The notes beneath the pieces were generated by a model, which worked only from the letters and a program-made list of their open reading frames with translations, was not told the origin of the DNA and ran no database searches. Made by a program: the position numbers and the translations under genes. From contig WFOS01000049.1 in NCBI GenBank assembly GCA_015487975.1, positions 1 to 64,000 of the forward strand: a stretch of 64,000 bases of DNA, read 5' to 3'. Positions 1-64,000 of the stretch are shown here, one piece after another. The stretch is from Ardenticatena sp. Its GTDB lineage: Bacteria; Chloroflexota; Anaerolineae; Ardenticatenales; Ardenticatenaceae. Positions within the stretch are counted from its first letter, which is position 1, and each line of letters starts with the position of its first letter.

Positions 1-599
1 GTACCACACCATCACGCCGTTGCTGATGGTCTTGGGGCGGGGAGAACGGGAGTGGAGTGCTGGGCCATGCCGTGCTGGTGTTGGCCGCTTCTCGCGCGTG
101 AGGGCTCACGAGGGGGCCTTCGGCCGCCGACACGCTGGGGGCAGGGCGAGGCGGGGCTGCTGGGCCTTGGAACGCGTGCGCACCGATGGAGATCAGATAG
201 AAGGTGCGACGCACCTCTGGCAGGTGCGTCGCACCTTAAGTAACGTCAGGCGTGCGTGCCTCTCGAGGCCAGGCGGGGTGCTTTCGTATCCCTTGCTCAC
301 CCCTTTCACTCGTCGTGCAGAGATCTGGGTAATCACCAGACGCGAAGGGGATATCTGCGGCTATGCATGGTCTTTGCAAGGTCAATGGAACACTTGGAGA
401 TAGTCAGGGACATGCCCTTGAAAAACCTCTTAGCAGTCAGTACGCTCACCCTCTTTCGAAAAGCCAAGTCGAGATCAAGAGGCGAACCCAAGAAAGCAAA
501 GACAGCACAGATGCCGCTTCGATGCAAAAACTACCTTCTTCGATGCGCTTGTTTGTGTTTCTCTCAGCCAGATGTTCGGCCATGGGTATGGCCGAACAT
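1..599. other. Gene-poor left edge, no gene recognised
   Basis: No reading frame here has a convincing ribosome binding site or resembles a family I know. The first 250 bases are very GC-rich, and the only clear structure is the inverted repeat at 201-237. The stretch leads into a decayed transposase on its right, so it may be old mobile-element debris. Confidence 0.5.
201..237. repeat. Perfect 16-bp inverted repeat with 5-base loop
   Basis: Left arm AAGGTGCGACGCACCT (201-216) and right arm AGGTGCGTCGCACCTT (222-237) are exact reverse complements around the loop CTGGC. Each arm is itself nearly palindromic (GGTGCG/CGCACC), so the element could also fold as two small hairpins. There is no adjacent T run, which argues against a simple terminator. 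It resembles REP/MITE-like palindromic elements; only one copy was seen in this window. Confidence 0.75.
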
Positions 600-790
600 G
601 GACATGCACCTACGTACAGGATGCCACCACTTTGGGCTGGCCTCCAACGTTCGTTTGTACCAGCGTCACCTCCGCTTTCTCCAACCAGAACGTTGTCCTC
701 TGCACTCCCATAGCCTCCATCGGTGTACAGTGTCCCCAACTGGGTACACCGATCCGAGTAACCAAACCCCGGGGAAAATCTCCCGGACAC
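600..790 (-). pseudogene. Remnant of a DDE-type transposase
   Basis: Read on the minus strand, this piece gives LYTDGGYGS followed, after a one-base frame change, by VTLVQTNVGGQPKVVAS. That matches the order of motifs in the catalytic region of IS1182/ISNCY-like DDE transposases (a TD-GYG block, then a V-QT-x-GG/RG block). The frame breaks between the two blocks, a stop follows soon after, and no terminal inverted repeats or full-length frame were found. It is therefore a dead fragment. The family assignment is from memory of motifs and is tentative. Confidence 0.45.
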
Positions 791-891
791 TGGCGGGGCG
801 TACGCTTGCTCCCTCGATCACACTATCCAGAAGTGAAAAGCCATCTCGGAAAACCTGATCCCAGCTCATCCGGTTCGATCGGTCTCTCGTT

Positions 892-1110
892 TCAGGGACT
901 TCGTTCACCTTCGATGCCATGGTTTGGCTGAACAAGCCAAAACGCGATCGCCCCTAAAAACGGAATGATCAATATGATCAATGTCCACAGAGCCTGTGTG
1001 CTACCAGCGATATTACGCCTACGCAGATCGAATATTGCAAGCACACTCAAAATAGGCCAGCCTATCAGTAGCACAATGTTGAACAACTGGTTGAATAAAA
1101 ACATGTCCAT
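892..1110 (-). CDS. Small PLDc_N-type two-helix membrane protein
   Basis: A 72-residue protein with two hydrophobic segments (about residues 6-27 and 37-58) separated by a short basic stretch containing DLRRR, and an AFWLVQP-type end to the second helix. This is the layout of the phospholipase D/nuclease N-terminal (PLDc_N) membrane family, found alone or fused to other domains; no catalytic role is known for the stand-alone form. The start at 1110 was chosen because GGGAGG (complement of 1117-1122) lies 6 bases upstream; a longer reading frame exists but its extra N-terminus is polar and lacks a ribosome binding site. It sits alone, downstream of the operator-like palindromes at 1415-1453, which may control it. 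Confidence 0.7.
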   Translation of the reverse strand: MDMFLFNQLFNIVLLIGWPILSVLAIFDLRRRNIAGSTQALWTLIILIIPFLGAIAFWLVQPNHGIEGERSP

Positions 1111-1414
1111 TTTCGACCTCCCAAATTTGCTGCCTGAATACGAGACAATTGATCTTCCTCTCCGAAAACGGGATGCAGAAGGTGTGTGCCTCCTGCATCC
1201 CAACAAGAATCAAGTTGGCTTTGGAGACTGGATCAGTAAACCCCGTAGGTAAAAGAGTAACTCACGGGACTCGATCAATAGCGAATACCTCCTTCTAAAT
1301 GTAAGTGGTAATCATCCCTCACGAGTAAAACGGCGCATCATTTTGCTCCCTTTTTAGTTGAAGTATCAAATATGCGCAGGCGACAGTATAGCAATGTGAA
1401 ATGCGTTTGTATAG

Positions 1415-1453
1415 GTACACGTGTACTCAATTTATGAGTACATTTGTACTCAT
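1415..1453. promoter_or_regulatory. Cluster of palindromic operator-like half-sites
   Basis: A perfect 12-bp palindrome GTACACGTGTAC (1415-1426) is followed by a second inverted repeat, ATGAGTAC-ATTT-GTACTCAT (1434-1453). The half-site TGTACTCA occurs at 1422-1429 and 1445-1452, with its complement TGAGTACA at 1435-1442. Repeated half-sites of this kind are typical of TetR-family operators. No regulator gene lies beside it in this window; the closest downstream gene is the minus-strand PLDc_N protein ending at 892. Confidence 0.55.
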
Positions 1454-2220
1454 CGCTTCTTGTAAATTCTAACTTTTCGAGATGATGTAATTCGACGGAT
1501 ACATTCTCCCACTATCACGTGCCAATAGAAAGACCGATATCGCAGTCTGGCCTCCCAGCATAGTGTGTACATCCGGTGCCAATCTGGCTACTCGGCTTCT
1601 ACGCGGAGTCTCTTGACGGAAGAGATGGGCACTCACTGGTCGGCGTGTAGCCGAGAAGCGGCCAATTACCACGAGTGGAAGCCGAAGAGCAATGATCTGC
1701 GTTTAGACGCGAAAGTCTAGCAGGGAAGCAAGCACTGGCTCGCGCAAGGGCGAATCGATGTTGTGGTCGCGGCAGTATAAGAGAGGAACCGATATCAGGC
1801 AGGTACGTGTCGCTTCGGACAATCCAGTGGAAGCCGTACCGTGATCTTCAAGTAGAGATGCCACCAGCAGGCATTGGGTGGATGGTTCTCGAAAAAGGGT
1901 ATGTTCCGGGACGATGAAAAACTATGACGGAGAAGTGAAGGAAGCCATTACGGTCGTGGTACAGGAAGCGGTGGTGTAGTATGGAAACCAACCAAGCGTG
2001 TGCTACCATGGAGAGCATAATCTGGCGCTACCAACTATGCCAAGAGCGCATCTGACCATACCGACATGTTGGACGCGACCGCCAGGACATAGGAATGCCC
2101 CTCTTCACACGAAGAGAAGTGTTGTGTCTATTGTTGCCTCGTTCGACATCTTCGATTTTGACGAAAATGGCTTTGCTCGATACAGTCCATACGCCTTCGT
2201 TGCCGACAAGCGACAAATGC
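1454..2220. other. Non-coding stretch, no gene recognised
   Basis: Short frames exist on both strands but none has family-like sequence or a good ribosome binding site. The composition is lower in GC than the gene-rich parts. Together with the transposase remnant at 600-790 it suggests degraded accessory DNA between the window edge and the ferredoxin gene. Confidence 0.45.
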
Positions 2221-2236
2221 GAGAGGGAGAATGCCT

Positions 2237-2611
2237 ATGCCAACACTCAACATCGTCGGTTTCGGAACCTGTGAAGTTACCGAAGGGACCCGACTTGCCA
2301 AAGCCATCGAATCTTGCGGCGTGGATATTGGTCACCGTTGCGGTGGTTTTGCCCGCTGCACAACGTGTCGTGTCGAATTCATCGAGGGTGAACCTGATGT
2401 GATGACACGCGCCGAATACGAGAAACTCAAAGAAAGCGGCTTGCTGGGGAAAGTGCGCCTCGCATGCCAAATCGTGGTCGATCGCGATATGACGGTCAAA
2501 CCGCTGATGCGTGTCTCGGAACAGGGATGGAGCGACCCTGGTCCCGAGTTGGAAGAGCAAGTCACGCCCGAAGCCGTTTTCATCCCCATTGCCGAATTGG
2601 AACGTGAATGA
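2237..2611 (+). CDS. 2Fe-2S ferredoxin
   Basis: A plant/adrenodoxin-type [2Fe-2S] ferredoxin of 124 residues. The four cluster ligands are visible: C35, C41 and C44 in the [11 protein letters not shown] block (C-x5-C-x2-C) and C77 in RLACQ. It would carry single electrons in the cytoplasm to an unidentified oxidoreductase. An ATG also exists at 2231, but the purine-rich GAGGGAG at 2223-2229 nearly touches it, whereas it lies 7 bases from the ATG at 2237; the second start is preferred. A C-terminal extension of about 25 residues after the fold is acidic and not typical. The thiolase gene follows after a strong hairpin, so the two may be only partly co-transcribed. Confidence 0.85.
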
Positions 2612-2628
2612 TCGGTTCCACGAACGAG

Positions 2629-2664
2629 AACGCGCCTTCTGCAATGAACCAGAAGGCGCGTTTC
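2629..2664 (+). terminator. Hairpin between ferredoxin and thiolase genes
   Basis: A perfect 13-bp stem, AACGCGCCTTCTG (2629-2641) and CAGAAGGCGCGTT (2650-2662), with an 8-base loop and a short T run. It starts 17 bases after the ferredoxin stop and ends before the thiolase ribosome binding site. It could terminate or attenuate read-through into the thiolase gene. Confidence 0.6.
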
Positions 2665-2699
2665 ATTACCGATATGATAATAAGGAAGGAGGCACACCA

Positions 2700-3911
2700 A
2701 TGCACAACGATGTGTACATTGTAGATGCAGTCCGAACGCCCGTTGGCCGACATGGTGGCGCATTGGCACGTGTACGTCCCGATGATCTGGCCGCCCTCGT
2801 TATCAGCGCCTTGGTCGAGCGCACTGGTGTCGACCCCGAAAGCATCGAAGACGTCGTTTTTGGGTGTGCGAACCAAGCTGGTGAAGACAACCGCAACGTC
2901 GCTCGCATGGCGCTCTTGTTGGCCGGATTGCCCATCACTGTCGGCGGGACGACGATCAACCGCCTGTGTGGGTCGAGCATGGATGCTGTGCATTATGGCG
3001 CTCGCACCATCATGGTCGGTGATGCCGAAATCATCATTGCCGGTGGGGTGGAAAGCATGAGCCGCGCCCCCTACGCGATTCCCAAAGCCGAGTATGCCTT
3101 TCAACGTGGCAATCTCACTGCCTACGATACGACGCTCGGCTGGCGTTTCCCCAACCCCAAAATGGAAGCCATGTTCCCACTGGAAAGCATGGGCGAAACC
3201 GCCGAAAACATCTACGACCTGACGCACATCTCGCGCGAGGAGCAAGACCGCTTCGCCTATGAAAGCCAGATGAAAGCCAAAGCCGCCATCGAAAGTGGGC
3301 GCTTCGCAGATGAAATCGTGCCCGTGGAAGTGCCACAACGCAAAGGACCTCCCATCATCGTCGATACCGATGAACACCCCCGCCCCGATACGACGCTGGA
3401 AAAACTCGCGCGGCTGAAACCAGCCTTCCGCCCCAATGGAACTGTGACGGCTGGCAATGCCAGCGGCATCAACGACGGAGCTGCGGCGTTGCTGCTCGCC
3501 AATCGCGACCAAATCGAGCGGCAAGGGCTGAAACCCATGGCACGCATCGTCAGCATGGCGGTGGCCGGTGTCGATCCCCGCACCATGGGGTTGGGCCCCA
3601 TCCCCGCCACACGCAAGGCGCTCGCCCGTGCTGGCTTGCGTGTCGAAGATATCGATCTCGTGGAATTGAACGAAGCCTTTGCCGTCCAGGCGCTGGCCTG
3701 TATCCGCGAACTAGGCCTGAATCCGGATATTGTCAACGTCAATGGGGGCGCAATCGCGCTGGGACATCCGCTCGGCTGTTCAGGTGCACGCATTCTCACC
3801 ACGCTCGTGCACGAAATGCGCCGCCGTGAGAACGTGCGCTACGGGCTCGCGACGATGTGTATCGGTGTTGGACAAGGGATTGCGACGATTGTCGAAAAGG
3901 TGGCATCCTAA
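2700..3911 (+). CDS. Acetyl-CoA acetyltransferase / 3-ketoacyl-CoA thiolase
   Basis: A thiolase of 403 residues, the usual length for the family. It cleaves 3-ketoacyl-CoA with CoA, or condenses two acetyl-CoA. The nucleophile Cys90 sits in RLCGSSMDA, His356 in the GHPLG motif, and the second active-site Cys387 in MCIGVGQG. The start at 2700 has a strong GGAGG about 9 bases upstream; an in-frame upstream extension runs back through the terminator hairpin and is rejected. Sequence alone does not separate biosynthetic from degradative thiolase. With the acyl-CoA dehydrogenase, carboxylase and mutase elsewhere in the window, a beta-oxidation-type role is likely. Confidence 0.93.
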
Positions 3912-4045
3912 TCATCTCGACGAAGCGTCGTCTCGTTGCTTGTGGCGTGCGTCAGCCTGATACCATGCCAATATGTGTCAACGAGATAGCGTCTCCAAGC
4001 CAAACAGTGAAGATCATCAGGTCTTTCGCACCAAGGAGGGACGCC

Positions 4046-4948
4046 ATGAGCCAATCCACCATTTACGCGCATGATCTGGTGGTGCGCCCTGCACGGCATG
4101 ACGATACCGACGCCATCATGCAATGGTTGCCACGCGTCTTAGGCGAACAGGACTACGTGTTGGAGACATGGCACGCCTGGCTGGACGACGACGAACCGCT
4201 GCTCGTAGGAGTATTCGAGGGCGTGCCAATCGCCATCACGCACATGGTGCACATTGCCCCCGACGAACTCTGGTTGCAGGGGCTACGGCTGCACCCCGAC
4301 TACCATGGACGTGGATTGGGCAAAGCCATGCACGAAGCCAACCTGCGCTACGCCCTCAGCCACCCTAGCATACGGGTCGCGTCGCTCGCTACGGCAAACG
4401 ATATTGTGCGCCACCTGTGCGCGGAAAGCGGCATGCGTTGGTGCGGCGACTGGCTGCTCTATGAAGCCGAAACACTCTCGGAAGCCCCCACACCGACACC
4501 AACCCATCTGTCAGTGGATGATCTCGCAGCCATCGAAGCACTGCTCACCGCTTCTCCCCATCGCCGCACCCACGCCAATCGTTTTGCTGCTGGGTGGACA
4601 TTCCCGCGCCTGCGCGATCCCCTTCTGCGCGAATGGCTGGCCGAAGGACGCCTGATGGGCTGGCGCGAAGCCGATGGCCGCATCCGTGCGCTGGTCGTTG
4701 CCATTCCCCCACCTGATGTCGAAGATGGCGATGCCTGGACGCTCCTGGCAGCAGGTGACGCCGATGGGCTGGCATGGGCCGGGCATGTGGTGCGCGAACG
4801 TGCTGCCTGCGAGGATGTACAGCGCCTCGTCGCCTTCATCCCTGACAATGAAACTTGGTGCGCCGCATGGGAAGACGCAGGTTGGCACTTCAAATCCAAT
4901 TCGCCGTATAAGCGCCTGAGTGTGTATGAGAAGTGGCGTACCAACTGA
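4046..4948 (+). CDS. GNAT-family N-acetyltransferase
   Basis: A 300-residue protein. The N-terminal half (about residues 9-150) has the GNAT fold signature, including the acetyl-CoA pyrophosphate-binding loop HGRGLGKAM at 87-95 preceded by the beta strand LRLHPDYH. The C-terminal half (about 155-300) has no motif I can name and may be a second, degenerate GNAT domain, as in two-domain acetyltransferases. The substrate is unknown. The start follows AAGGAGGG by 5 bases. A longer in-frame extension upstream overlaps the end of the thiolase gene and is not supported. Confidence 0.85.
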   Translation: MSQSTIYAHDLVVRPARHDDTDAIMQWLPRVLGEQDYVLETWHAWLDDDEPLLVGVFEGVPIAITHMVHIAPDELWLQGLRLHPDYHGRGLGKAMHEANLRYALSHPSIRVASLATANDIVRHLCAESGMRWCGDWLLYEAETLSEAPTPTPTHLSVDDLAAIEALLTASPHRRTHANRFAAGWTFPRLRDPLLREWLAEGRLMGWREADGRIRALVVAIPPPDVEDGDAWTLLAAGDADGLAWAGHVVRERAACEDVQRLVAFIPDNETWCAAWEDAGWHFKSNSPYKRLSVYEKWRTN

Positions 4949-4968
4949 CTTGATACGATGCGGCACGA

Positions 4969-4996
4969 TTGACGTACGACAAAGCCAATTTATAAT
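4969..4996 (+). promoter_or_regulatory. Promoter of tRNA-Arg
   Basis: TTGACG (4969-4974), a 16-base spacer and TATAAT (4991-4996), ending 12 bases before the tRNA. This is a near-consensus sigma-70/SigA promoter placed to start transcription right at the tRNA 5' end. Confidence 0.85.
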
Positions 4997-5008
4997 GGCA
5001 GCGAACAT

Positions 5009-5080
5009 GCCCCCGTAGCTCAGTGGAAGAGCAAGGTCCTCCTAAGACCTAGGTCGTGGGTTCGAATCCTACCGGGGGCA
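5009..5080 (+). tRNA. tRNA-Arg (anticodon CCT)
   Basis: A cloverleaf can be drawn: acceptor stem GCCCCCG (5009-5015) with CGGGGGC (5073-5079), D arm with AGCTCAGTGG, anticodon stem AGGTC/GACCT around the loop CTCCTAA (5039-5045), and T arm with GTTCGAATCC. The anticodon at 5041-5043 is CCT, reading AGG arginine codons. The 3' CCA is not encoded; the discriminator base is A. T runs follow directly after the gene. Confidence 0.95.
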
Positions 5081-5176
5081 TGTTTTTTCGTATGCGCTTT
5101 TCGACAAGCGTGAGGGAGCCCAGACCACTGCCAACCTCGTCCGAGCGACAATCTATCCATACACTCGGAGGCACAT

Positions 5177-5848
5177 ATGCCCAAAAAGGCGTTCGACATC
5201 GACGAAGCCATGCGCCGCGTCGAAGTCGCTGTACGCCCATTTCCCCAAGCAGCCTTGTTCGAACTCGCCGAAGAAGGACACACCAGCGTGTTCGAGATCC
5301 TTGTCGCCTGCATCCTCTCCATCCGCACGCGCGATGAAGTCACACTTCCTGTGGCCCGTGCACTCTTTGCCCAGGCTCGCACGCCCAGCGACATTCTGGC
5401 ACTGGGTGAACAACGCCTCGATGCGCTCATCCGCGCCGTCTCGTTCCACGAACGCAAAGCAGCACAAATCATGGCAATTGCCCGAGAGGCAGTCGATCGT
5501 TTTGGTGGCAGATTGCCCTGCAATCGCGAAACGTTGTTGGCTTTCAAAGGTGTGGGGCCCAAATGCGCAAATCTGACCCTGGCAATTGCATGTGGCGAGC
5601 CTTTCATCGCCGTTGACATCCACGTTCACCGTATCACCAACCGTTGGGGATACGTGAACACACGCACTCCCGAAGAAACCTTGCATGAACTTGAAAAGAA
5701 GCTGCCGCGCCGCTACTGGATTGACATCAACCGCCTGCTCGTTCCATTTGGCAAATTCATTTGTACAGGCACACGCCCTAGATGCCTGCAATGCCCCCTT
5801 GCGGACATGTGCGCCCGTGTCGGTGTTGCCACAGCGCTGCCCCATTGA
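5177..5848 (+). CDS. nth: Endonuclease III (DNA glycosylase/AP lyase)
   Basis: A base-excision repair enzyme that removes oxidised pyrimidines and nicks the abasic site. The helix-hairpin-helix LLAFKGVGPK contains the catalytic lysine K129, and D147 in AVDIHVHRI is the second catalytic residue. A [4Fe-4S] cluster is held by C196, C203, C206 and C212 (C-x6-C-x2-C-x5-C), matching classical Nth. The length of 223 residues is normal. The start is set by GGAGG at 5167-5171. The usual glutamine-rich motif after the first helix pair (LSAQATD in E. coli) reads LSIRTRD here, as in several divergent Nth homologues. Confidence 0.92.
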   Translation: MPKKAFDIDEAMRRVEVAVRPFPQAALFELAEEGHTSVFEILVACILSIRTRDEVTLPVARALFAQARTPSDILALGEQRLDALIRAVSFHERKAAQIMAIAREAVDRFGGRLPCNRETLLAFKGVGPKCANLTLAIACGEPFIAVDIHVHRITNRWGYVNTRTPEETLHELEKKLPRRYWIDINRLLVPFGKFICTGTRPRCLQCPLADMCARVGVATALPH

Positions 5849-5855
5849 AAAGCAA

Positions 5856-5884
5856 AAAGGCACGGTCACATGAACCGTGCCTTT
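5856..5884. terminator. Bidirectional terminator between nth and clpC
   Basis: An 11-bp perfect stem, AAAGGCACGGT (5856-5866) and ACCGTGCCTTT (5874-5884), with a 7-base loop. A-rich and T-rich flanks on each side suit termination of both convergent genes. Confidence 0.85.
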
Positions 5885-5900
5885 GCATTGCCATTGAGTC

Positions 5901-8375
5901 TTAGGCCTCGTTCTCCATCGGCGCCTCTGCGCCCGCTTTGCGGTGGAACGTCAACTCACCATCGGCGACATCCACCACGATCGTATCACCCTCGCGGAAC
6001 TCCCCAGCCAGCAAGTGGTGGCTGAGGGGCGTCTCTACATGGCGTTGAATGACACGCTTCAACGGACGCGCCCCAAATTCGGGGTTGTAGCCCTTGTCGG
6101 CTAGCCAGTCGCGTGCGGCATCTGTCAATTCGATCGAAAGCCCTGTTTCCAACACGCGCTCCGCCAGGTACTTGACCTGCAAATCCACAATCTGGTGCAA
6201 GTCTTCCTTTGTCAGCGCGCGGAACACAATCACCTCATCTACACGATTCAAAAATTCTGGGCGGAACGAGCGCTTCAAATCTTCCTCGACCTCGGCATTA
6301 CGCAACACGTTTTCGTCACCACGTTCACCCACACGGAAGCCAAGCGGGCCACCCCGCTGCATGTAGCGCGTCCCCAAGTTCGACGTCATGATGATGACGG
6401 TATTGCGGAAGTCCACCGTGCGCCCTTGCCCGTCGGTCAAGCGCCCATCATCTAGCACTTGCAACAACACGTTGAAGATTTCTGGGTGCGCTTTCTCGAT
6501 TTCGTCGAACAAGACCACTTGGAACGGGCGGCGGCGTACCTGTTCGGTCAACTGGCCGCCTTCCCCATACCCGACATATCCTGGCGGCGATCCAATCAGG
6601 CGACTGACCGTGTGCGGTTCGCGGAATTCGCTCATATCCACCCGCACCATGGCGTCTTCGTCATCGAACAGGAATTCAGCCAGCGCCTTCGCCAGTTCGG
6701 TCTTCCCTACACCTGTTGGCCCCAGGAAGATGAACGAGCCAATCGGGCGCTTAGGGTCTTTCAGCCCACTGCGGGCACGGCGAATGGCATCGCTAATGGC
6801 GGCAATCGCCTCATCCTGCCCAACAACACGGCGGCGTAGGTAGTCTTCCATGTGCAACAGTTTCTCGGCTTCCTTCTGCATCATCCGCTTGACGGGAATC
6901 CCCGTCCAGGACGAGACGATTTCGGCGACGTCTTCGGCGTCCACCGTCTCATCCAGCCCTTGTTCGGCACGCCATGCTTCCACCGCTGTCAAGAGTTCTT
7001 GTTCCAGCACGATACGTTGACTCTTGTAGGTGGCTGCTGTTTCGTAATCGCGATTCTGCCACGCTTCTTCTTCGAGTGTGGCGAGTCGGTCGATTTCCTG
7101 CTTACGCGTGCGCAAGTCAAGCGGCATATTGAATGCATCCACGCGCAGTTTAGCAGCGGCTTCGTCCACCAAGTCGATCGCTTTGTCGGGCAGTTTGCGA
7201 TCGGTCACATAGCGATGGCTGAGCCGCACTGCCGCTTCGATGGCCTCGTCGGTAATCGTGACATTGTGGTGCTGTTCGTATCGGCGGCGCAACCCTTTGA
7301 GCATCTCGATGGTATCCTCGACACTGGGTTCTTCGACGAAAACCGGCGCAAAGCGACGTTCCAGGGCGCTATCCTTTTCGATATAGTTGCGATATTCATC
7401 GAGTGTGGTCGCTCCGATCACTTGCAACTCGCCCCGTGCCAACATCGGCTTCATCAGATTGCTGGCATCCATGGCCCCCTGGGCGGCGCCGGCGCCCACC
7501 AAGTTGTGCAACTCATCGATGAACAAGATGATTTCACCCTCTGCATCGATGATTTCGTCCATGGCGGCTTTCAGGCGCTCTTCGAATTCGCCGCGGAAGC
7601 GTGAACCAGCCACCATCGCCCCCAGGTCGAGCTCGATGATACGCTTGCCGCGCAGGTGGTCGGGCACATCCCCCGCCACCACCATTTGCGCCAAGCCTTC
7701 GACAATCGCCGTCTTGCCGACGCCAGCTTCGCCAATGAGCACGGGGTTGTTCTTCTTGCGCCGTGCAAGCACGCGCATCACACGCAAAATCTCGGCCTCG
7801 CGCCCAATGACGGGGTCCAACTTCCCTTCGGCAGCCAGTTTGGTCAGGTCGCGTCCGTACTTTTCCAACGCCTGATAGCGTGTTTCAGCGTATGGATCAT
7901 CGACCTTCTGACCACCACGCATTTCATCGATGACATCGTACAAGTCTTCGAGATGAATATCGAATTCAGCGAACAACCGTCCCAGCGGTGTCTGCTTCTG
8001 CTGTTCTGCCAGGCGAGCGATCCCCAGGAGCATATGCTCGGTCGAGATGTATTCGTCATCCATCTTATCGGCTTCCTGGCTCACCAACAACACCAGACGC
8101 TGGACGGATGGCGTAACATAGACTTGCTGGGCGGGTGTCGCCCCCGAAAAGCGTACTTTGGGCTGCGCTTTCAAAATTTCATCCAGGCGCGCTTTCATCC
8201 GCTCAATGTCCACATCCAGGCGTTGCAGAATTTGCGAAACCAGCCCATCAGGTTGTTCCAGTAACGCCAGCAAGACATGTTCAACATCGAGCTGCGTATG
8301 TTGGTATCGTAGCAGAATTTCTTGCGAACGTGCGATGGCATCTTGTGCTCGTTCGGTAAAGCGATTGAAGTTCAT
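5901..8375 (-). CDS. clpC: ATP-dependent Clp protease ATP-binding subunit ClpC
   Basis: A class I Hsp100 unfoldase of 824 residues that feeds proteins to ClpP or disaggregates them. It has a Clp N-domain repeat pair (about 3-145), a first AAA+ module with Walker A GEAGVGKT at 215-222 and Walker B ILFIDE near 283-288, a short middle region with a UVR-like segment (about 425-460), and a second AAA+ module with GPTGVGKT at 552-559. The short middle region separates it from ClpB, whose long coiled-coil insert is absent. The ATG at 8375 follows AGAGGAGACC. The upstream stretch holds TTTCG-TCAG-CGAAA (8423-8436 complement), a possible control site. No McsA/McsB/CtsR genes accompany it. Confidence 0.93.
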
Positions 8376-8538
8376 GGTCTCCTCTGTGCACTATTTTCAC
8401 AATTGCTTTGTATTGCAAAATATTTCGCTGACGAAATTGTAGTCAGGCGAGGAGACACGTCAAACAGAGGGGCAGGAGGGTGTACAAGGAGAGCGGGGCG
8501 GCTACGAAGCCTCGGACCGCCCTTGGCAGGAGCAATCG

Positions 8539-8871
8539 TTACGATGATGACGACGCTTGTGGTGCATGTTGTGTATAACGTGCAAGGCGTTCGACGTAGC
8601 CTTTGAGCGGGTGCTCGGCAAGGGTGAATCGCTCAGGTGCGGCGTGAGTGACTTGCACAAGCCCCATGAAGCGCAAATCAGCAATCTCTCGTTGGAGAAG
8701 GGACGGGGAATTCCCCAGATGAGCAACCAACTCTGCCATGGTGCATCCCTCTGCCCCCGCCCTGGCAAGTACCAGCAAGACATCGAGACGCCGCGGCGTG
8801 GTCAGAATGCGCTTGGCCAACAAAATCCAGCCAATGTCGAGCGGTGTCCATGTTGTCGTGTTCATTGCCAT
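8539..8871 (-). CDS. Small winged-helix HTH protein
   Basis: A 110-residue protein with a central winged helix-turn-helix: helices around RRLDVLLVLARAG and CTMAELVAHLGNS, a recognition helix near SLLQREIADLRFMGL and a short wing with VQVTHAAPERFTLA. The pattern resembles MarR/ArsR-like transcription factors. No metal- or ligand-binding residues are apparent. Start choice is uncertain between 8871 and 8865, with only a weak AGGG upstream. It lies 160 bases upstream of clpC on the same strand and could regulate it, but nothing in the sequence proves that. Confidence 0.65.
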   Translation of the reverse strand: MAMNTTTWTPLDIGWILLAKRILTTPRRLDVLLVLARAGAEGCTMAELVAHLGNSPSLLQREIADLRFMGLVQVTHAAPERFTLAEHPLKGYVERLARYTQHAPQASSSS

Positions 8872-9000
8872 CGCAAGCCCTATCCGAATATCTGGACATC
8901 GGGTCGTTTCTGTACGCGCATCTTATCAGGACCAAAGGGAGAGATGAATAGGACACATTGCCTCATAGAAGGGAAAAGAGTCACTTTTAGGGGAAACCAA

Positions 9001-9027
9001 TGTGCCCCCTGAATGAGCGGGGGCACA
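9001..9027 (-). terminator. Hairpin downstream of the large subtilase-like gene
   Basis: TGTGCCCCC (9001-9009) and GGGGGCACA (9019-9027) form a perfect 9-bp stem with a 9-base loop, 22 bases past the stop of the minus-strand gene at 9049. The T run on the minus-strand side is weak, so termination is likely but not certain. Confidence 0.6.
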
Positions 9028-9048
9028 TGCACAACGCAATCAAGAAGA

Positions 9049-12000
9049 CTACTGCAAGGTGCGCAGGTAGTTCAATTCGACATAGCGGATACCCGGCTGT
9101 GTACGCAAGGCCGCTCGTACAGCAACCTCACGTCCTTCGGGTACGCGAACGAGCCAAACGCCCGTGGACAAGACTTGTTCGACACGTTTGGCCCCGTATG
9201 TGGACAAGACGTCATCGAACGTGGAAAGGGTTGTTGCGTCGTCGTATGCCACAAGCAATTCGCCCGGTACCCAGTTGTTTTCCTGCCGCAAAAGGTCGGG
9301 GGCATCTTTGTAAACGTGAACGTACTTTCGCAAGGGGGCAAAGCGTTCTTGCATGGTCGTTACCACCGCACTGGACACTGCACTGCCTGCATCGAGGAGC
9401 CCATACCCGAATTCGTTGTCTACGCCCGGTGCCCCTAAGTCGTCGGCCGTTCCCTTCATCAACGTTGCTACATCATCGGGGCTCAACGCCGAATTGCGGC
9501 TAAGCAACAAGGCTGCCAGCCCCGATGCGTGTGCTGCCGCCTGAGCCGTTCCTGACATCTTGTTGTAGCCTGTGGCAGGTGCGCCGCCAAGGCTTGTTGG
9601 GTAGGTACTCCACACCCAATGTTGAATGACAGGATCGGTGGCATTTGCGGGATCACCGCCGCCGGCTGCCACATCGACATAACTATGCACGCTGCTGTAA
9701 GAGGCACGTTGCCGCTCGCTCGTCACAGCCGCAACGGCAATCACATCCGCAAGCGCAGCAGGGTAGATGACGGGGTTCCCATTCTCGTACTCGTTCCCGG
9801 CAGCAGCGACGATCACAGCGCCCTTGCTACGTGCATACGCAATCGCGTCACGTATCGCTTGGCTATCGTCTGGGCCACCGACGCTCAAATGGATGACATC
9901 CGCACCATGATCGGCAGCGTACTGAATGGCAGCGCTGATTGCGGCATCCGTTGCTTGCTGGCTTCCGTCGGCAAAAACTTTGAGCGGCATGATCTTGGCA
10001 TTCCAGGCTGCCCCCGCAATCCCCTGCGCGTTGTCGCCCACTGCTCCCGCCAGGCCAGCCACATGCGTGCCATGCCCATCCACATCTTGCGGCACCCCAT
10101 CGTTGTTTCCGAAATCCCAACCAGCGACAAGATTGGGTTTCAAATCGGGGTGGTTCAAATCCACACCTGTATCGACGATGGCAATGGTAACATCGTTCCC
10201 ACGACTTTGTGCCCAAGCGGCTTCGAAGTTGCTGATACGCATATCCCATTGCAATGCGTCGTAGTACGTATCGTTTGGTTTTGCTGTGGTCTGGTACGAG
10301 CCATTGAGCATAAGCGGTAAGTAGACCGTATGCTTGATTGGCTCATACGCAAGCTTGACTTGCGAGACACAGGCCCCATTCAGCGGGTTCGTCAATCCTG
10401 TCGTCGGGCGATTTTGGTTGATGAGCACCCGATACTGGGCATAGCGGTAGCGTGGGAACAGTGAGCCATCTTCATCGCGAATGTTTTGCCCCGGTGCATC
10501 GTAGTAGCCACCAGCCCCACCCACGCCACTCCACCGTGTCCAATTCCCATCGTTGACATCATCGAGCGGGGGTGTCGGGGTGTTGCCGAGACGCACCTGC
10601 AAGAGCAAACTACTGTCGAACTGAGTTGCCCCCCACCACTGGATATCGAACCAAATCGCCTCGCTCCCAGCATCGAAAACAGGCGAGATGTACGTTCCCC
10701 ATGCTTGGTAGCCGCGCGTATCGATTGCTTCCTGTGCAGTGTACTGCCCAACACGTCGCCCATTGAGCAAGCAGAGAGGTGTGCCCTCGGCACATGCCAT
10801 CTCGGAGACGAAAGGCGCCGCGAAAATATCACGGTTGGTTATGGTGCCGGAGAACGAGTCATCGTAGCGCGTATCATCCCACGCAATGGCGAATGGCAGC
10901 CATTCCGTGTTCAGCGTGGGCGTAATGACATTCGAAACCCGTGTGACCAATGAAGGGCGACGCTGGCGGACGCCCGCAGGTGCATACTCATCGTAGAGTT
11001 GGTTGTATCGTTGCTTGTCCGAGGCAATGAGCAGATCCAGCCGTTTGAGGTTGTCGTTGACATTGGCGACACCAACACGCTCTGTGAAGTTCGTCGTGGG
11101 CGTTGCATCTTCGGTTAGATTGCTCATTCCAGCAATATGAATGTCGTAGTTGAGGTCATCACTGCTCCGTCCATCGCTCCATGCAATGAAAACTTGGTAA
11201 GGATTGGCGACGGCAACCGTCGGTTCCCCTTGCCAACGTGTTTCCATTGGCTCCGCACTTCTCGAGTCCGGCCCCCAGCACGCATTCGACAATGGTTCGA
11301 CCGTATAGGCGCTTACATTGACATTGCCATACGACGTGAAGGGCGCAAACTCCGTCTCGATGATGTTTCCGCCGCTCGCACACAGGATTGGATCGTCACC
11401 GATCACGGACAAGATTTTGTAATCGGTGAAAAGCCAAGCGTAGTAAATGTCGGGGTTCCCATTCCGATAATCTTGCCATGCGACATGTGCCACATTGGTT
11501 TGTAGCGTTGCCTTACATTTGATGGGATTGTTGTTGTCGTCTTCCATCTGAAAGTCGATTTCAACCTGCAAGGGCATCGAATCCAAGGCGGGATCGAGTT
11601 GCAGGGCTGTCGTTCCATCGGTATTCATCTGAACGTCGATATCGAACGTGAAATAGAGTGGTGCAGGCGACGGTTGCCCGATACCCAAGAAAATATCCCC
11701 CCCATCGAAGCGCATATCCTGCCAGACGATGAACACATACACATCGTTGGGGGTGTTTCCATATGTCGAGACACTCAATTGTGGCAATCGCTGGTCTTGT
11801 GCAGTGGCCTCGGGATCGTCGGTGACGAAGACATTGGCTCCCCACGTCCAATTCAAACAACCGCCACTTCCATAGGCAAAATAAATATCGTCGTTGCCAT
11901 TGCGTCGATCCTGCCATGCCACGAAAAGATTGCCAAACGCATCAACCCCAATTGCAGGGGCCGTTTGGTCGGCAGTAGGGTTCACATTGAGATCGTTGAT

Positions 12001-13086
12001 GGGTAGAGGATCCTCGATCCACGTGGCACCATTGTCGGTGGAATACGCATGCCAAATATCGAACGAACCGAGCCGATTGTCCGCCCACACGGCATGATAT
12101 GTTCCGCAGGCTTCGTTGTAAATAAGCGATGGTGTCCGCTGAACATGGATGCTGTCTGCATCCGATGTAATGCGGACTGGCGTACTCCAAGTACGCCCCT
12201 GGTCGGTCGAGCGTGAAAAGTAAATGTCGGCATCGGTCGTTCCATTCCGCCAATCCTCCCACACGATGGCGACTTCATCCGTAGCATTGGGGCCTTTCAC
12301 CATGACAGGTGCAATTTGCAAGCCCGTCTCGGTAATGACAGCGTAATCGGGGAAGTAAATCTCGCGATCGAATTCTGGTTCGTCGAAATACTGCAACGCG
12401 TAATTGAGCTGCGTTGCCTGGGAAGCGATATAGCGGTCGTAGAACAGCCCAATCTGCATGAGCCCACGCGGATGCGACAAGTCCAAATTCGAGAATCCTT
12501 TTTGAAAGTCGGAGTGGCTCGATTGCTGCCAGTACGCCGACGTAATGACCTCGAACTGGGTAGGCCCCGTCACGTTGTTTTCTTCATCGCTTTCGACGAC
12601 GACACCCGTCGGATCGATGACTGCATAGACGTTGTGACGGCCTGTATCGGTAAAAGTCGTAGAGAAACTGAGCGTCCATACATTGCCATCGTCCACGTAC
12701 CACGATTGGACGCCCCATGTAAAGGTTGGTGGCCCAATATCGATGCCTGGTTGTGGGGGCAAGGGCGGGTCGATGTACAGATCCACGAAGAAGTTGTTGC
12801 CAGCAGGCAGATTGACGTCTCCCTGATTTTTGATCGCGACCTGAATGACAACCGTCTCACTGACAACGGGCGTCGTCGGAAAGACATTGACATGCGTGAC
12901 AACCAGGTCTGGCAACGCATCGGGCGATGCCGGAGCATCGCCCTGAGGTGCTATTTCTTCTGGTGGCGCGTAGGGCGTGGGGGTCGCTCGATCAGGCTGG
13001 TCGGCCATCACAAGGGCACGTCCAATCCCCAAAAACAGCGCCAGCACACAAAACCCCACCAGCGCTATCGTTTTTGTCGAACGCAT
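9049..13086 (-). CDS. Giant secreted subtilase-like protein, catalytic serine lost
   Basis: A 1345-residue exported protein. Order: signal peptide (1-28), Pro-rich linker, CARDB-type beta domain (about 58-165), a long region with BNR/sialidase-like repeats (SxDxGxTW near 285, VAWDDRR-like segments, about 235-800), a YLPLM motif near 920, then a peptidase S8 domain (about 955-1215). Asp972, His1005 and the oxyanion Asn1098 are all present in good context. However, the serine motif GTSMA reads GTAQA, with Ala1181 where the nucleophile should be. Residues about 1270-1345 resemble the subtilase prodomain (fervidolysin_N/I9), which normally sits at the N-terminus. It is probably a binding or regulatory pseudoprotease. 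The start at 13086 has GAGGAG five bases upstream, overlapping the stop of the LPDTG gene; a GTG at 13092 overlaps that site. Likely co-transcribed with 13096-13917. Confidence 0.88.
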   Translation of the reverse strand: MRSTKTIALVGFCVLALFLGIGRALVMADQPDRATPTPYAPPEEIAPQGDAPASPDALPDLVVTHVNVFPTTPVVSETVVIQVAIKNQGDVNLPAGNNFFVDLYIDPPLPPQPGIDIGPPTFTWGVQSWYVDDGNVWTLSFSTTFTDTGRHNVYAVIDPTGVVVESDEENNVTGPTQFEVITSAYWQQSSHSDFQKGFSNLDLSHPRGLMQIGLFYDRYIASQATQLNYALQYFDEPEFDREIYFPDYAVITETGLQIAPVMVKGPNATDEVAIVWEDWRNGTTDADIYFSRSTDQGRTWSTPVRITSDADSIHVQRTPSLIYNEACGTYHAVWADNRLGSFDIWHAYSTDNGATWIEDPLPINDLNVNPTADQTAPAIGVDAFGNLFVAWQDRRNGNDDIYFAYGSGGCLNWTWGANVFVTDDPEATAQDQRLPQLSVSTYGNTPNDVYVFIVWQDMRFDGGDIFLGIGQPSPAPLYFTFDIDVQMNTDGTTALQLDPALDSMPLQVEIDFQMEDDNNNPIKCKATLQTNVAHVAWQDYRNGNPDIYYAWLFTDYKILSVIGDDPILCASGGNIIETEFAPFTSYGNVNVSAYTVEPLSNACWGPDSRSAEPMETRWQGEPTVAVANPYQVFIAWSDGRSSDDLNYDIHIAGMSNLTEDATPTTNFTERVGVANVNDNLKRLDLLIASDKQRYNQLYDEYAPAGVRQRRPSLVTRVSNVITPTLNTEWLPFAIAWDDTRYDDSFSGTITNRDIFAAPFVSEMACAEGTPLCLLNGRRVGQYTAQEAIDTRGYQAWGTYISPVFDAGSEAIWFDIQWWGATQFDSSLLLQVRLGNTPTPPLDDVNDGNWTRWSGVGGAGGYYDAPGQNIRDEDGSLFPRYRYAQYRVLINQNRPTTGLTNPLNGACVSQVKLAYEPIKHTVYLPLMLNGSYQTTAKPNDTYYDALQWDMRISNFEAAWAQSRGNDVTIAIVDTGVDLNHPDLKPNLVAGWDFGNNDGVPQDVDGHGTHVAGLAGAVGDNAQGIAGAAWNAKIMPLKVFADGSQQATDAAISAAIQYAADHGADVIHLSVGGPDDSQAIRDAIAYARSKGAVIVAAAGNEYENGNPVIYPAALADVIAVAAVTSERQRASYSSVHSYVDVAAGGGDPANATDPVIQHWVWSTYPTSLGGAPATGYNKMSGTAQAAAHASGLAALLLSRNSALSPDDVATLMKGTADDLGAPGVDNEFGYGLLDAGSAVSSAVVTTMQERFAPLRKYVHVYKDAPDLLRQENNWVPGELLVAYDDATTLSTFDDVLSTYGAKRVEQVLSTGVWLVRVPEGREVAVRAALRTQPGIRYVELNYLRTLQ

Positions 13087-13095
13087 AGGCACTCC

Positions 13096-13917
13096 TCAGA
13101 CGGTGTCTTGGAAGAGTCGGCGCAAACCGGCAACGAACACCAGCAGTGTGCCAAAGCCGATTGCCAGTAACAAGGCGATATTGCCGCCCCCCGTATCGGG
13201 TAAGCGCGTAACAAGCGATGGTGTGACCGAGACATAGACACCCGGTGTCGTTGTAATCAAAATGGGTGTAATCGGGAACAACGTCCCCGTGGGAGAAGGC
13301 GTTGGTGTTTGGGTCGGCGTCGGTGTGACCGTCCCGGTGGGTGTTGGCGATGGGACAGGCGTCGAGGTTGGAAGGGGCGTCGAAGTTGGCGGTGGTGTCG
13401 AAGTTGGCGGCGGTGGCGTAAAAGTTGGCTGCGACGTTGGTGTGAGCGCCGGTGTTGCCCCCGGCGGCGGTGTTGCGGTCACCTGGCGTTGCAATACCGG
13501 GAAGTTGGCTTCACTGGCCAGACCAGCGAACACGGTCACAATGCGCTCATTACCACCACTCGGTGAGTAGGCAGTTCCCGTCGTATCGATTTCGACGCGG
13601 TACTGACCTGGGGCGACATTGGCAAAGAGGTAGTTCGGTGTCGCGGTTGTCGTTGTTTGCTGAGCCAGCACCGTATTGTCGCCCAAGGCATACAGGCGCA
13701 CCAGAACACCTTGGACTGGTGTCTCGCCAGGGTCGAAGGCCTGGTTTCCGTTGCTGTCCAGATAGACAGTACCTTGAATCGAACCAGTGCCCCCCTGGGC
13801 CAGCACAACGCCAGTTCCAAACCCTGCCTGCCCACCAAGGCCAAACAGCAGGAGCAAAGCCCCCCCAAAGAACAAGAGCAGCCGTTTGATGACAGAGGTC
13901 TGCATTTGTGGTTTCAT
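13096..13917 (-). CDS. LPxTG surface protein with SdrD B-like domain
   Basis: A 273-residue cell-surface protein. It has an N-terminal export helix (about 10-40), a prealbumin-like SdrD B/Cna-type domain (about 44-140) with the typical GSIQGTVYLDSNGN start and FANVAPGQYRVE end, a Pro/Thr-rich spacer (about 148-235), and a C-terminal sorting signal: LPDTGGG, a hydrophobic helix and the basic end RRLF. This is a textbook sortase A-type anchor, implying covalent attachment to peptidoglycan in a single-membrane cell. No sortase gene is in the window. The start at 13917 has GGAG 11 bases upstream; an in-frame ATG at 13965 would place a polar segment before the export helix. The stop lies 9 bases before the subtilase-like gene. 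Confidence 0.85.
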   Translation of the reverse strand: MKPQMQTSVIKRLLLFFGGALLLLFGLGGQAGFGTGVVLAQGGTGSIQGTVYLDSNGNQAFDPGETPVQGVLVRLYALGDNTVLAQQTTTTATPNYLFANVAPGQYRVEIDTTGTAYSPSGGNERIVTVFAGLASEANFPVLQRQVTATPPPGATPALTPTSQPTFTPPPPTSTPPPTSTPLPTSTPVPSPTPTGTVTPTPTQTPTPSPTGTLFPITPILITTTPGVYVSVTPSLVTRLPDTGGGNIALLLAIGFGTLLVFVAGLRRLFQDTV

Positions 13918-14058
13918 GTCAAACTGGTCTCCGCTTTTCCACACGTATGGAGCCATACGAGTCATGCTTCATTGTACGGGAAGCATAATTCTTGGTCAAC
14001 AAAAAGTTTATTTTCCGTACAACATTCTATCAAAAAATTGAAAAAAGGCACGAGATAC

Positions 14059-14853
14059 TCAGGGCAAGGTACGTTGCCAATCGACACGTACCACGGTGAC
14101 ACCACTACAATCACGTGGCATGACAAACGCAATCTCTTCGCTGGCACGCTGCCCATCTTCCAGCAACACAAGGTGCCACGTACCCGCCCGTTCTGGGGCA
14201 GGGCCAGGGCCCAGGTAGACTTCCCAGTAGCCATCGGCCTGCGTCACAGCATCTTGCTGATAGCCAAACTCGTTGAAGACGCGCACAGTCACATTCGAGC
14301 GCGGGGTGCCATTGTTGTTGTACACGTAGCCAAAGAACTTCATTTCTTCACAGCGCACCCCACCCAGCGAGTTGGTCACAATGTAGAGCGGCATTGGTGT
14401 AGGCGTGGGGACAGGCGGTGCCGAACTGCCACCGCCACCAGTCCCCCCTGTACCGCCCGTGCGCGGGGGCGGTGGTGGTGGCGATGTCGGGAATGGAATA
14501 GGTGTATCTGTTGGAAGTGCCGTCAAAGTCGCCACCAAGTCGGGGGTGGGTGTTCCTTCGATTGCTATGGCCGTTTCAGTCGCAACGGCCGCAGCCGTTC
14601 CCGTTGGCAATGGCGTCTCCGTCGGAGTCGAAGTGGGCGTCGGGGTCTGTGTTGGCGTTGCCGTTGGTGTCCAGGTGGGTGGCAGGGTTGCCACAGGACG
14701 CTGGGTGGGTGTCGGGGGGCGATGCGCCAGCCCGACTGGCGCTAACATGCTTGGACGTATCCACAGCAATCCAATAACCATAAGTGCCAAGATGGTAAGC
14801 ACAGCCATAACGGCGATGCCGATGTTCAGTTGTTCTTCACTCCAATTTTGCAT
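14059..14853 (-). CDS. Membrane-anchored protein with extracellular beta domain
   Basis: A 264-residue protein with a single N-terminal membrane helix (about 11-32) followed by a long Pro/Thr-rich spacer (about 45-150) and a C-terminal domain (about 155-264). The C-terminal domain contains two cysteines (in RCEEM and PRDCSG) that could form a disulphide, and a GFGYQQDAVTQADGYWEV-like strand pattern resembling carboxypeptidase regulatory-type beta sandwiches. The orientation puts the C-terminal domain outside. No enzymatic motif is visible. It precedes the LPDTG gene on the same strand by about 140 bases; that gap contains the inverted repeat TTGTACGG (13972-13979)/CCGTACAA (14015-14022). Confidence 0.7.
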   Translation of the reverse strand: MQNWSEEQLNIGIAVMAVLTILALMVIGLLWIRPSMLAPVGLAHRPPTPTQRPVATLPPTWTPTATPTQTPTPTSTPTETPLPTGTAAAVATETAIAIEGTPTPDLVATLTALPTDTPIPFPTSPPPPPPRTGGTGGTGGGGSSAPPVPTPTPMPLYIVTNSLGGVRCEEMKFFGYVYNNNGTPRSNVTVRVFNEFGYQQDAVTQADGYWEVYLGPGPAPERAGTWHLVLLEDGQRASEEIAFVMPRDCSGVTVVRVDWQRTLP

Positions 14854-14963
14854 ACTGAGGCTCCGTGTATGCCTGTTTTCCTAAGTTGAAGTGGGTGAAT
14901 CAGGTATGCATGGTCTATTGTGCCAGAGGTACCCCGTTTCCGCAACAGGCTGGCGTATCGACG

Positions 14964-16316
14964 TTATCGAAACACCTCGAAGGCATCGATTTGCCCAGTA
15001 AAGTAGCCAATTGGAAGCCGCCAATAGCGCATGTTGGTCACATCGTCTTTTTGAACGATCAGACGCAATCGTGCATCATCCGCCACCATGCCGTTGATAT
15101 CTGCCAGGCGGACATGCAATCCATCACGCGAGCCCCCCGGATCGCTGTATATGAGCGCGGCATGTAAACGGGCTTCCAGCCAGATGCGTTCGACCAGCGC
15201 CTGCTCTTCGGGTGGGCGGTTTTCAAGCGCCAAATGAATTTCCAATTCACGCTGGTTCCATAGTTGGGCCGCAATCAGGTCGAATTCCGCACGGCGAGAT
15301 TCCCACTGCGGCAAATGCCCCTTCCCAACCACCCCACGGCTCAACACACGCATCTGCTGTATCCAACGACGGTAGCGCTCTTGCCGCCCAAACGGGTTGG
15401 GCTCGTCAGGGTCGGCAAGCCACGTCTGAATGGCTGACTCTTCATCCATTAGCGCTGCTTCGAGCTGGTCCCACGCAGGGGTGCCCCCCGTTTGCAGGGC
15501 GAAACGGATTTCGCGAGCTACTCGCTGGCGTGCCTCTACTCGTTCCAGCACGAAGGGGGGCCAAGGCGCTGGTGCAGGTCGCGTATCCACGGGAACGGGC
15601 TTCACCACACCCAAATCACGTGTGCCGAGCACTTGCAATGCTTCTTGCACCGCTGCCACACGGGCATCCTCGCCAATGGCTTGATAGCGTTCCATCAAGT
15701 GCTGCAACAAGGCTTCGCGCACAGGTGGCGATATTTCGGGTGCAAAACGTGCCAGGATCGAAACCTGTTGCCAATCACGCAGGGCGGCTGTGCGTTCGCC
15801 CAGCTGTTCCAAGCCGTCGCCTGTTTGCAGAAGGATTTGCCCTCGGGCTACGTCATCGATGAAGGGAGAGGTCAACGCGGCCTGCCCGGCCAATACGAAA
15901 AGACGAGCGGCGCGATCTTCGTCTTCTGCCATTTGCGCTTCCGCCAACCGCACCAGGAACATGGCCTGCTCGCGGTCGTCCAGGTCGGGGGCAAAGAGCA
16001 CGAATGCGTAGGCGGTTGCATATTCCTGCGAAGCCAACGCTGTTTCGATACTCTGCCCATCCGGTACGCCACCTATCCAATCAAGCATCAAACCGGTATC
16101 TACGGCGTCCAACTGCAAGAGCCCAACTGCATCGGTCGCCAGCCAGCCCGTTGGTGGTTCGCTGCGTGCAGCAATCATGCGCATGACCACCAACAGTGGT
16201 AAGGCCAGCAGAGCCAGGACAATGACGCCTACCAGCCCCCAGACGAGCAGAGACAGCCCACGTCGTCGTGGTGGTGCTGGTTTTGGTGCGCCGATGGGTG
16301 GCGTTTGTTGGTTCAT
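14964..16316 (-). CDS. Membrane-anchored helical-repeat protein, function unknown
   Basis: A 450-residue protein with a basic Pro-rich N-terminus, one membrane helix (about 22-47) and a large helical region whose spacing (AEAQMAEDEDRAARLFVLAGQAAL and similar) resembles TPR/SEL1-type solenoids, from about 95 to 240. The rest is charged and helix-rich without a recognised motif. Start 16316 was chosen because GGGGA lies upstream and the membrane helix then sits near the N-terminus; a start at 16364 is possible. It is the first gene of the minus-strand surface cluster and may assemble surface or envelope complexes, but that is inference from position. Confidence 0.65.
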   Translation of the reverse strand: MNQQTPPIGAPKPAPPRRRGLSLLVWGLVGVIVLALLALPLLVVMRMIAARSEPPTGWLATDAVGLLQLDAVDTGLMLDWIGGVPDGQSIETALASQEYATAYAFVLFAPDLDDREQAMFLVRLAEAQMAEDEDRAARLFVLAGQAALTSPFIDDVARGQILLQTGDGLEQLGERTAALRDWQQVSILARFAPEISPPVREALLQHLMERYQAIGEDARVAAVQEALQVLGTRDLGVVKPVPVDTRPAPAPWPPFVLERVEARQRVAREIRFALQTGGTPAWDQLEAALMDEESAIQTWLADPDEPNPFGRQERYRRWIQQMRVLSRGVVGKGHLPQWESRRAEFDLIAAQLWNQRELEIHLALENRPPEEQALVERIWLEARLHAALIYSDPGGSRDGLHVRLADINGMVADDARLRLIVQKDDVTNMRYWRLPIGYFTGQIDAFEVFR

Positions 16317-16549
16317 GTATGAGTCCCCACGGCTCGTGTGCTCTGCCAGCATACATGTTGGCAAAAGCAGCTGATGGCGTCGTATGCCTTTTCTCGATGG
16401 TGCCGATTATACAAGTGGGCGACAAGAGGGGCAAGATTGCACAAAGTTTTGTGGTGTTTTTGGTACGAAATTTTGAAAATTTACCACACCAGGCAGAAAA
16501 AAAGCGCTGCCCATGCTGCTCGGACAGGGCACACGTGTCTTGTCTCTGG

Positions 16550-17479
16550 CTACGGACGCTTGCTTTGCACCAGCGCCAAAACTTCTTCACGAGTGGGCAT
16601 GGCTGCCTGAGCCCCATGCCGCTGCACGGCAAGCGCCCCGGCGGCAGCAGCCCAGCGCACAGCCGTTGCCAGGTCCTGCCCGTCGGCCAACAGCGCCGCC
16701 AGGGCCCCATCGAAGGCGTCCCCCGCGCCCACAGTATCCACCACACTGGCTCGGAAGGGTGGCTGGTGCCAGACACCTTCGGCAACGGCCACCGTCGCGC
16801 CTTTTTCGCCCCGTGTGATGATTGCCACCGATGCCCCACGCGCCCGCAAGGTTTCAGCGGCTTCGGCGGCTTCCACCGCCGTGGTGATGGTGCCCCCCAC
16901 CAAAATGGCGGCTTCATGCTCGTTGGGGGTGAGAATATCGCAACAAGCCAGCAGCTCATCCGGCAGGTCGGCCTGCGCCGGGGCGGGGTCCAGAATCGTG
17001 CGCACACCCATTTCACGTGCAAGACGCAACGCCGCTAGCACGGCCTCATGCGGCACTTCGAGTTGCACAAGCAAGATCGCCGCGTCAGCAAGAAACGGGC
17101 GCAAGCGTTCCACATCGGCCGACTGCACGCGGCCGTTGGCCCCAGGCACAACGACAATAGCATTGTCGCCATTCTGCGCCACATTGATAAGCGCCACACC
17201 GGTATGGGCGTCGGTATCGCGCAGGATGGCATCTGTCACGACGCCATGGCTTGCCAATGATGCCAGCAATTGTTCGCCAAAGGCATCCGCGCCCACACGC
17301 CCCACCATGGCGGTTGGTGCGCCCAAGCGGGCAGCGGCAACGGCTTGGTTCGCACCCTTCCCCCCCGGTGTCGTCTCAAACTGCTGGCCTGTCAACGTCT
17401 CACCCGGAGATGGTAAACGTTGCACACGCGCCACCAGGTCCATGTTGAGGCTTCCGAACACAACCACAGTCGGCTTCAT
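16550..17479 (-). CDS. rbsK: Ribokinase-like PfkB sugar kinase
   Basis: Phosphorylates D-ribose (or a related sugar/nucleoside) at O5 with ATP. The 309-residue protein has the PfkB signature 1 [12 protein letters not shown] (37-47), a central NDP sheet, ILDPAPA near 162-168 and signature 2 [12 protein letters not shown] with catalytic Asp254. The N-terminal [10 protein letters not shown] is typical of ribokinases. It overlaps the upstream molybdopterin oxidoreductase by 4 bases (ATGA), so the two are translationally coupled although no functional link is known. No ribose transporter is present. Confidence 0.88.
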
Positions 17480-19722
17480 GAATTGTCAACTCCCTTGGTC
17501 GATTCGGCGATGAGAAGCGGAGCAGCCATTGCCGTATGCTCGGCGTGCGTATTCGCCACTGGGGCGACACATACCAACACGTCGTAGAAACGCGCGCCAC
17601 CACCCATATCGCTTTCGTCGGCGGGCGTCACCTGGTTGATATTGCGTCCATCGGGACTCAGTTTGTTCCACCAAATGCCAGGCGCGAGCACCGTGCCGCG
17701 CACAATGTCCTCGGTCAGACGAGCACGCAACCGCACTTCACCTTGTTCATTCCAGACACGCACGAAACGGCCATCGGCGATCCCACGTGCTGCGGCATCA
17801 TCAGGGTGAATCCAGAGCACCGGCTCGCCTTCACGGCGGCGCAGGCGTTCGACATTGACGAATGTGCTGTTCAAGAAGGAATGCGCCGGCGGCGAAATGC
17901 AGAAGAGCCACCCTTGCCGCCAGGCGGCTTCAGCATCCATCTTCTGCCATGTAGCTGGTGGCGTCCACGTTGGCAAGGGGGCGTACCCATCGGCCACCAT
18001 ACGTTCGCTGTACAATTCACATTGGCCACTTGGTGTGGGAAAATCCCCATTGGCAAAGGGCAAGAACGGTTGCGGCAGATTGAGCCGCGCCCACCCATCA
18101 CGCAGCAAGCGCTCCCACGTGATACCATCGAACACCGGATCCGTTTGCGCTTCGACAAATTCGCGCAGGATGTCTTCATCCGACTGGGAGAAGCAAGACT
18201 CAGTGTAGCCCATGGCGTGCGCCAGGCGGCGGAAAATTTCGCTGTTGGGCAGGCTTTCACCCACAGGCGCTATCGCCGGACGGTTGAGCATCAGGTAGTA
18301 ATGCCCATACGGTTTCACGATGTCCCAATGTTCGGCCTGCGTCGTTGCGGGCAGAATGTAATCGGCGTAGTCGGCGGTATCGGTCTTGAAGTGTTCCAGC
18401 ACCACAGTCAACAAATCGTCGCGCTGCAAGCCCTCGAGTACGGCTGGCTGGTTGGGGGCAACTGCTGCGGGATTGCTATTGTACACAATCAGTGCTTTCA
18501 CAGGTGGGCCTGCGTCTTCAGGCGACACCGGTGGATCGATTGGACGCGGGCGATAGTGAGCACGTGCCAGCCGCGCCGGATCGAGGCTGAGCGCATCTCC
18601 CAAGCGAATCATGTTGATGGTGCGCGGTTGGCGCTCGCCCAGCAGGTCAGGGCGTTCGAGCACGGCACGGTCGAACCGAAACGCGCCGCTGGTGCTCAGC
18701 TGCAAGCCGCCCCCTTCATCGCGCCAGGCGCCCACAAGCGCAGGCAGACAGGCGATGGTACGCACGGTCATACCACCGCCAGCATGGCGTTGCAAGCCAT
18801 AGTTGATGCGAATGGCGGCGGGGCGTATGGTGGCATACTCACGTGCCAGCCGCTCGATGCGGTCGGCGGGCACACCTGTGATGGCGGCCGCCCGTTCGGG
18901 CGTCCAATCACGCACATGCGCGGCAAGCTGCTCGAACCCAATGGTGGCACGAGCCACATACTCGGCATCGTAGCGTGACTCGCGGATGATGACGTGCATC
19001 ATTGCCAGCGCCAACACGCCATCGGTCCCGGGATTGATGGCAATCCACTCGTCAGCTGCGCGGGCTGTGCGCGTGCGAGCCGGATCGATCACAATGACAC
19101 GTGCGCCTTGCGAGCGGGCTTTCTGCACGAAGGGCCACAAGTGCATATTGCTCGTGAGGGTATTGCTCCCCCAAATCAGAATCAAGCGCGCTTTGGCAAA
19201 CGCTTCGGTCTCCATAGCCAGTGCCGCGCCTAGGGTGTACGTCAGCCCTTCGAACCCTGCTGTGGCGCAAATGGTGCGTGCCAAGCGGGACGCGCCCATG
19301 CGGTTGAAGAAACGTGACGCCATGCCTTCCCCCTGCAAGAGGCCCATTGTGCCCGCGTAGGAATATGGCAACACGGCTTCGGGGCCATATTCGGCGATGA
19401 TTGCCTGCAAACGAGCAGCAATCGCGGTAATAGCTTCGTCCCACGAAACCGGTACGAACTGCCCGCTTCCTTTGGGGCCAACCCGTTTGAGGGGTTGCGT
19501 CAATCGTTCGGGATGGTAGACACGGTCAAGGTACCGTTCGACTTTGCCGCAGAGCCGCCCGCGTGTGATTGGGTGATCGGGGTGTCCCCAAATGTCCACC
19601 GCACGGCCGGTACGTTCGTCCACGGCAATCTGCCAGGCGCAGGTATCAGGGCAATCGTGGGGGCATGCCCCAGTGATGATGCGAATGTGCGGTTGCTGGG
19701 TGTAGGCGTTACGCTGACGCAT
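17476..19722 (-). CDS. Molybdopterin (bis-MGD) oxidoreductase
   Basis: A 748-residue member of the DMSO reductase superfamily. The N-terminal [4Fe-4S] motif is complete: C20, C24, C28 and C58. It is followed by the Mo-bisMGD binding domains (FeS/MGD segments IWGSNTL near 200, a NPGTDG motif near 247) and a C-terminal molydopterin dinucleotide-binding barrel (about 620-740). No twin-arginine signal peptide is seen, so it is probably cytoplasmic. The substrate cannot be read from sequence; the metal-ligand region around [10 protein letters not shown] contains a cysteine candidate. It lacks adjacent electron-transfer subunits. MoaC at 60.7 kb shows that the cofactor pathway exists. The gene is coupled to ribokinase. 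Confidence 0.88.
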
Positions 19723-19884
19723 GCGCGCCTCCTTTCATTTTCACCAGCATGGATGTTGCTATTCTACTGTGAAGAGGGGGGAGAACCAAGCTTTCCTTCA
19801 AAACGCGAACCGGTTTGCCTTTTGGGCGGCTCTCTCCAACAATGCATGTACACGCGCAGCACCATCCCTCAACAGGAGTGACCC

Positions 19885-21798
19885 ATGCGTTTTTGGATAG
19901 CGATGGTCGTGTTTCTCAGCCTGATCGCACCCATCACGTGGCTGGCTTCCCAAACACCGCCCCTCCCCCCTGCCTTGAACGCTGCCCTCGCTGCGGGGCA
20001 TGCTGATTTTTGGGTGCTTCTTTCCCCGCCCGATACCACGCTGCCCCCCATGACCGGCAACATTGCCCAGATTCGGCGCCAACTGGTCACACGCTGGCAA
20101 GCCCATGCCGCCGCCGAGCAAGCCCCACTTGTACATATGGTGGAACGCGCTGGCGCCGAGGCACACTCCTTCTGGCTCGTAAACGCCCTGCTGGTTCGCA
20201 ACGGCACACGCGACCTGGCGTTGGCACTCGCACGTCAGCCTCATGTGGTAGGGCTGGCACTTGAAAGCGCGCATGCCATGCCTCTGCCTCAACCAGCAGA
20301 GGCCCCCACACGTGTGAACGGCACCGTTGAATGGCATGTGTCGCGCGTGGGAGCGCCCGACGTTTGGGCGAATGGCATCACTGGCGAAGGCGTGGTCATC
20401 GGCGTGCAAGATACAGGCATCGAAGCCACGCATCCAGCGCTGGCTACACGCGAACGTGTCGTTAGTGGCACACAGCCGCACGACTACGCCTGGCATGACG
20501 CCATTCACAGCGACATGAGCGGCAACGGGAGCAATCCCTGCGGTTTCGACAGCCCAATCCCCTGTGACGACCACGGGCACGGTACACACGTGGCGGGTAT
20601 TGCCGTGGGGGGCACCGCGACCGACAGTATCGGTATTGCCCCCGGTGCCACGTGGATCGCATGCCGCAACATGGAAGAAGGCGTTGGCTCGCCTGCAACC
20701 TATCTGGAATGCTTCCAATGGCTCCTCGCCCCCACGAAAGTGGACGGAAGCGAGCCACGCCCCGATCTTGCTGCTGACATCATCAACAATTCGTGGGCCT
20801 GCCCGCCCTACGAAGGATGCAACAGCACCAATACACTGTTGTTGCGGCGGGCGGTTGCTGCACTCCAAGCCGCGGGAGTTCTTGTGGTGGCCTCGGCTGG
20901 CAATGAAGGCCCCGCCTGCGACAGCACGAGTATGCCACCGGGCATGTTCATCGAGACGCTCTCGGTTGCCAGCAGTACGAGCAGCAACACGTTGAGCGGT
21001 TTCAGCAGCCGCGGGCCTGGCGAAGGCAATACGAAGCCCAACATCACCGCACCAGGAAGCAACGTGCGCAGCGCGTTTGTGGGGGGTGGGTACGCCATCC
21101 TCAGCGGCACCAGCATGGCAGCGCCCAATGTGGCCGGCGTGGGAGCGCTGGTGTGGAGCGGCGCTCCCCAAGTCAAAAACAAAGTAGCGCTCACGCATCA
21201 CATTTTGCAATCCACTGCCACACCTTTTCTCGATACATCATGCGGCGGTGACGACGACGCCCACCCCAACAATGCGTGGGGATGGGGGCTCGTGAATGCC
21301 CCGGCAGCAGTTGCCCGTGCCCAGACATGCGCCCAATACGATTGGGATGGCGACGGTGCCACAACAGGGGCTGAAATTGCCATGGTGCAGGCACATCTTG
21401 GAGAGCCAGTTGCCCCTGAAACAAGCGCCCTTGACCTCGATGGCGACGGCATGATCGACGCCGACGACGAAACGTTGCTGATGGGCTATTGGGGCGATGC
21501 CTGCGATGGGCTGGTCGTCATCACACGCGCCATCACCACCACCGCCACACTCACCAATACCACGCCCTTTACGCTTACCGTGCAGGCCACCTTCTTGCAA
21601 GGAACACAATTCGCCCATACCGGCTTTACCCTGTCGCTTGCGCCTTTTGCCAGCCATACACTTGCTTCGCCTACGCCTGTTGCCGACCAAGTGCGGCTCA
21701 CTGTTCTCTGGATGGGGGATGAAGACCTGCCACTTCGGATCGCCAGCGATACCGCGCCCCCAAAACGTCTGTTTCTGCCGCTTGTCCATACCGACTGA
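19885..21798 (+). CDS. Secreted subtilase with dockerin-like calcium domain
   Basis: A 637-residue exported serine protease. Signal peptide (1-22), a prodomain-like region (about 30-135), a peptidase S8 domain with Asp176, His232 and Ser410 in intact GVQDTG, HGTHVAG and SGTSMAAPN motifs, then a pair of EF-hand-like loops at DWDGDG (486-491) and DLDGDG (517-522), spaced 31 residues apart as in type I dockerins. A beta domain of about 90 residues follows and the protein ends in FLPLVHTD, close to the YLPLV-type terminal motif of many Chloroflexota secreted proteins. Extra cysteine pairs in the catalytic domain suggest disulphides. The start has AGGAGT upstream. Monocistronic with its own terminator. 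Confidence 0.9.
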   Translation: MRFWIAMVVFLSLIAPITWLASQTPPLPPALNAALAAGHADFWVLLSPPDTTLPPMTGNIAQIRRQLVTRWQAHAAAEQAPLVHMVERAGAEAHSFWLVNALLVRNGTRDLALALARQPHVVGLALESAHAMPLPQPAEAPTRVNGTVEWHVSRVGAPDVWANGITGEGVVIGVQDTGIEATHPALATRERVVSGTQPHDYAWHDAIHSDMSGNGSNPCGFDSPIPCDDHGHGTHVAGIAVGGTATDSIGIAPGATWIACRNMEEGVGSPATYLECFQWLLAPTKVDGSEPRPDLAADIINNSWACPPYEGCNSTNTLLLRRAVAALQAAGVLVVASAGNEGPACDSTSMPPGMFIETLSVASSTSSNTLSGFSSRGPGEGNTKPNITAPGSNVRSAFVGGGYAILSGTSMAAPNVAGVGALVWSGAPQVKNKVALTHHILQSTATPFLDTSCGGDDDAHPNNAWGWGLVNAPAAVARAQTCAQYDWDGDGATTGAEIAMVQAHLGEPVAPETSALDLDGDGMIDADDETLLMGYWGDACDGLVVITRAITTTATLTNTTPFTLTVQATFLQGTQFAHTGFTLSLAPFASHTLASPTPVADQVRLTVLWMGDEDLPLRIASDTAPPKRLFLPLVHTD

Positions 21799-21812
21799 GC
21801 CAACACATCGAA

Positions 21813-21846
21813 AAAGCCTGTCAGGCTTTCGCACCTGACAGGCTTT
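21813..21846. terminator. Terminator after the subtilase gene
   Basis: A 13-bp perfect stem AAAGCCTGTCAGG (21813-21825)/CCTGACAGGCTTT (21834-21846) with an 8-base loop. It lies between convergent genes and can serve both. Confidence 0.85.
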
Positions 21847-21869
21847 GCGTGCATGGGAGGGAGAGGGGC

Positions 21870-22271
21870 TTACATCCCCGGCCAGGCATAGCGCGGAACG
21901 CCCAGGACGACAATCACAAGGGCGCCCAGCAAGCCCAGCGCCACCGTGCGATGGCGCGCACCGCCGCGCAATTTGCGGCTGCGGCTCATCATCATGTGCG
22001 CAAAGCCCAAGGCGGCCAGCATAATCACCGGGTGCAAATATGTGGTAAAGAAAGGACCACCTTGCCAACGACCTTCTACAACCCAGATGATGATCCCCAG
22101 CAGCACTTGCAAATCCAGCAAGATAGTGGCAATCAACGGCCACCGTTGGTCGGTTTTCACCCAGACAGCATTCTGGTTCCATTTGACCAGGCTACGCACA
22201 CCAGCCCCCAACAATGCCAGCAAGACCAGCCAGCGCATCACATCGTGCAACTCGACAAGTGCATTCGTCAT
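21870..22271 (-). CDS. Four-helix membrane protein, cytochrome b-like
   Basis: A 133-residue protein with four hydrophobic helices (about 10-28, 45-65, 78-96, 106-126). Histidines lie at the ends of helices: H9 in ELHDVMRW, H80 in YLHPVIML and H92 in FAHMMM. The arrangement recalls small b-type cytochrome-like families found in several phyla, but heme binding is not proven. The start is well supported by GAGGAGG 8 bases upstream. No neighbour suggests a partner. Confidence 0.65.
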   Translation of the reverse strand: MTNALVELHDVMRWLVLLALLGAGVRSLVKWNQNAVWVKTDQRWPLIATILLDLQVLLGIIIWVVEGRWQGGPFFTTYLHPVIMLAALGFAHMMMSRSRKLRGGARHRTVALGLLGALVIVVLGVPRYAWPGM

Positions 22272-22414
22272 GGTTCATGCCTCCTCTGTTCCAAATTGGT
22301 TCTCTCCCCACGAACGACGCAACTATACCCTGAACGTCTCTCCCGACAAGCACTACGAACATGAAAAAGCGGCACCCGCAGCGATGATGGGGTGCCGCTG
22401 AACTGCTCGCATGA

Positions 22415-24139
22415 TCAGCCGTTGAGTGCGGCCTGCGCCTCAGCGATAATGGCTTCGGGGTCGGGGCCTTCACCTTTCTTGAAGGCACTCTTGGCCTTGG
22501 CAAACGCCTTGAAGTCGTCCGCGCTCCACTGGTCTTTGGGCTTCAACGCCCACGAGGGGTATTTTTCCAGCAATTCGGGTGGGATTTCACCGGCCGATGG
22601 TTTCGCAGCCTGCGCAGGGGCAGCAGTCGCCGCGGCTTTCAGCGCGTCTTGTTTGGCTTTTTCAAACGCGGCCTGTGCTTCAGCGATGAGTTGCTTCGGG
22701 TCGGGGCCTTCGCCCTTCTTGAAAGCGCTCTTCGCTTTGGCTTGCGCTTTGAAGTCCTCGGCCCCCCACTGGTCTTTGGGCTTCAATGCCCAGGCGGGGT
22801 ATTGTTCGCTCAGCTTCGCGATGATCGCCTGAATTTCTTCCTCGGTCAACTCGCGTTTGGTCGTGACCCCCACGCCGGGCCCTTCGCTGACTTCACCACG
22901 CTGCGCTTTTTCGAGCGCTTCCTGTGCCTTGGCGCGAATTTCGGCCACAGGCATTCCCTGCCCGCGCAACTCGGCAATCTTGGCCTCGGCAGCTTCGCGG
23001 AAGTCATCGGCCGTCCATTGACGGCGCGGTTTGAGCGCCCACATCGGGAACTGCTGACGCAATGCCATCAAGGCAGCGCGGCGCGGGTCGGTTGTTTCAG
23101 CCGCTGCGGCGCCGGCGGAACTCGCACTGGCTTTGGCCACTGCTTCACGCAACGCCTGTTGGGCTTCGGCGATGAGTTGCTTCGGGTCAGGCCCTTGGCC
23201 CTTCTTGAAGGCGCTCTTGGCTTTGGCCTGTGCCTTGAAATCCTCGGCCGTCCACTGGTCCTTGGGTTTCAGCGCCCATTCGGGGTATTTTTGCTTCAAT
23301 TCAGCCAGCACATCAGCGGGCACATCTTCCAAGTTGACAGGCCCTTCGGGCAGAGCGGCTTGTGCTGGTTGAGCAGCAGCAGGCTCAGCACCAAACCCGA
23401 ACAGATCGTCTTCATCCCCTTCGCCTTCATCCGCGGCAGCGGTCTGTGCCCCCTGGCGCTGTTCACGCAAAATCTTGCCAGCTTCTTCCAGCTCCTTGGG
23501 GTCGGGGCCTTCGCCTTTCTTGAAAGCCATTTTGGCCTTGGCACGCGCCTTGAAATCCTCGGCCGTCCACTCTTCTTTGGGTTTGAGCGCCCAGGCAGGC
23601 AAATCGGCTTCCGTCACAGGGCGGCCACCGACCATGGCCTGCTTGACTTCACCCGCAGCCCCTTTCTTGCGCTTGCGGCGTTTCTTGGGGGCCAACACAC
23701 GTTCAATCGAAACAGGATCCACAACCATGTGGTCGTGAACATCCAGAACACCAGGAACCGCCTGCACAATTCGCACGATTTCTTCGCGGGCGGCTTCGGT
23801 CGGCACGGCACCATAGAGCATCACGTGGCCACGCACCACGCGGATTGGCAAGGGCAGAGGAGCCAGCCAGCCACCATCCACCTCTTGCAAGCGACGTGCC
23901 ACAGCGACAGTCAACTCGTCGTCCGAGTACATTTCATTGCGCACCGCCCGCACACCTTCCACCTCGCGTGCCAGCTGCTCGGCAACGAATTTGAGGCTAT
24001 CGGTGCGGGCAAACCCGCGCAACACAACCGTGCCGCCATCTTCGACATCCACGAAAATTTCACATTCCCCCGTGCGCAACGGGTCGTAGGCCAGCAATGA
24101 GCGTTCAACGGCTTCGCGCAGCAGTTCTCCTTTGACCAT
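22415..24139 (-). CDS. BON-domain protein with five WALKP repeats
   Basis: A 574-residue soluble-looking protein without signal peptide. Two BON domains lie at about 2-72 and 74-142, followed by a basic linker (KKRRKRKK near 152-159). The rest carries five copies of a unit of about 45 residues at roughly 181-225, 285-331, 364-411, 447-496 and 527-574. Each contains a WALKP block, a tryptophan four residues later, DF, AKAKSAFKKG and GPDP followed by an amphipathic helix. The repeats are separated by Ala/Glu-rich linkers of varying length. Copy 3 is the most divergent. BON domains usually bind membranes or lipids; the repeat is not one I can name. The start at 24139 follows AGGAG by 7 bases. 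Promoter at 24228-24256. Confidence 0.8.
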   Translation of the reverse strand: MVKGELLREAVERSLLAYDPLRTGECEIFVDVEDGGTVVLRGFARTDSLKFVAEQLAREVEGVRAVRNEMYSDDELTVAVARRLQEVDGGWLAPLPLPIRVVRGHVMLYGAVPTEAAREEIVRIVQAVPGVLDVHDHMVVDPVSIERVLAPKKRRKRKKGAAGEVKQAMVGGRPVTEADLPAWALKPKEEWTAEDFKARAKAKMAFKKGEGPDPKELEEAGKILREQRQGAQTAAADEGEGDEDDLFGFGAEPAAAQPAQAALPEGPVNLEDVPADVLAELKQKYPEWALKPKDQWTAEDFKAQAKAKSAFKKGQGPDPKQLIAEAQQALREAVAKASASSAGAAAAETTDPRRAALMALRQQFPMWALKPRRQWTADDFREAAEAKIAELRGQGMPVAEIRAKAQEALEKAQRGEVSEGPGVGVTTKRELTEEEIQAIIAKLSEQYPAWALKPKDQWGAEDFKAQAKAKSAFKKGEGPDPKQLIAEAQAAFEKAKQDALKAAATAAPAQAAKPSAGEIPPELLEKYPSWALKPKDQWSADDFKAFAKAKSAFKKGEGPDPEAIIAEAQAALNG

Positions 24140-24227
24140 TCTCGTCTCCTGCATGCTGGAATAGAACCCCTCTGTTCGAGACACAGCTCCACTTGTGCGA
24201 TTTTACACAATTTGGAAAAGCGCGCCG

Positions 24228-24256
24228 ATTATAACACGAGCCCTTTTGCTTGTCGA
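24228..24256 (-). promoter_or_regulatory. Promoter of the BON-repeat gene
   Basis: On the minus strand, TCGACA (24256-24251), a 17-base spacer and TATAAT (24233-24228). Near-consensus, about 90 bases upstream of the chosen start. Confidence 0.75.
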
Positions 24257-24317
24257 ATAGACACAGTCACTTTCGGAAGATATTTGCAACGGAAGAGCAT
24301 ATCAATGAAACGCCCTT

Positions 24318-24345
24318 TTTGTCCTCACATGCCGTATGCTATAAT
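24318..24345 (+). promoter_or_regulatory. Promoter of secA
   Basis: TATAAT at 24340-24345 preceded by TG at -15 position (extended -10, TGC before the hexamer) and a weak -35 TTTGTC at 24318-24323 with a 16-base spacer. It lies about 75 bases upstream of the secA start. Confidence 0.7.
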
Positions 24346-24366
24346 CCTCACAAGCACATGTTGCAA

Positions 24367-24390
24367 AAGGGGCACATGCCCCTTCTTTCT
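24367..24390 (+). promoter_or_regulatory. Attenuator-like hairpin in the secA leader
   Basis: AAGGGGC and GCCCCTT pair around ACAT (24367-24384) and are followed by CTTTCT. This sits between the promoter and the ribosome binding site, so it could stop or pause some transcripts, or fold over the leader. The T run is imperfect and no small leader peptide with clear features was found. Confidence 0.45.
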
Positions 24391-24420
24391 ATGCATCGAA
24401 GCAGGAGGCAGGGAATCATT

Positions 24421-27400
24421 ATGCTGAAAAAACTCATGCGCACATTTCTGGGCGACCCCAACGAGCGCGAAATCGCCAAATTGCAGCCCATCGTCGATCA
24501 GATCAATGCGCTCGAACCCGAATGGCAAAAACTGACCGACCAGCAGCTGCGTGCCAAGACAGATGAGTTTCGCAACTATCTGGCGAAATTCCAAGACCCC
24601 GACGAACGCGAAAAGCATCTGGACGATATTTTGCCAGAAGCATTCGCCACCGTGCGCGAGGCGGCCCGCCGCACGGTGGGCATGCGTCATTACGATGTGC
24701 AGCTCATTGGGGGGATTGTCCTGCACCAAGGGAAAATCGCCGAAATGAAAACGGGCGAAGGGAAAACGCTGGTCGCGACCCTGCCACTTTATCTCAACGC
24801 CCTGCTCGGGCGTGGTGCTCACCTTGTGACACCCAACGATTATCTCTCGAAAGTCGGTGTTCAATGGATGGGGCCCATCTACCATTTTCTGGGGCTTTCC
24901 GTAGCCGTCATCCAAAGTCAAACCGAAGATGGCGTCCATCAACCCGCCTTCATCTACGACCCCGACTACATGAGCACCGATGATCGCTACCTGCGCCTGC
25001 GCCCCATTCCACGCAAAGAAGCGTACCTGGCCGACATTACCTACGGGACCAACAACGAATTTGGCTTCGACTACCTGCGCGACAACATGGTACGCCGCGC
25101 CGACCAGCGCGTACAACGCGAACTCTTCTACGCCATCATCGACGAAGTTGACAACATTCTCATCGACGAAGCCCGCACGCCGCTCATTATCTCTGGCCCA
25201 GCGGATGAGCCTAGCGAAATGTACCACCGCATGGCGCAAATCGTGCGCAACTTCCGTGGTATCACCCAGCGCGAATACGATGAGCTCATGGAACGCCTCA
25301 AGATGGGGGATGAGGACGCTGCGCGTGAGCTGGAACGCTATGACTATGTGGTCGATGAGAAAATGCGTACCACCGCCGTGCTCGAAAGTGGCGTCGCCAA
25401 AGCCGAGCGTGCCTTGGGTGTCGAAAACCTGTACGCGCCAGAAAACTTCGAGCTGGCACATTTCCTCGACAACGCCATTCGCGCCAAAGCCCTCTACGAG
25501 CGCGATCGCCATTACATCGTGAGTGAATCGGGCGAAGTGATTATCGTGGACGAGTTCACAGGGCGGCTCATGTATGGCCGCCGCTTCTCGGAAGGGCTGC
25601 ACCAGGCGATCGAAGCCAAAGAAGGCGTGGAAGTCCGCCGTGAAAACCTGACGCTGGCGACCATCACCTACCAGAACTTCTTCCGCATGTACAAGAAATT
25701 GGCGGGGATGACAGGGACAGCCCTCACCGAAGCCGAAGAATTCTACGAAATTTACAAGCTCGATGTGGTGGCCATTCCCACCAACAAGCCCGTCATTCGT
25801 ATCGACTTCCCCGACCAGATTTACAAGACCGAACGCGCTAAGGCTGATGCCGTCGTGCGCGAAATCGTCCAGATGCACGTGCTTGGGCGCCCGGTTCTGG
25901 TGGGAACGGCTTCGATCGAGCGCTCGGAAATGTACAGCCGTCTGCTTTCGGCCACCGAAATTCGCCGCCTTGCCTTGCGTGATCTCTCGCCTGAGCGTCT
26001 CCAACGCCAGCTTGAATACCGCGAGGAGGCCGACTTTATCAAGCGCTACATTCCCGATGACTGGGACAAGGTGCGCCTGAGTAACAAAACACTCACCAAA
26101 CCCGAAACCCTCAAATTGCTGGCAGCACTCTGGGGGCTCAACCCAGAAAACGAAACGCACCTGACCGAGCTGCAACGCGTGTTGGAACGGGGTATCCCAC
26201 ATGAGGTGCTCAACGCCAAGTACCACGAACGCGAAGCTGAAATCATCGCGCAGGCTGGTCGCCCCAAGGCCGTCACTATCGCCACGAATATGGCGGGGCG
26301 TGGGGTGGATATCCTGTTGGGTGGGAATCCCGAAGGACTAGCACGTAGCCAGCTGCGCCGTGAAGGACTGGACCTGAGTGCCATTCCCCAATCGGAATGG
26401 AACCACGCTCTGGATATGTTGCAAAAGGGCGAAGACCCTACCACGGTGTACGACGAACATTGGGCACGTGTGCTCAAAGAAAAGTGGGAAGAAACAGAAC
26501 GCGACCGTGAACTGGTCAAGAACCTGGGTGGCTTGCATATCATCGGTACAGAGCGCCACGAAGCACGCCGCATCGACAACCAGCTGCGTGGCCGTGCTGG
26601 CCGCCAGGGCGACCCGGGGTCCAGCCGCTTCTACCTGAGCCTGGAAGACGACCTGATGCGGCGCTTTGGGGGGCAAAACCTCATCAACCTCATGGACCGC
26701 CTGGGGCTGGACGATGACATTCCCATCGAAAACAAAATGATAAGCCGCGCCGTCGAAAACGCGCAAACCAAGGTTGAAGGGCATAATTTCGACATTCGCA
26801 AGCGCGTGCTTGAATACGACGACGTGGTCAACAAGCAGCGCGAAGTCATCTATCAACAGCGCAACGAAGTGCTGGAAGCCGAAAACCTGCGCCCCCACAT
26901 CGAGCGCATGATTCGCGAACAAATCCATGACCTGGTGGAAACCTACCTCGAAAGCGATGACATAGACGAGGAACCCGACCCGCGCGGACTCTTCGAAGCG
27001 GTGCGGCTCATCGTGCCATTGCCCCCCGACCTCGATTACGAGGCATGGGCAAACATGACACCGGAAGAAGTCGAAGAGCAATTGTGGAACATCGCCCGCA
27101 CACTCTACGATGAACGCGAAAAGCAGATCGAAGCCGAAGGCTACTCCATGCGCGAGCTGGAGCGCCAGGTCATTTTGAGCGTGGTGGACCGCTTGTGGAT
27201 TCACCACCTGACTGCGCTCGACGCCCTACGCGATGGGATTGGGTTGCGGGCACTTGCCCAACAAGATCCGCTGGTCGCATACAAGAACGAAGCCTTCCAC
27301 ATGTTCAACCAGCTGGTGGACGAAATCGAAAAGCAAGTGGCATCGCAAATTTTCAGTGCTCAGGAAAGCATCATCGAAGAAGCACGCAAACGGCGCGAAA

Positions 27401-27498
27401 TGTACACCAACGCGACCACATCGGCGGCGACATCCACACGTCGGGGCGGCAAAGCCCGCAAAAAGAAACGCCGCTTGAAGAAGAAAGCCAAAGCCTGA
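24421..27498 (+). CDS. secA: Preprotein translocase ATPase SecA
   Basis: The motor that pushes unfolded preproteins through SecYEG. 1025 residues, longer than the 900 of E. coli. Walker A MKTGEGKT is at 109-116, the [14 protein letters not shown] Walker B region at about 238-251, and the second helicase domain has [12 protein letters not shown]. Extra segments (about 520-600 and 680-705) between conserved helicase motifs account for the length. The C-terminus is Lys-rich (KKKRRLKKK) and lacks the cysteine/histidine zinc tail used to bind SecB. The ATG at 24421 follows AGGAGG and AGGGA; a longer frame upstream crosses the promoter and is rejected. Confidence 0.95.
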
Positions 27499-27520
27499 TT
27501 CCTCTGCCCACCACACAAAA

Positions 27521-27557
27521 AAAAACTGCCAGGTTGCTTGTGAGCCTGGCAGTTTTT
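27521..27557. terminator. Bidirectional terminator after secA
   Basis: A 13-bp perfect stem AAAAACTGCCAGG (27521-27533)/CCTGGCAGTTTTT (27545-27557) between convergent genes, flanked by A and T runs. Confidence 0.9.
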
Positions 27558-27560
27558 TAT

Positions 27561-28193
27561 TCACATGACATCACGAGAACGGTGCTGCCCACCACCACGC
27601 TGGGGACGTTGCAACGGCAAATCCCACAATGGATACCAGCGAGCCGGGTCGGGCTCGAGCGGTAACTCATTCCCGAGCACAGCCTTCATACGGAATTCCG
27701 TGGCAGTGTCGCGTGTTTTTTCACCGGTGGGCACAAAGGGGTAAAAACGACCACGCTTGAAATTGTAAATCAGATACATCTTGCGCCCATCTTCATCGAC
27801 ATACTCGAAAACCGCCGCCAGCAATGCCGGCCCAAAGCCCTGATCTTCCAGCGAGCTGGTCACAAGGTGCATGGCCGCTACCAGGTCCTCGAAATCATCA
27901 TCGTACAGCACAATCCACTGATACCCATACGCATCCTTGATCGCATGGCTTTGCGTTTGCGTTTCACGCGCTGCAATCGAAAGCAAGCCTCGAATCTCCT
28001 CTTGCAAGCGAGCAAACTGCGCCGATTCCAACGCCTTGAAGACAATCGCTGCCACGCCCGTCGGTTTCACCCCTAGCGAAACTTCCAGCGTGATGAGCGC
28101 CGTGTTGAGCGCAAACAGACGATCCGACTGGCTGGGGGCAGGCGCAACATTGCGCCCCAGTAACGCATTGAGCCATTCGCGCCATCTCTGCAT
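27561..28193 (-). CDS. PspA-associated protein PspAB-like
   Basis: A 210-residue protein matching what I remember of the PspAB family: an N-terminal LFAL...TLE...KPTGVAAIVF segment, ARLQEEIRGLL, DAYGYQWIV near 90, LEDQGFGPALL near 118, the NFKRGRFYPFVP block near 146 and EPDPARWYPLW near the C-terminus. PspAB is thought to act in envelope-stress responses together with an HtpX-like protease; its biochemistry is unknown. The ATG at 28193 is preceded by GAGGAG seven bases upstream, which overlaps the end of htpX, so the two genes are coupled (11-base gap). No PspA gene is in the window. Confidence 0.75.
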   Translation of the reverse strand: MQRWREWLNALLGRNVAPAPSQSDRLFALNTALITLEVSLGVKPTGVAAIVFKALESAQFARLQEEIRGLLSIAARETQTQSHAIKDAYGYQWIVLYDDDFEDLVAAMHLVTSSLEDQGFGPALLAAVFEYVDEDGRKMYLIYNFKRGRFYPFVPTGEKTRDTATEFRMKAVLGNELPLEPDPARWYPLWDLPLQRPQRGGGQHRSRDVM

Positions 28194-28204
28194 GACCGCG
28201 CTCC

Positions 28205-29095
28205 TCACCGTGCCATCTCACGTTGCAGACGTTCCAGATACGCCAGACGCTTTTCCAACGGCGGGTGCGTGCTGATGAGTTCAACGAAGAGGCTCTGCAC
28301 ACGTGGAGGAACAATGAAAAATGCCGACAACCCTTCCACTTCCCGCAAATCACGTTGAGGCACCTGCCCCATTGCCCCGCTGATTTTGAGCAGCGCACTC
28401 GCCAACGCACTGGGCGCACCCGTCAAGAGCGCTGCACCACGGTCGGCAGCATATTCACGATAGCGCGACAACGCCCTCAGTAAAAAGAAACTCACCAGCC
28501 AGACCAGCAACGACACCAGCCAGACCAAGGCAATGCTGCCACCATCGCGCCGTCGGCGACCGCCACCAAACCCACCCCACATCAGCCAGCGCACGACCAG
28601 TTGCGCCACCGTGGCGAAGAAGCTCGCCATTGTCATCACCGCCACATCACGGTTGCGAATGTGTGTCAATTCGTGCGCCAGCACCGCTTCCAATTCACGC
28701 GGCGTCAGCAGGTCCAGCAACCCCTGCGTCACCGCCACCACTGCATGACGCTGGTCGCGCCCTGTCGCAAAAGCGTTAGGCACGCGCGAAGGCACAATCG
28801 CGACCTTCGGCATGGGCAAATCGGCTTGCTGCGCCAGTCGCGCCACCATATCGTAGAGTTCAGGCGCCTGCTCCCGTTCCACAACCCGTGCTCCCGCCGA
28901 CATGAGCACCAGTTTGTCGCTAAAAAAGTATTGCGCCCCCAACATCACCAGGGCGAAGAAAAAGACTGTCGTTGCTCGCGCGCCCGACATCAACATGACG
29001 GCGATAAAAAACAAATAGACCGCCGCCAGCAAAAACATGGTGATGAACATGCGCAGCTGCAATTGTGGATCAGGGCGATACCAGGACTGTTTCAT
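28205..29095 (-). CDS. htpX: HtpX-like M48 membrane metalloprotease
   Basis: A 296-residue membrane protease for quality control of membrane proteins. Two N-terminal helices (about 14-36 and 40-58), the zinc motif HELTH at 141-145 with catalytic Glu142, two further helices around 150-165 and 185-208, and the third zinc ligand glutamate in the REYAADR segment after them. This is the normal M48B layout. A Gly/Arg-rich loop (GGFGGGRRRRDGG) lies between helices 3 and 4. It is followed by the PspAB gene. Confidence 0.9.
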   Translation of the reverse strand: MKQSWYRPDPQLQLRMFITMFLLAAVYLFFIAVMLMSGARATTVFFFALVMLGAQYFFSDKLVLMSAGARVVEREQAPELYDMVARLAQQADLPMPKVAIVPSRVPNAFATGRDQRHAVVAVTQGLLDLLTPRELEAVLAHELTHIRNRDVAVMTMASFFATVAQLVVRWLMWGGFGGGRRRRDGGSIALVWLVSLLVWLVSFFLLRALSRYREYAADRGAALLTGAPSALASALLKISGAMGQVPQRDLREVEGLSAFFIVPPRVQSLFVELISTHPPLEKRLAYLERLQREMAR

Positions 29096-29243
29096 TGCCT
29101 TCCCTCACCTCGTCGTTTGTACGATGACATTGTAGGCCTCTTTCCTCCATATCCAACCACCGTTTACCAGCCGCAATTGCCAATTTACCTGAACACATCA
29201 AAATATCCAATGCGCAACTTTGATATTGTGAGGGCACATATTC

Positions 29244-30791
29244 ATGACGAACGACGCAATGCACCTGTTGCACACGTTGTTATCTGCGCTTCCGTATGCT
29301 GAAACCACGCAGACGCTTCCCAAAACGCCTGTGAGCCATATCACCGCCGATTCCCGTGCGGTGGTGCCTGGGTCCATCTTTGTCGCTTATCGAGGGGTGA
29401 GCGTGGACGGGCACCGCTTCATCGGTGACGCTGTGGCACGTGGGGCAATCGCCGTACTGGGTGAAGCCCCTCCTGAGCAGGTGGAGCCCCTGCCCGTCCC
29501 CTACGTCCACGTGCGCGATGGGCGTGAAGCCCTTGCCTGGCTGGCCGCCGCATGGCACGGGCACCCTTCACGTGCCATGCGCGTGGTAGGCATCACAGGC
29601 ACCGACGGTAAAACCACCACCACCACCCTGGTCGGCAGTGTGTTGCGCGCCGCAGGCGAGCACGTGGGGCTTCTCACGACGATCGGCGCCACCATTGGAG
29701 GACAACACTTCGAAACTGCCCCCCACACGACCACTCCCGATGCGCTCGAACTGCAACACTACCTGCGCCATATGGTGGAAGCGGGTGTCACCACCGCCGT
29801 GCTCGAAGTCACCTCACACGGCTTGGCGCAACACCGCGTGACTGGGATTGCCTTCGATACCGCCATCGTCACCAACATCACCCACGAACACCTGGATTTC
29901 CACGGCACGCTCGAAAACTACCGCCGCGCCAAAGCCATGCTCTTCGAGCACCTGATGAACACCCCCCGCAAACGCAACACGCCCAAAGTGAGCATTCTCA
30001 ACGCCGACGATAGCAGTTTTGCCTACCTACGCCCCATTCCTGCTGAACGCTCCCTGACCTACGGCATCGAACAGCCTGCTGATGTGCGTGCCGAACAGGT
30101 GCGCTACGACAACAGCGGCACCACCATTCAGGTTGATTCACCGCTGGGGGTGTTCGAAGTACGCACACACCTGCTAGGCCCCTTCAACGTGTACAACGTG
30201 CTGGCCGCAGTCGCCGCGGGGATTGCTCATGGCGCCGACATCCCCGCCATTCAAGCAGGCATCGCCGCAGTACAGCGCGTGAAAGGGCGCATGGAACCCG
30301 TGGACATGGGGCAACCTTTCCTCGTGCTCATTGACTTTGCCCACACCCCCATCTCGCTCGAACAGGCCCTCACCGCCGCCCGCGCCATGACCAACGGGCG
30401 CATCATCGTGGTTTTTGGGTCGGCAGGGTTGCGCGACCGTGCCAAACGGGGCATGATGGGACGTATCGCCGCCCGCCTGGCGGATCTGGCGGTGCTCACC
30501 GCCGAAGACCCACGCACCGAAGACGTGAACGACATCATCGCCGAAATTGCCGCAGGCGCCGCAGCCGAAGGCGCACAAGAAGGGCGCGACTACGTGCGCA
30601 TTCCCGACCGTACCGAAGCCATTGCCTATGCCATTGCGCAAGCCCAACCAGGCGACATCGTGCTGACATGCGGCAAAGGGCACGAACCTACCATGTGCTA
30701 CGGAACTACCGAATACCCGTGGAGCGAGCACGACGCCGTACGCAATGCCCTGCAACGGTTGGGCTTCACCGCCAACCAACAAGCCCCCTGA
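29244..30791 (+). CDS. murE: UDP-MurNAc-tripeptide synthetase MurE
   Basis: Adds the third amino acid to UDP-MurNAc-L-Ala-D-Glu in peptidoglycan synthesis, in the cytoplasm. 515 residues with the Mur N-domain (about 28-100), the ATP loop GITGTDGKTTT (about 116-126), the central ligase domain with TSHGL and HLDFHGT, and the C-terminal domain ending in GKGHE. The residues at the place of the DNPR motif that reads meso-DAP in E. coli are EDPR here, so the third amino acid cannot be assigned safely. No other mur genes are adjacent. The start at 29244 has GAGGG 11 bases upstream; a second ATG follows at 29259. Confidence 0.92.
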   Translation: MTNDAMHLLHTLLSALPYAETTQTLPKTPVSHITADSRAVVPGSIFVAYRGVSVDGHRFIGDAVARGAIAVLGEAPPEQVEPLPVPYVHVRDGREALAWLAAAWHGHPSRAMRVVGITGTDGKTTTTTLVGSVLRAAGEHVGLLTTIGATIGGQHFETAPHTTTPDALELQHYLRHMVEAGVTTAVLEVTSHGLAQHRVTGIAFDTAIVTNITHEHLDFHGTLENYRRAKAMLFEHLMNTPRKRNTPKVSILNADDSSFAYLRPIPAERSLTYGIEQPADVRAEQVRYDNSGTTIQVDSPLGVFEVRTHLLGPFNVYNVLAAVAAGIAHGADIPAIQAGIAAVQRVKGRMEPVDMGQPFLVLIDFAHTPISLEQALTAARAMTNGRIIVVFGSAGLRDRAKRGMMGRIAARLADLAVLTAEDPRTEDVNDIIAEIAAGAAAEGAQEGRDYVRIPDRTEAIAYAIAQAQPGDIVLTCGKGHEPTMCYGTTEYPWSEHDAVRNALQRLGFTANQQAP

Positions 30792-30813
30792 GCCACGAAA
30801 AGGGACGTTGCCT

Positions 30814-32565
30814 ATGCTGGCCGAACTCACCATTCGCAACTTTGCCATTATCGACGAAATCCGCATCCAGTTCGAACCGGGCCTGAATGTGCTCACAGGT
30901 GAAACTGGTGCGGGAAAATCCATCATCATCGATGCCGTCGGATTGCTGCTGGGCGACCGTGCCCAAAGCGACGTTGTGCGGGCTGGGACCGACCGTGCGC
31001 TCATCGAAGGCGTCTTCTTGCTCGATGAGCGGCTGGCACGCATACTCCGCCCACGCTTGCACGAACGCGGCCTCATCGAAGCCGACGACCCGCTCGACAC
31101 GCTCATTCTCACCCGCGAAGTGCGGCGGCACGGGCAAAACATCTGTCGCATCGATGGCCGCGCCGTACCGTTGAAACTCTTGCAGGCAATTGGCGAACAC
31201 CTCATAGACATCCACGGGCAAAGCGAACACCTGTCGCTCCTGCGCCCCCGCACCCAATTGCGCCTGCTCGATCGTTTCGCAGGCACACTCGACCTGCGTG
31301 CCCAATTCGCCGCCAAAGTTGCCGAATGGCAACAAGTGCGCAAAACCCGCGAAGCGCTCGCGCTCAGCGAACGCGAACTCGCTCAACGTGTCGATCGCCT
31401 CACCTACATCGTCGAAGAAATTCGGCAGGCCAACCTGGCCCCCGACGAAGAAGAAATCCTACAAGCCAAACGCCGCTTGCTCGCCAACGCCGAACGCCTG
31501 GCGCTGCTTTCCCAACAAGCCTACACGCTGCTCTACGAAGGCAGCGACGAGCAACAATCGGTACTCGATATGCTGGGCGACGTCCAGCGCGCGCTCAGCG
31601 AGCTTGCCCGCCTGGACGAACGCCTACGTGATCAGGCGCAAGAAGTCGAAAATGCGGCTGCTGTGCTCGATGACGTGGCGCATACACTCAACGATTACAT
31701 GGACCGCGTCGAATACGACCCCGCCCAGCTGCAAGAAATCGAACAGCGGCTCGACCTCATCTTCCGCCTGAAACGCAAATACGGCGACACCATCGAAGAG
31801 GTGCTGGCAGTTGCCGAACGCGCCGAGCAAGAATTGCAAGACCTGGCCGACGCCGAAGAACGCCTAGCAGAATTACACGAACAGGAAGAAGCCCTGCTCC
31901 ACGAGATCGGTCGCCTTGGGGTGGAATTGAGCCGCATTCGCCGCGACGCCGCCCGCCAACTCTGTGCCGCCGTCGAACGTGAATTGCGCGACTTGCGACT
32001 GGAACACTCGCGGCTCGACATTGCCTTCACCTGGCACCCCACCCCAGACGGCGCGCCCGTTCCCGAAGCCTTCGACAACGACCCCACCGCCCGCTACGCC
32101 TTCGACGCCAGCGGCTTCGATCACATCACGTTTCTCGTTTCCACCAACCCCGGCGAACCCCTGAAACCGATGGCACGGGTCGCGTCGGGCGGGGAAACGG
32201 CTCGGCTCATGCTGGCGCTCAAAACCGTCCTGGGGCACGCCGACGAAACCCCCACGCTCATCTTCGACGAGATCGACACCGGCATCGGTGGTCGCCTGGG
32301 GGGCGTGGTCGGGCGCAAACTCCACGGGCTGGCAGCGCAACATCAAGTGCTTTGCGTCACCCACCTACCGCAGCTGGCTGCCTTTGGCGATGCCCATTTT
32401 CGCATTCACAAAGTCATCGAAGCAGGGCGTACCCTCACCCGCATCGAACGACTGGATGAACAAACCCGCCTTGCCGAACTGGCCATGATGCTCGGCACTG
32501 GCGAATCAGCGTGGGAAGCCGCCATCGAACTGCGCCGCGCCGCCCGCGAGATGCGGCATGTTTGA
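30814..32565 (+). CDS. recN: DNA repair protein RecN
   Basis: An SMC-like ATPase for double-strand break repair. 583 residues: Walker A GETGAGKS at 29-36, a long coiled coil (about 150-400, with many heptads of Glu/Arg/Leu and a break near 230-255), the ABC signature VASGGETARLMLALK and Walker B TLIFDEIDTGIGG. It starts 23 bases after murE with AAAGGGACG as ribosome binding site, so it is probably read from the same transcript. A longer in-frame ATG upstream lies inside murE and is not used. Confidence 0.93.
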   Translation: MLAELTIRNFAIIDEIRIQFEPGLNVLTGETGAGKSIIIDAVGLLLGDRAQSDVVRAGTDRALIEGVFLLDERLARILRPRLHERGLIEADDPLDTLILTREVRRHGQNICRIDGRAVPLKLLQAIGEHLIDIHGQSEHLSLLRPRTQLRLLDRFAGTLDLRAQFAAKVAEWQQVRKTREALALSERELAQRVDRLTYIVEEIRQANLAPDEEEILQAKRRLLANAERLALLSQQAYTLLYEGSDEQQSVLDMLGDVQRALSELARLDERLRDQAQEVENAAAVLDDVAHTLNDYMDRVEYDPAQLQEIEQRLDLIFRLKRKYGDTIEEVLAVAERAEQELQDLADAEERLAELHEQEEALLHEIGRLGVELSRIRRDAARQLCAAVERELRDLRLEHSRLDIAFTWHPTPDGAPVPEAFDNDPTARYAFDASGFDHITFLVSTNPGEPLKPMARVASGGETARLMLALKTVLGHADETPTLIFDEIDTGIGGRLGGVVGRKLHGLAAQHQVLCVTHLPQLAAFGDAHFRIHKVIEAGRTLTRIERLDEQTRLAELAMMLGTGESAWEAAIELRRAAREMRHV

Positions 32566-32621
32566 CATGACGTTCACTTTTCTGTACAACACCAACAGGT
32601 TTGCACCCTAATCGCATACCC

Positions 32622-32886
32622 AAAGGCGATGACGGAAACGAGTAGGTGCGCACCGGGGCACCAGCGAGTTGGGGATGGTGGAAGCCCAACGCCAACGACG
32701 CACCGAAAATCCTTCCCGAGCCGCTCCCCGAAACGCCACATGGCGGAGTAGACGGAGACGGGGTTCGCCGTCCGTTACCAACGGCGCGGGTGTCATGGCA
32801 TCCGTGAAGAGCGGCCTGCACACGTGGGCAACAAGGGTGGTACCGCGAGCCAAACGCTCGTCCCTTGAAGGGGCGAGCGTTTTTTC
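32622..32886 (+). promoter_or_regulatory. T-box riboswitch, apparent isoleucine specifier
   Basis: The conserved T-box AGGGTGGTACCGCG is at 32834-32847, with UGGU at 32838-32841 to pair with the tRNA end. A terminator stem ACGCTCGTCCC (32854-32864)/GGGGCGAGCGT (32870-32880) and TTTTTT follow; the alternative antiterminator pairs AAGGG and GCGAGC with GCTCG and CCCTT. In stem I the loop E strands AGTA (32641-32644) and GAA (32705-32707) flank the helix GGTGCG/CGCACC. The triplet after GAA plus one base is ATC (32709-32711), an isoleucine codon, which fits the ileS gene at the end of the operon. The exact 5' end is uncertain. Confidence 0.9.
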
Positions 32887-32905
32887 GATGCGAAAGGAGT
32901 ACACC

Positions 32906-33628
32906 ATGACCGACCTGCTCTACCAAACCGACAGTTATCTGCGCGAATTCGATGCGACTGTGCGCCATGTGCGCCCCGAAGGCGTCGTGCTCGACCGCAC
33001 GGCCTTCTACCCTGGCGGGGGAGGGCAGCCCGCCGACACTGGCATGCTCACAGATGCCGAGGGGAACCCTTACCGCGTCGTCGGCATGAAGCGCCTGGAT
33101 GGGCACATCGTCCACCTGCTCGAAGGCGAAGACCGCCCTGCCGTGGGGACACAGGTGCATGGCATCCTCGATTGGGAACGCCGCTACCTGCTTATGCGCA
33201 CCCACACCGCCATGCACATCCTCTGTGGCGTCGTCTGGCGTGAGTACGGCGCGAAGGTCACAGGCGGCAACATGGAACCGGGGCGTGGGCGCATGGATTT
33301 CGAATTCGAGCAACTCCGAAAGGAATTGGTGCAGGAGATCGAAGCCAACATCAACGCCGAAGTGGCCGCCGCGCGCGAGGTGCGCGTGTCCATCCTCCCG
33401 CGTGAAGAAGCCTTCCAGATACCCGATTTGATCCGCACGAAAATCAACTTGCTGCCACCGCACATCCAGCAGGTGCGTGTGGTCGAAATCGTGGGGCTGG
33501 ATGTGCAAGCCGACGGTGGCACACATGTCGCCAACACACGCGAAGTTGGCCCCATCAAAATCGTCGGCTACAAAAGCAAAGGACGCATCAACAAGCGTCT
33601 GATGATTGCCTTGGAGGAAACATCGTGA
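32906..33628 (+). CDS. alaX: Alanyl-tRNA editing protein AlaX
   Basis: A free-standing editing domain that hydrolyses Ser- or Gly-mischarged tRNA-Ala. 240 residues, the AlaX-M size. The FYPGGGGQP glycine motif is at 34-42, the zinc motif HxxxH is H100 and H104 in HTAMH, and the second metal-binding segment is ADGGTHVANT near 202-211. The start at 32906 follows AAAGGAG by 6 bases, directly after the T-box terminator. It overlaps the next gene by 4 bases. Being first in an operon that ends in ileS is unusual for an alanine-related protein. Confidence 0.88.
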   Translation: MTDLLYQTDSYLREFDATVRHVRPEGVVLDRTAFYPGGGGQPADTGMLTDAEGNPYRVVGMKRLDGHIVHLLEGEDRPAVGTQVHGILDWERRYLLMRTHTAMHILCGVVWREYGAKVTGGNMEPGRGRMDFEFEQLRKELVQEIEANINAEVAAAREVRVSILPREEAFQIPDLIRTKINLLPPHIQQVRVVEIVGLDVQADGGTHVANTREVGPIKIVGYKSKGRINKRLMIALEETS

Positions 33629-34245
33629 ATTATTTGCACCCACCGCGGCCAGGAGAAGCCCTGGTAGAACGTGGTACAGCAACAGTGGAAGACGCTAGCG
33701 GCGCGTACCATGAAACATGGGAACGCTACCGCGCGGCCGATGGCAGCACACTCCTGCGCATCGAACAGGCAGGCGCCCATACCCGCCTCGTCCATGCCAT
33801 CATCTCTCCCGAGGGTGCAATCGACCGCGTGCAAGTACGTGTCATGCTGGCGGACGGACGGCACGAGCAAACGTTCACCTTCTTCGATGATAGCATTCTG
33901 ATTGCCGACAACCGTATCGCTGGGCGGCAAGCTGCGCCCCTTGCCCAACTGGTGCTCATGCCTTTTGCCGCCCTGCCCGTGTGGACAACACCACCCACAG
34001 GCGAAAGCACCGCACTAGTGCTCGCCGCAACGCCAAGCGGCCGCCTGCATTGGGAAGAACGCTCCCTCGAAGTCGCGCCCCCCGAAGCCGACACGCAGAC
34101 GCTCGACGGGCACACACTTGCCACACGACGCTACATCCTGACAGGGGACGACTTCACCGCCACACTCTGGCTGGACGAAACAGGGGCACTGGTGCAGGCA
34201 CGCACGCCCACGCATACTGCGATGCTCACCAAACGAGGGCACTAA
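33625..34245 (+). CDS. Protein of unknown function in the T-box operon
   Basis: A 206-residue soluble protein that starts with GTG at 33625, with GGAGG well placed upstream inside the end of alaX. It is rich in beta strands (alternating patterns such as RVQVRVMLADGRHEQTFTFF and ATRRYILTGDDFTATLWLD) and has no signal peptide, cysteine or known catalytic motif. The final strands resemble the end of YD/lipocalin-like beta barrels, but I cannot assign a family. Its tight placement between alaX and the RNase H gene argues that it is real and co-expressed. Confidence 0.65.
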   Translation: MNYLHPPRPGEALVERGTATVEDASGAYHETWERYRAADGSTLLRIEQAGAHTRLVHAIISPEGAIDRVQVRVMLADGRHEQTFTFFDDSILIADNRIAGRQAAPLAQLVLMPFAALPVWTTPPTGESTALVLAATPSGRLHWEERSLEVAPPEADTQTLDGHTLATRRYILTGDDFTATLWLDETGALVQARTPTHTAMLTKRGH

Positions 34246-34249
34246 GACG

Positions 34250-34819
34250 ATGAGCGAGCAACGCATCCAGCATCTGTTGCAACACATTCGCGATCTAACC
34301 GAGGACGAGCGGCGCACCCTGTTCACCTATCTCTGGCACGACAAGACCCTTGCCAGTACCCTGCGTGCCGCCCAAACGGACGGTACGACATCTACACAAG
34401 CACCATGGCCGCAAGACGTACACTACGTACTGATCTTCGATGGTGGCAGCAAAGGCAATCCTGGCAAGGGCTATGGCAGTTACATGCTCGTGCGCACCGA
34501 TACGGGGCAGCGTAAAATCGAGCACTTCGACCTCGAAGGGCTACTGACCAACAACGAAGCCGAATACAAAACGCTCATCCACGCCGTGCGCATATTGCTA
34601 GAAAAAATCCGCGCCCGCGGCAAAGACCCTGCCAATTACCATATCGAAGTGCGGGGCGACAGTGCATTGGTAGTCAACCAACTCAGCGGGAAGTGGAAAG
34701 CACGCAAGCCACACATGGCAGCGTTGCGAGACGAGGCATTGGCCTTGCTCGATCAGTTCGGGAGCTGGCGGATCAGCCACCACGATCGCAGCAACAGCGT
34801 CAAATGGTTAGGACATTGA
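34250..34819 (+). CDS. RNase HI-like protein with divergent last motif
   Basis: A 189-residue protein with an N-terminal helical extension (about 1-55) and an RNase H fold. Three of the four acidic residues are present: Asp64 in IFDGGSKGNPG, Glu103 in NNEAEY and Asp137 in VRGDSALVV. The last motif, normally N-x-x-AD-x-LA with the fourth carboxylate, reads NSVKWLGH and ends the protein, so the final Asp is missing. The protein may be less active, use another residue, or bind hybrids only. The preceding R179/N182 pair is kept. It starts 4 bases after the previous gene and lies 31 bases before ileS. Confidence 0.8.
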   Translation: MSEQRIQHLLQHIRDLTEDERRTLFTYLWHDKTLASTLRAAQTDGTTSTQAPWPQDVHYVLIFDGGSKGNPGKGYGSYMLVRTDTGQRKIEHFDLEGLLTNNEAEYKTLIHAVRILLEKIRARGKDPANYHIEVRGDSALVVNQLSGKWKARKPHMAALRDEALALLDQFGSWRISHHDRSNSVKWLGH

Positions 34820-34850
34820 CTCTCGATATCCCCGAAAAAGGAGGGCTTTT

Positions 34851-37800
34851 ATGACCGTTTTCGACCCAGTTTCCACCAAACCCAATTTCGTCGAAGAAGA
34901 AAAACGTATTCTCGACTTTTGGAAAGCGCAGCGCATCTTCGAAAAAAGCGTCGAGCAGCGCCAGGGGGCGGAACCGTGGGTCTTCTACGAAGGGCCCCCG
35001 ACTGCAAACGGCCTCCCCCACATTGGGCACGTGCTCACCCGTGTCTACAAAGACATCTTCCCGCGCTATCGCACCATGAAAGGACGCTACGTCCTGCGCA
35101 AGGCAGGCTGGGATACACATGGCTTGCCCGTCGAGTTGGAAGTCGAAAAGCAACTTGGCCTGACAGGCAAGAAACAAATCGAAGAATACGGCGTGGCCGA
35201 CTTCAACAAACTTTGCCGCGAATCGGTCTTCCGCTATGTCGAAAAATGGCGCGAACTGACCGACCGCATCGGCTTCTGGATCGACCTCGACCACCCCTAC
35301 GTCACGATGGAGAATAGCTACATCGAAACCATCTGGTGGATTCTCAAAAACTTCTGGGAACGCGACTTGCTCTATCGCGACTACAAGGTTGTCCCCTACT
35401 GTCCACGCTGCGGCACGCCGCTCGCCAGCCACGAAGTCTCGCTGGGCTACGCCGAAACCGAAGATCCCTCGGTCTATGTGAAGTTTCCCGTTGCCGACGA
35501 AGAAGGGGTCTATTTGCTCGCGTGGACGACGACACCGTGGACGTTGCCTGGCAACGTGGCGTTGGCTGTCGGTGAAGAGATCGATTACGTGAAAGTCCGC
35601 CACGGCAACGACGTGCTCATTCTGGCGAAGGAGCGCCTGAGCGTGCTCGATGGCGACTACGAGATCCTTGCTGAAATGAAGGGCAAAGCGCTTGCAGGGA
35701 TTCACTATCGCCCGCTCTACCGTTTCTTGCCCGTCGAGCAAGAGTATGCCTACGTGGTCACCGCCGACTTCGTGAGCATCGAAGACGGGACGGGGATCGT
35801 CCACATCGCGCCCGCCTTCGGCGCCGACGACATGAACGTTGGGCGGCACTATGGGCTGCCTGTGCTGCTTACGGTCAACGACGAAGGACGCTTCGTTCCC
35901 GAAGTAAAGCCCTGGGCGGGCATGTTCGTCAAAGAAGCCGACCCGCTCATCATCGAAGATTTGCGTCGGCGCGGGCTCCTCTACAAAGCCGAAACCTACG
36001 TCCACAACTATCCCTTCTGCTGGCGCTGCAAAACGCCTTTGCTCTACTACGCCCGCCCAACGTGGTACATTCAAACCACACGCTACAAAGCGCAACTGCT
36101 CGAAAACAACCGCAAAATCAACTGGGTGCCCGAACACATCCGCGATGGCCGCTTTGGCAACTGGCTCGAAAACAACATCGACTGGGCATTGGGGCGTGAA
36201 CGCTACTGGGCAACCCCGCTCCCTGTCTGGACATGCGACGAGTGCGGCGAGATGGTCTGCATCGGCTCGGTGAAAGAACTCGAAGAACGCACAGGGCAAG
36301 ACCTGAGCAACCTCGACCTGCACCGTCCCTACGTGGACGACATCACGTTTGCCTGCGAAGCATGTGGCGGCACCATGCGTCGCGTGCCCGAAGTCATCGA
36401 CGTCTGGTTCGACAGCGGCGCCATGCCCTATGCCCAATGGCACTACCCGTTCGAGAACGAAGACATCTTCGAACAGCAATATCCCGCCGACTTCATTTGT
36501 GAAGCCGTCGATCAGACACGCGGTTGGTTCTACTCACTCCACGCCATCAGCACCCTGCTCTTCGACCAGCCCGCCTATAAGAACTGCGTCGTGCTGGGGC
36601 TGATTCTGGACGAAGATGGGCAAAAAATGTCCAAGAGCAAGGGCAACGTGGTCGACCCGTGGGACGTGCTCAACGTCCATGGCGCGGACGCCGTGCGCTG
36701 GTACTTCTTCGTCTCCGCGCCCCCCTGGGCAGAACGCCGTTTCGGTGTCAACGTGGTCGAAGAGGTGGTACGCCGTTTCCTGCTCACACTCTGGAACACC
36801 TATGCGTTCTTCGTCACCTACGCCAACATCGAAGGCTGGGCACCCACTGACGAGAACACGCCCCCCGTCGCCGAGCGCGCCATCATGGACCGCTGGCTCA
36901 TCAGTGAATTGCACCAGCTCATCCAAACCGTGGACGCCAAGCTCGACACCTTCGATGCAACAGGCGCAGCACGCGCCCTCGATGCGTTCGTCGATCAGTT
37001 GTCCAACTGGTACGTGCGCCGCAACCGCCGCCGCTTCTGGGACGGGGACGCCGCTGCATTCGCCACACTCTACGAAACGCTGGTGACATTGAGCCAATTG
37101 CTCGCCCCCTTCACGCCCTTCCTGGCAGATAGCCTGTGGCAAAACCTGGTGCGCCGTGTGCGCCCCGACGCTGCCGAAAGCGTCCATCTGACCGACTTCC
37201 CCGTCGCGGACGAGGCGCTGATCGACAACACGCTCAGCCAGAACATGGCGCTCGTCCAGAAAATCGCCAGCCTGGGCCTTTCGGCTCGCAACAAAGCCCA
37301 ACGCAAAGTGCGCCAACCCTTGCAAGCGGTCGTCGTGAGTATGCCTGCCGAAGAACGCGCGGCGCTGGAAGACCCCGCCATGCAAGCCATCTTGCTGGAC
37401 GAACTCAACGTCAAAGAACTGCGCTTTGCGTCCAGCGACGAATTGGCCATCTACAAAGTGGGACCCAACCCCGCCAAACTTGGGCCGAAGTATGGCAAAC
37501 GCTTCAAGGCATTGCGTGACTATCTGAACACCGAAGACAACACCCCCATTGCCCGCGCCCTGCTCGCCGGACAAACCGCCACCGTGACCATCGAGGGGCA
37601 GACGATCGAAATCGCACCTGACGAAGCCACCGTCGAAACGCTGGACGCTCCCGGCTATGCCGTCGTCAGCGAAGGGCCCTACACCGTTGCCATCACCACC
37701 GACTTGAACGAAGAATTGCGCCGCGAAGGGATCGCTCGCGATATCGTGCGCCACCTGAACCAACTGCGCAAAGAAGCCGACTACAATCTGACCGACCGCG

Positions 37801-37979
37801 TGGTGGTCTGGGTACATGGCGACAACGTGCAAGACGTACTCGCAGAATGGGGCGACTACATCGCCCGCGAAGCCCTCGCCACCAAGGTCGAAACCGATGC
37901 GCCCCCTGCCGACGTGGATGCGCAAAAGCGCATCTCGCTGGAAAGTGGCGAGGTTCTTCTAGCGGTCAAGCGTCCATAA
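34851..37979 (+). CDS. ileS: Isoleucyl-tRNA synthetase
   Basis: Charges tRNA-Ile with isoleucine and edits Val-tRNA-Ile. 1042 residues. Class I signatures: HIGH at 57-60 in GLPHIGH and KMSKS at 592-596. The CP1 editing domain contains the TTPWTLPGN motif (about 229-237). CxxC pairs (about 184-187 and 463-466) could bind zinc in the inserted regions. Length and layout fit the type 2 (eukaryote-like) IleS class, which in other bacteria is less sensitive to mupirocin; I infer that only from family resemblance. The start has AAGGAGG upstream. It is the last gene of the T-box operon. Confidence 0.95.
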   Translation: MTVFDPVSTKPNFVEEEKRILDFWKAQRIFEKSVEQRQGAEPWVFYEGPPTANGLPHIGHVLTRVYKDIFPRYRTMKGRYVLRKAGWDTHGLPVELEVEKQLGLTGKKQIEEYGVADFNKLCRESVFRYVEKWRELTDRIGFWIDLDHPYVTMENSYIETIWWILKNFWERDLLYRDYKVVPYCPRCGTPLASHEVSLGYAETEDPSVYVKFPVADEEGVYLLAWTTTPWTLPGNVALAVGEEIDYVKVRHGNDVLILAKERLSVLDGDYEILAEMKGKALAGIHYRPLYRFLPVEQEYAYVVTADFVSIEDGTGIVHIAPAFGADDMNVGRHYGLPVLLTVNDEGRFVPEVKPWAGMFVKEADPLIIEDLRRRGLLYKAETYVHNYPFCWRCKTPLLYYARPTWYIQTTRYKAQLLENNRKINWVPEHIRDGRFGNWLENNIDWALGRERYWATPLPVWTCDECGEMVCIGSVKELEERTGQDLSNLDLHRPYVDDITFACEACGGTMRRVPEVIDVWFDSGAMPYAQWHYPFENEDIFEQQYPADFICEAVDQTRGWFYSLHAISTLLFDQPAYKNCVVLGLILDEDGQKMSKSKGNVVDPWDVLNVHGADAVRWYFFVSAPPWAERRFGVNVVEEVVRRFLLTLWNTYAFFVTYANIEGWAPTDENTPPVAERAIMDRWLISELHQLIQTVDAKLDTFDATGAARALDAFVDQLSNWYVRRNRRRFWDGDAAAFATLYETLVTLSQLLAPFTPFLADSLWQNLVRRVRPDAAESVHLTDFPVADEALIDNTLSQNMALVQKIASLGLSARNKAQRKVRQPLQAVVVSMPAEERAALEDPAMQAILLDELNVKELRFASSDELAIYKVGPNPAKLGPKYGKRFKALRDYLNTEDNTPIARALLAGQTATVTIEGQTIEIAPDEATVETLDAPGYAVVSEGPYTVAITTDLNEELRREGIARDIVRHLNQLRKEADYNLTDRVVVWVHGDNVQDVLAEWGDYIAREALATKVETDAPPADVDAQKRISLESGEVLLAVKRP

Positions 37980-38001
37980 CCAATTCCCCATGACACGACA
38001 A

Positions 38002-38029
38002 CGGGCGGGGCGCCAGTGCGCTCCGCCCG
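38002..38029 (+). terminator. GC-rich hairpin after ileS
   Basis: CGGGCGG with GCG and its partner CGC-CCGCCCG form a long GC-rich stem around CCAGTG, 23 bases after the ileS stop. No T run follows, so it may protect the 3' end or terminate weakly. The next 280 bases hold no gene that I can support. Confidence 0.55.
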
Positions 38030-38310
38030 CACGTTCGATATGTCTCCCACTCTGTCTCACAAGTCCGTAAAGTCGAGGGACGGGCATGCGTTGTACTGCC
38101 TCTCTGGTGTTGCGCAACGTTTGGTCGTCCTAGAAAAGTGGAAGTTGGAATTGTGCGCTCTTGGGTGGATAGAAGACCCCGAGATTTCGATCATGCCAGC
38201 AGTACAGACGAGTTCGCCGTACTTTTTGGATGGCGAGGGATATGCTTTCACAGCCAACAACACGCGGGCATTGGGGATTTCTTCGGGGAGATATGGCATT
38301 GTCGCGACTC

Positions 38311-39216
38311 CTACAAATGTCGAACTTCGACACCGGGGAGTTGAGCATGCTCGGTCAGATAATCAATCAGGACCTGACGGTGGCATTGTTCAGGTTTAGC
38401 CTCGAAGCAAGTCAGCGCAACACGAGTATGTTGTTCGATTATCGAAACAAGACGGCGTAGCGCCTCTTGCTTGTCCTGCAAGGTCTCTCTGTACTCTCGG
38501 AAGAGACGATGACGATAGGTGTTATCGTCGTCAGATTGCAAGGGTTTGCGTTTGTCGGAAGGGATACCCAATTCAGGCAAGTGAACGTAGGCGATTCCCA
38601 CATTTTTCAGTGCCTGAGAAAGACGCTTCTTGGTGAAATCGAATTTCATCGAAAATGGATTGTGGCGCACATCCACCAATACAGCGACATGATTGGCAAG
38701 CAAACGGGCGATGTATTGGTCGATGTCCAAGCCCTCGTAGCCAATGGAAAAAACGGCAAGGCTTGTCGTTTGTTCTGATGCCAACAATCGCTGTCGAATG
38801 GCGTGTCGCTCTTCTTCGGAAAGCACTTTCGTCAGGATAGCGCTTCGCGACGTGTATTCGGGATAATTGAGATACACATAGCGCACTACGTCCCTCGTGC
38901 TTTCCGAAGCGAAGCGTGCCGCAAGTGCACGAAGGGCAGCCCGGTCTCGTTTTTTGAGACGACGTACCCACTCGTCGCTTGAATCGACAAGTATCAAGCC
39001 CTCCTCAGATTGGCGAAGAATGCCCTTGTCAAGCAGCTTTTGGATGTCATTGTCGAGTATCATGCTGTAGCAGCCATACTTGTGTGGGAAGAAATGGTAA
39101 TACTCGGCGCGGTGTTCTTGCCCGAGCAGAAAAAGCATCTTTTGCAGTTTCGTTTTTGGAATAGGCTTCCTGATGATTTGGAGAAGACCAACGAGGACTT
39201 TTTGGCGGTAGTACAC
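38311..39216 (-). CDS. DUF488 protein fused to a Panacea/YwgA-like domain
   Basis: A 301-residue protein. The N-terminal half (about 5-139) has the pattern LVGLLQ...KTKLQKMLFLLGQE...YYHFFPHKYGCYS with a following helix pair, which resembles the Panacea/SocA/YwgA (DUF4065-like) antitoxin fold. Residues about 156-301 are a DUF488 domain: FSIGYEGLDIDQYI, LVDVRHNPFS, and the ending CFEAKPEQCHR with two cysteines. DUF488 function is unknown. A GTG at 39216 is chosen because GAGGAGGAG lies just upstream (39220-39228); an ATG at 39309 would run through the 71-bp repeat. It lies alone next to a toxin-antitoxin pair, so a defence or antitoxin role is possible. Confidence 0.7.
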   Translation of the reverse strand: MYYRQKVLVGLLQIIRKPIPKTKLQKMLFLLGQEHRAEYYHFFPHKYGCYSMILDNDIQKLLDKGILRQSEEGLILVDSSDEWVRRLKKRDRAALRALAARFASESTRDVVRYVYLNYPEYTSRSAILTKVLSEEERHAIRQRLLASEQTTSLAVFSIGYEGLDIDQYIARLLANHVAVLVDVRHNPFSMKFDFTKKRLSQALKNVGIAYVHLPELGIPSDKRKPLQSDDDNTYRHRLFREYRETLQDKQEALRRLVSIIEQHTRVALTCFEAKPEQCHRQVLIDYLTEHAQLPGVEVRHL

Positions 39217-39244
39217 GCTCTCCTCCTCATGTTTCGATATCTTC

Positions 39245-39315
39245 CGGTCGAACGAAGGACGCCATTTTCGCCAATGATACGGCGGGGGAAACGCAAGTCG
39301 AAGGAGCAAATCGGC
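39245..39315. repeat. 71-bp direct repeat, copy A
   Basis: Identical at 65 of 71 positions to 40632-40702, same orientation. It lies 29 bases upstream of the DUF488 gene start. The 290 bases from here to the toxin gene contain no gene I can support. Confidence 0.85.
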
Positions 39316-39608
39316 GCCCGAATAACAACCGCATTATTGGCAGCTTCTTACCAACATTCGTGTAGAAGCCATCGGGAGTGATCGGGTCATACATTCCCTA
39401 CCACTTCTGCCACTTGCCATCCACTCTTCGGTTGGACCGGGGCCAGCAGGGTCCGTATGTTGCGGCCTGCCCACGGGATTCACAGTGGGCAAACTGGCAT
39501 GAAACATCTCTTCGCGCCACACTTCCAACGTTTCCAGCATTCGCGCCGTTCATCCTTTTTGCTCTTGCCACTCCTCTCTTGGAAGAGCGCACAAGTGCGG
39601 CTGTAGTA

Positions 39609-40097
39609 TCAGGCGATTTCGCCAGCCAATCGTAAAATCCGCCGCCGAATGTCTTCCGATACCCACATACCTGCCTGAACTAGCTTATCTACATAAGGTG
39701 CCACCTCTGCAATCATGTCCTGCTCTTTGGCTTCGAGGAGCACACGAAGCGTTCCCCACACATGCAATCCAGCGGCTTGGGCTATCCGACGGGCTAGGAG
39801 ATCATCCAACAAAACAACCCACCCCCGGTGCTCGAAGGCCAAGGCCAAAGCGGCCAATTCCCCAGGGCCCAAGTCGAGGGCCAGCCACTCTTCAGGCACA
39901 TAACGAGGATTCGTCCGTTCAATCCAAGCGTATCGTTCAATCACCGGCACGTCATATCCTCGCTGCCGCCCCGCGTCGATCTCTGCGATCACAGCATCAG
40001 GAACCCATACTTCGGTAAAAAACCGTGCCAACCACGTCAATCCGCCAATCCGGTACAAGTACAGCAACGGCGAAGTATTGCTAATCGCGATCTTCAC
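39609..40097 (-). CDS. DUF3368 PIN-like toxin
   Basis: A 162-residue protein of the DUF3368 PIN-like family, with the N-terminal strand AISNTSPLLYL, an Asp/Glu cluster at VPDAVIAEID (about 33-42), a GPGELAALALA helix with Glu (about 77-87) and LLDDLLARRIA (about 95-105) completing the acidic pocket. PIN toxins are ribonucleases; the first aspartate is replaced by Asn in this subfamily's usual SNTS motif. Its start overlaps the end of the UPF0175 gene by 17 bases, the typical antitoxin-first arrangement. Confidence 0.85.
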   Translation of the reverse strand: MKIAISNTSPLLYLYRIGGLTWLARFFTEVWVPDAVIAEIDAGRQRGYDVPVIERYAWIERTNPRYVPEEWLALDLGPGELAALALAFEHRGWVVLLDDLLARRIAQAAGLHVWGTLRVLLEAKEQDMIAEVAPYVDKLVQAGMWVSEDIRRRILRLAGEIA

Positions 40098-40341
40098 GGG
40101 CTGCCTCCAGCTCTTCTAGCTCGGCCATGAGAGGAAATACGCGATAACGATGCAAGTTGAGCAGGAATTCGACTCGCGGCATGCCCGCCAGTTCAGCTGC
40201 ACGGCCTGAGGAGAGACGTCCCATTTCATAGAGCTTTACGGCAGCCAACATACGCAATTCTTGTGCAAAGGTTGCTGGGTCACTCTTTTCAGCGAGAAGC
40301 ACCTTCTCTGGAATCGTCAAGACGATCTGCAATTCACTCAT
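40081..40341 (-). CDS. UPF0175 antitoxin
   Basis: An 86-residue protein with the UPF0175 pattern: an N-terminal strand IVLTIPEKVLL, then AVKLYEMGRLSSGRAAELAGM (an HTH-like pair of helices, about 34-54) and RVEFLLNLHRYRVFP. This family is the usual partner of DUF3368 toxins and probably binds both the toxin and the operon promoter. GGAGGAAAGG lies about 10 bases upstream of the ATG. Overlap with the toxin gene indicates translational coupling. Confidence 0.88.
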   Translation of the reverse strand: MSELQIVLTIPEKVLLAEKSDPATFAQELRMLAAVKLYEMGRLSSGRAAELAGMPRVEFLLNLHRYRVFPLMAELEELEAAREDRD

Positions 40342-40890
40342 GGCTTACCATCCTTTCCTCCAATGAATGATCGGAAACGCAACCTTCAGCATGAGTATAG
40401 CACACGCCGCCTACTATCATCGTGTGACGCTTTCCGTCGTCACCTTCGAAAACGTCATCATACCAGTCGTGCCCTTTGCGAATATGTGGTTTCACCACTT
40501 GTTGATCGCAACACGCCATCTGGTACAATTCTCGTCTCGCACCTCGATGGCAGTCCACTGGCGATTTTTCTCAGGTGCCCAGAGAGCCTATGTGCATTTT
40601 GGGAAAGCGGCAATCGTCGAAACACCTCGAACGGTCGAACGAAGGGCGCCATTTCCGCCAATGATACGGCGGGGGAAACGCAAGTCAAAGGAACGAATCA
40701 GCAATAGCCCAAACGCCATGAGCAGAACGGAACGGCGCCCTGACACTCCCCTGTTCTCATCCCCCATGGGAGCAACCTTGTCTCACTCGCATTTCGCCTC
40801 ATCGATTTCGAAGCCCCAGAATACTCATACGTGCTGCCTCTCTTCGCCCAGCGTATCCCCCCACGTCTACACTTTCGTTCGCCCTCGCCT
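40342..40890. other. Intergenic stretch with repeat copy B, no gene supported
   Basis: Between the antitoxin start and the acyl-CoA dehydrogenase promoter. A 74-codon minus-strand frame (40334-40558) runs into the antitoxin ribosome binding site but has no start signal or recognisable content. The only structure found is copy B of the 71-bp repeat. Confidence 0.5.
40632..40702. repeat. 71-bp direct repeat, copy B
   Basis: Matches 39245-39315 at 65 of 71 positions in direct orientation, 1387 bases apart. The two copies bracket the UPF0175/DUF3368 pair, and each lies on the 5' side of a minus-strand transcription unit. Confidence 0.85.
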
Positions 40891-40892
40891 TT

Positions 40893-40901
40893 TGTTATAA
40901 T
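40893..40901 (+). promoter_or_regulatory. Extended -10 promoter element of the acyl-CoA dehydrogenase gene
   Basis: TGTTATAAT, an extended -10 (TG-n-TATAAT), 80 bases upstream of the start codon. The -35 region (TTTCGT near 40873) is weak, as expected for extended -10 promoters. Confidence 0.6.
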
Positions 40902-40981
40902 CCGCGCGGCTTGAACGACATCCAACAAGGGCATATCGCACCTCGGTCAACGGCGATGAGAGACACCAAAGGAGGCTCTGA

Positions 40982-42145
40982 ATGAATATCGAACTCACGC
41001 AAGAACAACGTATGATTCGCGACCTCGCACGCGAATTTGCCCAAAACGAAATTGCTCCTGTTGCAGCAAAATATGACGAAGCAGGCGAATTTCCCTGGGA
41101 AACTATCAAGAAAATGGGCGAACTGGGACTCATGGGCATCATGGTGCCCGAAGAATACGGCGGCGCAGGACTCGACACGCTCTCATACGTGCTCGCCATG
41201 GAAGAAATCTGCAAAGCCGATGCTGCCCACGGCACGATTATGTCGGTCAACAACTCGCTCTACTGCGAAGGCATTTTGCAATTTGGCACCGAAGAACAGA
41301 AGCGTAAATACCTGGTACCCGTCGCCACAGGTGAATGGATTGGCGCGTACAGCCTCACCGAACCTGAAAGTGGCTCCGATTCCGCTGCTTTGAAAACCCG
41401 TGCCGAACGCCAGGGTGACGTGTACGTCATCAATGGGCGCAAATCGTGGGTGACGAATGGCCCCGTTGCCAACGCCCTCGTGCTCTTTGCTCGCACCAAC
41501 CCCGACCTGCCCAAGCACAAAGGCATCAGCGCCTTCCTCATCGAAACCGACAAACCCGGGTTCACCGCTGGTAAACCCGAGCACAAGCTTGGCGTGCGTG
41601 CCAGCGTCACCTGCGAATGCACCTACGAAAACTACGAATGCCCCGTGGAAAACCGCCTAGGCGAAGAAGGCGAAGGCTTCAAAATCGCCATGACCATCCT
41701 CGACAACGGACGGATCGGCATTGCCGCACAAGCCCTGGGGATTGCACAAGCAGCATTCGAAGCCAGCGTGAAATGGGCGAAAGAACGCCACGCCTTTGGC
41801 GGCCCCATCGCGAATTTGCAAGCCATTCAGTTCAAACTGGCCGATATGGCCACCCGCATTGAAGCCGCCCGCCTGCTCGTCTATCAGGCGGCCATCGCCA
41901 AAGAGCGCGCCAAACAGACCGGCGAGCGCTACACCAAACTCGCCAGCATGGCGAAGCTCTACGCCAGCGAAACCGCCATGTTCGCCACACACCAGGCCGT
42001 GCAAATTCACGGTGGTATGGGCTACTCGAAAGAATTGCCTGTGGAACGCTACTTCCGCGACGCCAAGATTACCGAAATCTACGAAGGCACCAGCGAAATT
42101 CAGCGGCTGGTGATTGCCCGCAACATCTTACGCGAGCAATTGTAA
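40982..42145 (+). CDS. Acyl-CoA dehydrogenase
   Basis: An FAD enzyme that introduces the alpha-beta double bond into acyl-CoA. 387 residues. The FAD-binding segment YSLTEPESGSD is at about 122-132, and the C-terminal signature IYEGTSEIQR contains the catalytic Glu368, the position used by short- and medium-chain enzymes. The GGMGYSKELPVERYFRDAKI block is also typical. Chain-length preference (butyryl-, acyl- or branched) cannot be fixed from sequence. Start supported by AAAGGAGG. Its terminator separates it from the carboxylase genes, but they probably serve the same catabolism. Confidence 0.93.
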   Translation: MNIELTQEQRMIRDLAREFAQNEIAPVAAKYDEAGEFPWETIKKMGELGLMGIMVPEEYGGAGLDTLSYVLAMEEICKADAAHGTIMSVNNSLYCEGILQFGTEEQKRKYLVPVATGEWIGAYSLTEPESGSDSAALKTRAERQGDVYVINGRKSWVTNGPVANALVLFARTNPDLPKHKGISAFLIETDKPGFTAGKPEHKLGVRASVTCECTYENYECPVENRLGEEGEGFKIAMTILDNGRIGIAAQALGIAQAAFEASVKWAKERHAFGGPIANLQAIQFKLADMATRIEAARLLVYQAAIAKERAKQTGERYTKLASMAKLYASETAMFATHQAVQIHGGMGYSKELPVERYFRDAKITEIYEGTSEIQRLVIARNILREQL

Positions 42146-42158
42146 GCCAACGACATCC

Positions 42159-42196
42159 CCCCGCCCGCGTTGCCTGCCACAGCGGGCGGGGTTTTT
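42159..42196 (+). terminator. Terminator after the acyl-CoA dehydrogenase
   Basis: A perfect 10-bp GC stem CCCCGCCCGC (42159-42168)/GCGGGCGGGG (42182-42191) followed by TTTTT. Confidence 0.9.
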
Positions 42197-42212
42197 GTAA
42201 AAGGTGGGAAGT

Positions 42213-42749
42213 ATGGCCCAAAAACCCACACATCGGCGCGAACGGCTGTTCATCTCGCCCTCGCTGGGGCGCGAAAACTCGCTCAGCTATTGGTGGAAAG
42301 CCGTCCACCCATTGCGCGTCGTCTGGAACTTTGGCTGGATTTATGCCGCACGCTACTGCCCCTCGCTGGCACTCAAACGCTGGATGCTACGCCGCACGGG
42401 CATGCATGTCGGCAAATCGGTCTCGGTCGGGTTGGCGGTTGTGTTCGACATCTTTTTCCCCGACCTGATTACCATCGGCGACAATAGCATCATCGGCTAC
42501 AATTCTGTCGTACTCGCGCACGAATTCATGGTGGACGAATGGCGCAAAGGTCCCGTCGTGATTGGCAAAAATGTGAGCATCGGCGCCAATTGCACCATCT
42601 TGCCGGGCGTGGTCATCGGCGATGGGGCAACCGTTTCGGCGATGAGTCTCGTCAATCGCGACGTGCCCCCGGGAGCGTTCGTCGGTGGTGTTCCAGCACG
42701 CGAACTCACACGTGATCATTCCCCCACCGTTGAACCAATCAACTCTTGA
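42213..42749 (+). CDS. Left-handed beta-helix (hexapeptide) acyltransferase
   Basis: A 178-residue protein. The N-terminal part has basic and aromatic segments (WWKAVHPLRVVWNFGWIYAAR) that may touch a membrane; the C-terminal part (about 85-165) has hexapeptide repeats of the [LIV]-G-x-x-x-x type: IGDNSIIGYNSVV, VIGKNVSIGANCTILPGVVIGDGATV, ending in PARELTRD. This is the fold of O-acetyltransferases such as those for sugars or lipopolysaccharide-like glycans. A conserved His (AHEF) precedes the insert loop and could be catalytic. The acceptor is unknown. ATG at 42213 with AAGGTGGGA upstream; a GTG at 42204 is possible. It lies 21 bases before the carboxyltransferase gene. Confidence 0.8.
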   Translation: MAQKPTHRRERLFISPSLGRENSLSYWWKAVHPLRVVWNFGWIYAARYCPSLALKRWMLRRTGMHVGKSVSVGLAVVFDIFFPDLITIGDNSIIGYNSVVLAHEFMVDEWRKGPVVIGKNVSIGANCTILPGVVIGDGATVSAMSLVNRDVPPGAFVGGVPARELTRDHSPTVEPINS

Positions 42750-42770
42750 AGCCTTGTCGAAGGAGGGATC

Positions 42771-44321
42771 ATGACGCTCGACCCCAAAATCGAGGAACTG
42801 CGACGCCGTAAGGCGCAAGCCCGCATGGGCGGTGGGCCGGAGCGTATCGAACGCCAACACAAAGCAGGGAAATTGACCGCTCGTGAACGCCTCGAACTCT
42901 TGCTCGACGATGGCAGTTTCCAAGAACTCGATGTGCTTGTCGAACACAACGAAACCAATTTTGGCATGGCAAGCAACCGTATCCCAGGCGATGGAGTGGT
43001 CACAGGCTATGGGACCATCGATGGACGACTTGTCTATGTCTTCGCACAAGACTTCACCGTCTTTGGGGGCTCGCTCGGTCGCGCCCATGCCAACAAAATC
43101 TGCAAAATTCTCGACCTGGCCATGCAAAATGGTGCCCCCATCATCGGCTTGCAAGACTCCGGCGGGGCACGTATTCAAGAAGGTGTGGTGAGCCTTGGGG
43201 GGTACGCCGACATTTTCCTGCGCAACACGCTCGCCAGTGGTGTCATTCCCCAAATTTCCGCCATCATGGGCCCTAGTGCCGGTGGCGCCGTCTATTCGCC
43301 TGCCATCACCGACTTCATCTTCATGGTCAAAAATACGTCCTACATGTATGTGACCGGCCCCAACGTGGTGAAGACGGTGACACATGAAGACGTGACCCAC
43401 GAAGAGCTGGGTGGCGCGATGGTGCATAGCACCAAAAGCGGGGTGGCACACTTCGCCGCCGAAAACGAGCCACATTGCCTGGAAATGATCCGCACCCTGC
43501 TCAGCTACATTCCACAAAACAACATGGAAGACCCACCCTACCAGACGCCCCTGGATGACCCGCTGCGTATGGAAGAAGCGCTTGATAGCATCGTGCCCGA
43601 CAACCCCAACAAGCCCTACGACATGAAAGAGGTCATTCGCCTGATTGTCGATGATGGTCTTTTCTTCGAGGTGCAAGCGCACTTCGCGCAGAACATTCTC
43701 ATTGGCTTTGCCCGCTTCAACGGGCGTGCGGTGGGCATTGTCGCCAACCAGCCCGCTGTCCTCGCGGGCGTGCTGGACATCGACGCCTCGGTCAAGGCCG
43801 CTCGCTTCGTGCGCTTCTGCGACGCCTTCAACATTCCCATCGTGACCCTGGTGGACGTACCCGGCTTTTTGCCGGGCGTGGCTCAGGAACATGGCGGCAT
43901 CATTCGCCATGGCGCGAAACTGCTCTACGCCTACGCCGAAGCCACTGTGCCCAAAGTCACGGTCATCACGCGCAAAGCCTACGGTGGCGCCTACGACGTG
44001 ATGAGCAGCAAACACCTGCGCGGCGACATCAACTACGCCTGGCCCAGCGCCGAAATCGCCGTCATGGGACCTCAGGGTGCCGTGAACATCATCTTCCGTC
44101 GCGAACTGGCCAACGCCGAAGATCCCGAAAAGCGGCGCGAAGAACTGGTTGCCGAATACCGCGAACGCTTTGCCAATCCCTACGTGGCTGCGGCACGTGG
44201 CTACATCGACGACGTGATCGAACCACACCAGACGCGCCCCAAAATCATCAGCGCTCTGGAAATGTTGCGCAACAAGCGGGTCAAAAACCCGCCCAAAAAA
44301 CACGGCAACATTCCGCTGTAA
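42771..44321 (+). CDS. Acyl-CoA carboxylase carboxyltransferase subunit (propionyl-CoA type)
   Basis: Transfers the carboxyl group from biotin to an acyl-CoA, most likely propionyl-CoA giving methylmalonyl-CoA. 516 residues, two crotonase-like domains. Typical segments: [17 protein letters not shown] (about 98-113), the oxyanion [16 protein letters not shown] (about 168-183), and in the second half [30 protein letters not shown]. The same family includes methylmalonyl-CoA decarboxylase, but the adjacent biotin carboxylase and biotinyl protein favour a carboxylase. GGAGGG precedes the ATG. First of three coupled carboxylase genes. Confidence 0.92.
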
Positions 44322-44359
44322 TGTGGGGCGTGTCGAGAAGAGCGTAAAGGGAAATTGCT

Positions 44360-45853
44360 ATGTTCCAGAAAGTCTTGATTGCCAACCGTGGCGAAATCGC
44401 TGTTCGCATCATCCGCGCGTGTCAGGAATTGGGGGTGCGCACCGTCGCTGTCTATTCCGACGCCGACCGCAAAGCGCTGCACGTGCGCTACGCCGACGAA
44501 GCCTATCACATCGGGCCACCCCCACCGGGCGAATCGTACCTGCGGCTCGACAAACTGATCGACGTGGCCTTGCGTGCCGGCGCCGATGCGGTTCACCCCG
44601 GCTATGGCTTTCTTGCCGAAAACGCCACCTTCGCTCGCGCCGTCGCCGAAGCCGGGCTGATCTTCATTGGCCCCAGCCCCGAAGCCATCGCCCTCATGGG
44701 CGACAAAGTCGCCGCACGGAAGAGCGCCGAACGGGCTGGTGTCCCGCTCGTTCCCGGTACCAAAGGCGGGCTCAGCGACGATGAACTTATCGAAGCCGCC
44801 CATCGCATCGGTTTCCCCATCATGGTGAAAGCCGCCGCCGGTGGTGGGGGCAAAGGCATGCGGATCGTCCGTACCCCCGACGAATTGCCCCGTGCCATCC
44901 AGGCTGCCCGCCGCGAAGCCAAAGGCGCATTCGGCGACGATTCGGTCTACATCGAAAAACTGATCGAAGGTGGTCGGCATATCGAGATCCAGATCCTGGC
45001 CGACGAGCATGGCAACGTCATCTCGTTGGGCGAACGCGAATGCTCCATCCAGCGTCGCCACCAAAAATTGCTGGAAGAAGCCCCATCACCCTTCATGGAT
45101 GAAGACCTGCGCCGCCGTATGAGCGAAACCGCCGTGGCGCTCGCCCGCGAAGTCGAGTACGCCAACGCTGGCACCATCGAATTCTTGGTCGATCGCGACA
45201 AGAACTTCTACTTCCTGGAAATGAACACCCGTTTGCAGGTCGAGCACCCCGTGACCGAATTGGTTACTGGCGTGGACATCGTCAAAGAACAGTTGCGCAT
45301 TGCCTCTGGGCGTCGCCTACGCTACAAGCAGGAAGAGGTTACGATGACTGGTTGGGCTATCGAAGCTCGTATCACCGCCGAGGATCCTTTCAACAACTTC
45401 CTGCCTTCTGTCGGCGTCATTACCCGCCTGCAAGAACCAACCGGGCCGGGTGTGCGCATCGAAAGCGGGGTGTTCGAGGGCTTCGAAGTCTCTTTGCACT
45501 ACGACCCCATGATCGCCAAACTAGTCGTCTACGGCGAAACGCGCGGCGATGCCATTTTGCGCCTGCGCCGCGCGCTGAACGAATACCGCATCCTGGGGGT
45601 GAAAACCAACATCCCCTTCCATCGGCGCCTTGTGGACAACACCAACTTCATCGGCGGCGTCTACGATACCGCCTTCATCGAAAACACGCCTGAATTGTTG
45701 CAACCCACCAGCCAGAAACGTGGGCTGGAAGCTGCCATTGCGGCAACACTCCTCATGCACCAGCGCCGTCAAAAAGCGCTGGTCTATGTGGCCGGGACAG
45801 ATGATGCGACCAGCCGCTGGCGTCTGGCGGCGCGTATGGAGGCGCTACGATGA
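44360..45853 (+). CDS. accC: Biotin carboxylase subunit
   Basis: ATP-grasp enzyme that carboxylates biotin with bicarbonate. 497 residues with the N-terminal KVLIANRGEIAVRII segment, the glycine loop AAAGGGGKGMRIV (about 155-167), the ATP-grasp ligands in FLEMNTRLQVEHPVTE (about 285-300) and the C-terminal domain with EARITAEDP. Length slightly exceeds free-standing AccC (about 450) because of a C-terminal tail of about 45 residues. It could act as PccA-like or AccC subunit; position favours the acyl-CoA carboxylase with its neighbours. Overlaps the biotinyl gene by 4 bases. Confidence 0.92.
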   Translation: MFQKVLIANRGEIAVRIIRACQELGVRTVAVYSDADRKALHVRYADEAYHIGPPPPGESYLRLDKLIDVALRAGADAVHPGYGFLAENATFARAVAEAGLIFIGPSPEAIALMGDKVAARKSAERAGVPLVPGTKGGLSDDELIEAAHRIGFPIMVKAAAGGGGKGMRIVRTPDELPRAIQAARREAKGAFGDDSVYIEKLIEGGRHIEIQILADEHGNVISLGERECSIQRRHQKLLEEAPSPFMDEDLRRRMSETAVALAREVEYANAGTIEFLVDRDKNFYFLEMNTRLQVEHPVTELVTGVDIVKEQLRIASGRRLRYKQEEVTMTGWAIEARITAEDPFNNFLPSVGVITRLQEPTGPGVRIESGVFEGFEVSLHYDPMIAKLVVYGETRGDAILRLRRALNEYRILGVKTNIPFHRRLVDNTNFIGGVYDTAFIENTPELLQPTSQKRGLEAAIAATLLMHQRRQKALVYVAGTDDATSRWRLAARMEALR

Positions 45854-46380
45854 GCACACGATACATGACCTATGTAGATGGCCGCGAAGAGCCCGTCGAA
45901 ATCATCATTCACGTGGATGGCACGGTAGAAGTCGATGGCGAACGTGTGGACGTTGACCTGGTGCACATTAGCGACGAGACCATCTACTCCATGCTCCTGG
46001 CGAACCGCTCACACGAAGTCTTTGCCGAATACCAAGGCGAAGGCGAATGGATTTTGCTGGTGGATGGCGAACGCCACGAAGTGCGCGTCGAGGACGAACG
46101 TATGCAACGTCTGCGCCAGTTCGGTGGCGGCACACATGGCCCCGTAGGCGATACCAGTGTGGATGCTCCCATGCCAGGCCTGGTCGTCAAAGTGCTGGTC
46201 GACGTTGGCGATCCCGTCGGCGAAAACCAGCCTGTCGTGATTCTGGAAGCGATGAAAATGGAAAACGAACTGCGTGCACCGGTCGCAGGCGTCATCAAAG
46301 CCGTGCGTGTGCAGCCGGGCACGGCCGTCAACCTGGGCGAATCACTTGTCATCATCGGGCCACCATCCGAAGATACCTGA
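45850..46380 (+). CDS. Biotin carboxyl carrier protein of the acyl-CoA carboxylase
   Basis: A 176-residue protein with a C-terminal biotinyl domain (about 104-176): APMPGLVVKVLVDVGDPV, EAMKMENEL with the biotin-accepting Lys136, and a VQPGTAVNLGESLVII ending. The N-terminal part (about 1-90) is a beta-rich domain like the BT domain that links biotin carboxylase and carrier in propionyl-CoA carboxylases. It is thus a split version of the PccA C-terminus. Translationally coupled to the biotin carboxylase. Confidence 0.9.
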   Translation: MSTRYMTYVDGREEPVEIIIHVDGTVEVDGERVDVDLVHISDETIYSMLLANRSHEVFAEYQGEGEWILLVDGERHEVRVEDERMQRLRQFGGGTHGPVGDTSVDAPMPGLVVKVLVDVGDPVGENQPVVILEAMKMENELRAPVAGVIKAVRVQPGTAVNLGESLVIIGPPSEDT

Positions 46381-46389
46381 GGCATGCAC

Positions 46390-46417
46390 ACGCCCGCCAC
46401 ACTGGCGGGCGTTTTTT
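46390..46417 (+). terminator. Terminator of the carboxylase operon
   Basis: A 10-bp perfect stem ACGCCCGCCA (46390-46399)/TGGCGGGCGT (46403-46412) followed by TTTTTT, ten bases after the last stop. Confidence 0.9.
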
Positions 46418-46531
46418 TGTGCGCATGAGCAGCCCGTTTTTCGTTGAATTTGCACGTTTGCGCAGAAGCAACTACGCTTTGTGACGTGTCCCCTCGTCGA
46501 AGAGCATGCACATGGAAGGAGGAGCCGAGGC

Positions 46532-47752
46532 GTGACATCCATTCTCGATTTTCGCCAGGGCGTGGCACAACGATTGCTACGTGAAGGGCGTCGCTACGAA
46601 GCCCAAGGCAATGTGTCAGCGGCGGCCGATATCTACCGCCGCGCCGTCGAGATGGACCCTGATTTTTGCCCGGCACGCCTGGCTCTTGCCGACCAATACC
46701 GCAAACTGGGGCGTTTCGAAGAAGCCCTGGAACAATGCCGTATCGCCGTCGAATTGATGCCCGACGCCCACACCCATCTGCAACTCGCGCAGATTCTCAT
46801 GGAACTAGGGCATTTCGCCGAAGCTGAAAGTGCCCTGCTGCATGTGTTGCGTGACGAACCCGACAACACCGTGGCACGTTTCACCCTGGCGTTTCTCTAC
46901 TACCGCCGACGTGAGTACGCTCCCGCCATTACCGAGTTTTACCGCGTTGCTCAGCTGGCTCCCAATTGGGCAACGTTTTTCTTTTTGGGCGATTGCTATT
47001 TTTCACAAGACCGTTTCGACGTGGCGCAACGTGTCTGGAAAACCGCGCTCCTTTACGCTACATCCGCCGATGAATTCGACCTGACGCGCAACGCGCTGCA
47101 ACGTGTACGCCGCTACCTTGAATTTTCCACCCGCGATTACACCGACCTGAAAGCCCACTACTACCGCGAAGATGGCGTGGCCTATCTCGGCACTGCCGAA
47201 GATGATGGCGTGCGTATCCCCCCCTACATCTCACATGCGTTCACCTTCCGCGACATTGCCACCACGCTGCGTCGTTTGATCGTGCTCAGTGAAGCGCTTG
47301 GACTGACATTCGATGCGGTGACGCCTGTGGACATTGCCAGTCTGCCACTGGCGCTGGCACTGAGCCGCTGGTGGAACATACGCACTGATCCCCTTTCTAC
47401 CGACCGTGTGCTACTCGTACAGGCACTGGGGCGCGAAGCCTGTTCGCTTCGCATGGTTGCCGAGGAGCATGCGACCGCCGTCACCTTCTGCCTGAGTGTC
47501 AGCTGGCGCGAACCGTGGCTCCCTGATCTGATTGGCGTCGTCGCCCCCCTGCGAAGCAGTGTGCCCTGGTACACTCCCGACGATCCAGACGCTGATGCTC
47601 AATGCCAACTCGACCGTGCCGACCACCTGGCACAAACCATTCTCCACGAGATGCAAACCCTTCCCCCAGAACCTTCGCTCGATGCGCAGTTGGCCTACTA
47701 TACCCAGCGCCACCGCCTGTTGCGCTTTTTGCCTGTCCCGCTTTTCCAATGA
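46532..47752 (+). CDS. TPR-repeat protein of unknown function
   Basis: A 406-residue soluble protein. Residues about 10-200 contain four to five tetratricopeptide repeats (AQGNVSAAADIYRRAVEMDP, LGRFEEALEQCRIAVELMP, LGHFAEAESALLHVL, RREYAPAITEFYRVAQLAP). The C-terminal half (about 205-406) lacks a recognised domain; it includes RIPPYISHAFTF and a putative zincin-like region without the HExxH motif. The GTG start at 46532 is chosen because GGAGGAG lies 7 bases upstream. Probably a scaffold or peptide-binding protein. Confidence 0.75.
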   Translation: MTSILDFRQGVAQRLLREGRRYEAQGNVSAAADIYRRAVEMDPDFCPARLALADQYRKLGRFEEALEQCRIAVELMPDAHTHLQLAQILMELGHFAEAESALLHVLRDEPDNTVARFTLAFLYYRRREYAPAITEFYRVAQLAPNWATFFFLGDCYFSQDRFDVAQRVWKTALLYATSADEFDLTRNALQRVRRYLEFSTRDYTDLKAHYYREDGVAYLGTAEDDGVRIPPYISHAFTFRDIATTLRRLIVLSEALGLTFDAVTPVDIASLPLALALSRWWNIRTDPLSTDRVLLVQALGREACSLRMVAEEHATAVTFCLSVSWREPWLPDLIGVVAPLRSSVPWYTPDDPDADAQCQLDRADHLAQTILHEMQTLPPEPSLDAQLAYYTQRHRLLRFLPVPLFQ

Positions 47753-47816
47753 AAAAAGCCCGGCAAGCCCTTTACACAAGACCTGCCAGGCGTGAACAAC
47801 TGCACCACAGATTGGG

Positions 47817-49430
47817 TCAAATTTCTACAAGCCGCACATCTTCGATACCATCGATGGCTTGAATCTTTGCGAGCACTTCGCCAGACGGTTCCTCATCTAA
47901 CCCAATAGCCATGACCGCCTGCCCACGCGGCTGGTCGCGCCCCACTTGCATAAAACTGATATTCACATCGGCTTCTCCCAGAATTGCCCCCACTTTGCCA
48001 ATCATGCCTGGGCGATCTTGATTGCGACAGAGCAACATGCACCCCTGCAATTCCAAGTCAATCCAGAAGTCGCCAATGCGGATGACACGCGGCGTCCCCC
48101 GCAGGACAGCGCCCTGCACACTGTGATCGTCACCATTGGTCAGACGCACTTCGATCGTTTCGCTCAACCCATCAGTGGCAGTATGGCGCTCTTCCACAAT
48201 ACGTAGACCCCGCTGCTGCGCAAGCAAATCGGCATTGACAAAATTGACATGGTATTCGCCAATGGGTTCCAGCAAGCCTTTGACCACCGCAGCACGCAAC
48301 AGGCGTGTATCATCGTCGAAGGCTCCACGATAGACGATGCGCACTTCGCTCGGACCATGCGCCACCAGCTGCACTGCCAGGCGCGCCAGGCGTTCCGCCA
48401 GGTCCACGTAGGGGCGCAGTTCGCGCAATGTTTCAGGTGCGACCATGGGGGCATTCACCGTCGTTGGGGCAAGGTCCCCACGCAACGACATGAGCACGGC
48501 CCGCGCCACTTCCGTTGCCACACCAATTTGGGCTTCGGTGGTGCTGGCACCCAGGTGTGGTGTGGTCACGATTTTGGGATGGGTGGCAAGGCGGGTATCG
48601 CGCGGTGGTTCTTCGGCGAAGACATCCAGCGCTGCGCCCGCCAGGCGGCCTTCGTCCAGCGCCTGCACAAGCGCATCTTCATCCACAACGCCACCACGTG
48701 CCACGTTGATGAGGTAGGCCGTTGGTTTCATCGAGGCCAACCGTTCGGCGTCGATGAGGTGGCGCGTACTTTCGACCAGAGGGACATGCAGGGAAACGAA
48801 ATCGGCAGTCGCCAGCAACGCTTCCAGCGATACGAGTTCGACCCCCAACGCTTCGGCACGCTCACGCGGCAAGTAGGGGTCGTATGCCAGCACACGCATA
48901 CCGAGCCCGCGTGCCCGCCGTGCCACTTCGCCCCCCACACGTCCAAATCCCACAATGCCCATCACCTTGTCCACCACGGCCGTTCCCACGAAGCGATGAC
49001 GGTCCCATTCGCCACGCTGCATCGCCTGGTGTGCCTGGGGAATGTTGCGCGCCACAGCGAACATGAGGGCAATGGCATGCTCGGCGGCGGCAATGCAATT
49101 GGCGGTGGGCGCATTGACGACGATGATACCGCGCTCGGTGGCGGCACGCAGGTCGATATTGTCCACGCCTGTACCGGCACGGCCAATCACGCGCAAGCGC
49201 TCTCCTGCCTCGATCACATCACGCGTCACTTTGGTGCCGCTCCGCACAATGAGGGCATCATAGTCGGGGATGATTCGCAACAGCTCTTCGTGGGGAATTT
49301 TGTAGCGCGTCTCCACCTCGGCTTCTTCGCGCAGCAACGCCAATCCTGATTCGGCGAGTGGTTCGGTGACGAGAATACGTGTACGTGTTGTTTGGGCAGC
49401 GCGTTCAAGCGATTGGGCAACGTCTTGCAT
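47817..49430 (-). CDS. serA: D-3-phosphoglycerate dehydrogenase
   Basis: First step of serine biosynthesis: oxidises 3-phosphoglycerate with NAD. 537 residues, the long form. The substrate domain flanks the NAD domain with GFGRVGG at 161-167; the catalytic Arg lies in VARGGVVDEDAL, and the His in TTPHLGAST. An intervening allosteric-substrate-binding domain (about 320-450) and an ACT domain (about 465-537, with DRPGMIGKVGAILGEADVNI) would give feedback control by serine. The start at 49430 has GAGGAGG upstream; a longer frame to 49487 is less likely. Confidence 0.94.
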   Translation of the reverse strand: MQDVAQSLERAAQTTRTRILVTEPLAESGLALLREEAEVETRYKIPHEELLRIIPDYDALIVRSGTKVTRDVIEAGERLRVIGRAGTGVDNIDLRAATERGIIVVNAPTANCIAAAEHAIALMFAVARNIPQAHQAMQRGEWDRHRFVGTAVVDKVMGIVGFGRVGGEVARRARGLGMRVLAYDPYLPRERAEALGVELVSLEALLATADFVSLHVPLVESTRHLIDAERLASMKPTAYLINVARGGVVDEDALVQALDEGRLAGAALDVFAEEPPRDTRLATHPKIVTTPHLGASTTEAQIGVATEVARAVLMSLRGDLAPTTVNAPMVAPETLRELRPYVDLAERLARLAVQLVAHGPSEVRIVYRGAFDDDTRLLRAAVVKGLLEPIGEYHVNFVNADLLAQQRGLRIVEERHTATDGLSETIEVRLTNGDDHSVQGAVLRGTPRVIRIGDFWIDLELQGCMLLCRNQDRPGMIGKVGAILGEADVNISFMQVGRDQPRGQAVMAIGLDEEPSGEVLAKIQAIDGIEDVRLVEI

Positions 49431-49487
49431 TGGTCTTCCTCCTCGAAACAATGGTTGGCAAAAAAACCTCTCCCGCAACAAAAGCAA

Positions 49488-49514
49488 ACGGGCGAACTCG
49501 CTGAGTTCGCCCGT
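49488..49514 (-). terminator. Terminator of pnp
   Basis: A 12-bp perfect stem ACGGGCGAACTC (49488-49499)/GAGTTCGCCCGT (49503-49514) with a 3-base loop. On the minus strand it is followed by TTTGCTTTTGTT, 24 bases past the pnp stop. Confidence 0.88.
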
Positions 49515-49537
49515 CGTTGGGTCTTGTTGAGTGGGGG

Positions 49538-51787
49538 TTAGTGGCGTCTGCCACGGCCACCACCACGGCGGCCCCCATCACGTCCACGGCCACCACCACG
49601 GCGGCCATCACTACTTGGGCGGCGCGAGCCACGGTCGGCAGCCTGGGCTTCTTCGAGCGACCAGCCTTCCAGCACAGCCTGACGCGACAGGCGAATTTTG
49701 CCTTCGGGGTCGATGTTGATGACCATGACCATGATTTCATCACCCACCTTGACCACATCTTCCACTTTGTCCACACGGCGGTCGGCCAGTTGCGAAATAT
49801 GCACCAACCCTTCCTGGCCGGGGCGGAGCTGCACGAACGCTCCAAAGTCGGTCACGCGGACCACTTTGCCCGTGTAGATTTTCCCAACTTCGACATCTTC
49901 GGTGTAGTAGCGCACCAGATCTTCAGCGTGTTTGGCTGCTTCGCCATCGGTCGCCGCCAGATAGACCGTCCCATCTTCGGCAATATCCACTTTCACGCCC
50001 GTTTTTTCCTGAATGCTGCGCACGTGTTTGCCACCAGGGCCAATCAAAGCGCCAATTTTCTCCACAGGAATGTGCATGGTGAAGATACGCGGTGCATACG
50101 GCGAGAGTTCGGCACGCGGTTCGGGGATGGTTTCGAGCATGACATCCAGAATGGCCAGGCGTGCCTCACGGGCCTGTGCCAACGCCTGGCGCAGCAGTTC
50201 GAGATCCAGCCCCTTGATTTTGATATCCATCTGCAAGGCGTTGATACCGTCGCGTGTCCCAGCGACCTTGAAATCCATATCGCCGAGGTGGTCTTCCATA
50301 CCCTGAATGTCGGTCAGCACCACAAAACGGCTGGTTTCAGGGTCGCTGATCAGCCCCATCGCAATCCCAGCAACCGGCTTCTTGATGGGGACGCCTGCAT
50401 CCATGAGGGCAAGGGTGCTCGCACAGACACTCGCCATCGAGGTCGAACCATTCGACGAAAGCACTTCGCTCACCACACGAATGGTGTAGGGGAAATTCTT
50501 CTCATCGGGGACCATCGGGCGCAACGCATTTTCGGCCAAATTGCCATGCCCAATCTCACGACGGCGCGGGCCACGCAATGGACGGGCTTCGCCGGTGCTG
50601 AAAGGCGGGAAGTTGTAGTGGTGCATGTAGCGCTTGCTCTCCATGACACCCAGGTCGTCGAGCATTTGCTCCTCACCGATGGTGCCTAACGTCGCAATGC
50701 TGAGCACCTGCGTTTCCCCACGTTGGAACAAGCCCGACCCATGCGAGCGTGGGCTGATTCCCACTGCCGCGTAGAGCGGGCGAATTTCATGCGGCTTGCG
50801 GCCATCTGGGCGAATGCCTTCGTCGAGAATGCGACGGCGTACCGTCTCCTTGACCACATCATCGTAAACGGTTGTGATATCTTCCAGTGGGAATTCGTAC
50901 TCGCCGGTCTCTTCATTGTAGAAAGAAGCTGCTAGTTCTGCTCCCAATGCTGCCAGGGCATCGTTCCGTTCTTCCTTGCTCATAGCCGACGCAATGATTT
51001 CTTCCACGCGTCCGCCCAGCCATTCGCGAACGCGCTGCGCGATTTCGTCGCCTGGCTTATAGACATCGTACTCCATTTCGGGCTTGCCGACCTCGGCTTT
51101 CATGCGATTTTGCAAGGCAATGACGGGCTGGAAAGCACGGTGTGCCAGTTCCAGCGCTCGCAACATGGTTTCTTCATCGACTTCATTCGAAGCGCATTCC
51201 ACCATGTTGATGGCATCCGCCGTCCCGGAGACACGCAAATCGAGGCGGCTGTTTTCGTACTGTGAAACAGTGGGGTTGACGACGAAATTGCCTTCGTCAT
51301 CCAAGGCGATACGCACATGTCCAATGGGTCCCTCGAACGGAATACCGCTAATCGCCAACGCTGCACTCGCCCCAATGACCCCCAACGTATCGAGCGGGTG
51401 TTCCTGGTCATAGCTCAGTGGCGTAACGATGATTTGTACATCGTTGCGGAACCCTTTGGGAAAGAGCGGACGCAACGAGCGGTCGATCAGGCGGCTGTAC
51501 AAAATCGCCGATTCGCTCGGGCGCCCTTCACGGCGGAAAAAGCTCCCCGGAATACGACCGATGGCATACAGGCGTTCTTCGAAATCCACCGTGAGCGGGA
51601 AGAATGTGATACCGGGACGCGGTTCCTTCGAGGCAACCGCGGTCACCAACACCATCGAATCCCCCATGCGCACAGTGACGGCGCCATCGGCTTGTGGGGC
51701 CAGCAACCCCGTCTGAATGATGATTTCCTTGTCGCCAAGGGTTGTCGTGTAGGTCTTAGGCGCTTGTGCCAATTTTCGAACGTCCAT
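49538..51787 (-). CDS. pnp: Polyribonucleotide nucleotidyltransferase (PNPase)
   Basis: Phosphorolytic 3'-5' exoribonuclease. 749 residues: first RNase PH domain (about 8-145), helical linker, second RNase PH domain (about 310-460, with [12 protein letters not shown] and the acidic MDFKVAGT motif), KH domain (about 560-620, [12 protein letters not shown]) and S1 domain (about 628-700). The tail (about 710-749) is a Gly/Arg-rich segment of RGG type, longer than in E. coli or Bacillus PNPase. The start at 51787 follows GGAGGAG. It is downstream of rpsO, separated by a terminator and a large leader hairpin, as in many bacteria with autoregulated pnp. Confidence 0.95.
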
Positions 51788-51827
51788 AAAACTCCTCCAG
51801 AACCTTTCAGATTGTTGTTCTTCTCGC

Positions 51828-51907
51828 CTGGCCCTGGAGGTAGGTACTGGAAAGAACCGCGAAGAGCCTTCGAGGCTCTCTCCAATTCCTACCCCCGCCA
51901 AGGCCAG
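51828..51907 (-). promoter_or_regulatory. Extended leader hairpin of pnp
   Basis: Nested arms pair across 80 bases: CTGGCC (51828-51833) with GGCCAG (51902-51907), GGTAGG (51839-51844) with CCTACC (51888-51893), TGGA with TCCA, and AGAGCC (51863-51868) with GGCTCT (51874-51879) at the tip. It lies 40 bases upstream of the pnp start. In enterobacteria a leader stem of this kind is cut by RNase III and mediates PNPase autocontrol; here that is inference from position and shape. Confidence 0.6.
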
Positions 51908-51926
51908 AGCGAGTGTTGCCAAACGA

Positions 51927-51964
51927 AAAAGCGAGCAGATGGGATTGCCATCTACTCGCTTTTC
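51927..51964 (-). terminator. Terminator between rpsO and pnp
   Basis: Stem AAAAGCGAG-AGATGG with CCATCT-CTCGCTTTT (one mismatch pair in the middle), with T runs on the minus-strand side, 33 bases after the rpsO stop. Read-through would carry transcription into pnp. Confidence 0.8.
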
Positions 51965-51996
51965 AGGCCATCACATCACACTCCAACCGACACACC

Positions 51997-52266
51997 TTAC
52001 TTGCGCAGGCCCAGCCGCTCGATGATTTCCTTGTAGCGCTGGTAATCCTTCTGCTGGAGGTAGCGCAACAAGCGGCGGCGCTGGCCTACCAGTTTCAGAA
52101 GCCCACGACGCGAGTGGTGGTCGTGTTTGTGCACTTTGAGGTGCTCGGTCAAATAGTTGATACGAGCCGTCAGCAGCGCGATTTGCACTTCAGGCGAACC
52201 CGTATCCCCTTCGAAACGCTGGAATTCCTTGATGATTGCTTCTTTCTGTGCCTTATCGAGCGCCAT
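51997..52266 (-). CDS. rpsO: 30S ribosomal protein S15
   Basis: Primary 16S rRNA-binding protein of the small subunit platform. 89 residues, exactly the family length, with the hallmark segments [38 protein letters not shown] and the C-terminal [25 protein letters not shown]-like end. The start at 52266 follows GAGGAGG by 5 bases. rpsO-pnp order is widely conserved. Confidence 0.97.
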
Positions 52267-52535
52267 GAAAAGCCTCCTCATCCTAACACCCGTCGGCCCG
52301 CTCGCAAGGCCGGGGGCTCGTTGTTCTCGTCTTACAGCCCGCGTAGTATAGCATCGGCATGAAATCGCGCAAAGTTTTGGGCCAGGGAACACCCCGATAC
52401 ATGCTGCAACTTGCGCCATTGCAGCCCCATCCAGATGGGCGGAAGCGCTTTCGACGCCAAGGTCTGCTTGAATTTTCGCCCCAATATCTTTACAATGAAG
52501 TCCACGCCCGAGTATCCATACACCAGGAGCCCCAT

Positions 52536-53390
52536 ATGATTGGCAAACAGTTTGCCAGACGAAGCAAAGAGATTGTGTTGCGTTCCGTCAACCGTGCCTA
52601 CCAGGCGTCGCACAAGCCGTTTCGCACCACAACCCGCGACGGTATTCCTCTTGCGGGGGTGCATTTGTATCGCCATACTCCCACCGTCGTCATCTACGCA
52701 CACGGCTTTCTGAGCAACAAACACCATCGCGCAGTACCACGCTTCGTCGAACAGATTGCCACCCAGTTCGACGCTATTGCGTTCGATTTTCGCGGACATG
52801 GTGAAAGCGGTGGTCAGGCCACCTTTGGCGAACTCGAGGTGCTGGATGTGGAGGCTATCGTGCAGTATGCCCGTGCTCAGGGCTACCGCCACATCATCAC
52901 CGTCGGCAGTAGCATGGGTGGCGCGGCTGTGCTTCTTCACGCTGCACTCTTCGGCGGCGTGGATGGCGTTGCCACGATTGGCGCGGTGGGGCATGTGCGC
53001 TACATGCGCAGTGGCACCGCATCACTAGGGTTGCGCTTCTTATTCGGCACGCGCATCGGGCGGCTTGCAGCCGAAGTGGGGCGTGGCACACGTATTGGAC
53101 ACTTGCGCCTCAGTGTGTCCCCCATCGACGTCGTACATCGCATCCGCGAGCCAGTGCTCTTCATTCATGGCGAATGGGACCCACTCATCACCCCCGATTC
53201 GGCACTGGCACTCTACGAACGTGCTGTCGAACCCAAAACGTTGCGTCTGTTGCCCCGGACAGGACACGACATCCCGATCCTGACGCTGCAAACCGCCGAC
53301 TTTTTGACAAGCTGGATACGTCAAGCCATTCTACGTCAACACAATGCCGCCTCGACGCCAAAAGATGCCACACGAACAAAGCAAATCTGA
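52536..53390 (+). CDS. Alpha/beta-hydrolase (serine hydrolase family)
   Basis: A 284-residue hydrolase. HGF in YAHGFLS (55-59) forms the oxyanion region, Ser126 is the nucleophile in GSSMGG, Asp215 lies in GEWDPLI and His244 in RTGHD, all in standard order. FDFRGHGES is also typical of lysophospholipase/esterase-like members. Substrate unknown. No signal peptide, so cytoplasmic. ATG at 52536 with AGGAG upstream; the long in-frame extension back to 52359 would overlap the rpsO leader and lacks a site. It lies 28 bases before the mutase gene and may be co-transcribed. Confidence 0.85.
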
Positions 53391-53418
53391 CAGATGATTC
53401 ATCACAAAGGAGTGAGCT

Positions 53419-55107
53419 ATGAAGCTTTTCAACCCGGAAGCCCTCGATCATCTTACCGAACACGAACAACAATGGGAAGAGACGACCGTCCAAAAAAGCA
53501 TCTCGCGTTTTCCTGAACGCTATCCTGATTTCAGCACCATGTCGGGCGTGCCTATCAAACGCCTCTACACCCCGCTCGACCTCGCCGATATGGACTATGA
53601 GCAATCGCTTGGCTTCCCTGGTGAATACCCCTTCACCCGCGGTATCCACGCCACCATGCACCGTGGCCGCCTCTGGACGATGCGCATGTTTGCTGGTTTT
53701 GGAAGCGCCGAAGAAACCAACGCCCGCTTCAGATACCTGCTGGAACAGGGGCAAACCGGGCTCTCGATTGCGTTCGACCTGCCCACCCTCTACGGCTACG
53801 ATACCGACGACCCGCATGCCGAAGGAGAATTTGGCATCTGTGGCGTGGCATGCAGCTCCTTGCGCGACATGGAAATTCTCCTGGATGGCCTGCCGCTGGA
53901 TAAAATCACCACGTCGATGACCATCAACAGCCCCGCGGCGATTATCTGGGCAATGTACATCGTGGCGGCCGAAAAGCGGGGTATTCCACGCCACAAGCTG
54001 GGTGGGACCATCCAGAATGACATTCTCAAAGAATACATCGCCCAAAAAGAATTCATCTTCCCCCCCGAACCATCCATGCGCCTTGTCACCGATACCATCG
54101 AATTTGGCGCCAAAGAAATGCCCAAATGGAACCCCATCTCCGTTTCCGGCTACCACATCCGCGAAGCCGGGAGTACCGCCGTGCAGGAGCTGGCCTTCAC
54201 CCTGAGCGATGGCTTCGAGTACGTGCGCTGGGCGCTCGACCGAGGGCTCGACATCGACGAATTTGCCCCACGCATCTCCTTCTTCTTCAACGCACACAAC
54301 GACTTTTTCGAGGAAATCGCCAAATTCCGCGCAGCCCGTCGCATCTGGGCCCGTGAAATGCGCGAAACCTTTGGCGCTAAAAACCCTCGTTCGTGGCTCA
54401 TGCGCTTCCACACGCAAACCTCGGGCGTCAGCCTGACAGCACAACAACCCCTCAACAATGTGGCACGGGTGGCCATCCAGGCACTGGCTGCTGTGCTGGG
54501 TGGCACACAAAGCCTGCACACCAACTCCATGGACGAAGCACTAGCGCTCCCAAGCGAAGCCGCTGTGACGGTCGCACTCCGCACACAGCAAATCATTGCC
54601 CACGAAAGTGGCGTGACCAACACCGTGGACCCGCTCGGTGGCTCGTACTTCGTCGAGGCGCTGACCAACGAAGTGGAGCGGCAAGCCTACGAATACTTCC
54701 ATCGCATCGAAGAGATTGGCGGGGTGCTGCCCGCTATCGAACAGGGCTTCTTCCAGCGGGAAATTGCCGAAGCCTCAGCACGATTCCAATGGGAAGTCGA
54801 AACCAAGCGGCGCATCATCGTGGGGGTCAATGAATACACGATGGCAGAAGAAGTCGAAATCCCCATCTTGAAGATGGACGAGGCCGGCTATGAACGCCAG
54901 GTACGCCGCTTGAACGAAGTCCGCCGCACACGCGACAACCGTGCTGTGCGCCAACGCCTTGCCGAATTGCGCCAGGCTGCCCAACGTGACGACGTCAACC
55001 TCATGTACCCCATCATCGAGGCGGTGAAAGAATACGCCACTCTGCAAGAAATGATGGACGTGCTGCGTGAAGTCTGGGGTGAATACCGCGAGCCGTTGAT
55101 TGTCTGA
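53419..55107 (+). CDS. Methylmalonyl-CoA mutase large-subunit catalytic domain
   Basis: 562 residues matching the TIM-barrel substrate-binding half of methylmalonyl-CoA mutase: [11 protein letters not shown] near 70, [14 protein letters not shown] near 118-130, [33 protein letters not shown] and [17 protein letters not shown]. The C-terminal B12-binding domain (DxHxxG) is absent, so a separate small subunit is needed, as in archaea and several Chloroflexota. Isobutyryl- or ethylmalonyl-CoA mutase are alternatives that need closer comparison. It would use methylmalonyl-CoA made by the carboxylase at 42.8-46.4 kb and yield succinyl-CoA. Start supported by AAAGGAG. Confidence 0.9.
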
Positions 55108-55127
55108 ACCATTCACCAAGGCAAAAG

Positions 55128-55159
55128 AAAACGGCACGGTTGCATCACCGTGCCGTTTT
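55128..55159. terminator. Terminator between mutase and thiamine-binding protein
   Basis: A 13-bp perfect stem AAAACGGCACGGT (55128-55140)/ACCGTGCCGTTTT (55147-55159) followed by further T residues, shared by convergent genes. Confidence 0.92.
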
Positions 55160-55176
55160 TTTCTCCCTGATACGGA

Positions 55177-56298
55177 TTAGCGCAAGACAATCTCGGTCCA
55201 GCGTTCAATCCATTCCTCACGATGCGCCTCGATGTCCTCAGGCGGTACCACTGCAGGCTTTTCAGCCACCACACCATGCTTCACGAAAACCTCAGGCAAC
55301 TCGACATCCGGGCGTGCCGGGAAGACGAACATTTGCAGCGGAATATCTTCCTGGAAGGTGGGCGAAAGCATGAAATCGAGCAAGGCTTTCCCCAAATCGG
55401 GGTTGGCGGCGTTTTTCAGCAAGCCTGCAAACTCGATCTGGCGGAAGCAGGTATTGTCGGCAACGATGGCTTCGGTCGGTGCTTCTTCGGGTTGTGGGTC
55501 AGCAAAATAGACTTCGGCCACAGGGCTTGTGGCATAACTGACAACGATGGGGCGTGTCCCTTCACCACTGCCACCGCTAAACTGCCCATAGTAGGCATCT
55601 TCCCAACCATCTGTAACCAGCACATCATTCGCACGCATCTCGCGCCAGAAATCTTCCCAGGTGTCGTCACCTTCCGTACCAAAAGCGCCAATCGTGGTCA
55701 GCATGAAGGCCAACCCCGGCGACGACGTGGCAGGGTTTTCCACCACCGTCAAACCTTTGTACTCGGGCTTGGTCAGATCACGCAGAGAGCGCGGCTTGGG
55801 CAAGTTGTTGGCAGCAAAGTATTCCTTGTCAATGTTCAAGCAGACATCGCCCCAGTCAATCGGCACCAAGCGATTCTGGGGGTCGAGTTTGAGGTCGTCA
55901 GGCACCTGTTCCAGCCCCGCCGGCACATATGGCTCGGTCATATCGGCATCCAACGCCCGGCTCAGGAAGGTATTGTCTACCCCAAAAATTACATCCGCCA
56001 GAGGGTTCTCTTTGCTCAAAATGGCTTGGTTGAGCATCGTGCCGGTATCGCCCCCCTTCACAAACTCGATGGTGGCATTATGCTCGGCTTCGAATGCAGC
56101 CACCACTTCCTCACTGATGCTGAAACTGTCGTGCGAGAGCAAACGCACAACACGAGGCTCATTGGTCTGCGTTTCACCAGCGGCTTCTTCTTGCGTCGCC
56201 GATTCCGTCGGTTGCGTACGTTCTTCACCACCGCACGCCGTAACAGCCAGTGCGAGGACCAACACCAAACTCCACAGCCACAACCATTTCGTCCGCAT
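55177..56298 (-). CDS. thiB: Thiamine ABC transporter substrate-binding lipoprotein
   Basis: A 373-residue lipoprotein with a signal peptide ending in the lipobox VTAC (Cys22) and a Thr/Glu-rich linker. The rest is a periplasmic-binding-protein type II fold like ThiB/TbpA: RVVRLLSHDSFS near 49, FVKGGDTGTMLNQ near 78-90, PLADVIFGVDN and the WGDVCLNID and VVENPATSSPG segments. In the cell it would capture thiamine outside the membrane. Control by a TPP riboswitch just upstream supports this. No permease or ATPase gene is next to it. The start at 56298 has GAGGAGG upstream. Confidence 0.92.
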   Translation of the reverse strand: MRTKWLWLWSLVLVLALAVTACGGEERTQPTESATQEEAAGETQTNEPRVVRLLSHDSFSISEEVVAAFEAEHNATIEFVKGGDTGTMLNQAILSKENPLADVIFGVDNTFLSRALDADMTEPYVPAGLEQVPDDLKLDPQNRLVPIDWGDVCLNIDKEYFAANNLPKPRSLRDLTKPEYKGLTVVENPATSSPGLAFMLTTIGAFGTEGDDTWEDFWREMRANDVLVTDGWEDAYYGQFSGGSGEGTRPIVVSYATSPVAEVYFADPQPEEAPTEAIVADNTCFRQIEFAGLLKNAANPDLGKALLDFMLSPTFQEDIPLQMFVFPARPDVELPEVFVKHGVVAEKPAVVPPEDIEAHREEWIERWTEIVLR

Positions 56299-56354
56299 CT
56301 TGCTCCTCCTCGTCTCCATACCGTATCGTTGTGCACACGTAGACTTGTTTCGAC

Positions 56355-56389
56355 AACAAAAACACCCGGAAGCCTGATGCCGCCGGGTG
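56355..56389 (-). terminator. Terminator of the TPP riboswitch expression platform
   Basis: CACCCGG (56363-56369) pairs with CCGGGTG (56383-56389), followed on the minus strand by GTTTTTGTTG. It sits between the riboswitch and the start codon of the thiamine-binding protein, so it can end transcription when TPP is bound. Confidence 0.8.
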
Positions 56390-56399
56390 AACCCTTTGG

Positions 56400-56496
56400 C
56401 ACCCTGCTTCCCTCCGCCGGCATGACCCGGATCAGGTTCAAGGGGTTCTCGCCTCAGGCGAGTCTCAGCCGCTGTACGCGACACCCCCAGCAGTGG
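56400..56496 (-). promoter_or_regulatory. TPP (THI-box) riboswitch
   Basis: On the minus strand the conserved elements appear in order: GGGGGTG, GGCTGAGA, a variable P3-type stem (CTCGCC/GGCGAG), ACCCCTTGAACCTGATC, GGGTCATGCCGGCG and GGAGGGAAGC. These are the thiamine pyrophosphate aptamer signatures. The gene controlled is the thiamine-binding lipoprotein ending at 55177, via the terminator at 56355-56389. Confidence 0.95.
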
Positions 56497-56583
56497 TGCA
56501 CGGTGTCTTCGATTCTTCGTGTGCGCTTGAAAGTGTACGCAGAGAGAGCAGAAGCACCAAACTGCGCCTTTTTCTGTACAAAC

Positions 56584-56649
56584 AAAAAGGCCACCGCTTG
56601 CGCGGTGACCTTTTTGTGATGCACCGGGCGGGCTCGCATCTCCGGTGCA
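56584..56649. other. Two adjacent hairpins, possible terminator or small RNA
   Basis: AAAAAGG-CACCGC pairs with GCGGTG-CCTTTTT (56584-56615, one mismatch) with T runs on both sides. Next to it, TGCACCGG (56620-56627) pairs with CCGGTGCA (56642-56649). Read on the minus strand this is a hairpin followed by a terminator, a small-RNA-like shape. It lies upstream of the TPP leader and 190 bases from the HerA-like gene. Confidence 0.5.
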
Positions 56650-56807
56650 CCATCCCCCCCAACCAACCGTGTTTCTCGGAGGCAAAGTGAAGTCTATCAG
56701 GCCAACATTACGATCAATATTACAGTTTCTGCGATTGTGCGCATTGATTTGTCGCAAGGTTCGCGTATCATACAGACCACCCCAAATCGTTCGGCAAGGA
56801 GTTTGCA

Positions 56808-58445
56808 ATGAACCGCAAAGTGCTTGGAAGTGTCACTGGTGGCACCTTTCTCGATGGGCTGGAAGTACGTCTGGAACCTCATGTCAACACCGAAGATGTG
56901 CCCATTGGGAGTTTCTGTGTGCTCGAAGGGGATCGTTACCGCTATTTTGGAACCGTCCAAAACGTACGATTACACGCCAGCGACAATCGCCTGATGGTGG
57001 TGCCGCCACGCCAGCTTTCGCCCTTTGCTCAGCGCATCATTCGCGGGACGGCGGGCTATGCCATTGCTGAAATCAAGCCGGCGCTGATGATCGAACGCCT
57101 GCCCGACAACGTGATTGTGGTGGATGAAGGACAGCCACCGCGCCCGGTGAAAACGATTCCCATGCACTTTGCGCACATGGTCGAAGCCCGTCCAGAAGAT
57201 TTTGTACTGGTGTTTGGTGAAGAGCGTGACGACCCTGCCCACCCCTTTTTCGCATTGGGGAAGCCCCTCACCATGGAGATTGACGTCTGCATTGACCTGC
57301 GCCGCCTGGTTGAGCGCTCAACAGGCGTTTTTGGGAGTACCGGTACAGGAAAAAGTTTCCTCACTCGTCTTCTGCTGAGCGGCATCATCTGGAAAGATGT
57401 GGCGGTCTCGCTGGTGTTCGATATGCACGGAGAATATGCCACCAGCCAGCAATCCGAAAGTGGCGAATGGGTCAAAGGGCTGCGAGATCTCTTCGGCAGC
57501 AGTCGGGTGGCTGTCTATTCTCTGGATGAAAGCAAAACGACGAATGTGGATGGGCATATCCTCATCGGTCTGAACCACATCCAAAGCGGCGACATTCTGC
57601 TCCTACAAGATGAGTTGGGCTTGCCCAAAGGCACCACCGAAACCAACATCGCCCAACTGGAACGCGCTTTTGGGGATGGATGGGTCAGCGCCTTCCTTGC
57701 CATGGACGCCGAAGAGGTGAAATCCTTTGCGGATGAGGTTGGCGGGCATGCTGGTTCGTTGCAGGCGTTGCACCGCAAACTTACACGTCTGCGCAATAAA
57801 CAATACATCCTCGAGAACACCGACTACAATGCCATCGACCAGATTTTGAGCCATATCGCAGGAGGCCGCCACGTTATCGTCCAATTCGGGCAATACAACA
57901 GCCTGCTCGACTATTTGCTCGTGGCAAATATCATCACTCGCCGTATCCGCAATCGCTACGAAGAGCAGGTGGAGAAGTTCCTGCTCACTCGGCAAGAAAG
58001 CGACAAACCCAAGCCATTGGTGATCGTTGTCGAAGAAGCCCACAAATTCCTCGGCCCCGAAATGGCGCACCAAACCATCTTCGGCACCATTGCGCGTGAA
58101 ATGCGCAAATACTTCGTTACCTTGCTCATTGTCGACCAACGCCCCAGCGGCATCGACGATGAAATTCTCTCACAGTTGGGAACACGTATTTCTGGTCGCC
58201 TCAATGACCAACGCGACCTCGATGCTGTGCTTACTGGTGTGGCCGACCGTGCAACAGTGCGCAGCATGCTCACCACGTTGGACACACGCCAGCAAGTGGT
58301 GGTGTTTGGGCATGCCATGCCTATGCCTGTGCAATTACGTACACGCCGCTACGACGACACGTTCTACAACGAAGTGCGGGGGAGCACACGTGGGCCTTCC
58401 ATGGATGCTAGCGATCTTGATGCCCTGATTGACGACCTTTATTGA
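56808..58445 (+). CDS. HerA-like DNA translocase ATPase
   Basis: 545 residues. An N-terminal HAS-barrel (about 1-100) precedes a FtsK/HerA-type ATPase. Walker A GSTGTGKS is at 176-183, Walker B LVIVVEEAHKFLG near 405-417, and the arginine-finger region DQRPSGIDDEILSQLGTRI follows. HerA normally works with the nuclease NurA in DNA end resection; no NurA gene is adjacent, the next gene being a small lipoprotein coupled to it. Start supported by AAGGAG. Could also belong to HerA-type ATPases of defence systems, but no such partners are seen. Confidence 0.88.
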   Translation: MNRKVLGSVTGGTFLDGLEVRLEPHVNTEDVPIGSFCVLEGDRYRYFGTVQNVRLHASDNRLMVVPPRQLSPFAQRIIRGTAGYAIAEIKPALMIERLPDNVIVVDEGQPPRPVKTIPMHFAHMVEARPEDFVLVFGEERDDPAHPFFALGKPLTMEIDVCIDLRRLVERSTGVFGSTGTGKSFLTRLLLSGIIWKDVAVSLVFDMHGEYATSQQSESGEWVKGLRDLFGSSRVAVYSLDESKTTNVDGHILIGLNHIQSGDILLLQDELGLPKGTTETNIAQLERAFGDGWVSAFLAMDAEEVKSFADEVGGHAGSLQALHRKLTRLRNKQYILENTDYNAIDQILSHIAGGRHVIVQFGQYNSLLDYLLVANIITRRIRNRYEEQVEKFLLTRQESDKPKPLVIVVEEAHKFLGPEMAHQTIFGTIAREMRKYFVTLLIVDQRPSGIDDEILSQLGTRISGRLNDQRDLDAVLTGVADRATVRSMLTTLDTRQQVVVFGHAMPMPVQLRTRRYDDTFYNEVRGSTRGPSMDASDLDALIDDLY

Positions 58446-58828
58446 TGACCTTGATGGCTGGTCCACTGCACCGTTGGCTTCTTGGGCTTGCCATGCTCGT
58501 ACTGGTGGCCTGTGGAACACCACCAGCACCAGTGGTCGAGGTCATGGCCCCTGTCAACGGTACGCGCATTCCCACCGGACGCGCAGCAGGCATCCAGGTT
58601 CGCGTCCACGCCACACATCCACTTGACCGCATTGAGTTCTACGCGAACCGTGAGTTGTTTGCCGTCCTGACTCCGCCCACTCCCAACACCACGTTCGAAG
58701 GCATCGCCTATTGGGTTCCGCCTGTTGCTGGAACAGTGCGATTCGATGTGCGTGCGTTCGACATTTTTGGGCATGCAAGCCCCATCACAACAGTCGTTGT
58801 CGAAGCTGTGGGAGAACCGTTGCGGTAA
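58445..58828 (+). CDS. Small lipoprotein with Ig-like domain
   Basis: A 127-residue protein starting one base inside the previous stop (TGATG), so translation is coupled. A signal peptide (about 5-22) ends in the lipobox LVAC (Cys about 23). The rest is one bacterial Ig-like domain: VVEVMAPVNGTRIP, RIEFYANRELFAVL and GTVRFDVRAFDIFGHAS. This is the pattern of Big/cadherin-type beta domains in surface proteins. The functional link to the HerA-like ATPase is unknown; coupling may be incidental. Confidence 0.72.
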   Translation: MTLMAGPLHRWLLGLAMLVLVACGTPPAPVVEVMAPVNGTRIPTGRAAGIQVRVHATHPLDRIEFYANRELFAVLTPPTPNTTFEGIAYWVPPVAGTVRFDVRAFDIFGHASPITTVVVEAVGEPLR

Positions 58829-58850
58829 TGAAAACAGCGCATAAAAAAAC

Positions 58851-58881
58851 GTTGCCGCCCTGGGGGGAGCAGAGCGGCAAC
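58851..58881 (+). terminator. Hairpin after the HerA-lipoprotein pair
   Basis: GTTGCCGC (58851-58858) pairs with GCGGCAAC (58874-58881), 8 bp with a 15-base loop. T residues are missing on the plus side but present on the minus side, so its direction is uncertain. Confidence 0.45.
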
Positions 58882-59023
58882 CGTCGAGGAGGGGGGAACG
58901 GCTGGTGTTTGGTTGTACCGGTCTCAACTCTCTAAACGCATCTTTGGACGTTTTTGGTGGATGAGCAGGACGAATTTCCACCAAATATCTCAACGTGTGC
59001 CATTTGAAGGGAATGTCGCCCCG

Positions 59024-59051
59024 CAAAAAAACCCCGCCGATCGGCGGGGTT
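59024..59051 (-). terminator. Terminator of the sigma/anti-sigma unit
   Basis: A perfect 22-bp palindrome AACCCCGCCGA|TCGGCGGGGTT (59030-59051) followed on the minus strand by seven T residues, 18 bases after the anti-sigma stop. Confidence 0.9.
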
Positions 59052-59068
59052 CTTGGCATCAGTCGAGG

Positions 59069-59803
59069 CTATGCCACCTCGACGGTTTCGATCAAGATAC
59101 GTGCATCCGCACAGTCGATTTCGAGATGGTATGTGCCCGGTGGCACATTGGAAAAGACGAATGTGTCGAATTCGTCTACCACAGCTGTTTGCAAAACACT
59201 TCCGTTCTTACGCAGATGGACTTTCACCCCCTCGAAGGCCACCTCGTTGCCATCCTTGGACGACAAAAAGCCACTCAGTGAAAACGTAGCCACCGATTCA
59301 CGTTCCAGGTCAAGCACAATCAACACATCCTCGGTTTCATACACAAGTCCCTCGGGCAACAACGTCGCTCCGCGGAGCGCCATAGGGGCTGTGCTGGTGT
59401 TGTGTGATGCCGAAGGCGGACGCAATCGGGCAACAATCGTGCGCAATGTCTCGCCAATGCTGACGGCTGGGGGCAATGTCAGTGGAAGTCCCATCATCTC
59501 GACCAGCATTTCATATTCAGAATGACATTCCACACATGTTTCAAGGTGTTCACGAATACGTGTTTGTTCTTCCTCAGAAAATTGGGTGGGCATATGGGCA
59601 AAAAGTGCCAGCGTATCGGGGGAAGGGCATGTCACACGATAGAGGTAACGTGCGGCCAGTGCCGTGAAAGAGCGCAACGCCTCTACCTCTTGACGACAGG
59701 TTTCACACTGCTGGATGTGGTGGCGCACATCATCTGGTATCTCTCCAGACGTGAGACGGTCGAAGATCACATCGCTGAGTGTGTCGAGAAACGAGCAAGT
59801 CAT
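59069..59803 (-). CDS. Soluble anti-sigma factor with two zinc fingers and C-terminal beta domain
   Basis: A 244-residue protein with two anti-sigma zinc motifs: H29, C33, C36 (HxxxCxxC) and H86, C90, C93. This tandem arrangement resembles duplicated ZAS domains. There is no transmembrane helix. Residues about 175-244 form a carboxypeptidase-regulatory/prealbumin-like beta domain (VAFEGVKVHLRKNGS, FSNVPPGTYHLEI). It starts 116 bases downstream of the sigma factor gene and GGAG precedes its start. It probably binds and holds the sigma factor; what frees it is not visible. Confidence 0.78.
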   Translation of the reverse strand: MTCSFLDTLSDVIFDRLTSGEIPDDVRHHIQQCETCRQEVEALRSFTALAARYLYRVTCPSPDTLALFAHMPTQFSEEEQTRIREHLETCVECHSEYEMLVEMMGLPLTLPPAVSIGETLRTIVARLRPPSASHNTSTAPMALRGATLLPEGLVYETEDVLIVLDLERESVATFSLSGFLSSKDGNEVAFEGVKVHLRKNGSVLQTAVVDEFDTFVFSNVPPGTYHLEIDCADARILIETVEVA

Positions 59804-59918
59804 ATAAAACTCCTTCTACGTTCTATGGCGAGTATCTTCGGTCTTCCCGTATACTCTGCAATACTGAACGTGGCTAACAAAAACTTTCGTGCGCCGAGAT
59901 CTTAAAACTTTTGTTAGT

Positions 59919-60605
59919 TCATTCCATCCATCTACGCATACCCTCGGAACGCCGCAGCCGATCCAACACATTCCGTTTCACGCGATATACATCCTTCACA
60001 TCGGGAAAACGTTGCGGAAACTCTTTTTGAATATCACGCGGTTTCCATCCTAAAACAAAGGTATGGTAAATGACAAACCATTCATCCTCATCTTTGAGTT
60101 GTGTCTGAATGTACGCCCAAAACTGTTCTCGCGCTGCTTTATCCAAAGAAGATTGCTCAATATCGTCATCCGAGGGAAGCGTGCGAACTTCTTCCAAATC
60201 CGTCAGCAATGTTTGGTATTTTTGCCGACGAATGCGGTCAGTTGTCGCACTCCCAGCACATAATTTCAGGTAGCCGAGCAAGGCACGCAGGGATTTAAAG
60301 TTATCGAACTTTTCCGGGGGAATGGAGTGCCAGAATTTGGCGAATGTAGCGTTGACGAGGCTTTGAATATCGTCTTCGTGTGTGAAGTAGGCACTACTAC
60401 AATGCTGAATCCAATACCGAACGAGTTTATGATACTGATTGTAAATCGCCTCCCACGCGACCTGATTACGATGGACAATCGCCCGCCGAAACAGCTCGAA
60501 ACAAGATTCGTCTTCGCTCACACCATCTGTGAAGAAACGATTGCTCTGGCGAGCGCATTCATCGATCAGTTTGTCGATATGCTCATATGACAGTTTACGT
60601 GACAT
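59919..60605 (-). CDS. ECF-type RNA polymerase sigma factor
   Basis: A 228-residue sigma-70 family protein. Region 2 is seen around AWEAIYNQYHKLVRYWI and DIQSLVNATFAKFWHSI, with LRALLGYLKLCAGSATTDRIRRQ as the region 2.3/2.4-like helix. Region 4 (about 175-225) is atypical: WFVIYHTFVLGWKPRDIQKEFPQRFPDVKDVYRVKRNVLDRLRR keeps the HTH shape. The N-terminal 40 residues are an extension. The paired gene downstream is an anti-sigma factor. Target promoters unknown. Start site is weak (no clear GGAGG). Confidence 0.75.
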   Translation of the reverse strand: MSRKLSYEHIDKLIDECARQSNRFFTDGVSEDESCFELFRRAIVHRNQVAWEAIYNQYHKLVRYWIQHCSSAYFTHEDDIQSLVNATFAKFWHSIPPEKFDNFKSLRALLGYLKLCAGSATTDRIRRQKYQTLLTDLEEVRTLPSDDDIEQSSLDKAAREQFWAYIQTQLKDEDEWFVIYHTFVLGWKPRDIQKEFPQRFPDVKDVYRVKRNVLDRLRRSEGMRRWME

Positions 60606-60699
60606 AGCACTCTGCTCATAGCGATTCTTTCTCGATTGCGGTCATCTCATCTTACTGTGAAGGCACATTCGCGGCAATTCAACCTTGTCACAAGAGCGC

Positions 60700-61185
60700 T
60701 TATTCGAGGAGAATATCTCCGCTTTTACCACCACTTTTACGCACCAGGCGAATATCGCCAATGCGCATGGCGCGGTCTACGGCTTTGGCCATATCGTAAA
60801 TTGTCAAAGCGGCAACGGAAACTGCCGTCAGCGCTTCCATCTCGACGCCCGTTTTGCCACGTGTTTTCACCGTTGCCTGAATGTCAATGAAGGCGGGGTC
60901 ACTGGCTTCATCCGAAAAGGTAAAAGCAAGGCTCACATGTGTCAACAAAAGTGGGTGGCACATCGGAATCAGGGTATGCGTTTGTTTTGCGGCCATGATA
61001 CCGGCCACATTCGCCACTGCAATGACATCCCCTTTTTCCACCTGCCCGGCGCGAATCAACTGCAACGTGGCGGGCGCCATGAGAATGCGGCCTCGGGCAA
61101 TGGCAACACGTTCGGTGTCATCTTTCCCGCCCACATCAACCATGCGGGCGCGGCCTTCTTCATCCAAGTGTGTCAGTTTGCTCAT
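60700..61185 (-). CDS. moaC: Cyclic pyranopterin monophosphate synthase MoaC
   Basis: Second enzyme of molybdenum cofactor synthesis: converts the MoaA product to cyclic pyranopterin monophosphate. 161 residues, the family norm. MVDVGGKD is at about 15-22, the active-site MCHPLL with C76 and H77, and [15 protein letters not shown] at about 111-125. The start has GGAGG upstream. No other moa genes are adjacent. The molybdopterin oxidoreductase at 17.5-19.7 kb is a likely consumer of the cofactor. Confidence 0.95.
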
Positions 61186-61239
61186 ACAACCTCCTCTGCA
61201 AGAGATAGTGAAGCATCAGTGGGCATTCCCATCATGAAC

Positions 61240-61265
61240 AAAAAAAAGCACGACGGGTGTCGTGC
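61240..61265 (-). terminator. Terminator of the 5S rRNA gene
   Basis: GCACGAC (61248-61254) and GTCGTGC (61259-61265) form a 7-bp stem with a 4-base loop, followed on the minus strand by eight T residues. It separates 5S rRNA from moaC. Confidence 0.9.
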
Positions 61266-61287
61266 TGCGCGTAGAAAACGAAAAGAA

Positions 61288-61405
61288 GGTTGGCGACGAC
61301 CTACTCTCCCACGCGGCTGCCCGCGCAGTACCATCGGCGCTGGTGGGCTTAACTGCCGGGTTCGGGATGGAACCGGGTGTACCCCCACCGCGAAAGTCAC
61401 CAACC
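61288..61405 (-). rRNA. rrf: 5S ribosomal RNA
   Basis: 118 bases. Helix I ends GGTTGGTGAC/GTCGCCAACC pair, and the conserved CGAACCCGGCAGTTAAGCC and GGGAGAGTAGG segments are present in the expected positions. It has its own promoter and terminator and is not next to 16S or 23S genes in this window. Confidence 0.97.
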
Positions 61406-61420
61406 TTCATTTGGCGGGCG

Positions 61421-61448
61421 AGTATATGCGTTTTCGATGTTTTGTCAA
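61421..61448 (-). promoter_or_regulatory. Promoter of 5S rRNA
   Basis: On the minus strand TTGACA (61448-61443), a 16-base spacer and TATACT (61426-61421), 15 bases upstream of the 5S 5' end. A fully consensus -35 suggests strong expression. Confidence 0.9.
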
Positions 61449-61561
61449 ATCGCTCTGTCTCCCTTCACGCTCCGCTCTGAACAGTGTTTGCCGCATGAAT
61501 ATGGCGTGCTACAATCCGCGCCGTTTGTTCCATATGACACAAATGGGAATGGCGTTTTTCT

Positions 61562-63088
61562 ATGGCAACACTCACGTCTCTGCTTGCATGGCTCTACATC
61601 GGCATAGCAACATGGCTCGCGATCTACGGGGCGCATGCGCTGATTTTGACGCTGCTTTCCCGACGGGCGCGGCGAGAAGAAGGAAAAGAAGCAGTACTCC
61701 CACCAGCAGCCTGGCCCCGCGTGACCGTCCAGATTCCACTTTACAACGAGCGCACTGTGGCGGCACGTCTCCTGGATGCCGTGGCACAGCTCGACTACCC
61801 TCGCGATCGACTGGAAATCCAGGTATTGGATGATTCGACCGACGAAACAAGCCTGATTGTGGCACAGCGTGTTGCATTCTGGCGGGCTCATGGCGTCAAC
61901 ATGGTACACCTACGCCGCCCCACGCGCGAGTATTTCAAAGCTGGGGCTTTGCAATTCGGCTTGCAACACACACAGAGCGACTACATTGCCATCTTCGATG
62001 CCGATTTTGTCCCCGAACCTGATTGGCTGCGGCGCGCGCTCTTGTTGCTTTTGCAAGATGAGCAGATTGGACTGGTCCAAACCCGCTGGGGACACCTCAA
62101 CGACACGCTTTCGCCGCTGACACGTGCGCAAGCCGTGGCATTGGACGGGCACTTTTTTGTCGAACAAGTGGCACGCGACGCACATGGGCTGTTCCTCAAC
62201 TTCAACGGGACAGCAGGGATTTGGCGGCGGGCGTGCATCGAAACGTCGGGGGGGTGGCGGGCTGCGACGCTTTCCGAAGACCTGGATTTGTCCTACCGTG
62301 CGCAACTCCACGGATGGCGCCTGCGCTATTGTCCTTCGATCGTTGCACGCGCAGAAATCCCCCTCCAGATGGCGGCTTTCAAACGCCAGCAATTTCGCTG
62401 GGCCAAGGGCTCGATCCAAGTGGCGCGGCTCATTCTCCCCACGCTCTGGCGTGCGCCCCAACCACTGCGTGTCAAACTCGCCGCCACACTCCACCTGACT
62501 GGCTATTCCGTCCACCCGGCGATGCTGTTCCTGTTGCTGCTTTCGCTGCCGTTGATGCTGGCGGGCTGGCCGGTGCCTGCCGGGATGCCCCCCATCTGGT
62601 TGAGTGTATTGGGAATGAGCGCCCCGTTGCTCTATGCTGTGGCGCAATACGATGGCTATCCACACACCTGGAAACGCCGTCTGCTGTGGCTACCACTGCT
62701 CATGGCGCTTGGCCTGGGAATGGCTTGGAACAATACACGCGCCATATGGGAAGGCATATGGCAACAAGGGGGCGTGTTCGAGCGCACGCCCAAAACTGGC
62801 GCTGATAGGCAGCATCGGATCTCCACATTTGCGTACACGATTGCTCCGGACAAGAGCACGCTTTTCGAATGGTTGTGCGGATGCTACGCCCTTGCGACCA
62901 CCTTGCTGGCATGGTGGCAAGGGCGCTGGGGTGCTCTGCCATTTTTCGTCCTTTACACCGTGGGCTTTTGGTGGGTGAGCAGCCAAACGCTATGGCAACA
63001 CTGGTCGGCACGCTTGCAGCACACACACCTCCGGCGCAGAGTTGTACACCGGCACATCTTCGGGTATGATAGAGCACAACATGATTGA
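61562..63088 (+). CDS. Family 2 membrane glycosyltransferase
   Basis: 508 residues, cellulose/hyaluronan synthase-like. An N-terminal membrane helix (about 8-32) is followed by the GT-A catalytic domain (about 53-290): VQIPLYNE, VLDDSTDET, the metal-binding FDADF (D146, D148), a TLSEDLDLS motif and QQFRWAKG (the QxxRW product-binding motif). Four or more C-terminal helices (about 310-500) anchor it in the membrane. It would make or extend an extracellular glycan or a glycolipid, sugar unknown. TACAAT with an upstream TG at 61508-61515 is a likely -10 element. Confidence 0.88.
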   Translation: MATLTSLLAWLYIGIATWLAIYGAHALILTLLSRRARREEGKEAVLPPAAWPRVTVQIPLYNERTVAARLLDAVAQLDYPRDRLEIQVLDDSTDETSLIVAQRVAFWRAHGVNMVHLRRPTREYFKAGALQFGLQHTQSDYIAIFDADFVPEPDWLRRALLLLLQDEQIGLVQTRWGHLNDTLSPLTRAQAVALDGHFFVEQVARDAHGLFLNFNGTAGIWRRACIETSGGWRAATLSEDLDLSYRAQLHGWRLRYCPSIVARAEIPLQMAAFKRQQFRWAKGSIQVARLILPTLWRAPQPLRVKLAATLHLTGYSVHPAMLFLLLLSLPLMLAGWPVPAGMPPIWLSVLGMSAPLLYAVAQYDGYPHTWKRRLLWLPLLMALGLGMAWNNTRAIWEGIWQQGGVFERTPKTGADRQHRISTFAYTIAPDKSTLFEWLCGCYALATTLLAWWQGRWGALPFFVLYTVGFWWVSSQTLWQHWSARLQHTHLRRRVVHRHIFGYDRAQHD

Positions 63089-63271
63089 AATACACCACGC
63101 ATCTGTTTCCCAAACATGTGCCAGAAACCAAATTGCGCTCGCTGACCAAGCCCACCTGTCTGTGTTCAGCCGCACGAAGGGGACACACACGCCTTCTTTG
63201 GTTGCAGGAACATCACACGCGCCTGCGTGTGTTTGGAAACCACACAATTCGATGAAACAAGAGGGTGTCGC

Positions 63272-64000
63272 ATGCCTGCAAGCACGCATGATGTGCTGGT
63301 GATTGGGGCGTCGGCGTTCGACATCAAAACACGCATTCACACCCAACCGGAAACGGGAAGCCCTGTGCCGGGTGTGATTCGTGTGCAGGTGGGCGGAACG
63401 GCACGTAACATTGCCGAAAATCTGGCGCGATTGGAAATGAGTGTGGCACTTTTTTCAGCCGTAGGTGCACACGATTTTGGGCCCCATCTGGTCGAACGCA
63501 CGGCACAAGCCGGTGTCGATGTGAGCCAGGTGCTGGTTTCACCCGAGTTTCGTACCGCTGCCTACCTGGCGGTGTTGAACAACCGCGGTGAGCCGGAATG
63601 GAGCATCGACGACATGGGCGTGCTCTACCTCCTTTCGCCCGCGTACATTCAGGAACGGCGTGTGTGGTTCCGCAATGCACGTGCCGTGATCGTCGATGCC
63701 AATTTGCCTCCGCCAACATTGCAGGTGATTGCCGAACTCTGTCGCCGGCACAACATCATGCTCTGTGCTGACCCTACATCCACGATTCTGGCGCCTCGTC
63801 TGCTTCCCCACCTACGCGATATTTGGATTCTCACGCCAAACGTGGCCGAAGCCGAAGTGCTCTGCGGGCATCCCATCCACAATGACGATGAAGCGTTGGC
63901 CGCCGCACGCGAACTGGTGGCACGTGGGGTGCGCATGGTGGTTGTGACGCTAGGGGGCGATGGGTTGGTGTACGCCACACGACGCGAGTCGGGGCGTGTG
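63272..64000 (+). CDS. PfkB-family carbohydrate/nucleoside kinase, cut by window edge
   Basis: The first 243 residues of a PfkB kinase that continues past the window. GAGGG precedes the ATG. The N-terminal strand VLVIGASAFDIK, the signature 1-like VGGTARNIAENLARL, a substrate-lid region, VDANLPP, CADPTS and TPNVAEAEVL occur in order. The CADPTS/ANLPP pattern resembles pseudouridine kinase (PsuK), but ribokinase-like sugar kinases remain possible. The final DTxGAGD motif lies beyond the edge. It follows the glycosyltransferase gene after a 183-base gap. Confidence 0.85.
   Translation, partial: MPASTHDVLVIGASAFDIKTRIHTQPETGSPVPGVIRVQVGGTARNIAENLARLEMSVALFSAVGAHDFGPHLVERTAQAGVDVSQVLVSPEFRTAAYLAVLNNRGEPEWSIDDMGVLYLLSPAYIQERRVWFRNARAVIVDANLPPPTLQVIAELCRRHNIMLCADPTSTILAPRLLPHLRDIWILTPNVAEAEVLCGHPIHNDDEALAAARELVARGVRMVVVTLGGDGLVYATRRESGRV

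Follow-up and report, generated by a model that had tools for sequence, protein, structure and literature searches.

In the textbook account of subtilases, the prodomain is an intramolecular chaperone that is synthesized first, is required for folding and is removed by the enzyme itself. A described clostridial system illustrates what becomes of the prodomain once it has been cut. In the clostridial germination protease CspB, the prodomain stays bound after autocleavage, and its free C-terminal P1-P3 residues occupy S1-S3 of the cleft and close the site; when these residues are removed or mutated, the site becomes accessible to an active-site probe (PMC3567191). The related protein CspC is catalytically inactive and is an established regulator (PMC3567191). 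We found nothing on point about C-terminal subtilase prodomains or permuted subtilases in the open-access literature, seen mostly as titles and abstracts.

Here, we describe a subtilase homologue in which the prodomain comes last. It is encoded in a 64 000 nt stretch of DNA from Ardenticatena sp. (the window), and an earlier sequence-only reading had suggested that it is a dead protease fold serving as a surface binding or scaffold protein. As far as the open-access literature goes, the relocation of the prodomain, which extends across a whole group of proteins, is undescribed, and we consider it of more interest than the dead copy.

Domain organization of the window protein

The features of the gene and its surroundings are collected in Table 1, where single residues are numbered from the ATG codon; Pfam residue ranges given in the text are counted from the GTG codon. 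Both sequence and fold place the protein in the S8 family: PF00082 is matched over its whole length (profile positions 1-288 of 288; residues 965-1231) with 205.6 bits against a cut-off of 21.8. The second domain of interest follows at residues 1271-1341 of 1347, where the Fervidolysin_NPro-like family PF22148 scores 36.5 bits against a cut-off of 21 (E=6e-9), as the sequence-only reading had anticipated. This match stops six residues short of the chain end, and the same prodomain scored 42.1 bits in the genome search. The prodomain therefore lies after the S8 domain, and not N-terminal to it as in proteins of the fervidolysin type. When the prodomain alone was searched by sequence against the PDB, no relative was found.

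Nearer the N-terminus, the proposed CARDB domain was recovered. A large BNR region had also been claimed, and Asp-box motifs are indeed visible there, but both Pfam matches are too low (BNR_2, 20.6 bits against 31.4, E=3e-4; BNR, 17.1 against 27) for assignment to the BNR/sialidase-type propellers by cut-off.

The catalytic Asp972 and His1005, together with the oxyanion-hole Asn1098, are in place as first read, and alignment agrees that position 1181, which sits within MSGTAQAAAHASG, is Ala. The window copy thus lacks the full Asp-His-Ser triad with oxyanion Asn expected of an active S8 peptidase. The His of the serine motif, which follows the lost Pro, is distinct from the catalytic His.

Table 1. 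Positions in the window of the permuted subtilase gene, its domains and key residues, and the conserved upstream genes
Feature	Position	Strand	Details
Permuted subtilase homologue gene	9049..13092	-	1347 aa with the GTG start at 13092; 1345 aa with the ATG start at 13086
Hydrophobic N-terminus, probably a signal peptide or membrane anchor	13000..13086	-	MRSTKTIALVGFCVLALFLGIGRALVMA; role predicted
CARDB domain	12568..12912	-	PF07705, E=5e-10
BNR/Asp-box-like beta-propeller region	10753..12249	-	Sub-cut-off BNR_2 and BNR; Asp-box motifs, e.g. STDQGRTW; extent estimated
Peptidase_S8 domain	9400..10200	-	PF00082, E=1e-60; fold match to thermitase 1thm/1tec
Catalytic Asp codon, D972	10171..10173	-	Asp in all aligned homologues covering the site
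Catalytic His codon, H1005	10072..10074	-	Sequence and alignment
Oxyanion-hole Asn codon, N1098	9793..9795	-	Sequence and alignment
Ala1181 at the expected catalytic Ser, codon GCT	9544..9546	-	TCG in G001; TCC in G002, G004 and G005
Ala replacing the usual Pro of GTSxAxPH	9532..9534	-	Same in the Ser-containing congener G001
Relocated Fervidolysin_NPro-like prodomain	9052..9285	-	PF22148; aligns with N-terminal prodomains of relatives
C-terminal tail LRTLQ-COOH, proposed P5-P1 active-site plug	9052..9066	-	Chain end at the canonical pro/mature junction column; docking predicted
SdrD_B domain, Pro/Thr linker, LPDTG and membrane helix; probable sortase substrate	13096..13965	-	PF17210, E=1.5e-12; upstream gene
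Conserved gene without a Pfam match; single membrane helix at the N-terminus	14059..14853	-	Neighbourhood comparison
Conserved gene without an NCBIfam match; single membrane helix at the N-terminus	14964..16364	-	Neighbourhood comparison

Gene neighbourhood

The last three genes of Table 1 form a conserved trio upstream of the permuted subtilase gene on the same strand. The SdrD_B gene ends 3 bases ahead of the GTG codon and also adjoins the permuted subtilase gene in four relatives (G001, G002, G004 and G005), in which much of the gene order is kept within the stretches compared. A gene for a Clp-type AAA ATPase (5901-8375) lies downstream. A role of the window protein at the cell surface is likely.

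The host genome (3.5 Mb in 116 contigs) contains 11 S8 matches, and the window gene is the only one with a prodomain match after the S8 domain. The suggestion that the window protein controls the 19.9-kb subtilase finds no footing in these data: the gene of that subtilase lies on the other strand, has a different layout, does not match the prodomain profile and falls outside the conserved neighbourhood tested. Three sortase-family genes are also present in the host genome.

The prodomain-last order across the Chloroflexota

Two profiles, one of the S8 domain with the C-terminal prodomain (A1) and one that starts at the Ser motif and extends to the end of the chain (A4; E<=1e-38), were run over 396 genomes of the host's class. 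A prodomain-last subtilase is encoded in 29 of them, the window's included, with one gene in each; nearly all A4 matches cover the profile end to end, those in G027 and G079 being fragments. One further case (G467) came from 400 genomes sampled from the phylum. At least 28 homologues besides the window gene therefore carry the prodomain last, distributed over 12 families of the class (as counted by family codes) and the one case elsewhere in the phylum. Full-length orthologues were found only in Ardenticatenaceae/Ardenticatenia MAGs, in one scan of genome contigs, where loci L132, L133 and L134 carry the same three orthologue genes as G002, G004 and G005.

Twenty-eight prodomain-last proteins, the window protein among them, were aligned in detail. 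In none of these chains was a second, N-terminal prodomain detected, or any domain beyond the C-terminal prodomain; complete prodomain-first relatives have 120-501 residues C-terminal to the S8 domain. The linker between the S8 domain and the prodomain measures 26-44 residues throughout. After the last prodomain strand, with its (N/D)Y motif, only a few residues precede the stop, and Gln is the final residue in half of the chains (14/28). In 24 of the 28, the chain ends approximately at the canonical autocleavage junction of ordinary relatives, 0-2 residues past the profile end, and the other four (L049, L104, L094 and L110) continue for 5-9 residues past it. The corresponding columns of prodomain-first proteins, 'YAEPDYIYHAL-(T/V)-PNDPYY..', run straight into the catalytic domain, and the prodomain-last chains mostly terminate just ahead of the PND column. 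This alignment of the junction columns indicates that prodomain-last chains stop at the point of self-cleavage of a normal pro-subtilase.

Some members score below the Pfam cut-off for PF22148 (L050, 20.4; L053, 17.0) or show no match at all (L051), and were recognized by the group-built profile; such profiles may miss distant members, and do not force the chain to stop at the junction. Shared by at least 28 homologues, the C-terminal prodomain is a trait of the family and not a chance arrangement.

In a tree of S8 domains, the 28 prodomain-last proteins and 29 prodomain-first proteins are intermixed. The tree requires at least four changes of order, two of them forced by well-supported branches, with many inner branches weak; a single origin of the prodomain-last order was rejected on this count. 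Relocation of the prodomain probably occurred more than once, or was reversed.

Fate of the catalytic serine

Among the homologues found, the change from Ser to Ala is confined to the window genome. Comparison with 60 relatives yielded a full-length orthologue in the same genus (G001, 85% identical) and three in the same family (G002, G004 and G005) at 53-58% identity across the longer pieces that could be matched; the G005 orthologue is broken across several frames. At the serine motif, G001 has GTSQAAAH, G002 and G005 have GTSQAAPH, and G004 has GTSQAAPL. Ser is also present in all 27 other prodomain-last members aligned, and Asp, His and Asn are kept in every one, save a fragment without the Asp region. 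A search for homologues sharing both peculiarities, as the sequence-only reading had recommended, recovered the C-terminal prodomain at least 28 times and the GTA substitution in none of the 27 aligned. That reading had named active homologues of the same order as evidence against itself, and the retention of Ser in all 27, the congener included, suggests that this is largely the situation. With Ser in all four orthologues, the window protein does not belong to a conserved pseudoprotease lineage of the CspC kind.

The neighbouring peculiarities of the motif had been taken as coupled changes that made a sequencing error unlikely. The Gln that follows Ser (GTSQA) is an ordinary variant in many members of the host's class. 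The motif Pro is indeed replaced by Ala in the window protein, but the Ser-containing G001 shares the loss, which is thus no mark of a dead copy; on the aligned motifs, Pro was lost before Ser. Because GTSQA is common and the loss of Pro predates that of Ser, the argument from coupled changes fails.

Synonymous sites between the window genome (G000) and G001 are saturated (pS 0.75) and the proteins are still 85% identical, which indicates that the pair is old and that the whole protein is constrained; dN/dS is unusable for this pair because of the saturation. Within the S8 domain, counting only sites where the other three sequences agree, G000 has 16 private changes and G001 has nine. A Tajima-type rate test gave 29 against 13 changes (p=0.02) with G002 as the outgroup and 20 against 16 (p=0.62) with G004; relaxed selection on the S8 domain of the window protein was rejected as a conclusion on account of this disagreement between outgroups. 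Compared with 56 other S8 domains, the window domain deviates at 11 of 76 near-invariant columns, of which seven are changed in G001 too and four, including N1066H and L1069V, are private to the window species. V1187A is a further private S8 change. The pattern agrees with an active site that was lost recently or is weakly relaxed; it is no demonstration that a scaffold role has been selected. From its sequence, the window copy is probably inactive and a recent pseudoprotease.

Structure predictions

Docking of the C-terminal module on the S8 domain had been put forward for structure prediction. For the window fragment, AF2 with 10 alignment rows gave a pLDDT of 73.9 and a pTM of 0.68, with the prodomain folded, the tail uncertain and no tail strand. 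The Ser-containing G002 orthologue, with 57 rows, was modelled much more firmly (pLDDT 93, pTM 0.93); its terminal block has a pLDDT of approximately 97, and its last strand spans residues 403-414 of 415. A packed prodomain with a terminal strand is thus predicted from the orthologue, which makes docking of the module likely, and the weaker window model adds the folded prodomain without the tail strand.

DSSP assigns strand or bridge only to paired residues, and does so in the G002 model for residues 119-120 and 143-145, which on our reading of the alignment correspond to the two segments lying on either side of the P residues when a subtilisin binds its substrate. The tail is accordingly taken to run between both segments, a placement in the cleft that we infer from pTM, pLDDT and DSSP. 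For the S8 part of the models, the Foldseek matches were thermitase and subtilisins; a sequential structure comparison of this kind cannot test where a permuted domain docks.

Discussion

We favour, as rather likely, a model in which these proteins are permuted zymogens, each plugging its active site uncleaved with its own free C-terminus, and in which the window copy has kept the layout and lost Ser. The inhibitory and chaperone prodomain would have moved from the N-terminal to the C-terminal side of the S8 domain, and the native end of the chain would be the end that a pro-subtilase normally makes by cutting itself. The catalytic domain would fold against the prodomain that follows on its linker, the last strand of the prodomain would lie in the substrate cleft, with ..LRTLQ at the end of the chain filling S4-S1 as a product-like plug. 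The inhibited state would be reached upon folding, with no need of autocleavage, and activation would require that the linker or prodomain be cut or that the tail be displaced. In the window species, Ser1181 became Ala, leaving what may be a folded, probably inactive surface protein. The fold could outlast the loss of Ser because the inhibited state needs no autocleavage, which is our proposed explanation of how the loss was tolerated.

The readings of the window protein as a dead scaffold or as a regulator are weakly supported. It is unlikely that the protein is a dedicated pseudoprotease selected for binding, with the dead S8 domain and the inhibitor-like domain as a recognition module. The Ala at the catalytic position in an open frame of 1347 codons, the constraint on the whole protein, the deviating near-invariant columns and the precedent of pseudoprotease subtilases such as CspC (PMC3567191, PMC6636752) are what such a scaffold would lead one to expect; however, Ser stands in every family orthologue, even the congeneric one, the relative-rate tests are inconsistent, and a single species cannot reveal a selected function peculiar to the dead form. 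The loss of Ser may instead reflect a mistake in the assembly or consensus, or a rare allele among strains, the permuted subtilase being otherwise active. A single assembly, the presence of Ser in every relative and the fact that a one-base difference would suffice all lend themselves to this explanation, which we nevertheless hold to be quite unlikely: the frame is unbroken over 4 kb, the codons of the relatives (TCG and TCC) are not one base from GCT, and V1187A, N1066H and L1069V suggest a somewhat altered S8 domain.

It is very unlikely that the C-terminal domain is a general binding or dimerization module, or acts in trans on another subtilase, and is not the prodomain of its own S8 domain. 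The CspB prodomain can work in trans (PMC3567191), and the host genome offers ten other S8 matches as partners. Such a role sits poorly with the narrow range of linker lengths, with the failure to detect an N-terminal prodomain in these chains, with a chain end at the cleavage-junction column and with the high pTM of the single chain.

If the permuted-zymogen model is right for the group, there may exist a natural class of such zymogens, found mainly in one class of the Chloroflexota and arisen more than once. In this class, the translated C-terminus would itself be the plug, no autocleavage would be needed, the prodomain would act after the catalytic domain had been synthesized, and loss of Ser would be tolerated, so that pseudoproteases like the window protein would arise; we regard this wider proposal as evenly balanced. 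A prodomain placed last separates three steps: its being synthesized first, its being needed for folding and its removal by the enzyme itself. The natural prodomain-last set makes it possible to test whether a prodomain must come first for folding and whether autocleavage is needed for inhibition, and bears on how such a zymogen is switched on. If true, the model would also explain a one-step origin of a pseudoprotease with its fold retained.

Thermitase and the subtilisins are the best sequence and fold matches of the S8 domain (1thm profile, E=7e-92; TM-score 0.96 over the target for 1thm against the G002 orthologue model), and from thermitase the window protein differs in the order of its prodomain, its large N-terminal CARDB/BNR region and the Ala in place of Ser. 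Fervidolysin (1r6v) shares with it an S8 domain (profile E=7e-66) and a prodomain of the PF22148 family, but has its prodomain ahead of the catalytic domain and cut off at the prodomain's own C-terminal end, whereas in the window protein the prodomain comes last and that end is the natural C-terminus. Nearer still, prodomain-first relatives in the host's class (for example, L034, L022 and L078) have the same S8 and prodomain families, with S8 domains intermixed in the tree, yet carry the prodomain ahead of the S8 domain and joined directly to it, not last and on a linker. The prodomains of the Csp germination proteases of Clostridium are likewise N-terminal and are freed by autocleavage, unlike the C-terminal prodomain described here. 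Inactive CspC is an established regulator, whereas the inactive state of the window protein is seen in one species, in a different host and with a different role. CspB provides a precedent for a prodomain C-terminus that plugs the active site, but one that does so after cleavage (PMC3567191).

Domain architecture of the subtilase homologues

The surface part of the subtilase homologue also occurs alone, since a member of the same family encodes, at locus L055 (G003:C418), a CARDB/BNR-type protein in a 1368-aa frame that has no S8 match. Its relationship to the window protein covers residues 4-441 and 635-932 of the latter.

Most prodomain-last proteins carry a 'YLPLMLN/FLPLV.R' motif immediately N-terminal of S8; it lies at 10300-10330 (-) in the window and is also present at L049, L050, L051, L052 and L102. 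Elsewhere in the class, many secreted proteins have the same motif at their extreme C-terminus, for example those at L022, L031 and L086 and the 19.9-kb subtilase. In the G004 orthologue (L047/L132), the serine motif reads GTSQAAPL, with Leu replacing His in the GTSQAAPH helix and Ser retained.

At L213 (G079:C143), a prodomain-last subtilase truncated by the contig end is adjoined by a same-strand ORF beginning with prodomain-like sequence. Tandem pairs of this kind could be the source of the prodomain permutation.

Other genes

The separate S8 protease gave a weak dockerin-like match, and no match to the prodomain profile. The window genome encodes three sortase-family genes, and the C-terminal sequence of the SdrD_B protein marks it as a probable sortase substrate.

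Features of two further genes in the window
Feature	Position	Strand	Description
SdrD_B protein gene	13096-13965	-	Pro/Thr-rich linker, then C-terminal LPDTG, membrane helix and basic tail
Separate S8 protease	19885-21798	+	DTG, HGTH and GTSMAAPN motifs all present
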